Source: Clostridia bacterium (GTDB lineage Bacteria > Bacillota > Clostridia > TANB77 > CAG-465). Taken from it: 32,421 nt of DNA. The stretch covers positions 1-32,421 of the forward strand of contig JAUNGP010000017.1 in the NCBI GenBank assembly GCA_030524345.1, read 5' to 3'. Below, one piece after another: positions 1-32,421 of the stretch; position 1 is the first letter of the stretch; every line of letters starts with the position of its first letter. A program made the translations under genes and the position numbers. Below the pieces are notes generated by a model. The model was given only the letters and a program-made list of their open reading frames with translations, was not told the origin of the DNA and did not search any database.

Positions 1-225
1 GAAGTAGAAGAAAATGGAGAAAGAGTAAAGGTAGATCCAAAGGAATATATAATAGGGAAAGATACAGTATTTTATGCAATATTTGAAAAGATACCAGTAG
101 AAAACCCAGTAGATACATCAGACATTCATGTAGGAGTATATGTAGTAGTTTCCCTTGTAGCAATTGTTGGAATTGTTAGTGTAGTATATTTTACTTTAAA
201 GAAGAAATATATGAATAAATGGTAA
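1..225 (+). CDS. C-terminal end of a membrane-anchored surface protein (partial)
   Basis: Frame 1 is open from the first base to a TAA at 223-225 and gives 74 residues. The fragment starts with an acidic, valine-rich stretch containing YAIFEKIP, which resembles the end of a beta-strand-rich surface repeat of the InlB B-repeat/bacterial-repeat type. It then has one hydrophobic segment (about residues 46-66, HVGVYVVVSLVAIVGIVSVV) and a short basic tail, KKKYMNKW. This is the usual layout of a cell-surface protein held by a C-terminal membrane anchor. No LPXTG motif is visible in the part seen. The start and main domains lie outside the window, so the function is unknown. Confidence 0.7.
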   Translation, partial: EVEENGERVKVDPKEYIIGKDTVFYAIFEKIPVENPVDTSDIHVGVYVVVSLVAIVGIVSVVYFTLKKKYMNKW

Positions 226-226
226 T

Positions 227-255
227 TTGATTTTTTATGTGAAATAGTATATAAT
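227..255 (+). promoter_or_regulatory. Sigma-A promoter for the 303 gene
   Basis: TTGATT at 227-232 and TATAAT at 250-255 are separated by 17 nt. The -35 begins two bases after the upstream stop codon. The predicted start of transcription is near 262. Confidence 0.65.
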
Positions 256-302
256 AGATATGTTAATCAATTCGATATCAAAATAATTGGAGGTATGATT
301 GG

Positions 303-1181
303 ATGGAAGGATTAAAAAAAAGAAGTGAATATTTTACTAGTCTTAGGGAGAAAGGTAATCGGCCATATGAAGGCGTAATCGAGAAATTAAAAGAATTGAC
401 CGATACTTTACAAAACATGGAAGAGGAACAAAAGAGAGTCAAAGGAGAGGTCAAGCACTTAAAAGAATTAGTCATTAGCTGTGACCTTAGTAAAACTTCC
501 TTGTATAAAGCTCAGTTGGCTGAAAAAGAATGTGAATATAGTGCATTAGAGGAGCAAATAAAGGTTAAAAAAGAACAGGTAAAATGTGAAAGAGAAAATG
601 TAGAAAAATGTGCAACATTTCATGTTTTTGCCTTAGGGGAGATCATTGCTGCATATCTTACAAAACTTTCTGGGAAGAAATATGTGCTTATCGAGGCAAT
701 TCAATTTGTCTTAGATGATTATACGAGTGAAAATATTCGTTATAAATATCGATATTCTTGTATTAGAAAAAAGCGGAAGGTAATTGTTATACTTGCTGAT
801 CAAAGACAAAGTGAGCCTTATATTAGATATGTAGATGACGAAATGATCCGGAAAGAAGAAAAAGATGGTTATCTTTCTATGAGAGATAAAGAAATAATAA
901 GAAAATACACTTTTGATAAGTTTGAAGACATGAAAAAATCGGGTGCGATTTGTGATTTCTATCCTTACTACTTAGATGATATGTATACTCAGGAATATTG
1001 TGTAATCAATTCATTAGGTAGCAAAGATTATATGATTAAAATTAATGAAAGAATCAATGTTTACTCAGATGAAATAAAAGCATTATTAGTCTACATTATT
1101 TTGGCAAGATATGAAAGAGGGATGATTGTGGCAGGCAAGGAAGATCTGTTAGAATTATTTGAAGAATTCATGGCACAGTAA
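303..1181 (+). CDS. Coiled-coil protein of unknown function
   Basis: A 292-residue protein I do not recognise. Residues about 22-100 are rich in Glu, Lys and Leu with heptad-like spacing and are probably a coiled coil. Residues 100-292 look globular, with a hydrophobic patch (FHVFALGEIIAAYL) but no signal peptide or clear membrane segment, so a cytoplasmic location is likely. The start at 303 is preceded by GGAGG at 289-293, a 9-nt spacing. An earlier ATG at 295 is out of frame and stops after six codons. The gene has its own promoter and is closed by a terminator at 1194, so it appears to be monocistronic. Conservation next to priA would be the first clue to its role. Confidence 0.75.
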   Translation: MEGLKKRSEYFTSLREKGNRPYEGVIEKLKELTDTLQNMEEEQKRVKGEVKHLKELVISCDLSKTSLYKAQLAEKECEYSALEEQIKVKKEQVKCERENVEKCATFHVFALGEIIAAYLTKLSGKKYVLIEAIQFVLDDYTSENIRYKYRYSCIRKKRKVIVILADQRQSEPYIRYVDDEMIRKEEKDGYLSMRDKEIIRKYTFDKFEDMKKSGAICDFYPYYLDDMYTQEYCVINSLGSKDYMIKINERINVYSDEIKALLVYIILARYERGMIVAGKEDLLELFEEFMAQ

Positions 1182-1193
1182 GTATTTTATGAA

Positions 1194-1226
1194 AAAAGAT
1201 GGATAAGTTTTTATCCATCTTTTGTT
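1194..1226 (+). terminator. Intrinsic terminator after the 303 gene
   Basis: AAAAGATGGATAA (1194-1206) pairs with TTATCCATCTTTT (1211-1223) around a GTTT loop. The stem's T run serves as the U-tract. Confidence 0.85.
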
Positions 1227-1258
1227 TGAATACTATGTGAACACATGTTTCAAAAATA

Positions 1259-1287
1259 TTGACATGATGATGGATATTATATATAAT
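1259..1287 (+). promoter_or_regulatory. Consensus sigma-A promoter for priA
   Basis: TTGACA at 1259-1264, a 17-nt spacer, and TATAAT at 1282-1287. Both boxes are perfect. The predicted leader is about 17 nt long. Confidence 0.85.
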
Positions 1288-1310
1288 ATTAAGGAATTGA
1301 GGTAGAAAAT

Positions 1311-3572
1311 ATGATAATTGCAAAAGTGTTAATAAACACATCTGTCAAAAGCCTAAATAAGGTTTATGATTATATAGTTTCTGAAGAACTATTAAATGAT
1401 ATACAAATTGGAAAAAGGGTCTCTGTTAGTTTTGGTAGAGGAAAAAATGTAGAAGAAGGAATTGTTGTAAAACTATTGGAAGAAACACAAGAAGAGGTAG
1501 AGAAAAAGGGATATAAATTAAAAGAAATATTAGAGGTATTAGATGAAGTATCCTATGTAGATGAAGAACGATTAAAACTTGCAAAATATATATCATACCT
1601 TTATTTCTGTAATGTGTATGATGCACTAAAGCTTATGTTTCCGCCAGGTACTGCTTCAAAAAATAGCAGTAAAAGTGTTCATACAAAACAGGATACACAA
1701 GTAGTTCTCATTAAATCGCCAGATGAGATTATGCAAGATATTGAAAACAATGTTATTAAGAGTGCTAAACATATACAGCTTTTGACTTTTCTGATATATA
1801 ATGATTATGTTTTAACATCTGATATCATAGATGGACTGGGAATTTCTAGAGCAGTAATCAATACTGTAGTTAAAAATGGATATATTCAGTTAAAAAAGGT
1901 AGAAAAAGAAGTGGATCTCCTAAAAGATTATCATGTTGAAAGAACATATGCCAAAACTCCGACTCCTGAGCAAAAAGAAGTGATTAATAAAATAGGGAGT
2001 TATATATATGATGAAAAATATAGACAATGTTTGATATTTGGAGTTACTGGGAGTGGAAAAACTGAAGTCTATTTACAATTGATTGAAAAAGTGCTAAATC
2101 AAGGAAAGAAAGCAATTGTACTGGTTCCAGAGATATCTTTAACTTATCAAACTGTTACTAGGTTTTTATCTAGATTTGGGAATAATGTTGCAATACTTCA
2201 TAGTAAAATGACAATTGCTAAAAGAAAAGAAGAATATAAAAGAATAAAGCAAGGAAAAGTGGATATTGTAATAGGAGCAAGGTCTGCCATTTTTGCACCA
2301 ATCGATGATTTAGGTCTAGTAATTATAGATGAAGAGCATGATTCAAGTTATTATTCTCAGACTACACCCAAATATTCTACAAAAGATATAGCAGCATATA
2401 TTTGTAAGACAAAAGATGCTGTATTGGTGCTTGGATCTGCCACTCCTGAAATTATTACATATAATAAAGCGAAAAATGGTGTCATAGACTTATTTGAAAT
2501 GAAAACAAGACCTGGTGTTGCTATTCTTCCCAAAATTGAACTTATCGATATGAGACAGGAACGCGTTATGGGAAACACTTCAGTACTTAGTAGTGCATTA
2601 AAAGAGGAAATTAAAAAAAATATTGAAAATCATGAACAAACGATGATATTTTTAAATAGAAGGGGATATACTTCTTATCTTAGTTGTAAAGATTGCGGGT
2701 ATGTGTTTAAATGTCCAAATTGTGATGTCTCGATGACATATCATAAAACTAATAACTTATTACTTTGCCATTATTGTTCTCATGTTGAGAAAAATATAAG
2801 TACATGTCCGCAGTGTGAAAGTGACCATATATCTAGTGGAGTGATAGGAACACAAAAACTTGAAGAAGAATTACAAGAGATATATTCTAATATTTCCATT
2901 CTTAGAATGGACGCTGATACTACGGTTGCTAGAGATTCTCACCAAAAAATATTAGATAAGTTTAAAAGCGAAAATATCAATGTATTAGTTGGAACACAAA
3001 TGATAAGTAAGGGACATGATATAGCTAATGTAACACTTGTCGGAATTTTAGGAGTAGATGCATTGCTTTCTTTAAATGATTATACTGCTTCTGAAAAAGC
3101 TTTTTCTAATATATATCAAGTAGCTGGAAGAGCTGGAAGAGCCGAGCTTCCAGGAAGAGTTTTAATTCAGACAAACGATACTGCTAATTATATCTTAAAT
3201 TCCATTGAAGAAAATGATTATGAGAAGTTTTTTGATAGTGAGATAGAGTACAGAAAAACATTTGGCTATCCACCATTTTTAGACATTGTTTTATTTGAGT
3301 TGATTGGTGGAGACTTTAAGACTGTAAGAGAAGAAGCAGAAAAATTATATTATATATTAATTCAAGAAAGTTCTAACGAGTATAGGGTATTTTCTCCTAA
3401 ATCGCCATATATTCAAAAGCTAAATAATCGATATAGGGTAAACATTATTATGAAAACAAAGCTTAATACACAGATATATAATAAAATATATGAGAAGATA
3501 GGAATTTTTAATAGTAGGAAAAAGAAAAATGTATCACTTTGTGTGTCTAAAAATCCAACTTTTATCAATTAA
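1311..3572 (+). CDS. priA: Primosomal protein N' / replication restart helicase PriA
   Basis: A 753-residue superfamily 2 DNA helicase that reloads the replisome at stalled forks. The N-terminal 200 residues correspond to the DNA-binding region. Walker A is GVTGSGKT (residues 244-251), the Walker B/DEAH-type box is DEEH (340-343), and GSATP (375-379) is motif III. Eight cysteines in four CxxC pairs (C459/C462, C468/C471, C486/C489, C499/C502) form the two zinc sites typical of PriA. Motifs V and VI follow (GTQMISKGHD; QVAGRAGR). The length is normal for the family. The start at 1311 has a GAGG-type site upstream and lies just behind a consensus promoter. No def or fmt genes follow, although these often accompany priA in Firmicutes. 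The next gene is a metallo-hydrolase with its own likely promoter. Confidence 0.97.
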   Translation: MIIAKVLINTSVKSLNKVYDYIVSEELLNDIQIGKRVSVSFGRGKNVEEGIVVKLLEETQEEVEKKGYKLKEILEVLDEVSYVDEERLKLAKYISYLYFCNVYDALKLMFPPGTASKNSSKSVHTKQDTQVVLIKSPDEIMQDIENNVIKSAKHIQLLTFLIYNDYVLTSDIIDGLGISRAVINTVVKNGYIQLKKVEKEVDLLKDYHVERTYAKTPTPEQKEVINKIGSYIYDEKYRQCLIFGVTGSGKTEVYLQLIEKVLNQGKKAIVLVPEISLTYQTVTRFLSRFGNNVAILHSKMTIAKRKEEYKRIKQGKVDIVIGARSAIFAPIDDLGLVIIDEEHDSSYYSQTTPKYSTKDIAAYICKTKDAVLVLGSATPEIITYNKAKNGVIDLFEMKTRPGVAILPKIELIDMRQERVMGNTSVLSSALKEEIKKNIENHEQTMIFLNRRGYTSYLSCKDCGYVFKCPNCDVSMTYHKTNNLLLCHYCSHVEKNISTCPQCESDHISSGVIGTQKLEEELQEIYSNISILRMDADTTVARDSHQKILDKFKSENINVLVGTQMISKGHDIANVTLVGILGVDALLSLNDYTASEKAFSNIYQVAGRAGRAELPGRVLIQTNDTANYILNSIEENDYEKFFDSEIEYRKTFGYPPFLDIVLFELIGGDFKTVREEAEKLYYILIQESSNEYRVFSPKSPYIQKLNNRYRVNIIMKTKLNTQIYNKIYEKIGIFNSRKKKNVSLCVSKNPTFIN

Positions 3573-3595
3573 ATTGAAAATATAGCTTTTCAATA

Positions 3596-3624
3596 TTGCT
3601 AAATTTAATGTTATCATTTAAAAT
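3596..3624 (+). promoter_or_regulatory. Probable promoter for the beta-CASP hydrolase, behind a small hairpin
   Basis: TTGCTA (3596-3601) is followed after 17 nt by TAAAAT (3619-3624). Just upstream, ATTGAAAA (3573-3580) can pair with TTTTCAAT (3587-3594). That hairpin is AT-only in most positions and has no good U-tract, so it is at best a weak terminator for priA. Confidence 0.45.
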
Positions 3625-3651
3625 ATATAGTAAAAAAGGGGAGATTAATAG

Positions 3652-5265
3652 ATGAAAATAACGTTTTATGGCGCAGCAAGAACTGTGACAGGCTCATGCC
3701 ATATGGTAGAGACAAATAACAAAAAATTTTTAGTAGATTGTGGCCTTTTTCAAGGGAAGTTGACTGATCAAATGTTAAATTATGAAGATTTCCCATTTCA
3801 TTTAAATGAAATAGATTTTGTAATTCTAACACATGCGCATATTGATCATAGTGGTAGAATACCAAAATTATATAAACTTGGATTTAATGGAACGATATAT
3901 GCAACTACTGCAACAAAAGATTTATGTTCTATTATGCTTGCAGATAGTGGTCATATACAAGAAAAAGAAATAGAATGGGTAAATCGTAAGAGAAAAAGAG
4001 CTGGTAAGAAACCAACGGAACCTATATACACAGCACAAGATGGAATCGATTCTATGAAACTTTTTAAAGGTGTTGATTATAATGAAGAAGTTATGATAGA
4101 TGATAATATCAAATTTAGGCTAATTGATGCTGGACATATGCTTGGATCAAGTATAGTTGAATTATTTATAACAGAAGATGGAAAAGAGGAAAAAGTAGTG
4201 TTTAGTGGAGATCTTGGAAATCTTAATATGCCAATTATTAATGATCCGACATTTATAGATGAAGCAGATCACCTGATTATAGAGTCTACCTATGGAGATA
4301 GATTACATAGTAAAATTGAAGAGCAAACTGGAAAATTAATAGAAATCATTATTGATACAATCAATAGGGGTGGAAATGTCATAATTCCTTCCTTTGCAGT
4401 AGGAAGAACACAGGAAATATTGTATGAGATCAATAAATACTATGAGGAAAAATCTAGTTTAAAAGATGTGATCTCAAAAATACCGATATATGTAGATAGT
4501 CCTCTTGCAGTTAATGCAACTAAAATATTTGAAGAAAATCCAGAATATTATGATGAAGATGCACTAAGATATTTATTAAAAGGTGATAATCCATTAGAAT
4601 TTGAAAATTTACACTTTGTTGAAAGCTCTGAAGAATCAAAAGCTTTAAATGAAGATATGACACCCAAGGTTATTATATCCGCTAGTGGAATGTGTGAAGT
4701 TGGTAGAATAAAACATCATTTAAAACATAATTTGTATAGACCAGAATGTACTGTATTATTTGTAGGATATCAAGCAGATGGTACATTAGGTCAAAAAATA
4801 CTAAGTGGAGAAAGATTAGTAAAGATTTTTGATGAGGAGATAGCAGTCAATGCTGAAATAAGAAGTTTAGATGCTTTCTCAGGACATGCAGATCAGGAAC
4901 TGTTGTTAAAGTGGATTGACCGATTTTCTAAAAAACCTAAAAATATATTTATCGTTCATGGGGAATATGAGGCACAACAAGTTTTCAAAGAGGAGATAAC
5001 AAAAAAGTTTAATATCCCATGTTGTATTCCAAATTATGAAGAAACTTATGATATAAACGGTGAACTTCTAAATGCAAATCTATCTAGTTACAAGTCTACT
5101 AGATTTGATATACTTGAGATGTTGGCTTTCTTAAAGCAGGATGTAGATACTATGACAAACTCTGTAAAATCAGAAATAAAAAATAATATTGAAATGTCTG
5201 ATTTAGTATCAATATTAGAAAAGCTTGAGGAAGTTAAAAAGGCAATTGCAAATGTTAGAGAATAA
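3652..5265 (+). CDS. Beta-CASP metallo-beta-lactamase fold nuclease
   Basis: A 537-residue member of the YSH1/CPSF73-like family of zinc-dependent RNA-processing hydrolases. The metallo-beta-lactamase signature HxHxDH is HAHIDH (residues 61-66). Later ligands are H162 (AGHMLGS) and D187 (SGDLG). The beta-CASP part begins around 230 (IPSFAVGRTQE), with SASGMCEVGR near 343, SGHAD near 409 and a final VHGE near 435. The C-terminal 60 residues after the RNA-specificity domain are helical and charged. It lacks the C-terminal domain layout of RNase J and matches the shorter type common in anaerobes. RNA is the likely substrate, but this cannot be shown from sequence. AAGGGGAG upstream of ATG 3652 supports the start, and a terminator at 5272 closes the unit. 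Confidence 0.9.
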   Translation: MKITFYGAARTVTGSCHMVETNNKKFLVDCGLFQGKLTDQMLNYEDFPFHLNEIDFVILTHAHIDHSGRIPKLYKLGFNGTIYATTATKDLCSIMLADSGHIQEKEIEWVNRKRKRAGKKPTEPIYTAQDGIDSMKLFKGVDYNEEVMIDDNIKFRLIDAGHMLGSSIVELFITEDGKEEKVVFSGDLGNLNMPIINDPTFIDEADHLIIESTYGDRLHSKIEEQTGKLIEIIIDTINRGGNVIIPSFAVGRTQEILYEINKYYEEKSSLKDVISKIPIYVDSPLAVNATKIFEENPEYYDEDALRYLLKGDNPLEFENLHFVESSEESKALNEDMTPKVIISASGMCEVGRIKHHLKHNLYRPECTVLFVGYQADGTLGQKILSGERLVKIFDEEIAVNAEIRSLDAFSGHADQELLLKWIDRFSKKPKNIFIVHGEYEAQQVFKEEITKKFNIPCCIPNYEETYDINGELLNANLSSYKSTRFDILEMLAFLKQDVDTMTNSVKSEIKNNIEMSDLVSILEKLEEVKKAIANVRE

Positions 5266-5271
5266 GATTTT

Positions 5272-5308
5272 AGTACAAAGGTATGATATACCTTTGTACT
5301 TTTCCTTG
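5272..5308 (+). terminator. Intrinsic terminator after the beta-CASP gene
   Basis: AGTACAAAGGTAT (5272-5284) and ATACCTTTGTACT (5288-5300) form a 13-bp stem with a 3-nt loop. TTTTCCTT follows, which is a modest U-tract. Confidence 0.8.
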
Positions 5309-5369
5309 TCTGGGAATATCATAGTCTGAGCATAAAAGCATATATTTATTATATGTAGAGGTAGTTGAT

Positions 5370-6050
5370 ATGTATATAAAAGGATTTAGTATTGGATTTG
5401 ATAAAAGTAAAAAATTATGGCTTGTTATTTTAGGAGCAGTTACGATTGCAGTACTACTTATTATGTTGTCTTTTGTATTAATATGTCAAAGTGGTATGAA
5501 TAAAGGCGATATAATAGAATCATTAGATTTAAGTAAAATTCATTCCTATAAGACAAAATATAGTTTAAATGTAAAAAGTAATAAAAATCAAAATCATTAT
5601 ATCATTGAAGAAGAATATAAAAAGGAAAATGAAAGCGAGTATTTTCAATTTAAAGTATTTGACGTAGATGATGTAATTACATACACTATGGAAAATAATA
5701 CATTAAATATTGTTTCTAGTAACCAGAAATTAATTTATACGCTAAGTGATTATATGATAAAGAAAGAAAATATGATTAGTATTTCTACTTTTTTAGATTT
5801 ATATCGTAAAGGAATCGAAGGAGAAAATGATTTATTTTGTGTTACTGTAAATGAGTATGATAATAAAGTGTCATACAAAATAGAGATCAAAGAGGAATTA
5901 CCAGATGAATATGATTTTCTTCATGGCATATCAGGACTTGAATTAATTGTAGATCAAGAGAAGAAAATGTTAGAGGAATATATAGTATATGATACTAATA
6001 AGAATTCATATATCGACATAATATATGAAAAATTTTTAATTAATATTTAA
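5370..6050 (+). CDS. Membrane-anchored extracytoplasmic protein, LolA-like in outline
   Basis: A 226-residue protein with a basic start (KSKK) and one strong N-terminal membrane segment at about residues 16-39, then an outside domain rich in beta strands and charged residues. VLICQS in the segment does not fit a lipobox because the residue before Cys is Ile, so it is more likely a signal anchor than a lipoprotein. The repeated pattern of short strands (YSLNV, YIIEEEY, YFQFKVFD, TLNIVS) recalls LolA/LppX-type folds, but no motif proves this. An AGAGG site precedes ATG 5370. It stands alone, between a terminator and the separately promoted mazF-like gene. Confidence 0.65.
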   Translation: MYIKGFSIGFDKSKKLWLVILGAVTIAVLLIMLSFVLICQSGMNKGDIIESLDLSKIHSYKTKYSLNVKSNKNQNHYIIEEEYKKENESEYFQFKVFDVDDVITYTMENNTLNIVSSNQKLIYTLSDYMIKKENMISISTFLDLYRKGIEGENDLFCVTVNEYDNKVSYKIEIKEELPDEYDFLHGISGLELIVDQEKKMLEEYIVYDTNKNSYIDIIYEKFLINI

Positions 6051-6066
6051 TTTGATTTAAAAATAT

Positions 6067-6094
6067 TTGATTTTTTATATAAATAGTGTATAAT
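6067..6094 (+). promoter_or_regulatory. Promoter for the mazF-like gene
   Basis: TTGATT (6067-6072), 16 nt, TATAAT (6089-6094). Transcription should start near 6100-6102. This leaves only about 18 nt before the preferred TTG start and argues against the GTG at 6107. Confidence 0.7.
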
Positions 6095-6118
6095 ATAGGA
6101 GAGTAGGTGTATTTTGTT

Positions 6119-6493
6119 TTGAAGATTAGAAGAGGGGACATATTCTTTGCAGATCTGACGCCTGTTAAGGGCAGTGAACAGGATGGGGTAAGACCTGTAC
6201 TAATAATTCAAAATGACATAGGTAATAAATACAGTCCAACTGTTATTGGTATTCCAATAACAACTAGTATTAAGAGGATAACTTTACCTACGCATGTACC
6301 AATCTATTCTAATATTACGGGAATTCCTAAGGATTCTATGATATTGGTTGAACAAATCAGAACTTTAGATAAATCTAGACTAAAATCTAAAATTGGTGTA
6401 TTAGATAAAATTACAATGAATAAGGTTAAAGAGGCTATAAAGAAAAACTTTAACATTAGATATAGCTTTGATGATTTATTTGAGGATTGGTAA
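6119..6493 (+). CDS. mazF: MazF/PemK/NdoA-family endoribonuclease toxin
   Basis: A protein of about 124 residues in the CcdB/PemK fold family, sequence-specific mRNA interferases. The family core is visible: RRGDIFFADL, then VKGSEQDGVRPVLIIQND, then YSPTVIGIPIT and a late DSMILVEQIRTLDKSRL. The conserved Arg of GVRPV and Thr of the PITT segment, thought to be catalytic in MazF, are both present. The open frame extends to a GTG at 6107, but the TTG at 6119 gives the family-typical MKIRRGD start and is correctly spaced from AGGAGAGTAGGTG. No MazE-like antitoxin gene lies on either side: the upstream gap is 56 bp and the next gene is a penicillin-binding protein 40 bp downstream. It may be co-transcribed with that PBP gene. 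Confidence 0.92.
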   Translation: MKIRRGDIFFADLTPVKGSEQDGVRPVLIIQNDIGNKYSPTVIGIPITTSIKRITLPTHVPIYSNITGIPKDSMILVEQIRTLDKSRLKSKIGVLDKITMNKVKEAIKKNFNIRYSFDDLFEDW

Positions 6494-6533
6494 AAGATAA
6501 CATATATGATAAATATGTAATCAGGAGGAAAAA

Positions 6534-8969
6534 ATGGAGAAGAATAATAGAAATAGGAAACAAATGACTACTACACGACCAAAAAATATGAAGACTAAAA
6601 AATACAAAAATGCAAGTCCTACTGAGGAAGGTTCTTTGAAGAAGAAAAAGAAAAATAAAAGAATTGGCTGGAAAGTATTTAGAGTGTTTTTATTTACTTG
6701 CTTGGCACTTGCAATCATTGCAGCAGGAGTTATTTTAGGTGTTGTTACAGGAATTATAGATGACACAGATAGCGTTGATTTAGAGGAATTAGAATTATTA
6801 AAACTTACTACATTTTTGTATGATAAAGATGGAAATGAGATGGGATCATTATATGATAGTGAAAACAGAATATCTGTTAAATATAAGGACTTGCCTCAGG
6901 ACGTTATTGATGCAGTAGTAGCAATAGAAGATGAAAGATTCTTTACCCATCATGGTGTGGATGTTAAAAGAACTGCAGGAGCAGTTGTTACTTATATTTT
7001 AAATGGTGGTAATTCTAGTTTTGGCGGAAGTACAATCACCCAACAGCTTGTAAAAAACATAACAAAAGATGATGACGCCAAATGGCAAAGAAAAATAAGA
7101 GAGTGGTATAGAGCATATTCACTTGAAAAAATACTGTCAAAGGAATCCATATTGGAATCATATCTTAATACAATCTATTTTGGTAATAGTGCATATGGAG
7201 TAGAAATAGCGGCACAAAGATATTTTGGAAAATCTATAGGAGAAGTTGATTTAGCGGAGGCGGCATGTCTTGCAGCAGCAATTCAGTCTCCAGAAGCGAC
7301 AAATCCTTTCAGAAGTGAAGAAGCAAAACAAAAATTATTAGACAGGCAAAAAATAGTTTTAAATAAAATGTTATCACTTGGGAAAATAACACAAGAGGAA
7401 TATGATAAGGCAGTAGTAAAAGAGATAACCTTTACAACAAAAGAAGTTAGTGTAGGAGAAGTTCAATCTTATTTTGTAGATGCAGTTATAGAGGATATCA
7501 TAGCTGATTTAATGGAACAAAAAAATGTTGAACGTGGTGTTGCAATTAAAATGATTTATACAAATGGGTATAAAATTTATACTACATTTGATCCAAGCAT
7601 ACAACAAATAGTAGATGATGTATATAATGATCCAAATATCTTCTATACTGATTGGGTAGGAGATTTTATGCAGTCTGCAATGGTAGTAATGGATCATTCA
7701 AATGGTAACGTACTTGCAATAGCTGGTGGAGCAGATGAAAAAACTGGCGCGTTAACATTTAATAGAGCTACGCAGTTAAAAAGACAGCCCGGTTCTTGTA
7801 TGAAACCAATTGGCGCATATGGTCCAGCATTTGAACTTGGAGTGCTTTCTCCGGGATCTGGTCTTGATGATTCACCACTTCCTTATGGCTCATATAATCC
7901 AGGTAACTATTACGGCCATTTCAAGGGGTATGTAACAGCAAGAGAGGCTTTAGCTTACTCTATGAATTTACCAGCGCTTAAAGCTAATATGAAAGTAGAT
8001 ACAAAATATGCATTTAATTTTGCAGAAAATTGTGGCCTAAATCTTGTATCAGCAGAAGAAAGTCCAAGTGAAAATGATGAAAATCCAGCATCTTTAGCAC
8101 TAGGTGGATTAACAAATGGTGTTTCTGTATTGGAAATGGCAACTGCATATTCTACATTTGCCAATGGAGGCCTATATATTGAGCCAAGATTCTATACGAA
8201 AGTTTTAGATAGACATGGCGAAGAAGTTTTAGTGAATAATTCTGAGCCAAAAAGGGTGATGAAAGATACAACAGCATATATGATTACAAGTTGTCTAAAA
8301 TCCGTATTTGAACCAGGTGGTACAGCATATGAGGGAAATATTAGTGTAAGTAACATGAGTGTTGCTGCAAAAACTGGTAATACGAATGGAAACATAGATA
8401 GATGGTTCTGTGGATATAGTCCATATTATACTATTGCTTGTTGGAATGGATATGATGTAGTTGGAGGAAAACCTGGAACAAAGGATATCAGTGCAAACGC
8501 TCGTAGAGGATATCCATATACTGCGATGACTTTATGGCAAAGAGTTATGACAAGAATTAGTGCAGGACAAGAATGGAAGGACTTTGAAAAGCCATCAGGA
8601 ATTGTAGAAGGTGCTGTTTGTAAAGACTCTGGACTTGTTGCTACAGATGCTTGTAGAGCAGATCCAAGAGGAGATAGAACAAGAACAGATATATTTGCTA
8701 GTGGAACAATCCCTACAAAGACTTGTACTGTACATAAGATGGTTAAAGTATGTAATGAAACTGGAAAAATCGCAACGGAGTATTGTCCATCTGCTTCTGA
8801 AAAATCATTTATTACAAGAGAGAGTGTACCTTATATATTACCAAATGATTGGGGATATATGGCACCAACAGAGACTTGCGATGTACATACTTCAAGAGTT
8901 GTTAAAAATCCAGATGATGAAGTAGAAATATATACTGAAGGACTGAATAAAAAGAATACAAAGAAATAG
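6534..8969 (+). CDS. Class A penicillin-binding protein (transglycosylase/transpeptidase)
   Basis: An 811-residue bifunctional peptidoglycan synthase of the PBP1A type. A basic cytoplasmic tail (1-48) is followed by one membrane helix (49-74). The glycosyltransferase domain carries EDERFFTHHG (132-141, catalytic Glu132), GGSTITQQ (164-171) and YLNTIYFG (210-217). The transpeptidase domain has Ser421 in SCMK, SMN at 476-478 and KTG at 613-615. A Cys-rich tail follows: C696/C707 and C740/C751 flank near-identical modules of the form VCxxSG/TGxxATxxC, with TCxVH at 730-734 and 781-785. AGGAGG precedes ATG 6534. The gene follows mazF by 40 bp without an evident terminator and ends at a strong terminator. 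Confidence 0.95.
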   Translation: MEKNNRNRKQMTTTRPKNMKTKKYKNASPTEEGSLKKKKKNKRIGWKVFRVFLFTCLALAIIAAGVILGVVTGIIDDTDSVDLEELELLKLTTFLYDKDGNEMGSLYDSENRISVKYKDLPQDVIDAVVAIEDERFFTHHGVDVKRTAGAVVTYILNGGNSSFGGSTITQQLVKNITKDDDAKWQRKIREWYRAYSLEKILSKESILESYLNTIYFGNSAYGVEIAAQRYFGKSIGEVDLAEAACLAAAIQSPEATNPFRSEEAKQKLLDRQKIVLNKMLSLGKITQEEYDKAVVKEITFTTKEVSVGEVQSYFVDAVIEDIIADLMEQKNVERGVAIKMIYTNGYKIYTTFDPSIQQIVDDVYNDPNIFYTDWVGDFMQSAMVVMDHSNGNVLAIAGGADEKTGALTFNRATQLKRQPGSCMKPIGAYGPAFELGVLSPGSGLDDSPLPYGSYNPGNYYGHFKGYVTAREALAYSMNLPALKANMKVDTKYAFNFAENCGLNLVSAEESPSENDENPASLALGGLTNGVSVLEMATAYSTFANGGLYIEPRFYTKVLDRHGEEVLVNNSEPKRVMKDTTAYMITSCLKSVFEPGGTAYEGNISVSNMSVAAKTGNTNGNIDRWFCGYSPYYTIACWNGYDVVGGKPGTKDISANARRGYPYTAMTLWQRVMTRISAGQEWKDFEKPSGIVEGAVCKDSGLVATDACRADPRGDRTRTDIFASGTIPTKTCTVHKMVKVCNETGKIATEYCPSASEKSFITRESVPYILPNDWGYMAPTETCDVHTSRVVKNPDDEVEIYTEGLNKKNTKK

Positions 8970-8983
8970 AAAATATGTAAAGT

Positions 8984-9018
8984 AAAAGAGGTTTAGTTTT
9001 TCTAAATCTCTTTTATTT
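8984..9018 (+). terminator. Intrinsic terminator after the PBP gene
   Basis: AAAAGAGGTTTAG (8984-8996) pairs with CTAAATCTCTTTT (9002-9014) around TTTTT, with one G-U pair. A further T-rich stretch follows. Confidence 0.85.
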
Positions 9019-9040
9019 GTAATAAAATAGTCATAATATA

Positions 9041-9113
9041 TTGCAAAAAAATATCGAATCTGTTAAAATTATAGGTAGTTTAGTATAAAATGTGTTATTT
9101 TATTACATTTTAT
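9041..9113 (+). promoter_or_regulatory. Promoter and leader inverted repeat of the envelope operon
   Basis: TTGCAA (9041-9046), 17 nt, TAAAAT (9064-9069). In the leader, ATAAAATGT (9085-9093) is inversely repeated as ACATTTTAT (9105-9113). The repeat is AT-rich, so a regulatory role is only possible. The operon likely covers the genes at 9142, 10174 and 11277. Confidence 0.5.
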
Positions 9114-9141
9114 TTAATATATTTAAGAAAGAGGGAAAAGA

Positions 9142-10143
9142 ATGAAAAAATTTCTAAAGGTATTTGTTTTGTTTTTATTATTTCAGATAATATACATTCC
9201 ATTGCTTTCAATAGGACTTATTTACTATGGGCCATTTAAAAATACACGTGAAATGATTGTTACTACTGCTATGACTACGATGACACATCAGTATTTTGCA
9301 ACTTGGTTTTTAAGTGATGAAGAAATCGAAGAAATATTAAAAAGAAATAGACCTCAGGAAGATGTAGAGGATACAGATGTAGGAAAAATAGAGATAGCCA
9401 ATAAGAATTCTAACGTAACAGATCCTAAGGAAGGAATTGAGATTGTTGATGTTAGTTCAGATACATACAATGGTTATCTTATGATAGTAAGTGATCCATC
9501 TCGTGTAAAAATTGCAACTGCTCCAAGAATGGGAACGGTGGGTGCTACAACATCTCAGATTGTAGAAGCATACGATGCAATAGCCGGAATTAACGCTGGA
9601 GGAATAGAAGATGATGCACTTAGTAATGGTGGAACTCCATCAGGTCTTTTAATAGAAGATGGAATTTTAAAAACCCCAGATGCTATAAGTGGTTCTTTTG
9701 CAGTAGTAGGTTTAGATAATGAAAATAGAATGGTAGTATCTAATAGTATTACATATGCAAGATTACAAGAACTTGGGGTAAGGGACGCGGTATCGTTTCA
9801 ACCTGTCATTATAGTTAATGGTCAGCCAACTATCTATTATGGTGATGGTGGTTGGGGAATTCAGCCAAGAACTGCGATTGCTCAAAGACAAGATGGAACA
9901 ATATTAATGCTTGTTATTGATGGTAGACGTGCTGGAAGTATAGGGGCTACTTTAAAAAATGTACAAGATATTTTGCTTGATTATGGAGCATATAATGCTT
10001 TTAACCTTGATGGTGGTGCATCTACAACAATGATTTTTGACTCAAAACTTGTAAATCAACCAAGTGATATTATGGGAGAAAGATATGTTTCTTCTGCATT
10101 TATTGTTACAAAGCCAAAAACACAAACAACTGCAAGTAACTAA
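9142..10143 (+). CDS. NAGPA-domain phosphodiester glycosidase, membrane-anchored
   Basis: A 333-residue protein with an N-terminal signal anchor (residues about 4-30) and an extracellular phosphodiester glycosidase (NAGPA, DUF2233-type) domain. Family features are INAGGI near residue 150, TPSGLLIEDG near 168, the QPRTAIAQRQDG segment and NLDGGASTTM near 290. The NLDGG loop is typical of the active site. Such enzymes remove phosphodiester-linked sugars and in bacteria are often found with exopolysaccharide or cell-wall polymer genes. Its partners here, a membrane-anchored protein and UppP only 30 and 14 bp further on, fit envelope polymer turnover, but the substrate is not known. GAGGG precedes the ATG. 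Confidence 0.88.
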   Translation: MKKFLKVFVLFLLFQIIYIPLLSIGLIYYGPFKNTREMIVTTAMTTMTHQYFATWFLSDEEIEEILKRNRPQEDVEDTDVGKIEIANKNSNVTDPKEGIEIVDVSSDTYNGYLMIVSDPSRVKIATAPRMGTVGATTSQIVEAYDAIAGINAGGIEDDALSNGGTPSGLLIEDGILKTPDAISGSFAVVGLDNENRMVVSNSITYARLQELGVRDAVSFQPVIIVNGQPTIYYGDGGWGIQPRTAIAQRQDGTILMLVIDGRRAGSIGATLKNVQDILLDYGAYNAFNLDGGASTTMIFDSKLVNQPSDIMGERYVSSAFIVTKPKTQTTASN

Positions 10144-10173
10144 TATAGAACTTAAGAGAAAAGGGGTAAATTA

Positions 10174-11262
10174 ATGGGAAGAAGAAGAGAAGGTAGTCAG
10201 AACAATGATTTAAATATCAAGTCGCATTCCAAGTTAAAGAGTTTTTTTAAGTATATCATTTCATTTACTTTAATAGGAACTTTAATTACCGTTCCGACTC
10301 TTATGTATGTAGATAATTTTATTTATAAGATATCACAATCAAGTATCAATAGTAATCCTATAAGAACATCTAATGAAGAAGAAATAGGAAATGCATTAAA
10401 TATAACATTAGAAGATGGTATCACAGATCTTCAGATATCTTATAATAATAAATATTATACTTATTTGAAAGACTCAAAAATATATATTAATGATTTAGAG
10501 ACAGGAGAAAACATTAATATTATTGAAGAGGAATATCCAATTTGTTATTATAATTTATTGTATGATAAGAATATGATCATGTATTTTGTGGAATACGAAG
10601 GAAGATATGCATCTACACTAACACTAAATACTTATGAAATTGATACTGAAAGACAGGCAGAATATAATAGTTTTACAGTATATAATTTTTCAAAGATTAA
10701 AGATATGAGTATGTCTCCAATTGTTAATATGATATATATTAATGTTGAGACAAAAACACAATATTCAAGTAATAACATTATTTATAAAATTGATCTGTTT
10801 AACAATATGAATCAGGTTAAATCTGGATTAATTATAGACAAAATGTATATGTTACAACATAAAGATAAGATATACTATGAAGATACAAGATATAATATCT
10901 ATTCTGGTGGATATTACACTTTAAATCTGTTCAAGGAAGATGTAACAATGATTGGTTTGGATGAAGATGATAATCTATATTTCTTAACAGAGGATACCAA
11001 AAATAAAGTGTATGTTGTAAAGGATAACGAAATTATCAATACCATTGAGCTTAGTGATAGTGATATAGTAGATACATATACGAATTATAAAGGAGTATAT
11101 CTAATATATCCAACTTATATATTAAAAGTATCTGGTGATGATCCTTATAAACGAATTGGTAAACTATCAAAATATGTGACTTTTGAGGCTGTCAAAGGAG
11201 ATACAATGTATCTTAGAACAAAAGATAATAAATTGATCAGTACAGAATTACTAAAAAATTAA
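10174..11262 (+). CDS. Membrane-anchored extracellular repeat protein, function unknown
   Basis: A 362-residue protein with a very basic start (MGRRREG), one membrane segment at about 27-47 (YIISFTLIGTLITVPTLMYV) and a large outside domain. The domain contains repeated short units in which a YY/IY strand is followed by an acidic turn and another strand, for example KIYINDLETGE, IIYKIDLFNN, KIYYEDTRYN and NLYFLTEDTKN. This pattern suggests a beta-propeller or a related all-beta repeat, but no named family is certain. AAAGGGG lies 8 bp before the ATG. It sits between the NAGPA-type enzyme and uppP with gaps of 30 and 14 bp, so it is probably part of one envelope operon. Confidence 0.7.
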   Translation: MGRRREGSQNNDLNIKSHSKLKSFFKYIISFTLIGTLITVPTLMYVDNFIYKISQSSINSNPIRTSNEEEIGNALNITLEDGITDLQISYNNKYYTYLKDSKIYINDLETGENINIIEEEYPICYYNLLYDKNMIMYFVEYEGRYASTLTLNTYEIDTERQAEYNSFTVYNFSKIKDMSMSPIVNMIYINVETKTQYSSNNIIYKIDLFNNMNQVKSGLIIDKMYMLQHKDKIYYEDTRYNIYSGGYYTLNLFKEDVTMIGLDEDDNLYFLTEDTKNKVYVVKDNEIINTIELSDSDIVDTYTNYKGVYLIYPTYILKVSGDDPYKRIGKLSKYVTFEAVKGDTMYLRTKDNKLISTELLKN

Positions 11263-11276
11263 GGGGGAAATAAGGT

Positions 11277-12119
11277 TTGGACTTTATAGAAATTTTGAAG
11301 GCAATATTTATTGGAATCGTAGAAGGTATCACTGAGTGGTTGCCAATTAGTAGTACAGGGCATATGATCCTTGTAGATGAGTTTATAAAATTAAATATTT
11401 CAGAAGAATTTAAAGAATTCTTTTTGGTAGTAATACAACTTGGAGCTATTCTTGCAGTTGTAGTATTATATTTTAAAAAATTATTTCCATTTGAATTGAA
11501 AAAAATAGATGGAAAGAAAAAATTAGTATCTATTAAGGATACTTGGATTTTATGGGCAAAAGTTTTAGTGGCTTGTGTACCAGCAGGAATTATAGGACTT
11601 TTATTTGATGATTTATTAGATAAGTATTTATATAATCCTATTACTGTGGCTTTAATGTTAATACTATATGGTATTTTATTTATCATTGTAGAAAAAAGAA
11701 ATAAAGGTAAGGAATCGAAAATAAACACATTAAAAGATATCACCTTTAAAACAGCCTTAATTATAGGTGTATTTCAGGTACTTGCATTAATACCTGGCAC
11801 TTCAAGATCCGGCGCAACAATACTTGGTGCTATTTTAATTGGAACATCTAGAGAAATAGCTGCTGAATTTACTTTCTTTCTTGCAATACCTGTCATGGTT
11901 GGTGCAAGTCTTTACAAATTATTGAAGTTTATTGTAAAAGGAGTATTAATGACTTCTACTGAATTTGGAATTCTTGTATTTGGCACAATCACTGCATTTA
12001 TCGTTTCTATGGTTGCAATTAAGTTTTTAATGAAATATATTAAGAAAAATGATTTTACAGCGTTTGGATGGTATAGAATTGTACTTGGAGTTTTAGTGTT
12101 ATTGTTCTTTTTTATATAG
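11277..12119 (+). CDS. uppP: Undecaprenyl-diphosphatase UppP (BacA)
   Basis: A 280-residue polytopic membrane enzyme that dephosphorylates undecaprenyl pyrophosphate to recycle the lipid carrier for cell-wall synthesis. Overproduction of this family gives bacitracin resistance. The two signature motifs are present: [17 protein letters not shown] near residues 15-31, with the catalytic Glu-rich and Ser-Thr-Gly-His part, and PGTSRSGAT near 172-180. About eight hydrophobic segments are visible and the length is normal. The start is TTG at 11277, supported by AGGGGG about 9 bp upstream, which itself overlaps the stop of the previous gene. No in-frame ATG fits, because the conserved N-terminus begins here. 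A 15-bp terminator follows. Confidence 0.96.
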
Positions 12120-12144
12120 AAAAAAAGATAAATTAAGAATGGAG

Positions 12145-12182
12145 AAGAATGAGTTCTGTGTTACAGGATTCATTCTTTTTTA
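12145..12182 (+). terminator. Strong intrinsic terminator after uppP
   Basis: Positions 12145-12159 and 12163-12177 form a 15-bp stem with two G-U pairs and a GTT loop. It runs into a TTTTTT tract. Confidence 0.9.
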
Positions 12183-12280
12183 TATTGAATAGAATGATTA
12201 GTATCACTATTTTTTAATAAAACGCTTTATTTTTTGCAAAATATATAATATAATATAGAAAAATAAGGAGATTGATATTT

Positions 12281-13315
12281 ATGATGACATATAGTGAATT
12301 AATAAAGAATGTAAATATTTTGTTAGTGGACGATGATGAAGATTATCTATTGATGACAAATGCTTTTTTAAAACAATTAGGTTATAGTGTAGATACAGCA
12401 ATTAATGGTAAAGATGCATTAGAAAAATTAAATCGTAAAGATTATCAAATATTGTTACTAGATTATTTTATGCCAGAGATGAATGGAGAAGAAGTCATTA
12501 AAGAAATAAGAAAAAAGGATCAAGAGCTTATTATCATATTACAAACAGGATTTTCTGGACAAAAACCACCAATTGAAACAATGCAAAATTTGAATATACA
12601 AAATTATCATGATAAAACCGAAGGAATTGATCGACTAAATTTGGAATTGATATCTGCTATTAAAATTTTTAATCAGCAAAATCAAATTGAGCTTGCAAAG
12701 TATAGAACTAATGCAATTGGAAATTTAATTATTGGAGTAGCTCAAGAAATTAAGGCAAATCTTCTCTCTGTTAGTGCTGGAATAGAAGTAACAAATATGT
12801 TAATTCAAGACAAAAGTTTAATGATTGAAAGAGAAAATTTGGAGAGATTAAATAAATCATACAAAGGAAATAAAGATTCTTTAGAAAGAGTGGATAAAGT
12901 TTTAACTGCAATTATTAATCAGGTTACTACAGATGAAGACTATGTTATGCAGGATGAAGAGATTGTTGAAATTATCAAACTAATTCTTAAGAGCGTTTCT
13001 CGTGAAACTGGTGTTATATTAAATTCTAAAATTGCTTTAAAAGCAAAAAGTTATTTAAACGGATCTGTCAATGATGTGATATTTATTGTATGTGAAATAT
13101 TAAAGCAACTAATGGAATTACAAGAAAGAGGAACTAGTCTTGATTTTGTACTAACAGAAGATGAAAATAATTGGTATTTTAACATTTCAAGTGATAAGAT
13201 AAAGATGTTAAATGACACTAAGTTTTATTTGGTTAGAAAGATTATCATTTCAATAAAAAATATTGACATCCATGAAGAAGAAAATAGAATACAATTAATA
13301 TTGAAAAAGATATAG
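12281..13315 (+). CDS. Receiver domain fused to a degenerate histidine-kinase-like region
   Basis: A protein of about 344 residues. Residues 10-125 form a complete response-regulator receiver: acidic pocket DDD at 17-19, phospho-acceptor Asp61 (LLDYFMPEMNG), Thr89 and Lys112. No DNA-binding domain follows. Residues 135-344 instead resemble the dimerisation and ATPase regions of an NtrB-type sensor kinase. At the H-box, where VAHEINNPL-like sequence is expected, it reads VAQEIKANL, so the phospho-accepting His is Gln155. No clear N-, G1- or G2-box is seen after it, so kinase activity is unlikely. It may signal by dimerisation or binding after phosphorylation of Asp61. The start ATG 12281 is 10 bp after AAGGAG. 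The frame extends to a TTG at 12272, which overlaps the RBS zone. No cognate kinase is adjacent. Confidence 0.85.
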   Translation: MMTYSELIKNVNILLVDDDEDYLLMTNAFLKQLGYSVDTAINGKDALEKLNRKDYQILLLDYFMPEMNGEEVIKEIRKKDQELIIILQTGFSGQKPPIETMQNLNIQNYHDKTEGIDRLNLELISAIKIFNQQNQIELAKYRTNAIGNLIIGVAQEIKANLLSVSAGIEVTNMLIQDKSLMIERENLERLNKSYKGNKDSLERVDKVLTAIINQVTTDEDYVMQDEEIVEIIKLILKSVSRETGVILNSKIALKAKSYLNGSVNDVIFIVCEILKQLMELQERGTSLDFVLTEDENNWYFNISSDKIKMLNDTKFYLVRKIIISIKNIDIHEEENRIQLILKKI

Positions 13316-13323
13316 AAAAATAT

Positions 13324-13352
13324 TTGACAAGTATTTTGGAAAGTGTTATAAT
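13324..13352 (+). promoter_or_regulatory. Perfect sigma-A promoter for candidate RNA 1
   Basis: TTGACA (13324-13329), 17 nt, TATAAT (13347-13352). It starts 9 bp after the stop codon of the receiver-domain gene and has no protein-coding frame behind it. Transcription should begin near 13359. Confidence 0.9.
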
Positions 13353-13400
13353 TTGATTATCATTTTTTGATATTATCTTGTTAATACATGATTGATTTGT

Positions 13401-13465
13401 TTTTCATTTAGTTCTTGGAGAACACACTTTTTTTGTGAGAATCAGTTCGAATCTGATAATGAAAA
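13401..13465 (+). other. tRNA-like cloverleaf domain in RNA 1
   Basis: The acceptor-like stem TTTTCATT (13401-13408) pairs perfectly with AATGAAAA (13458-13465). After a 2-nt TA linker, as at tRNA positions 8-9, the D-arm-like hairpin is GTTC-TTGGA-GAAC (13411-13423) with GG in the loop. A short arm CAC-TTTTTTT-GTG (13425-13437) has a 7-nt loop. The T-arm ATCAG-TTCGAAT-CTGAT (13441-13457) has a canonical T-loop and abuts the acceptor stem with no linker. It is not a working tRNA: the anticodon-like stem is 3 bp, there is no CCA, and it lies inside a longer RNA. Confidence 0.6.
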
Positions 13466-13629
13466 TTTAGCACAAGCTTCATTGCCAAGAGCTTAGTGCT
13501 TAGTATAACTGATGAGGGAATACTAGTTTTGACGTTATATTAGGTTTTAGATAAAGGGAATTAAGAATTATCTTTGACTTGATATTACGAGATGAAACAG
13601 TAAAAAGTCAGTTATGCACTCCCCTTAGA

Positions 13630-13668
13630 AGAGCTAGTAGCAGGTTGACTGTTGCTAGTTCTTTTTTT
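13630..13668 (+). terminator. Intrinsic terminator of RNA 1
   Basis: AGAGCTAGTAGCA (13630-13642) pairs with TGTTGCTAGTTCT (13650-13662) around a 7-nt loop, a 13-bp stem with G-U pairs. Seven T follow. Confidence 0.9.
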
Positions 13669-13690
13669 ATAGAAAATATGAAATTTTAGT

Positions 13691-13719
13691 TGACAATGAA
13701 TAAAGTTTCATATATAATA
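13691..13719 (+). promoter_or_regulatory. Perfect sigma-A promoter for candidate RNA 2
   Basis: TTGACA (13691-13696), 17 nt, TATAAT (13714-13719), placed 22 bp after the RNA 1 terminator. Transcription should begin near 13725, directly before a strong 5' hairpin. Confidence 0.9.
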
Positions 13720-13777
13720 GAAATTGCTGGGGGATCCCTAGCAATGAAGTTAATACGAAATTGAATCTAATGTTTTT

Positions 13778-13841
13778 TCTCATCTTTGAATGGAAAGTGT
13801 AGTATTGATACTACAAATCAGTTCGAATCTGATATGAGGAC
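13778..13841 (+). other. tRNA-like cloverleaf domain in RNA 2
   Basis: The acceptor-like stem TTCTCAT (13778-13784) pairs with ATGAGGA (13835-13841) over 7 bp with one G-U. The D-arm-like hairpin is CTTT-GAATGG-AAAG (13785-13798), again with GG in the loop. The middle arm TGTAGTA-TTGA-TACTACA (13799-13816) is a perfect 7 bp. The T-arm ATCAG-TTCGAAT-CTGAT (13818-13834) abuts the acceptor stem. The 19 nt AATCAGTTCGAATCTGATA (13817-13835) are identical in RNA 1 (13440-13458), whereas all other arms differ in sequence but keep their pairing. Confidence 0.62.
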
Positions 13842-14055
13842 TGAACACAAATCATTTTTTATTTGGCGTTGTGCTAAAGGATTTGTCGTTCAAAGTGGCA
13901 TAGAGGAGGCCATCGAACCATTGTGAGTAGAATTTTTACAGAAGTTATAACAACATAGTTATTCCACTTCGTGACTTAAAATATCCATTCGTAATCAAAA
14001 ATTCTGTAACGATGGCTGCTCATAATGGTAATCGATGGAATCTAATGCCAAAATT

Positions 14056-14088
14056 AAACTAGTAATGATTAATTACTAGTTTTTTTTA
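14056..14088 (+). terminator. Intrinsic terminator of RNA 2
   Basis: AAACTAGTAAT (14056-14066) pairs perfectly with ATTACTAGTTT (14072-14082) and continues into a run of T. Confidence 0.9.
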
Positions 14089-14415
14089 TATAAATATTAC
14101 TACTTTATGTGAATCGAAGTACCGAATAGTTGTATGCTAAGATTCACTTATCTTATGGCATTGTATAAAATAGACATTGCCAAATTTCATTTTATTATGA
14201 TAGGTTAAGAATAGGGTTTTATGAAGATATATGATAGGAATTGATTATCTTTACTTTAACATAAATTTTTAAGTTACCAGATAAAAGTTTCCAATGTATA
14301 TATTGCAATTATGCATATATTATGTTATTATATTAACATAATATATATAATCTCTTTGAAAAGTATAAGAATTCTTAGGGGGATGTCTCTGAAACAATTA
14401 AAAGGAGGTACACTT
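14089..14415 (+). other. Gene-free leader region with a palindrome and likely promoter
   Basis: No protein or RNA gene is supported in this 327-nt stretch. GTGAATC (14109-14115) can pair with GATTCAC (14141-14147), but no promoter or terminator frames that hairpin. Near the next gene, ATATATTATGTTA (14315-14327) is repeated inversely as TAACATAATATAT (14334-14346) with a 6-nt gap. TTGCAA (14303-14308), 17 nt, TATTAT (14326-14331) is a possible promoter overlapping this repeat; a TATAAT also lies at 14346-14351. The repeat could be an operator for the 14416 gene. Confidence 0.4.
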
Positions 14416-15087
14416 ATGCCAAATTACATTATGATTCAAATGGAAAATCGGATAACACATTTACTAAATGAAGACTTTTCTTCGGTAACATTTGCTATTC
14501 AAAAAGGAGAAATGGATTCTGTATTGAAAGAAGAATTGAAGAATCATTCAATCTGGTGTGATCAGGTTTTTGACCACTATGAGTTATTTTCAGATCACTT
14601 AGAGTTTGTTGAATTTACTGCTCCATTATATACATACAATGGAAAAGAAAAGCCTAAACTAACATCAGAATCACAGACAATTCTATGTATCATTCCATTG
14701 GATTACGAAAGGGCTAAAACAGTTTTTTTGACTTGCAAAGAAATCGTAACTAAAAAACTCGCATCATATTTTGATTATATCTATAATAGCCGTACTCTTG
14801 ATAAAGGAATGTCGTCTACAATTCATTTTAATGATATATTTACTATTGAATATATTCCAGATGAATATGAAAAATATATTCCAAAAAAATACATAAAAGT
14901 ATATGAGTGGCGAACAAATTTAAACTCACGTCTTGTCCTTTTTATAAAAAAACAAGATGCTAACGGTGATGTAGTTAAAATAAAAGTAGAAGACCAAATA
15001 AAAAGGGTTATTCTTGAGGATCATGGAGAAAAACTAAAAAATGTAGCTAAAATAATAAATGCAAGTAGAATAGAAATAATTAGCTGA
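14416..15087 (+). CDS. Cytoplasmic protein of unknown function
   Basis: A 223-residue protein that I do not recognise. It has no signal peptide or membrane segment. The composition is mixed, with many aromatic residues and a Lys/Val-rich C-terminal third (VVKIKVEDQIKRVILEDHGEKL). The open frame extends upstream to 14311, but that part overlaps the AT palindrome and has no ribosome site. ATG 14416 has AAAGGAGGT 7 bp before it and is the clear start. The gene is single, follows the two structured RNAs, and ends at a terminator. Whether it is functionally linked to the RNAs is unknown; their intervening terminators argue against a cis-regulatory leader. Confidence 0.75.
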   Translation: MPNYIMIQMENRITHLLNEDFSSVTFAIQKGEMDSVLKEELKNHSIWCDQVFDHYELFSDHLEFVEFTAPLYTYNGKEKPKLTSESQTILCIIPLDYERAKTVFLTCKEIVTKKLASYFDYIYNSRTLDKGMSSTIHFNDIFTIEYIPDEYEKYIPKKYIKVYEWRTNLNSRLVLFIKKQDANGDVVKIKVEDQIKRVILEDHGEKLKNVAKIINASRIEIIS

Positions 15088-15097
15088 ATATCAATAG

Positions 15098-15136
15098 TGA
15101 GGTAGAAAATGAAGTTTTCTGCCTCAGCTTTTTTTA
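15098..15136 (+). terminator. Intrinsic terminator after the 14416 gene
   Basis: TGAGGTAGAAAA (15098-15109) pairs with TTTTCTGCCTCA (15115-15126), a 12-bp stem with one G-U. GC then TTTTTTTT follows. Confidence 0.88.
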
Positions 15137-15184
15137 TGTTGGTATCAAAATAACTGAGAATAGAACCATATAAAAGAAAGGTAG

Positions 15185-15361
15185 CAAATCAACATTAGTA
15201 TAGATAGGGTAGGATTTTTACAATTCGCTATGGAATTACTTATCCAAAATGTAGTACAAGAAGTTGGAATAAAAAAGTATTCAGGTAATAGTAAATTACA
15301 ATTTTTGGAATAGCTATATTTTGCCAGAGAGTATCTAAAAAGTAAAGTATCCAATAACTAA
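15185..15361 (+). pseudogene. Possible decayed coding remnant in a gene-free gap
   Basis: The gap 15137-15395 has no intact gene. One forward frame, 15185-15310, is open for 42 codons and reads like protein (DRVGFLQFAMELLIQNVVQE and onward), then continues past a TAG at 15311 for 15 more codons to a TAA at 15359. It is bounded upstream by another TAG at 15182. There is no start codon with a ribosome site. This may be the tail of a broken gene or chance; the family is not recognised. Confidence 0.22.
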
Positions 15362-15395
15362 AAAACAGCTAAAAATTAGTGATTTTTTGTTATGA

Positions 15396-15848
15396 TTATT
15401 TTAAAAATGCTATTGTAACACCATAGCTCCCTTCATAGTATCCACCAAGCCTATGTTCTTTGATAGAAGGATGTTTATCTAAATATTTGTGTACTTCACG
15501 TCTGAGAACTCCGCCATTTTTTCCATGTATAATTTTAATTTGACTAATATTGTTGCAAATAGCATTATCAATAAACTTATCTAAGTTAAATAATGCCTCT
15601 TCTACAGTCTGATGTCGAATCATAATTGTGTCATTTAAGTCACTTTTGTGATTCATGGTTATATTATATTTGTGACTTTTTTTATTTTTTTCAAATTCAT
15701 TTACCTTATTTGTTTTTTCGACTCGATTGGAATTTACTACAACCATTTTATCATTTATATTAATACAATAATTATTTTCTGTAATTTTTGTGATATATCC
15801 GACCAAATTAGTATTTGTTACTTTCACATAATCTCCTAAACTTAACAT
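15396..15848 (-). CDS. Stand-alone KOW + Smr domain protein (MutS2 tail-like)
   Basis: A 150-residue protein. Residues 1-45 resemble the small KOW-like domain of MutS2 (LGDYVKVTNTNLVGYITKI). Residues about 74-150 are an Smr domain: TVEEAL (81-86), IHGKNGGVLR (107-116) and RLGGYYEGSYGVTIAFLK (133-150), all typical of the MutS2 C-terminus. The MutS ATPase part is absent, so this is a separate short protein and not MutS2. The LDLRG-type motif, linked to nuclease activity in Smr domains, is replaced by IMIRH (75-79), so the usual Asp is missing and cutting activity is doubtful. The start is ATG at 15848, 5 nt after GGAGG; the longer frame starts with a TTG inside that RBS. It is transcribed towards the 14416 gene and away from lepA. 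Confidence 0.82.
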   Translation of the reverse strand: MLSLGDYVKVTNTNLVGYITKITENNYCININDKMVVVNSNRVEKTNKVNEFEKNKKSHKYNITMNHKSDLNDTIMIRHQTVEEALFNLDKFIDNAICNNISQIKIIHGKNGGVLRREVHKYLDKHPSIKEHRLGGYYEGSYGVTIAFLK

Positions 15849-15933
15849 CTTTTCCTCCAAATTTTAGCTTTCTTATTATATCACAAGTTGTATTAAAATA
15901 ACAGACATATTTGTAAATTCTATAGATACATAC

Positions 15934-15962
15934 TTGATTGTTTCTTCAAAAGTTGATATAAT
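15934..15962 (+). promoter_or_regulatory. Promoter for lepA
   Basis: TTGATT (15934-15939), 17 nt, TATAAT (15957-15962), with TG at 15954-15955 giving an extended -10. Confidence 0.8.
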
Positions 15963-15992
15963 TGAATACTAGAATAGCGGAAAGGAAAGAAT

Positions 15993-17798
15993 ATGGAAAG
16001 ACAAGAAAGAATAAGAAATTTTAGTATCATAGCACATATTGATCATGGAAAGTCTACACTTGCTGATAGACTGTTGCAACTTACCGGTAGTGTTGATGAA
16101 AGAAAAATGCAAGAACAGTTACTAGATAATATGGACATAGAAAGAGAAAGAGGAATTACCATCAAGTCACAAGCGGTAAGAATGAAATATATGGCAAAAG
16201 ATGGTAATGAATATATATTGAATTTAATAGATACTCCAGGACATGTGGATTTCAATTATGAAGTTTCAAGGAGTTTAGCTGCCTGTGAAGGAGCTGTACT
16301 TGTGGTAGATGCTGCTCAAGGTGTGGAAGCTCAAACACTTGCAAATGTCTATCTTGCTCTTGATAATAATCTTGAGATTATCCCGGTTATTAACAAAATA
16401 GATTTACCCAGTGCAAGACCAGATGAAGTAAAAAGAGAAATAGAGGATATCATTGGAATTGATACTTCTGATGCGCCTTGTATTTCAGCAAAGACAGGTC
16501 TTAATGTTGAAGATGTATTAGAAGAAATCGTAAAAAAGATACCTGCACCAAAGGGAGATGAAACCAAACCTACTGCGTGTTTAATCTTTGATTCTATTTA
16601 TGATAACTATGAAGGAGCACTTGCCTTTGTTAGAGTAATGGATGGAAAGGTAAAAAAAGGTGACACTATTATTACGATGTCTAATACAAAGGAATATGAG
16701 GTCGTAAGTGTTGGCTATTTTAAACCTGGCGGATATGTAAAAGCTGATGAATTAAAAGCAGGTGAAGTTGGATATATAGCTGCAAGTATCAAGAATTTAT
16801 CAGATATTCATGTGGGAGATACGATAACATTAAAAGACAAACCAGTAGAAAGACCATTACATGGATACAAAGAAGTGAAGTCTATGGTATATTCTGGAAT
16901 ATTTCCTGCAGACGGATCTGATTATGAAGAATTAAAAGAAGCAATCGATAAACTAAAGTTAAATGATGCATCGCTAAATTATGAATTAGAGTCTTCAACT
17001 GCTCTTGGGCATGGGTTTCGATGTGGCTTTTTAGGTCTGCTTCATATGGAAATTATTGAGGAGAGGCTAGAAAGAGAATATAATATTAACCTTATTACGA
17101 CTGCTCCATCTGTTATATATAAAGTGCATAAGACAAATGGAGAAATACTTGAATTATATAATCCATCTGATTTGCCACCACAACAGGAAATTGAATTTAT
17201 GGAGGAGCCAGTTACAAAAACTGAGATTATAACGCCTAAAGAATTTGTCGGAAATGTTATGGAACTCTGCCAGGAAAGAAGAGGAGAGTTTATTAATATG
17301 AAATATATCGATAATACAAGGGTGACATTAGAATATTATTTGCCTCTGAATGAAATTATATATGACTTTTTTAATAGCCTAAAGTCTAGAACAAGAGGTT
17401 ATGCATCCTTTGATTATGAAATATATGATTATAAGAAGTCTAATCTAGTAAAATTAGATATTTTATTAAATGGAGAAGCTGTAGATGCTTTATCCTTTAT
17501 TGTAAACAGAGAAAAAGCTGAGACAAGGGGAAGAAAAATGGTTGAAAAACTAAAGGAAATTATTCCAAGACAATTATTTGAAGTTCCAATACAAGCAGCA
17601 ATTGGTGGAAAAATAGTTGCGCGTGAGACAGTCAAAGCAATGAGAAAAGATGTACTTGCGAAATGTTATGGTGGAGATATTACCAGAAAGAAGAAATTAC
17701 TAGAGAAGCAAAAAGAGGGAAAAAAGAAAATGAGAAAGATCGGTACTGTAGAATTACCGCAGGATGCTTTTATGAGTGTATTAAAGTTAGATGAATAA
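15993..17798 (+). CDS. lepA: Elongation factor 4 (LepA), ribosome back-translocase GTPase
   Basis: A 601-residue translational GTPase that acts on the 70S ribosome. The GTP-binding motifs are AHIDHGKS (14-21), the switch region [20 protein letters not shown], and NKID with SAK further on. EF-G-like domains II, III and V follow, then the LepA-specific C-terminal domain with [17 protein letters not shown] and the terminal [20 protein letters not shown], which is characteristic of EF4. The length is normal. The start at 15993 has an AAAGGAAAG site. The gene is monocistronic here; in many Firmicutes lepA is followed by hemN and hrcA, which are absent. Confidence 0.98.
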
Positions 17799-17801
17799 AA
17801 T

Positions 17802-17831
17802 GAATCAAGCAGATAGTATTCTGCTTGATTC
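17802..17831. terminator. Hairpin after lepA, possibly bidirectional
   Basis: GAATCAAGCAGA (17802-17813) pairs with TCTGCTTGATTC (17820-17831), a perfect 12-bp stem. On the forward side it is followed by TTGCAATT, a poor U-tract. On the reverse side it is followed by ATTTTATT. It separates lepA from the small reverse ORF. Confidence 0.6.
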
Positions 17832-17837
17832 TTGCAA

Positions 17838-17939
17838 TTATGATGTCATTAGTTTTTGAAATAGTTGTTTTAGTTTCTTAAAACACCATTTAAAAAATGG
17901 AATAATATACCAAATAATGTGATACCTACCAAGCCACAT
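17838..17939 (-). CDS. Candidate 33-residue small hydrophobic/basic peptide
   Basis: An ORF too short for ordinary gene calling, in a 364-nt gap. The reverse strand reads AAAGGAG, 7 nt, ATG, then 33 codons ending in TAA. The peptide has a Trp/Ile/Phe-rich first half (MWLGRYHIIWYIIPFFKWCF) and a Lys-rich second half, suggesting a membrane-active or membrane-anchored peptide. A TATAAT lies on the reverse strand just before the leader (about 17980), without a clear -35. An overlapping reverse frame (17870-17965) also reads like a membrane peptide (RKKKKGALICGLVGITLFGI) but has no start codon, so a frameshifted remnant is the alternative. Its composition looks more protein-like than the ATG frame, so the choice is open. 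Confidence 0.33.
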   Translation of the reverse strand: MWLGRYHIIWYIIPFFKWCFKKLKQLFQKLMTS

Positions 17940-18128
17940 ATTAATGCTCCTTTCTTTTTCTTTCGTATATATTCATATTATAGCTTACCCATATGTAAAA
18001 ATTAAGTCAAAAAGACTGATAAACAATCATATTAATGAATATGATACATCCGAAAATAAATTTAGGGTAATATTATATCATATAAATATTTAAAAGTAAA
18101 ATGAAGTCTAGATTTTATGATACTTTTA

Positions 18129-18137
18129 TGGTATAAT
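18129..18137 (+). promoter_or_regulatory. Extended -10 promoter for rlmB
   Basis: TATGGTATAAT ends at 18137 and has the TGn extension; no strong -35 is visible. The leader from about 18144 carries AAAGGAAG and then ATG at 18163. Confidence 0.6.
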
Positions 18138-18162
18138 AAAACTATTGAAAGGAAGAAAATTT

Positions 18163-18894
18163 ATGGGCATTATATATGGAAAAAATCCTGTTAAAGAAGC
18201 GATTATGTCAGGAAAAACAATTAATAAAATATATACACAAGGAAAGACAAAGGAGTTATATGATATTATAAAACTTGCAAAGGATAAAAGGATTGTTGTC
18301 GTAGAATGTGATAGAGTAAAACTTGATAAAATGTGTGAGGGTAAAAATTCTCAGGGAATTGTTGCTTCTGTAACAGATTATGAATATTTTAATATAGATG
18401 ATATTTTGGAAGAGGCTAAAAAGAGAGGAGAAGCACCTTTTGTGGTAATCCTTGATAAAATTGAGGATCCACATAATTTAGGTGCTATCATCCGTACTTG
18501 TGAATGTATGGGAGTCCATGGAATTATCATCCAAAAAAGAAATGCTTGTCAGATTACGGATACAGTAGAAAAAGTATCAGCCGGTGCTTGTTCTTTTGTT
18601 AAGGTAGCAAGAGTTACAAACATAACAGAAAGCATTAAGTATTTAAAAGAAAAAGGACTTTGGATCTATGGTTTAGATATGGAGGGCTCAGAAGTAATCT
18701 ATCATACAAAATTTGACTCTGCCATTGGAATAGTTGTAGGAAACGAAGGCAGTGGAATATCAAGACTTGTAAGAGAAAATTGTGATTTTATGATCAATAT
18801 TCCTATGAATGGTCATATTAATTCTCTTAATGCATCCGTGAGTGCTGCAATCAGTATTTATGAGGTAGGAAGACAAAAGAATATGAAAGGATAA
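18163..18894 (+). CDS. rlmB: 23S rRNA 2'-O-ribose methyltransferase, RlmB/TrmH family
   Basis: A 243-residue SPOUT-class methyltransferase. The N-terminal substrate-binding domain (about 1-75, starting IYGKNPVKEAI) is the L30e-like domain of RlmB. The catalytic knot carries motif 1 DPHNLGAIIRTCEC, motif 2 GIVVGNEGSGI and motif 3 IPMNGHINSLNASVSAAI. RlmB methylates the 2'-OH of G2251 in the peptidyl-transferase region; other TrmH paralogues share these motifs, so the exact site is inferred. The open frame extends to TTG 18145, but that lies at the predicted transcript start and overlaps the RBS, so ATG 18163 is chosen. The neighbours often seen with rlmB (cysS, mrnC) are not present. Confidence 0.92.
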   Translation: MGIIYGKNPVKEAIMSGKTINKIYTQGKTKELYDIIKLAKDKRIVVVECDRVKLDKMCEGKNSQGIVASVTDYEYFNIDDILEEAKKRGEAPFVVILDKIEDPHNLGAIIRTCECMGVHGIIIQKRNACQITDTVEKVSAGACSFVKVARVTNITESIKYLKEKGLWIYGLDMEGSEVIYHTKFDSAIGIVVGNEGSGISRLVRENCDFMINIPMNGHINSLNASVSAAISIYEVGRQKNMKG

Positions 18895-18900
18895 AAATAA

Positions 18901-18931
18901 CCCGTTAGTAAATATACTAACGGGCGTTTTT
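18901..18931. terminator. Bidirectional terminator between convergent genes
   Basis: CCCGTTAGTA (18901-18910) pairs perfectly with TACTAACGGG (18915-18924), followed by CGTTTTTATT. On the reverse side the stem runs into TTATTTTTAT. It serves rlmB and the reverse gene at 18934. Confidence 0.88.
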
Positions 18932-18933
18932 AT

Positions 18934-19452
18934 TCAGTCCATTTTTTCATATGTTTGGAAAATATGATATAGTTTTTCCGAATATTCTTTAAAATTAGGA
19001 CTTAGTTTGCAGATAAACTCGGTAGACGATGAAGATTTAAGCATCAGTCCAATAGTAAATCCAAATACCAGTGGAATTCTTCCATCTGTTTGATATTCTT
19101 CCATTTTACCAAATTCATTGATGAGAATCTTGATTCCTAGAAGAATTGCAGTATAGTTTGAATAGAGCATGCAATCTGTTATGAATGCCATCTTTTCTAA
19201 TTCATTTTCAGAATTGATCGCTCTTTTGGTATAAATTTCCCTAGCAATATCACTTATTTGATCGATTACATTGAAAAGATCACGTGGACTTAAGTCAATG
19301 GTAGGAAATTGCTGATAAGTTTCAGCAGATAAAGCTTTTTTCTCTTCAGCTGTGAACCGGTCACCAAGACATGCAAATTTTTTTGTGATATCTTCTAGTA
19401 GTGTAGTTGTCTCAGGTATTAAACTTTCATAAGGTTTGTAGTTATTAAGCAT
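18934..19452 (-). CDS. Small mostly helical protein of unknown function
   Basis: A 172-residue protein I do not recognise. It looks mostly helical, with the pattern of a soluble helical bundle. One moderately hydrophobic stretch (IPLVFGFTIGLML, about 126-138) is too short to call a membrane helix with confidence. There is no signal peptide. AGGAGG lies 7-8 nt before the ATG at 19452. It converges on rlmB across a shared terminator and is divergent from the U32 peptidase gene, with a 150-bp AT-rich intergenic region in which reverse-strand TATAAT boxes exist but no convincing -35. Confidence 0.75.
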   Translation of the reverse strand: MLNNYKPYESLIPETTTLLEDITKKFACLGDRFTAEEKKALSAETYQQFPTIDLSPRDLFNVIDQISDIAREIYTKRAINSENELEKMAFITDCMLYSNYTAILLGIKILINEFGKMEEYQTDGRIPLVFGFTIGLMLKSSSSTEFICKLSPNFKEYSEKLYHIFQTYEKMD

Positions 19453-19560
19453 TTTTTATCCTCCTAAATGATTTCATTTGAAATTATATTTTATTGACAA
19501 AATGATTATATCATATCTTTTTGAAAAAGTAAATATTATGTAAAACCATTACTGTGAAAC

Positions 19561-19588
19561 TTGACAATATAAATATATATGTTACAAT
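19561..19588 (+). promoter_or_regulatory. Promoter for the U32 gene
   Basis: TTGACA (19561-19566), 16 nt, TACAAT (19583-19588). Transcription should begin near 19595, so the leader before ATG 19605 is about 10 nt and includes AGGTG. Confidence 0.7.
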
Positions 19589-19604
19589 TGATATAGGTGA
19601 ATTT

Positions 19605-21920
19605 ATGAGAAGGAAAGAAAAAATAGAACTTTTAGCACCAGCTGGTAATAAAACTTGTTTTATTGCAGCTTGTAATGCAGGTGCTGATGCTATATATATG
19701 GGAATGTCTAAATTTAATGCAAGAGCAATGGCACAAAACTTTACGGAGGAAGAATATATTGAGGCAATAGACTATGCACATTTAAGGGGGATTAAAGTAT
19801 ATTTGACGCTCAATACTTTAATGTATGATGACGAAATAAAAGAAGCATTAGAGATGGTATTAAAATTATATTCTTATGGTTTAGATGCAGTCATTCTCCA
19901 AGATATTGGAGTAGCTAATTTAATGCATAGCATGCTTCCTAAACTACATTTACATGCTAGCACTCAAATGAGTGTATATTCTTTGGAGCAAGCTCAATAT
20001 TTGCAAAGTATTGGCTTTACAAGAATTGTACTTGCACGTGAGCTTACGATAGAAGAAATCAAATATATTTGTGAAAATATTGATGTAGAAATCGAGGTAT
20101 TTGTCCATGGAGCCTTATGTGTTAGCCTTTCGGGTCAGTGTCTGCTTAGTAGTACAATAGGTAACAGAAGTGCCAATCGAGGAAGGTGTGCTCAACCCTG
20201 CAGGATGAAATATAGTCTGCTAAATTCTAAAGGCAAGACGATAGTTAGTAATACTTATCTTTTAAGTAAAAAAGATATATATGGACTTTCTAATTTGAAG
20301 GACATGATAGGGGCAAGTATTGCTTCCCTTAAGATAGAGGGGAGAAATAAAACACCTGAGTATGTGGCACTAATTGTTAGCAAGTATAGAAAATATATTG
20401 ATCAGTATTATTCCAATGGGGAAATAAGAATAGAAGAGAATGATCAAAATGAAATGATGCAGATGTTTAATAGAGATGGAATGAGTACAGGATATTTAAA
20501 TGGCGTAAACTATAAAGAAAGTATTACTTTACGTTCTCCCAAAAATACGGGACTTTATCTTGGCACCGTAATTTCTCAGAAAAATATGTATATTAAAATA
20601 AAGCTTGAAAAAGATATTAATTTACATGATGGAATTGAAATATATTCGGAAGAAAATGTGATATCTAATATTGTTACTTGTATTAGAGATGAGAATTATC
20701 ATATTATTAATAAAGAGGCAAAGGCTGGAGAATATATATGGATTGGAGATATCTCTAAGAAGGTCAAATATGGTTCATCCGTATATAAAACATCTTCTTA
20801 TGTCCTAAATAATGAAGTCTCTAAAAAATATGTTAGTTCCAATAGAAATAGAAGAGAGTTAAAGCTTGATATACAAATAGAAGAAGGAAAAAAATTGGTG
20901 GCCAATATATATGATGATGATGGCTTTCATCTAGAATATTTATCGGATATAGTACCAGAAAAAGCGCTAAAAAAATCACTTCAAGGTGAAGACATCTTAT
21001 CTACTTTTTCTAAAACTTTGGATACTGCTTTTGTATTTCATATTCAAAATTTAAAATTAGATGATAACCTTTTTATCCCAGTTTCAAAATTAAATGAAAT
21101 GAGACGAGGTATGATACAAAAACTTGCTGGCTGTTTTATAACAAGAAATAATATTGATGATATCAATATTGAAAAATGGTTAGATATAAAAGGGGAAAAA
21201 ATACTAGATACAACCCCTATCAATTCATTATATATATATCAGTATGATGATCAAATAGATTATCTTCAAAAATATGGAAAGATAGATAGGATTGATATTG
21301 GAATTGGGGACTTTATAAAGTATGAAGATAGCATATTTAAAAAATATTTGTCAAGGGTAAATATTGCTATATATATACCAAATTTTGTATTGAAAAATTT
21401 AGACCATTTTATTAAAGAAAATTTGGAAAGGATCGTTTTAAGGGGAATAGATACTATTATCTTATCAAGTTTTTCTTATTTAGAGATAGTGAAGCATATT
21501 AGAGAAAAAAAGAGTATCAAGTTAATTGGTGATTATTCTTTTAATATTGCAAATAAATATAGTGCGATCTTTATGAAACATGTTGGCTTTGATGCAATTG
21601 TTCCTTCCTTTGATATATCTATTTCTGATATATTAGAAATTTCAGAGTATATTGGTATAGAGCTGGTACAAGATTTTATTACGGTAATGACATCAAGATA
21701 CTGTGTTTTGGGAAGTTTTGTGGCAAACAGGAATACTGAAAAATGTAGTGCTCCTTGTATTAAGGAAAAATATTATTTAACAGATGCATATGGTTATCAA
21801 TATCATATTGTATGTGATAATACAGATTGTATTATGAGGTTAGTTAAGATCTCTAGAAACATAGATTTAAAAGAGAATCATATGAAAAATATATATTGTG
21901 TAAGAAAGGCTATAGTTTAA
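19605..21920 (+). CDS. U32 family protein (RlhA/TrhP-like, with DUF3656-type domain)
   Basis: A protein of about 771 residues. The N-terminal U32 barrel begins IELLAPAGN and carries the conserved cluster C172, C179, C195, C199 (GALCVSLSGQC and GRCAQPC) expected to bind an iron-sulfur cluster. The middle (about 300-560) corresponds to the collagenase-like DUF3656 insertion. The C-terminal part repeats a Cys-rich segment (SRYCVLGSFV, KCSAPC). This layout matches YdcP/RlhA, which hydroxylates 23S rRNA C2501, more than the shorter TrhP that acts on tRNA U34. The RNA target here is inferred. Despite the name, peptidase activity is doubtful. The frame extends to GTG 19554, but the promoter lies inside that extension, so ATG 19605 is chosen. 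The terminator overlaps the last codons. Confidence 0.88.
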   Translation: MRRKEKIELLAPAGNKTCFIAACNAGADAIYMGMSKFNARAMAQNFTEEEYIEAIDYAHLRGIKVYLTLNTLMYDDEIKEALEMVLKLYSYGLDAVILQDIGVANLMHSMLPKLHLHASTQMSVYSLEQAQYLQSIGFTRIVLARELTIEEIKYICENIDVEIEVFVHGALCVSLSGQCLLSSTIGNRSANRGRCAQPCRMKYSLLNSKGKTIVSNTYLLSKKDIYGLSNLKDMIGASIASLKIEGRNKTPEYVALIVSKYRKYIDQYYSNGEIRIEENDQNEMMQMFNRDGMSTGYLNGVNYKESITLRSPKNTGLYLGTVISQKNMYIKIKLEKDINLHDGIEIYSEENVISNIVTCIRDENYHIINKEAKAGEYIWIGDISKKVKYGSSVYKTSSYVLNNEVSKKYVSSNRNRRELKLDIQIEEGKKLVANIYDDDGFHLEYLSDIVPEKALKKSLQGEDILSTFSKTLDTAFVFHIQNLKLDDNLFIPVSKLNEMRRGMIQKLAGCFITRNNIDDINIEKWLDIKGEKILDTTPINSLYIYQYDDQIDYLQKYGKIDRIDIGIGDFIKYEDSIFKKYLSRVNIAIYIPNFVLKNLDHFIKENLERIVLRGIDTIILSSFSYLEIVKHIREKKSIKLIGDYSFNIANKYSAIFMKHVGFDAIVPSFDISISDILEISEYIGIELVQDFITVMTSRYCVLGSFVANRNTEKCSAPCIKEKYYLTDAYGYQYHIVCDNTDCIMRLVKISRNIDLKENHMKNIYCVRKAIV

Positions 21921-21935
21921 TGCTATAGCTTTTTA
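21906..21935 (+). terminator. Terminator overlapping the U32 stop codon
   Basis: AAGGCTATAG (21906-21915) pairs with CTATAGCTTT (21923-21932), one G-U pair, followed by T. The stop codon 21918-21920 is in the loop. The next promoter's -35 begins at 21937. Confidence 0.8.
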
Positions 21936-21936
21936 T

Positions 21937-21965
21937 TTGACATAAAAATATAAAAATGATATAAT
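21937..21965 (+). promoter_or_regulatory. Perfect sigma-A promoter for the 22014 gene
   Basis: TTGACA (21937-21942), 17 nt, TATAAT (21960-21965). Confidence 0.88.
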
Positions 21966-22013
21966 AAGTTTGTAGTATGTCAATACTAAATCGTTAATAG
22001 GAGGAAGGACGAC

Positions 22014-23252
22014 ATGAAAGGTGTCAAAATGATGAATTTTTTTGCTTTGAAATCAGAGGTACAAAATATCTTAAAGGAGTATTATAACAAGGGGACTTGT
22101 GGTGAACAATGGTATGTAGGAAAGGATGAAAGCTTACTAGATGTTTTTCGGCAGAGTATTTCTATTGGGATTGCAGTTTATCATTTAGAAATTACATCTG
22201 TTCTAAAGTTTTTAAGTGATAAGCGTGGAAATATAGAAGTAATCTATACCAATATTTTCTACAAAAAGCCTTTAGAATATAAATTTAGACTAGATGAGAT
22301 AACTTGTGAAAATCGAAAGATTAAGATTTTAAATCCAAGAGTACCTAAGGTGTTAGAAGGGGAATTGACTAATCTTATGTATCTTTTAAACTTTAAGCAA
22401 AAATACCCTTATGTGGTAGAAAGATTTAGATTAGAAGATGGTTCTTATCCAGTAGGGTATAAAAATGCTTTTACAATATCTGAGGATAAAGCATGTGAAA
22501 TTGTTTATTTTCCGTTTAAAAAAGAAATACAGGCAATTGATATGGAGACTTTGCCAGAGTTTTTTGTTACTAGTGAAGCATTAGAAATCATTGATAAAAA
22601 AGTTGGAGCCGATTATATGGCAGAAGATCCTATTTATCCTTTTTCAGAATTTGTTGTAACCTTAGATGATTTTAGAATCTTATGTAAGCTCAATAATGAT
22701 CAAAAAAGAATTAGAATTTTACTAAGATTTGAGAGTGGGAGGCCAGTACTTCTCGCAAATTGTGAGGCTAGTATCAGTGGTGAATTTACTTTGTGTCTTT
22801 TAGATCAAGATAGTGAAGATATGATGGATGATCCAAAAGACTTTACGAAAACATTAATTAGTATTTTAAATTTACTGTTATATTACTATTCACATTACAA
22901 AGTGGAGTATGTCGTAGAAGAAAAGGAGAGAAAAAGTAATGAGAATAGGCGGAAATATCATCCCAAACAGTCTCAAGTATCAACAATAATGATTCCAAGA
23001 AAAGTGATCAGAATTAATAAGGAAAAAGTAAAGACTACCAGAAAACGTAGAAAACCACTTTATACGACTAAATCTTGGGGACGGGCATCACATATTAGAA
23101 AATACAGGGATTCTACTGGTAAAGTAATCAAAGAAGTTATTGTAAAGGAAGCTGTATGTCATCGTAAATGCGAAGATATACCAGATGGTACCGTACAAAA
23201 AAAGGTATTTAAAATTTCACCTGATGCTTTAGATAAGGCAACAAAGCAATAA
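22014..23252 (+). CDS. Large protein of unknown function with a basic tail
   Basis: A 412-residue protein I do not recognise. Residues 1-300 look globular and mixed alpha/beta, with no signal peptide; a hydrophobic LLLYYY run near 290 is short. Residues about 305-350 are a strongly basic linker (KERKSNENRRKYHPKQ; KTTRKRRKP). They lead to a C-terminal segment SWGRASHIRKYRDSTGKVIK whose WGR/H-R-x-Y-GK pattern recalls short C-terminal tails common in phage and plasmid proteins; I treat that resemblance as weak. The basic tail suggests nucleic-acid contact. AGGAGG precedes ATG 22014. It has one of the best promoters in the window, so strong expression is plausible. Confidence 0.78.
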   Translation: MKGVKMMNFFALKSEVQNILKEYYNKGTCGEQWYVGKDESLLDVFRQSISIGIAVYHLEITSVLKFLSDKRGNIEVIYTNIFYKKPLEYKFRLDEITCENRKIKILNPRVPKVLEGELTNLMYLLNFKQKYPYVVERFRLEDGSYPVGYKNAFTISEDKACEIVYFPFKKEIQAIDMETLPEFFVTSEALEIIDKKVGADYMAEDPIYPFSEFVVTLDDFRILCKLNNDQKRIRILLRFESGRPVLLANCEASISGEFTLCLLDQDSEDMMDDPKDFTKTLISILNLLLYYYSHYKVEYVVEEKERKSNENRRKYHPKQSQVSTIMIPRKVIRINKEKVKTTRKRRKPLYTTKSWGRASHIRKYRDSTGKVIKEVIVKEAVCHRKCEDIPDGTVQKKVFKISPDALDKATKQ

Positions 23253-23257
23253 TTTTG

Positions 23258-23291
23258 GGGCGCTAACATTTTTTGTGTTAGTGCCTATTTT
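23258..23291 (+). terminator. Terminator after the 22014 gene
   Basis: GGCGCTAACA (23259-23268) pairs with TGTTAGTGCC (23276-23285) over 10 bp with one G-U, followed by TATTTTC. Confidence 0.78.
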
Positions 23292-23314
23292 CACGAAATT
23301 TTCACATGATTTCG

Positions 23315-23343
23315 TTGAAGGAGGCCCATTAAAATGGTATAAT
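23315..23343 (+). promoter_or_regulatory. Promoter for the 23395 gene
   Basis: TTGAAG (23315-23320), 17 nt, TATAAT (23338-23343) with TG at 23335-23336 (extended -10). Confidence 0.75.
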
Positions 23344-23394
23344 GAAAAAAGTAGTTTATTAATTGTACCATGTGATTAAATGGGAGGCTGTATT

Positions 23395-23814
23395 ATGAAA
23401 GGAGCATATGAATTTGATTATTTTGAATTACCAGTAAAAGAAAATTATCTTAAGATAAAGAAAGCTAGAAAAAAGATTGCATATCGTGACATCTTTTTTG
23501 CCAGAAATGACCATGATAAGGCTATGCGGATCCGTAGGACTATTGCAAGAGATATGTTAAAAAAGCAAATTTTAAAAAAAGAGATACCGATATATGTCTT
23601 AGTATTATTAGACCATAGCATTGAGAAAATGTATGTGACTGTATCTAATATTTTTACTAGAGAGGAAAAAGAGGTATTATTTGTCTCTAAAAGAGCAATA
23701 CTTGTTAGTATGAATGCTTCCGATAGAGTTGATATAGAGTTTCCACTGGAATATAATCGTGTAGAAATACGATCTTTGTATTATAAAGATTTTTTAAATA
23801 GAAAAAGCTGGTAA
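23395..23814 (+). CDS. Small basic protein of unknown function
   Basis: A 139-residue protein, not recognised. It is rich in Lys, Arg, Asp and aromatic residues, with a conserved-looking RNDHDKAMRIRRTIARDML stretch (about 38-56) and a beta-rich second half (IPIYVLVLLDHS; MYVTVSNIF). No signal peptide or membrane segment is seen. The frame extends 5 codons upstream, but ATG 23395 is correctly spaced after GGGAGG. It is a single-gene unit with its own extended -10 promoter, closed by a terminator shared with the convergent membrane protein gene. Confidence 0.75.
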   Translation: MKGAYEFDYFELPVKENYLKIKKARKKIAYRDIFFARNDHDKAMRIRRTIARDMLKKQILKKEIPIYVLVLLDHSIEKMYVTVSNIFTREEKEVLFVSKRAILVSMNASDRVDIEFPLEYNRVEIRSLYYKDFLNRKSW

Positions 23815-23818
23815 TGAA

Positions 23819-23849
23819 AAATCACAGAAAGTTTTTCTGTGATTTATTT
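23819..23849. terminator. Bidirectional terminator overlapping the reverse gene's stop
   Basis: AAATCACAGAAA (23819-23830) pairs with TTTCTGTGATTT (23834-23845) over 12 bp. The reverse gene's stop codon is at 23844-23846, in the edge of the stem. Confidence 0.82.
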
Positions 23850-24206
23850 TGCGCTATTTGGTAGCATACTATCTATGATCCCATATATAGCTGCTGCAAT
23901 TAAGCTACTTATGATAGAAATATAATATCCACTAACAAAAAATTGAGTGATATATATAATAATACAAGCAGAAGTAAATCCTACTAGTCCTCGGCCAAGC
24001 GGTATATCATGTATTCCTGTGATAATTGCCATTAAATAGTCAAGTAAAATAATCATGATGGAACTAAGTATTAAAATAGGAAAAGAAGCAATATGAAAGT
24101 TTGGGGTAAAAAATACAGTCACCGCAAATATGGATATTGAAGTTAAAAATCTGATTAGCATTTGTGATATTCTTGATTTTTCCATTTTATGATTCGAAAT
24201 TTCCAT
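23844..24206 (-). CDS. Four-helix small membrane protein (phage holin family 4/YvlD-like)
   Basis: A 120-residue integral membrane protein. Four hydrophobic segments are visible at about 17-35, 42-62, 71-91 and 95-114. The short helix-turn-helix plan, with a proline-containing loop after helix 1 (FTPNFHIASF), fits the small YvlD / holin superfamily IV group, which is chromosomal in many Firmicutes and not proof of a prophage. AAAGGAGG lies 5 nt before ATG 24206. No lysin or other phage gene is nearby. It is divergent from the DUF421 gene 77 bp away. Confidence 0.75.
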   Translation of the reverse strand: MEISNHKMEKSRISQMLIRFLTSISIFAVTVFFTPNFHIASFPILILSSIMIILLDYLMAIITGIHDIPLGRGLVGFTSACIIIYITQFFVSGYYISIISSLIAAAIYGIIDSMLPNSAK

Positions 24207-24283
24207 GTTTCCTCCTTTAAATCTTAATCATATTATTTGAATATTTTTCTATTTTATGCAGAAAATACTTGTAGGTGATTTAT

Positions 24284-24931
24284 ATGTTAATTATATTTTT
24301 TAGAGCTTTAATATTATATGCAATCGTATTTCTTGTAATAAGGCTTATGGGAAAAAGGGAACTTTCAAAGGTTCAACCATTTGAGCTTGCCATCATTATT
24401 TTGATATCCGATCTTGCCTCTGCGCCTATGTCCTCAAGGGGAATATCACTTTTTGATGGAGTAGTACCAATTGTTACTCTTCTTGTTGCATATATTGTAT
24501 TTACATTACTCATTCAAAGTAGTAATAAAGTTCAAGATGTTGTATGTGGCAAGATTGCGGTAATTGTAAGGGACGGAAAAATAGTGGAAGAAGAATTTTC
24601 AAAACTTCAATATACACTACCAGATCTTATGAGTCAACTACGAGAAAAAGATGTATTTAAGATTCAAGATGTTAAATGTGCCATGATAGAAAATAATGGA
24701 AATATAAGTGTAATTAAGTATAGTGATAATATGGAGTCCATTCCTTTAAATATAATTGAAGATGGAAAAATATCAGAAGTTAATTTAGAAATATTAAATA
24801 TGACAGCAGGAGATGTGGATAAATTATTAAATAAAAACAAACTAAACATACAGGATATTCTTGTTGGAACAATGGATGAAAATTCTAAATTTGTCTATCA
24901 ATTAAGAGAGGAGGCGATACAAGGTGGCTAA
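24284..24931 (+). CDS. DUF421 (YetF/YrbG-like) membrane protein
   Basis: A protein of about 215 residues. Three N-terminal membrane helices (about 4-21, 36-54, 60-79) flank the family motif RLMGKRELSKVQPFELAI. The DUF421 signature continues with VRDGKIVEEEF and the cytoplasmic half containing LPDLMSQLREKDVFKIQDV. The family is widespread in Firmicutes; spore-related roles are known for some members, but the molecular function is unclear. The frame extends to GTG 24275, but ATG 24284 has AGGTG at a proper 6-nt spacing. Its end overlaps the next gene by 8 nt, which implies translational coupling. Confidence 0.9.
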   Translation: MLIIFFRALILYAIVFLVIRLMGKRELSKVQPFELAIIILISDLASAPMSSRGISLFDGVVPIVTLLVAYIVFTLLIQSSNKVQDVVCGKIAVIVRDGKIVEEEFSKLQYTLPDLMSQLREKDVFKIQDVKCAMIENNGNISVIKYSDNMESIPLNIIEDGKISEVNLEILNMTAGDVDKLLNKNKLNIQDILVGTMDENSKFVYQLREEAIQGG

Positions 24932-25307
24932 GCAAATCATAATTTTTGTTGCGTCTCTAGCACTACTAATATTTGGTGGATTGTGGGAGATTAAATATTT
25001 AAACGAAACATCTAGATATTTACAAACAGATATTGATTATGTAAGATATGAAGTAGAAAATGATAATTTTGATGGTGCAAAAGAACAAATAGAAGAATTA
25101 AAAAGAACCTGGAATAATGTAAGTGATGTTTGGGATATATTCGTAAATCATGATAGAATAGATGATATAGAGGAGGCATTTGAAAATTTAAAGGCAGATG
25201 TAGAACTAAAAGATAAAAATAGTAGCATCAAATCTAGTATGGTTTTAAAGTCTATCGTATCGCAAATAGTAGATAAACACAAGTTTTCATTTAAGCATAT
25301 ATTTTAA
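24924..25307 (+). CDS. DUF4363 family membrane-anchored protein
   Basis: A 127-residue protein with one N-terminal membrane helix (3-20) and a helical outside domain containing WEIKYLNETSRYLQ, EVENDNFDGAKEQIEELKRTW and WDIFVNHDRIDDIEEAF. These are features of DUF4363, which commonly follows DUF421 genes in Clostridia. The start is GTG 24924 inside the DUF421 gene, 9 nt after GAGGAGG. The pair probably acts together in the membrane. The function is not known. Confidence 0.88.
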   Translation: MAKQIIIFVASLALLIFGGLWEIKYLNETSRYLQTDIDYVRYEVENDNFDGAKEQIEELKRTWNNVSDVWDIFVNHDRIDDIEEAFENLKADVELKDKNSSIKSSMVLKSIVSQIVDKHKFSFKHIF

Positions 25308-25310
25308 TGC

Positions 25311-25340
25311 AATAATAGGCAGGGATTCCCTGCCTTATTA
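25311..25340. terminator. Bidirectional terminator between DUF4363 and dapA
   Basis: AGGCAGGG (25317-25324) pairs with CCCTGCCT (25328-25335), flanked by AATAAT and TATTAT that extend the stem with a mismatch and provide U-tracts on both strands. The dapA stop codon is at 25338-25340. Confidence 0.82.
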
Positions 25341-26222
25341 TATTTGAAAATTCATGTCTTTTAGCGTTTCAATTAAACTTTTTAGATTTTCTTTGCTGGT
25401 TGAACTTAGTGGAAGTCTGGTACCGCCGACATGATAATGTAATATATTCATGCATTCTTTTATCATGATTGGATTAACATCTAGAAATAGTTTTTTAGAT
25501 AAATCAAGTGTATTTAAAAATAATTCTTTGGAAGCCTCATAATCCTTTTCAAAGAAATGATAACAAATATCGTGTATTTGATCTGGCAAAATATTTGCAG
25601 TTACCGATATTACACCATCTCCACCAACCGATAAAATTGGTAAGGTCAAATCATCATTTCCAGAATAAATAGAAAAGCTATTATCTACTTTTTTTCTGAT
25701 TTCTGCAATTCTTGATATGTCTGGATTTGCTTCTTTTAGCCCTATAATATTTTCTATCTTTGATAATTTAATAATAGTGTTGATTTCTAGATTGACACAA
25801 GTTCTTGAAGGAACATTGTATAGTACTATAGGAAAGTCTGGAACAGCATTTGCTATTTCTAAATAATGTTTGTAAAGACCTTCCTGACTACATTTGTTAT
25901 AATATGGTGTAACCACAAGGGCTCCATCAGCATGCACTTCCTTAGCAAACTTTGTCATTTCTATTGCAATTTTGGTATTATTACTTCCAGTACCTGCAAT
26001 GATTGGAATTTTACCTTCTGCAGCTTTTACTGAAAATTTAATGATTTCCTTTTTTTCATCATTGGATAATGTGGAAGATTCCCCTGTTGTTCCACATATG
26101 ATAATGGCATCAGTTTTCTTTGCTATATGCATTTGAATAAGTTCTCTAAGCTTTGTATAATTGATATTGTTTTCTTCTGTAAATGGAGTGACAAGTGCTA
26201 CTCCTGATCCTTTAAATATCAT
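25338..26222 (-). CDS. dapA: 4-hydroxy-tetrahydrodipicolinate synthase (DapA)
   Basis: A protein of about 294 residues, a TIM-barrel aldolase that condenses pyruvate with aspartate semialdehyde in lysine/diaminopimelate synthesis. Motifs: CGTTGES with the paired Thr near 45-46, PYYNK near 106-110, Tyr135 (VLYNVPSRT) and the Schiff-base lysine at 163 in GLKEAN. SGNDD near 190 is also typical. The frame begins at a TTG (26234) beside the AAAGG site; ATG 26222 gives the normal MIFKGSGVALVTP start with 11-nt spacing and is preferred. A -10 box TATAAT is on the reverse strand at 26249-26254. No other lysine gene is adjacent. Related N-acetylneuraminate lyases share the fold, but the motif set fits DapA. 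Confidence 0.94.
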   Translation of the reverse strand: MIFKGSGVALVTPFTEENNINYTKLRELIQMHIAKKTDAIIICGTTGESSTLSNDEKKEIIKFSVKAAEGKIPIIAGTGSNNTKIAIEMTKFAKEVHADGALVVTPYYNKCSQEGLYKHYLEIANAVPDFPIVLYNVPSRTCVNLEINTIIKLSKIENIIGLKEANPDISRIAEIRKKVDNSFSIYSGNDDLTLPILSVGGDGVISVTANILPDQIHDICYHFFEKDYEASKELFLNTLDLSKKLFLDVNPIMIKECMNILHYHVGGTRLPLSSTSKENLKSLIETLKDMNFQI

Positions 26223-26297
26223 AACATAACACAACCTTTCTTAATTCCATTATATTAAATAAAGAATAAATGATGATAAATATAATGAGAAAATTGC

Positions 26298-26326
26298 TTT
26301 ACATAATTATGTAAGCGTGATATAAT
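26298..26326 (+). promoter_or_regulatory. Promoter with a perfect 16-bp palindrome over the -35
   Basis: TTTACA (26298-26303), 17 nt, TATAAT (26321-26326) with TG at 26318-26319. The palindrome TTACATAATTATGTAA (26299-26314) covers the -35 and spacer and looks like a repressor site. It lies between divergent dapA and the 26378 gene, nearer the latter's promoter. Confidence 0.65.
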
Positions 26327-26377
26327 ATAACCACTAAATAAATGATTTTCACTGATTATGTGAAAGAAAGGAAGGAT

Positions 26378-26815
26378 ATGTTAGGTCTTTTTAAGAAAAG
26401 AAGAGAAAAAATGAAAGAGAGGAGGGAAAAAGAAATTACTCAAAAGTATTTACTAAAGAAAATAAGTGATATATCTGAGAATGCCGACTGTAAGGAAATT
26501 ATAAATGGTACTGCTATCATGAGATATTTCCTTGATAATGACTTTATTATAATAATCAGTGTATCTAAGCATTTTCATTACAGAGTTGATCTTAAAAAAA
26601 GTGGTGAAGATGCCATTGGCATTTTAGGAGAATTGGAACTTGAAGTGGAAGATCCTAAAGGAAATAGAATATGTAGCATATCAGACTATAAGAGAGCGCG
26701 TTTTGCTATTGAAATGATAAGATGTTTAAAAGCATCAGCAGATATTAATATGGTATCTCAAATACTTGACATGTCAGCTCGTCTACCTCGTAATTTTAAG
26801 TTTTATGAAGCGTAA
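26378..26815 (+). CDS. Small basic protein of unknown function
   Basis: A 145-residue protein that I do not recognise. The first 25 residues are extremely basic (LFKKRREKMKERREKEI), followed by a compact mixed domain with IIIISVSKHFHYRVDLKKSG and a helical end (RARFAIEMIRCLKAS). It has no membrane segment or signal. The frame reaches ATG 26342, but that is only about 9 nt from the predicted transcript start and has no RBS; ATG 26378 follows AAAGGA. Transcription is likely controlled at the palindrome upstream. A 16-bp terminator closes it. Confidence 0.72.
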   Translation: MLGLFKKRREKMKERREKEITQKYLLKKISDISENADCKEIINGTAIMRYFLDNDFIIIISVSKHFHYRVDLKKSGEDAIGILGELELEVEDPKGNRICSISDYKRARFAIEMIRCLKASADINMVSQILDMSARLPRNFKFYEA

Positions 26816-26850
26816 CAAAAGGCTTAGCATAATTTGCTAAGTCTTTTGTT
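26814..26850 (+). terminator. Very stable terminator after the 26378 gene
   Basis: Positions 26814-26829 pair with 26835-26850 over 16 bp with one G-U; the stem's own TCTTTTGTT end supplies the U-tract. The stem begins inside the stop codon. Confidence 0.85.
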
Positions 26851-26868
26851 GTATAATCATGAGATATA

Positions 26869-26877
26869 TGATAAAAT
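26869..26877 (+). promoter_or_regulatory. Possible extended -10 promoter of the LiaF-like operon
   Basis: TGATAAAAT (26869-26877) fits TGn-TAAAAT. No good -35 is at the right distance; TTGTTG at 26846-26851 would require a 20-nt spacer. Confidence 0.35.
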
Positions 26878-26905
26878 AAATACATAAGGAAAGGGGAACT
26901 TAAAT

Positions 26906-27583
26906 ATGAAAAAGTTTGGAAATCTTTTATGGGGAATTGTTTTTATAATAGTAGGCATAATATGGGGCATTAATTCGCTTGGTATTGCTAGTATCAATGT
27001 ATTCTTTAACGGCTGGTGGACTCTATTTATTATCATTCCTTGTTTTATTGGAATATTTAAAGAAAGAGAGAAAATGGGAAATTTTATCGGTTTAGTGATT
27101 GGTATTATACTTCTTCTTTGCTGTAGAGGAATTCTTTCTTTCAATATGATATTAAAGCTTGCGTTACCGCTCATTTTGGTATTTATTGGTATCAATATTA
27201 TATTTAAAGATTTTATATCTGGTAAGATTAATCAGAGGATAAAAGAATTAAATACGGATGGGATGGAAGAATACTGTGGTACGTTTTCTGAGCAAAAAGT
27301 CACATTAAGAGATAATGAATTTAAAAATGCAAAACTTGATGCCGTTTTTGGAAGTGTTAAATTTGATTTTAGCAATTGTAATATTTCTGAAGATGGTGTT
27401 ATAAAAACAAGTGCTATATTTGGTGGAATTACTATCATAGTACCTTCAAATGTCAATATTAAGATTAAATCCACTTCTATTTTTGGAGGAGTGAGCAATA
27501 AAATAGAAAGAGTACGTGACAATAAATTACCAACAATATATGTAGACGCACTTTGTTTATTTGGAGGTGTTGATATCAGATGA
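26906..27583 (+). CDS. LiaF-like membrane protein (DUF5668 + LiaF C-terminal domain)
   Basis: A 225-residue protein with four membrane helices in the first 110 residues (FGNLLWGIVFIIVGIIWG is typical of the DUF5668/LiaF N-terminus). A C-terminal beta-helix domain follows, with repeats LDAVFGSVKFDFSN, TSAIFGGITIIVPSNVNI and STSIFGGVSNKI; the IFGG turns are the family mark. LiaF proteins sense or damp cell-envelope stress signalling, usually beside the LiaRS two-component pair. Here no liaR or liaS is adjacent. AAAGGGG lies before the ATG. Its stop overlaps the next start in ATGA (27580-27583). Confidence 0.88.
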   Translation: MKKFGNLLWGIVFIIVGIIWGINSLGIASINVFFNGWWTLFIIIPCFIGIFKEREKMGNFIGLVIGIILLLCCRGILSFNMILKLALPLILVFIGINIIFKDFISGKINQRIKELNTDGMEEYCGTFSEQKVTLRDNEFKNAKLDAVFGSVKFDFSNCNISEDGVIKTSAIFGGITIIVPSNVNIKIKSTSIFGGVSNKIERVRDNKLPTIYVDALCLFGGVDIR

Positions 27584-28398
27584 CAACATTTCAAAAAATA
27601 TTGAAGGGACTAGCCATTGCTTTTGCAATATTTTTAATTGTAAATATATGCTTTGGAATACTTTCAGCTCTTGGCATTGTATTTGGAATTAGTGATATAT
27701 ATAGTAATGCTAAAAGAGTTGATATTCAAAAAGAGTTTTCAATTAACAACATAAATGATATTATGATATCATCTAATATTTCGGATATACAAATTTTAAA
27801 AGGGGATAGTCTAAGAGTAGAGGCAACAAATGTTAATGAGAATATCACTTTAAAAAGTGAGGGCGATAAGCTTGTTATTAAAGAAAATGATAAAAATAAT
27901 TTCTTTCAAACAAATGAAAAATCAGAAATAAAAGTATATATTCCAGAAAGACTATATATAGAGAGATTTGAACTGGATTCAGGCGTTGGAAAGACATATA
28001 TTGAATATCTGAAAGCAGATAAAGTATCTCTTGATTTGGGTGTAGGAAATATTGTAATAGATATGATAGAATCAAATCAAACTAAAGTAAATGCAGGAGT
28101 TGGAAATATAGAAATAAATGGAGGAATTATGGGAGACTCAGACTTTGATCTTGGGGTTGGAAATACTAATATAAGTGCGGTTTTACAAGAAAAAAGTAAA
28201 ATAGAATGTGGCGTAGGAGATGTAGATATTCATTTATTACGAGTAGCAGATGGATATCAAATAGATGTAGAAAAAGGAATGGGAAGTATTAAGTTAAATG
28301 GTGAGAATATTAAAGAAAATACTAAATATGGAGATGGAATGAATAAAGTATCTATAGAAGCTGGAATGGGTAATATAGATATAGATGTAAAAGAATAA
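27580..28398 (+). CDS. DUF4097-type beta-repeat membrane protein (LiaG-like)
   Basis: A 272-residue protein with one N-terminal membrane helix (about 9-37) and an outside domain of short repeated strands. From about residue 133 the turn G(V/M)G recurs about every 20 residues: DSGVGKTYI, DLGVGNIVI, NAGVGNIEI, DLGVGNTNI, ECGVGDVDI, EKGMGSIKL, EAGMGNIDI. This is the right-handed beta-helix/solenoid pattern of DUF4097. Together with the LiaF-like gene, to which it is coupled by a 4-nt overlap, it suggests an envelope-stress or membrane-sensing module. Its partner or ligand is unknown. Confidence 0.87.
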   Translation: MTTFQKILKGLAIAFAIFLIVNICFGILSALGIVFGISDIYSNAKRVDIQKEFSINNINDIMISSNISDIQILKGDSLRVEATNVNENITLKSEGDKLVIKENDKNNFFQTNEKSEIKVYIPERLYIERFELDSGVGKTYIEYLKADKVSLDLGVGNIVIDMIESNQTKVNAGVGNIEINGGIMGDSDFDLGVGNTNISAVLQEKSKIECGVGDVDIHLLRVADGYQIDVEKGMGSIKLNGENIKENTKYGDGMNKVSIEAGMGNIDIDVKE

Positions 28399-28401
28399 AT
28401 C

Positions 28402-28428
28402 AAAGCGAGGGGATATCCCTCGCTTTTT
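28402..28428 (+). terminator. Terminator after the LiaF-like operon
   Basis: AAAGCGAGGG (28402-28411) pairs with CCCTCGCTTT (28417-28426) followed by TT. It is GC-rich and strong. It may serve both strands, since the reverse gene ends at 28443. Confidence 0.9.
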
Positions 28429-28442
28429 AAGAATTAAAAATA

Positions 28443-30509
28443 TTAATTTTTTTCGATTACCAAGATAAAAGTAGAATCTGGTAAGTTTACAGAAACATTT
28501 GTTTTGGCATCTAAGAATTCAATTTTTTCAAGTAAGTGTTCAGAGTAGCCAGACTGCAAGAAATGTTTCGAATCAATTACTTTGCAATTTCCTTCAAAAC
28601 ACTCCGTAACAAAGTCGATATACTGCTTAGGTGTGAAGTAGCCAAATTGCTCATTGATTTCATGTGCATAGCTTTCTTCGCCCCAAGTATAGGTGTAAAG
28701 AAATTCCATTGCATCATTGATAGGCATTTGTACAGTGTCTTCACAGATAGCTTCAAAGGTGATCTTACGTCCCTTGAAATCATTGGCATATCTTTTCAAG
28801 ATTTCCATGTCAGCAGGATTTTTGAATCTAATTTTTCGATCTTCATTACTTTCTGTCATAATCCCGTCACGAATAATTAATCTACCACCTTTTGGAAGTA
28901 AATGGTAAACGGAACAAAATACAGTACGAAGAGTGTCATAATTAAAGTTTTTGCCATCATATGGAATGTAACTGTAAAGTTCATGCAAAATAGAGCAAAA
29001 GATAATTGTATCGAATTCACCTTCCTTAAACGTCTTTTCAAGTTCAAGTGCGTTTCCTTGCAGAACATCCCATTTCTTGCTGTATAAGGTTTTCACTTTT
29101 TGGAGTTTTTCAATGACATTTTCGGATACATCGATTCCCATAACTTTTTTACTTGGAAATCTTTCTAAGATAGCATCCATAAGGCCACCGCCACCTGGTC
29201 CTACATCAACAATAGTATCACCTGTAACATAGTCTACTAAAATTTTCTTTAAGTGCGTGGTAGAATTCATTGTCTGGAGATATTCATACTCGTTATAGAA
29301 GCGATCGTACTTATCTCTACGAATTCCAAAATGATCACAGGCCATTGTAATAACCTTATCGTATAGTGCGCCTTGACCAATTGCAGCAATACAAAAGTCA
29401 ATGAACTTCTCAGAAATAGGAGTAAACTGCCATTTAAGATTTAAGATGTTATAATCGATGGAATCATCAGAATAATCAAATACCAATTCTACAAAATTAT
29501 TTTTCAGTGGCGCATCACTTGAGATGTCATATTCTGTAAGCAGTTTTTCAATGACTCTTTCCTTGAACACATTGATCACTTTCTTTCCATGATAGTCACA
29601 ATAAAAAGACATCATATTTTTAAAAGAAATGTCAGTGATCGGTTTGTTTCCAATTGCTCTTTGAATATATACAAAGAGTTTTAATGTGGTATCGAGTTTG
29701 AAATCATTTGTTGCAGCCTCGATATACCAAAAATCATAACGATTTAAAAAACAATTTAAAGAGGCAATACATTCTGGATAGGTTTCGATAAATTCATGGT
29801 ATTCTTTATCAAAGTTTTCTCCATTTCTAATTGCCGCGGCTCTAAGCTTCTTAAGCCTATTGTAGTTCCTGATTAAAAGTGTTTCAATGGTAGTATTAAT
29901 TTCTGCCTCAAGGCTTTCATACAGTTCTTCTGAAACTCCCTTTATAATGCATTTGTTCAGAATTTTTACCACTTTTTCATGGTCTACATCAGGGAATGAG
30001 AGCCCAATGAGTGGTTCACTGGATTTGAGAGAAGTTTCGCCACGCAGATATTGACCAATCATACCATGTGTTGCAATAAGAGTGCTAACATATCTTAAGT
30101 AGTTTGGCTTAAATCTATCCTGGTTTAAGGATCGATAAATATCAGCAGATCCGAAGTTATGAATCGCAATAGAAAAATGATTTTGCTGCCATTTTTTTCT
30201 CATCTGCGGAGTACCCCCTTTTGCTACTTCAGAGTAACAAAGTACGTCATTTAAGATAGTATATTCAAGGGAGTTTAGATTAGGTGCTTCAGCTTCTAAT
30301 ACTTTTAAAGTCCGATACACATACTCAAGTGTTGCATGTGGGTTGATACTGTCAATTGTGTCAAATCTTTCGATGTTTATATCATCAATGTTGCTTTTAA
30401 GCCAGAGAGCTTTAAGCCAGTAGTTTTGTTTTAATAGGGCCGTTTCCTCCGCTGTTAATTTGCTGTCTTTTTTTGTTAAAAATTTTTCGATCATTTCATA
30501 TGTCTTCAT
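28443..30509 (-). CDS. Large class I SAM methyltransferase with an unknown N-terminal region
   Basis: A 688-residue protein. The methyltransferase core is near the middle-to-end: motif I VDVGPGGGG (434-442), the ribose-binding acidic residue D460 in GIDVSE, then DTIIFCSILHELYSY and LLPKGGRLIIRDG. The first about 420 residues are helical, with HGMIGQYLRGE near 148-158, and match no domain I can name. It may be a scaffold or substrate domain. The C-terminal about 120 residues after the Rossmann fold (YTYTWGEESYAHE; FTPKQYIDFV) look like a substrate cap. By eye the GC content is a little higher than in neighbouring genes, a possible sign of transfer. AAAGGAG lies 9 nt before ATG 30509. The substrate is unknown. 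Confidence 0.85.
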   Translation of the reverse strand: MKTYEMIEKFLTKKDSKLTAEETALLKQNYWLKALWLKSNIDDINIERFDTIDSINPHATLEYVYRTLKVLEAEAPNLNSLEYTILNDVLCYSEVAKGGTPQMRKKWQQNHFSIAIHNFGSADIYRSLNQDRFKPNYLRYVSTLIATHGMIGQYLRGETSLKSSEPLIGLSFPDVDHEKVVKILNKCIIKGVSEELYESLEAEINTTIETLLIRNYNRLKKLRAAAIRNGENFDKEYHEFIETYPECIASLNCFLNRYDFWYIEAATNDFKLDTTLKLFVYIQRAIGNKPITDISFKNMMSFYCDYHGKKVINVFKERVIEKLLTEYDISSDAPLKNNFVELVFDYSDDSIDYNILNLKWQFTPISEKFIDFCIAAIGQGALYDKVITMACDHFGIRRDKYDRFYNEYEYLQTMNSTTHLKKILVDYVTGDTIVDVGPGGGGLMDAILERFPSKKVMGIDVSENVIEKLQKVKTLYSKKWDVLQGNALELEKTFKEGEFDTIIFCSILHELYSYIPYDGKNFNYDTLRTVFCSVYHLLPKGGRLIIRDGIMTESNEDRKIRFKNPADMEILKRYANDFKGRKITFEAICEDTVQMPINDAMEFLYTYTWGEESYAHEINEQFGYFTPKQYIDFVTECFEGNCKVIDSKHFLQSGYSEHLLEKIEFLDAKTNVSVNLPDSTFILVIEKN

Positions 30510-30523
30510 TAGACAAATCTCCT

Positions 30524-30590
30524 TTCATAATTATGAATGATTTCAATACATACATAATAATATTATATCATCAAGTTAAAATTATGTCAA
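30524..30590 (-). promoter_or_regulatory. Promoter and leader palindrome of the methyltransferase gene
   Basis: On the reverse strand TTGACA (30590-30585), 17 nt, TGATATAAT with TATAAT at 30567-30562. About 20 nt into the leader is the perfect palindrome TTCATAATTATGAA (30524-30537), just upstream of the RBS. It could be an operator. Confidence 0.72.
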
Positions 30591-30635
30591 CTTAAAAGAA
30601 CAAGAGATTGAAGCAGTTTTACTATTTTATTTTAA

Positions 30636-30672
30636 AAAATATGTTTTATTTCAAAACATATTTTGATATAAT
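30636..30672 (+). promoter_or_regulatory. YitT gene promoter with a 12+12 bp inverted repeat
   Basis: AAAATATGTTTT (30636-30647), ATTTC, AAAACATATTTT (30653-30664) is a perfect inverted repeat. It ends at the extended -10 (TGATATAAT, TATAAT at 30667-30672) and covers the -35 position (TTTTAT, 30644-30649). It is a likely repressor binding site. Confidence 0.68.
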
Positions 30673-30690
30673 GTTTTAGGAGGTAGAGGT

Positions 30691-31557
30691 ATGAAAAAAA
30701 ATGAAATATTTAAAATCATAATGGATTTTTGTATGATAACAATAGGGGCGATCATTGCAGCTTTTGCACTGGGAGAGTTTCTAATACCAAACACTATTCT
30801 TGATGGAGGAATCAATGGTATATCTATGATGCTTTCAAAAATATCAGGAATTTCAATTAGTATATTTATTATTATATTAAATATTCCTTTTATATTGATT
30901 GGTTTTAAGAGTTTAGGTAAATCGTTTTTGTTTAAAGCCTTATACGCTATGCTTGCTTTTTCATTTTTACTGGCTGTATTTGAGAGAAGAGAAGGATTTA
31001 CAAATGATATTATCCTTGCAACTGTATTTGGTGGATTAATGCTTGGATGTGGAGTTGGCCTTATTATAAAACAAGGGGGATGCTTGGATGGAACTGAGAC
31101 TGTTGCTATGATTATTAGTAAAAAGACAAATTTTTCTGTTGGTCAAATAGTCCTTATGTTTAATGTAGTTATTTATACGATTGCAGGATTTTTATATGGT
31201 TGGGATAGAGCTTTGTATTCACTTCTTACTTATTTTATCACATTTAAAGTGATTGATATTGTATCGGAAGGCTTTGAACAGGCTAAGGCAGTTTTAATTA
31301 TCACTAACCAAAGTGCTGAAATTGCTGAGGATATTTATAAAAGGCTAGGTAGAACTGTTACTTCTTTTGAAGGAGAAGGATTGATTAATGGAAAAACAAT
31401 GATACTTTATTCTGTAATTACAAGACTAGAGTTATCAGAATTTAAGGAGATTGTTACAAAAGATGATAGAAAGGCTTTCGTAACAGTAACAGATGTCTCA
31501 GAAATTATAGGCAGACATGTAAAAAAACTACCCGAAGAGAGTGTGAAAACAAAGTAG
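30691..31557 (+). CDS. YitT family membrane protein (DUF161 + DUF2179)
   Basis: A 288-residue protein. Five or six membrane helices occupy residues 1-200, with the family signature ALGEFLIPNTILDGGINGIS near 25-44 and the second half-repeat GVGLIIKQGGCLDGTETVAM near 125-144. The soluble DUF2179 domain (about 205-280) holds VLIITNQSAEIAEDIYKRLGR and ends with FVTVTDVSEIIG. The length fits. The transport or signalling role of YitT proteins is not settled. GGAGG precedes the ATG. It is divergent from the methyltransferase gene, and its promoter is covered by a strong inverted repeat. Confidence 0.92.
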   Translation: MKKNEIFKIIMDFCMITIGAIIAAFALGEFLIPNTILDGGINGISMMLSKISGISISIFIIILNIPFILIGFKSLGKSFLFKALYAMLAFSFLLAVFERREGFTNDIILATVFGGLMLGCGVGLIIKQGGCLDGTETVAMIISKKTNFSVGQIVLMFNVVIYTIAGFLYGWDRALYSLLTYFITFKVIDIVSEGFEQAKAVLIITNQSAEIAEDIYKRLGRTVTSFEGEGLINGKTMILYSVITRLELSEFKEIVTKDDRKAFVTVTDVSEIIGRHVKKLPEESVKTK

Positions 31558-31560
31558 AAT

Positions 31561-31589
31561 TTGACTATTTTATTACTTTATGGTATGAT
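31561..31589 (+). promoter_or_regulatory. Promoter for the 31673 gene
   Basis: TTGACT (31561-31566), 17 nt, TATGAT (31584-31589) with TG at 31581-31582. It starts 4 bp after the YitT stop. The leader of about 75 nt contains a small TGCTTT/AAAGCA hairpin. Confidence 0.7.
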
Positions 31590-31672
31590 ATCAAAACAGG
31601 ATTAACGTTATTTGCTTTATAATCAAAGCAGAATAAAGATACAAATTTTACTATAAAGGTAGGAATGGGAAT

Positions 31673-32278
31673 ATGGGATATCTTAATGAACTTTCAGAAA
31701 AGTATTCTTCTCTTTCAATGGAAAAAGATAAAAAAGAAATCTTAAAATTGTTTCCAAGAAAAGAAGGTAAATTATTGTTACCAACTCAGGGAAAGATTTC
31801 AATTCCTCGGGGAAAAACATTAGTATTTTTTAATTCTTGTAATCTAGAAGCATCAAATGACAAGATATTGGAAAAAATGGAGCAGTCACTTAGTTGTAGA
31901 GTAATATCGATAACGGAAACAGTAAATGCGTATCAAAAATATCATAGTTCACAAGAGCTTATTGATAGTATTATAGAAGAGGAGATTATTGATAGTTTAG
32001 AAGATGGTTACATTACTGTGATAAAAGATATTTTTTCAGATTTGTTAAGAAGAGCAATACTTTTAAGATGCTTTGAAGAATATTACACAAGAACTGTTTC
32101 TATTACATTGGACGATTCAGATGAATTTCAAGGCAGTCTTATTCATGATATTATTCGTTCCATCAATCATTTTAATGAGGATAGAAAAAATAAGCTTAGA
32201 TTGGGAGTAGATATAAGCTATATTGTTCCTTGTTCTTTGATCGATCAGATCAAAATAATATCTGTTGAAGAGGTTTAG
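31673..32278 (+). CDS. Protein of unknown function
   Basis: A 201-residue cytoplasmic-looking protein, not recognised. It is acidic and mostly mixed alpha/beta. Notable segments are KLLLPTQGKISIPRGKTLVFF (first strand pair, about 33-53), IIEEEIIDSLEDGYITVIKD and RLGVDISYIVPCSL near the end. No nucleotide-binding or metal motif is evident. The start ATG 31673 has AGGA 8 nt upstream; an ATG at 31665 is out of frame. It has its own promoter, and its last codons are part of the terminator stem. Confidence 0.75.
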   Translation: MGYLNELSEKYSSLSMEKDKKEILKLFPRKEGKLLLPTQGKISIPRGKTLVFFNSCNLEASNDKILEKMEQSLSCRVISITETVNAYQKYHSSQELIDSIIEEEIIDSLEDGYITVIKDIFSDLLRRAILLRCFEEYYTRTVSITLDDSDEFQGSLIHDIIRSINHFNEDRKNKLRLGVDISYIVPCSLIDQIKIISVEEV

Positions 32279-32304
32279 AATATATTTCTAAACCTCTTGT
32301 CTTT
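32268..32304 (+). terminator. Terminator overlapping the stop codon of the 31673 gene
   Basis: AAGAGGTTTAGAA (32268-32280) pairs perfectly with TTCTAAACCTCTT (32286-32298). GTCTTTT follows. The TAG stop (32276-32278) is in the 5' arm. Confidence 0.82.
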
Positions 32305-32353
32305 TAACTCAAAATAAATTTACAAAAAGACATATTAACTTTTATCATAGTAC

Positions 32354-32408
32354 TTGAAAAAAATGCCAAAAAATGTTAGCATATAGATGTAATCAAGTAT
32401 TGATTACA
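32354..32408 (+). promoter_or_regulatory. Promoter and start-site inverted repeat for a gene beyond the window
   Basis: TTGAAA (32354-32359), 17 nt, TAGCAT (32377-32382) with TG at 32374-32375. TGTAATCA (32388-32395) is repeated inversely as TGATTACA (32401-32408) at the predicted transcript start. An AAGAGG ribosome site follows at 32413, and the window ends before the start codon. Confidence 0.55.
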
Positions 32409-32421
32409 GAAAAGAGGAAAA

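Follow-up and report, generated by a model that had tools for sequence, protein, structure and literature searches.

Tandem small RNAs with a tRNA-like head in a Clostridia genome: a candidate family of CCA-less tRNA mimics

In this study, we analysed a 32,421-nt stretch of DNA (hereafter the window), corresponding to contig C39 of a 1.7-Mb Clostridia MAG of gut type (G000), and identified two adjacent units, u1 and u2, which are very probably small RNAs (sRNAs) with a tRNA-like head. Judging from their sequences and predicted folds, the two appear to be paralogous and independently transcribed, each carrying a tRNA-mimicking domain near its 5' end. These heads closely mimic the tRNA fold yet cannot work as tRNA. 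Comparison with related genomes suggests that u1 and u2 represent a genuine and conserved family of tRNA-mimic sRNAs, new as a family, whose function we infer below.

The two units are in tandem and are flanked by a response-regulator gene and a 258-aa ORF of unassigned family (14311-15087); the features of the locus are listed in Table 1. Both promoters match the consensus at 12 of 12 positions. Perfect promoters with 17-nt spacing occurred five times in the window (both strands), compared with twice in 300 shuffled sequences (one strand); the other three, at 1259 (+), 21937 (+) and 30590 (-), are not linked to u1 or u2. Folding predicted that each unit ends in a long hairpin followed by U7 (u1) or U8 (u2), and neither terminator was listed by a simple terminator scan of the window. 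No ORF of at least 80 aa was found in the two units. The longest ATG frames starting within them encode 30, 16 and 15 aa, an additional 22-aa frame starts at 13696, within the u2 promoter, and no convincing Shine-Dalgarno sequence was found for any of these frames. Thus, the preliminary description of the locus as two adjacent, non-coding promoter-to-terminator units was borne out, and the Lachnospiraceae named in it were not supported, the nearest named records being 'uncultured Clostridia' MAGs.

Table 1. Predicted features of the u1 and u2 locus (positions in the window)
Feature	Position	Strand	Remarks
Response-regulator receiver protein gene	12272..13315	+	Conserved neighbour; syntenic anchor upstream of u1
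Promoter of u1	13324..13352	+	TTGACA-17-TATAAT, extended -10 TG
RNA u1, predicted transcript of ~310 nt	13359..13668	+	Ends predicted; 5' to 3': leader, tRNA-like cloverleaf, hairpin, long irregular hairpin, terminator
tRNA-like cloverleaf of u1	13401..13465	+	8 bp acceptor, UA linker, D-arm with GG, weak U7 arm, T-arm; no CCA
u1 acceptor, 8 bp	13401-13408 with 13458-13465	+	
u1 UA linker	13409-13410	+	
u1 D-arm	13411-13423	+	Loop UUGGA
u1 T-arm	13441..13457	+	ATCAG-TTCGAAT-CTGAT
Hairpin just 3' of u1 cloverleaf	13470..13499	+	Fold
C-rich ACTCCCC of u1	13618..13624	+	Predicted unpaired, just upstream of terminator
Intrinsic terminator of u1	~13628..13668	+	Fold
Promoter of u2	13690..13718	+	TTGACA-17-TATAAT
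RNA u2, predicted transcript of ~365 nt	13725..14087	+	Ends predicted
5'-terminal hairpin of u2	13725..13743	+	Fold
tRNA-like cloverleaf of u2	13777..13840	+	7 bp acceptor, D-arm with GG, UUGA-capped arm, T-arm; no CCA
u2 acceptor, 7 bp	13777-13783 with 13834-13840	+	No linker before D-arm
u2 D-arm	13784-13797	+	Loop GAAUGG
u2 UUGA-capped 7 bp hairpin ('anticodon' arm)	13798-13815	+	
u2 T-arm	13817..13833	+	Same sequence as u1 T-arm
3' domain of u2	13842..14050	+	Hairpin and long irregular helix; strongly structured (z -6.6)
Intrinsic terminator of u2	~14055..14087	+	Fold

In both heads the acceptor stacks directly on the 5 bp T-arm, giving a continuous acceptor/T-stem stack of 12-13 bp, and a cloverleaf with GG in the D-loop and a T-loop of the TTCRANY type is present in each. 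A motif scan that combined an acceptor, a D-stem with GG in its loop and a T-arm found only these two cloverleaves in the window, with scores of 22 and 21, the best score in 200 dinucleotide-shuffled windows (both strands) being 20. Neither RNA has the cloverleaf as its minimum-energy fold, and forcing it costs only 1.5 (u1) and 1.2 kcal/mol (u2). The 'anticodon' arms of the two RNAs disagree: that of u1 is weak, with 3 bp and a U7 loop, whereas that of u2 has 7 bp and a UUGA cap. Of the cloverleaf proposed previously, the 8 and 7 bp acceptors, the stacked T-arm, the TTCGAAT loop and the D-loop GG stand, and the 3 bp of the anticodon arm of u1 call for a small correction. A decoding tRNA could be rejected for both units, as neither has a 7-nt anticodon loop (with U33 and purine 37) on a 5 bp stem or a CCA end, and ARAGORN reported no tRNA in the window.

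Homologues were sought in related genomes. In the sister species G024 (record CALXBS010000002, uncultured Clostridia), a single RNA (G024a) is located 3' of the response-regulator gene, whose protein shares 77% amino acid identity between G000 and G024, and has its own sigma-70-like promoter and terminator. Its cloverleaf shows 87% mean column identity to that of u1 and scores 48.7 bits against the tRNA model (RF00005); its anticodon-like arm differs from that of u1 in sequence and still pairs. These two species also share a second syntenic pair of tRNA-like RNAs, located upstream of rimP-nusA (G000:C20:11791-11868 and G024:C23:10740-10820), and none was found in the rimP upstream region of 26 other species of the genus. 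Similarly, no u1-type orthologue was found at the response-regulator locus of 13 other genomes of the genus that have the gene, or of four GTDB relatives. A covariance model (R1), built from two sequences including u1, scored u1 at 90.7 bits, u1 being one of its building sequences, and u2 at 36.2 bits (E 5.8e-5). When 385 genomes of the order were searched with R1, three further weak matches appeared beyond the two species; on inspection, two (L192 and L193) had no cloverleaf, and the third (L194) contained neither a tRNA nor a match to the motif scanner.

The five close RNAs (u1, u2, G024a and the rimP-nusA pair) were then used to examine covariation in an alignment fitted to the structure, in which 98.6% of the structure cells pair. 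Five acceptor pairs have changed on both sides, a number reached in 2 of 500 shuffles, and sliding the partners by 1-3 columns lowered pairing to 36-50%; the D- and T-stem columns show almost no variation. With few sequences and an alignment fitted to the structure, we consider this support good, not overwhelming. Homologues with compensatory acceptor changes, which the preliminary description had proposed to look for, do exist, and together with synteny they support a tRNA-shaped module within a larger standalone RNA. Mutual pairing of u1 and u2, another of its suggestions, gained no support, the duplex energy being matched by 23 of 100 shuffles.

One alternative is that the heads descend from a tRNA-Cys-like gene that was copied, lost its CCA end and anticodon, and is now drifting beside unrelated transcripts. 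This would account for a T-arm, ATCAG-TTCRAAT-CTGAT, that is the same as that of the tRNA-Cys(GCA) of the genus; however, the shared T-arm is partly an artefact, having served as the search query. Moreover, the acceptor changes are compensatory, every copy retains the D-arm, the GG and the T-loop, the promoters are perfect, the terminators are dedicated, and synteny is preserved across species despite diverged flanks. This explanation is already disfavoured, and we regard it as very improbable.

Outside the cloverleaf, the RNAs have little in common. As whole molecules, u1 and u2 fold more stably than shuffled sequences (z -5.5 and -7.8, respectively). Their leaders, of 42-52 nt before the head, share the motif GTTAATAC(N3)ATTGA, with a local alignment score of 20 against a maximum of 18 in 100 shuffles, which fits a tandem duplication. 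The 3' domain of u2 has no sequence relation to that of u1, and no alignment among the 3' parts of u1, u2 and G024a surpasses that of shuffled sequence; thus, the conserved portion is the cloverleaf. The 3' domain of G024a is no more structured than expected by chance (z +1.1), and a conserved 3' function is not supported by it.

tRNA scaffolds stabilise recombinant RNAs. The head, which in every type of RNA described here is placed at the 5' end or close to it, might likewise be a compact fold that shields the 5' region from RNases of the RNase J/Y type and has no specific partner. We think this rather unlikely: a simple hairpin would be sufficient for protection, the head of u1 and u2 is preceded by a leader, and GG, TTCGA and, in most members, U8-A9 are retained exactly, which suggests that the elbow is recognised. 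The confinement of conservation to the cloverleaf, with unrelated 3' parts in u1, u2 and G024a, would also be expected if the RNAs were decoys or sensors, in which the attached cloverleaf titrates a tRNA-binding factor (a modification enzyme, a T-box leader, an anticodon nuclease or a ribosome site). The RNA would then act by competition, its 3' part being a mere stabiliser and no 3' RNA being delivered; a role as competitive inhibitor has been proposed for the tRNA-like domain of YrlA (PMC7790460). However, there are several different heads per genome and no target is known, and the 3' domains of u1 and u2 are long, very stable and look more than decorative. A decoy or sensor thus seems unlikely, if worth keeping in view.

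tRNA-headed RNAs are not limited to the u1 type. Of the 28 genomes of the genus, 12 were found to carry an RNA of ~150 nt (R2 type; E 1e-19 to 1e-26 with model R2), and in 11 of these 12 species it adjoins the same radical-SAM gene and has a conserved promoter. The R2 cloverleaf begins at or next to the predicted +1 and consists of a 4 bp acceptor, a UA linker, a D-arm with GG, a short arm and a T-arm, and it is followed by a hairpin, the conserved stretch AATCCTTTTTAATAATTTTT and a terminator. The acceptor, anticodon-like and T stems each have a pair changed on both sides. Across the R2-type loci (L195-L206), AATCCTTTTTAATAATTTTT is strictly conserved and single-stranded between hairpin and terminator, and the sequence UCCUUUUU in these RNAs resembles an anti-Shine-Dalgarno, a possible target-pairing site. 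The R2 model found no match in G000 or G024, where other structured-looking intergenic stretches are present instead upstream of the same radical-SAM gene (G000:C36, L234 ~2300-2570; G024:C21, L233 ~2300-2580); both end in a common terminator, AAGAGAG..CCCC..GGGGCTCC, and have no Rfam match.

Further CCA-less tRNA-like RNAs with terminators were found in other genera of the order (L112, L115, L116 and L207) and in this genus (L055 and L114). Among 93 distinct tRNAs predicted by ARAGORN in the fetched loci of the order, 88 encode CCA and another is truncated at a contig end; the remaining four comprise two tRNA-like RNAs of this analysis and two lookalikes, labelled tRNA-Asn(att) (L116, G144) and tRNA-Leu(gag) (L207, G371). 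A hairpin lies directly 3' of L116 and a terminator-like hairpin 3' of L207, and both are likely tRNA-like sRNAs. A 'tRNA' call that lacks CCA, tRNA-Asn(att) being an example, can be an sRNA and should be treated with caution. About 0.6 kb downstream of the SpF41-like RNA L114 (G002:C32:8142-8244) is an ORF with a match at its start to REC1 (PF18501), a recognition-lobe domain of Cas12a-type proteins. The odd RF00005 matches in G000 had ordinary explanations: those on C8 and C27 are tRNAs cut by contig ends (C27 judged from coordinates only), and that on C6 (L050, G000:C6:3488-3543) is a 5' tRNA-Lys fragment separated by ~0.2 kb from an intact tRNA-Lys; a tyrosine-recombinase-like ORF adjoins the two, and the fragment is a remnant of element integration at a tRNA gene.

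With regard to function, it is plausible, if slightly short of an even chance, that the head works by way of enzymes that process or modify tRNAs, and the tRNA-handling protein suggested in the preliminary description would fit. The tRNA elbow is gripped by both RNase P and RNase Z (PMC4810234). In Bacillus subtilis, RNase Z acts on tRNA precursors devoid of CCA and is more active when a U lies no more than 2 nt from the discriminator (PMC10100781). The sequence determinants of these enzymes are present in u1 and u2 (12-13 bp stack, elbow, no CCA and a U near the discriminator), and all five close RNAs combine such a stack with a U within 2 nt of the discriminator, the nearby U being weak evidence because the genome is AT-rich. 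Our best reading, to which we give a little less than even weight, is that the CCA-less tRNA-mimic head engages RNase Z/RNase P and in this way processes, stabilises or delivers the variable 3' RNA. The elbow and the 12-13 bp stack would be the feature recognised by the tRNA-maturation enzymes; the head would engage RNase Z and, where a 5' leader is present, as in u1 and u2, RNase P as well; and cleavage would release or mature the 3' RNA, which would then act by base pairing. That the 3' part of u1 and u2 acts by base pairing is a more tentative suggestion. In u1, the unpaired ACUCCCC could possibly pair with Shine-Dalgarno sequences (a UCCC-type motif). On the other hand, R2-type RNAs, with a 4 bp acceptor, offer no normal 12 bp substrate for RNase P or RNase Z, which counts against a role of maturation enzymes.

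The nearest named family is SpF41_sRNA (RF02435; pneumococcal F41/srn277), a standalone 100-nt Firmicutes sRNA with an acceptor-like stem, a TTCGAAT T-arm at the acceptor, a short arm, no CCA and a terminator. The same architecture, i.e. a tRNA-like 5' domain and an intrinsic terminator in a predicted independent transcript, was found in u1 and u2. However, the Rfam structure of SpF41 lacks the D-stem that is real in u1 and u2, the long 3' domains are a feature of u1 and u2, and SpF41 belongs to streptococcal prophages and satellite phages, often just before terminase genes, whereas u1 and u2 lie among core genes. An RF02435 search of u1 and u2 gave no match even at E 10. With no match and a real D-stem, u1 and u2 are not members of SpF41 and share its build. 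In the order, most RF02435 matches are to ordinary tRNAs with a terminator downstream; L112, L114, L115 and L055 scored 44, 43, 41 and 34 bits, respectively, all below the gathering cut-off of 52 bits. A search with the Rfam SpF41 consensus retrieved 28 streptococcal phage and satellite-phage records, and in four of the four full-size phages inspected the RNA immediately precedes the terminase genes, flanked by a short late gene on one side and the region of the terminase small subunit on the other (loci L243-L248). The phage copies share a few bases with the 3' end of the ORF that precedes them, and their position might have to do with packaging or late transcription. Of the papers searched, those that mention F41 do not term it tRNA-like. 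F41 pulled down RNase Z, as did other pneumococcal sRNAs, so that the link is not specific (PMC7196914).

A single genus thus contains several separate tRNA-headed RNA types, including one with orthologues in 12 species, and a streptococcal sRNA that is named but unexplained is built alike. This suggests a design that recurs, set aside by tRNA finders as aberrant tRNAs and missed by sRNA surveys. It is conceivable, albeit unlikely at present, that CCA-less tRNA-mimic heads are an unrecognised and recurrent sRNA architecture of Clostridia and of streptococcal phages and satellites, with the tRNA-maturation machinery (RNase Z, RNase P) as cofactor. If true, RNase Z/RNase P would process, or be regulated by, sRNA, and would fill the place of Hfq-like chaperones elsewhere.

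Only a handful of cases of noncoding tRNA mimicry are known in bacteria, such as tmRNA, YrlA and yjdF. The preliminary description had recognised no RNA class in the locus, and the negative ARAGORN and Rfam results agree: no Rfam family matched the window at its gathering cut-off. Nor are u1 and u2 T-box RNAs. Weak matches to Lacto-rpoB, RsaH and other families (E 0.3-10) are at chance level, including the RsaH alignment that overlaps the ACUCCCC stretch of u1. A phage or plasmid origin was rejected as well, u1 and u2 having no match in phages or plasmids; two IMG/VR pattern matches proved to be a coding sequence and an ordinary tRNA-Thr. With tRNA (RF00005), u1 and u2 share the cloverleaf, the U8-A9 linker (u1), the D-loop GG, the T-loop and a 7 bp acceptor on a 5 bp T-stem, but they lack CCA, which genuine tRNAs here encode, and are embedded in RNAs of 310-365 nt with their own terminators. 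YrlA, a bacterial Y RNA, is likewise a noncoding RNA with a tRNA-mimicking module; however, no Y stem joins the ends of u1 and u2, their folds showing no end-to-end pairing that could carry a Ro-binding site, and the YrlA model is unlikely because Ro60/Rsr (TROVE, PF05731) was found in 0 of the 28 genomes of the genus. tmRNA also joins a tRNA-like domain to other domains, but forms it from the two ends of the RNA, whereas the cloverleaf of u1 and u2 is contiguous and near the 5' end; these units have no tag ORF or CCA, and ordinary tmRNA genes are present in relatives. The yjdF riboswitch (RF01764), to which Rfam gave no match, is a tRNA-derived regulatory element with a D-loop/T-loop elbow (PMC9142559) and acts as the cis leader of an mRNA, whereas u1 and u2 terminate before any gene.
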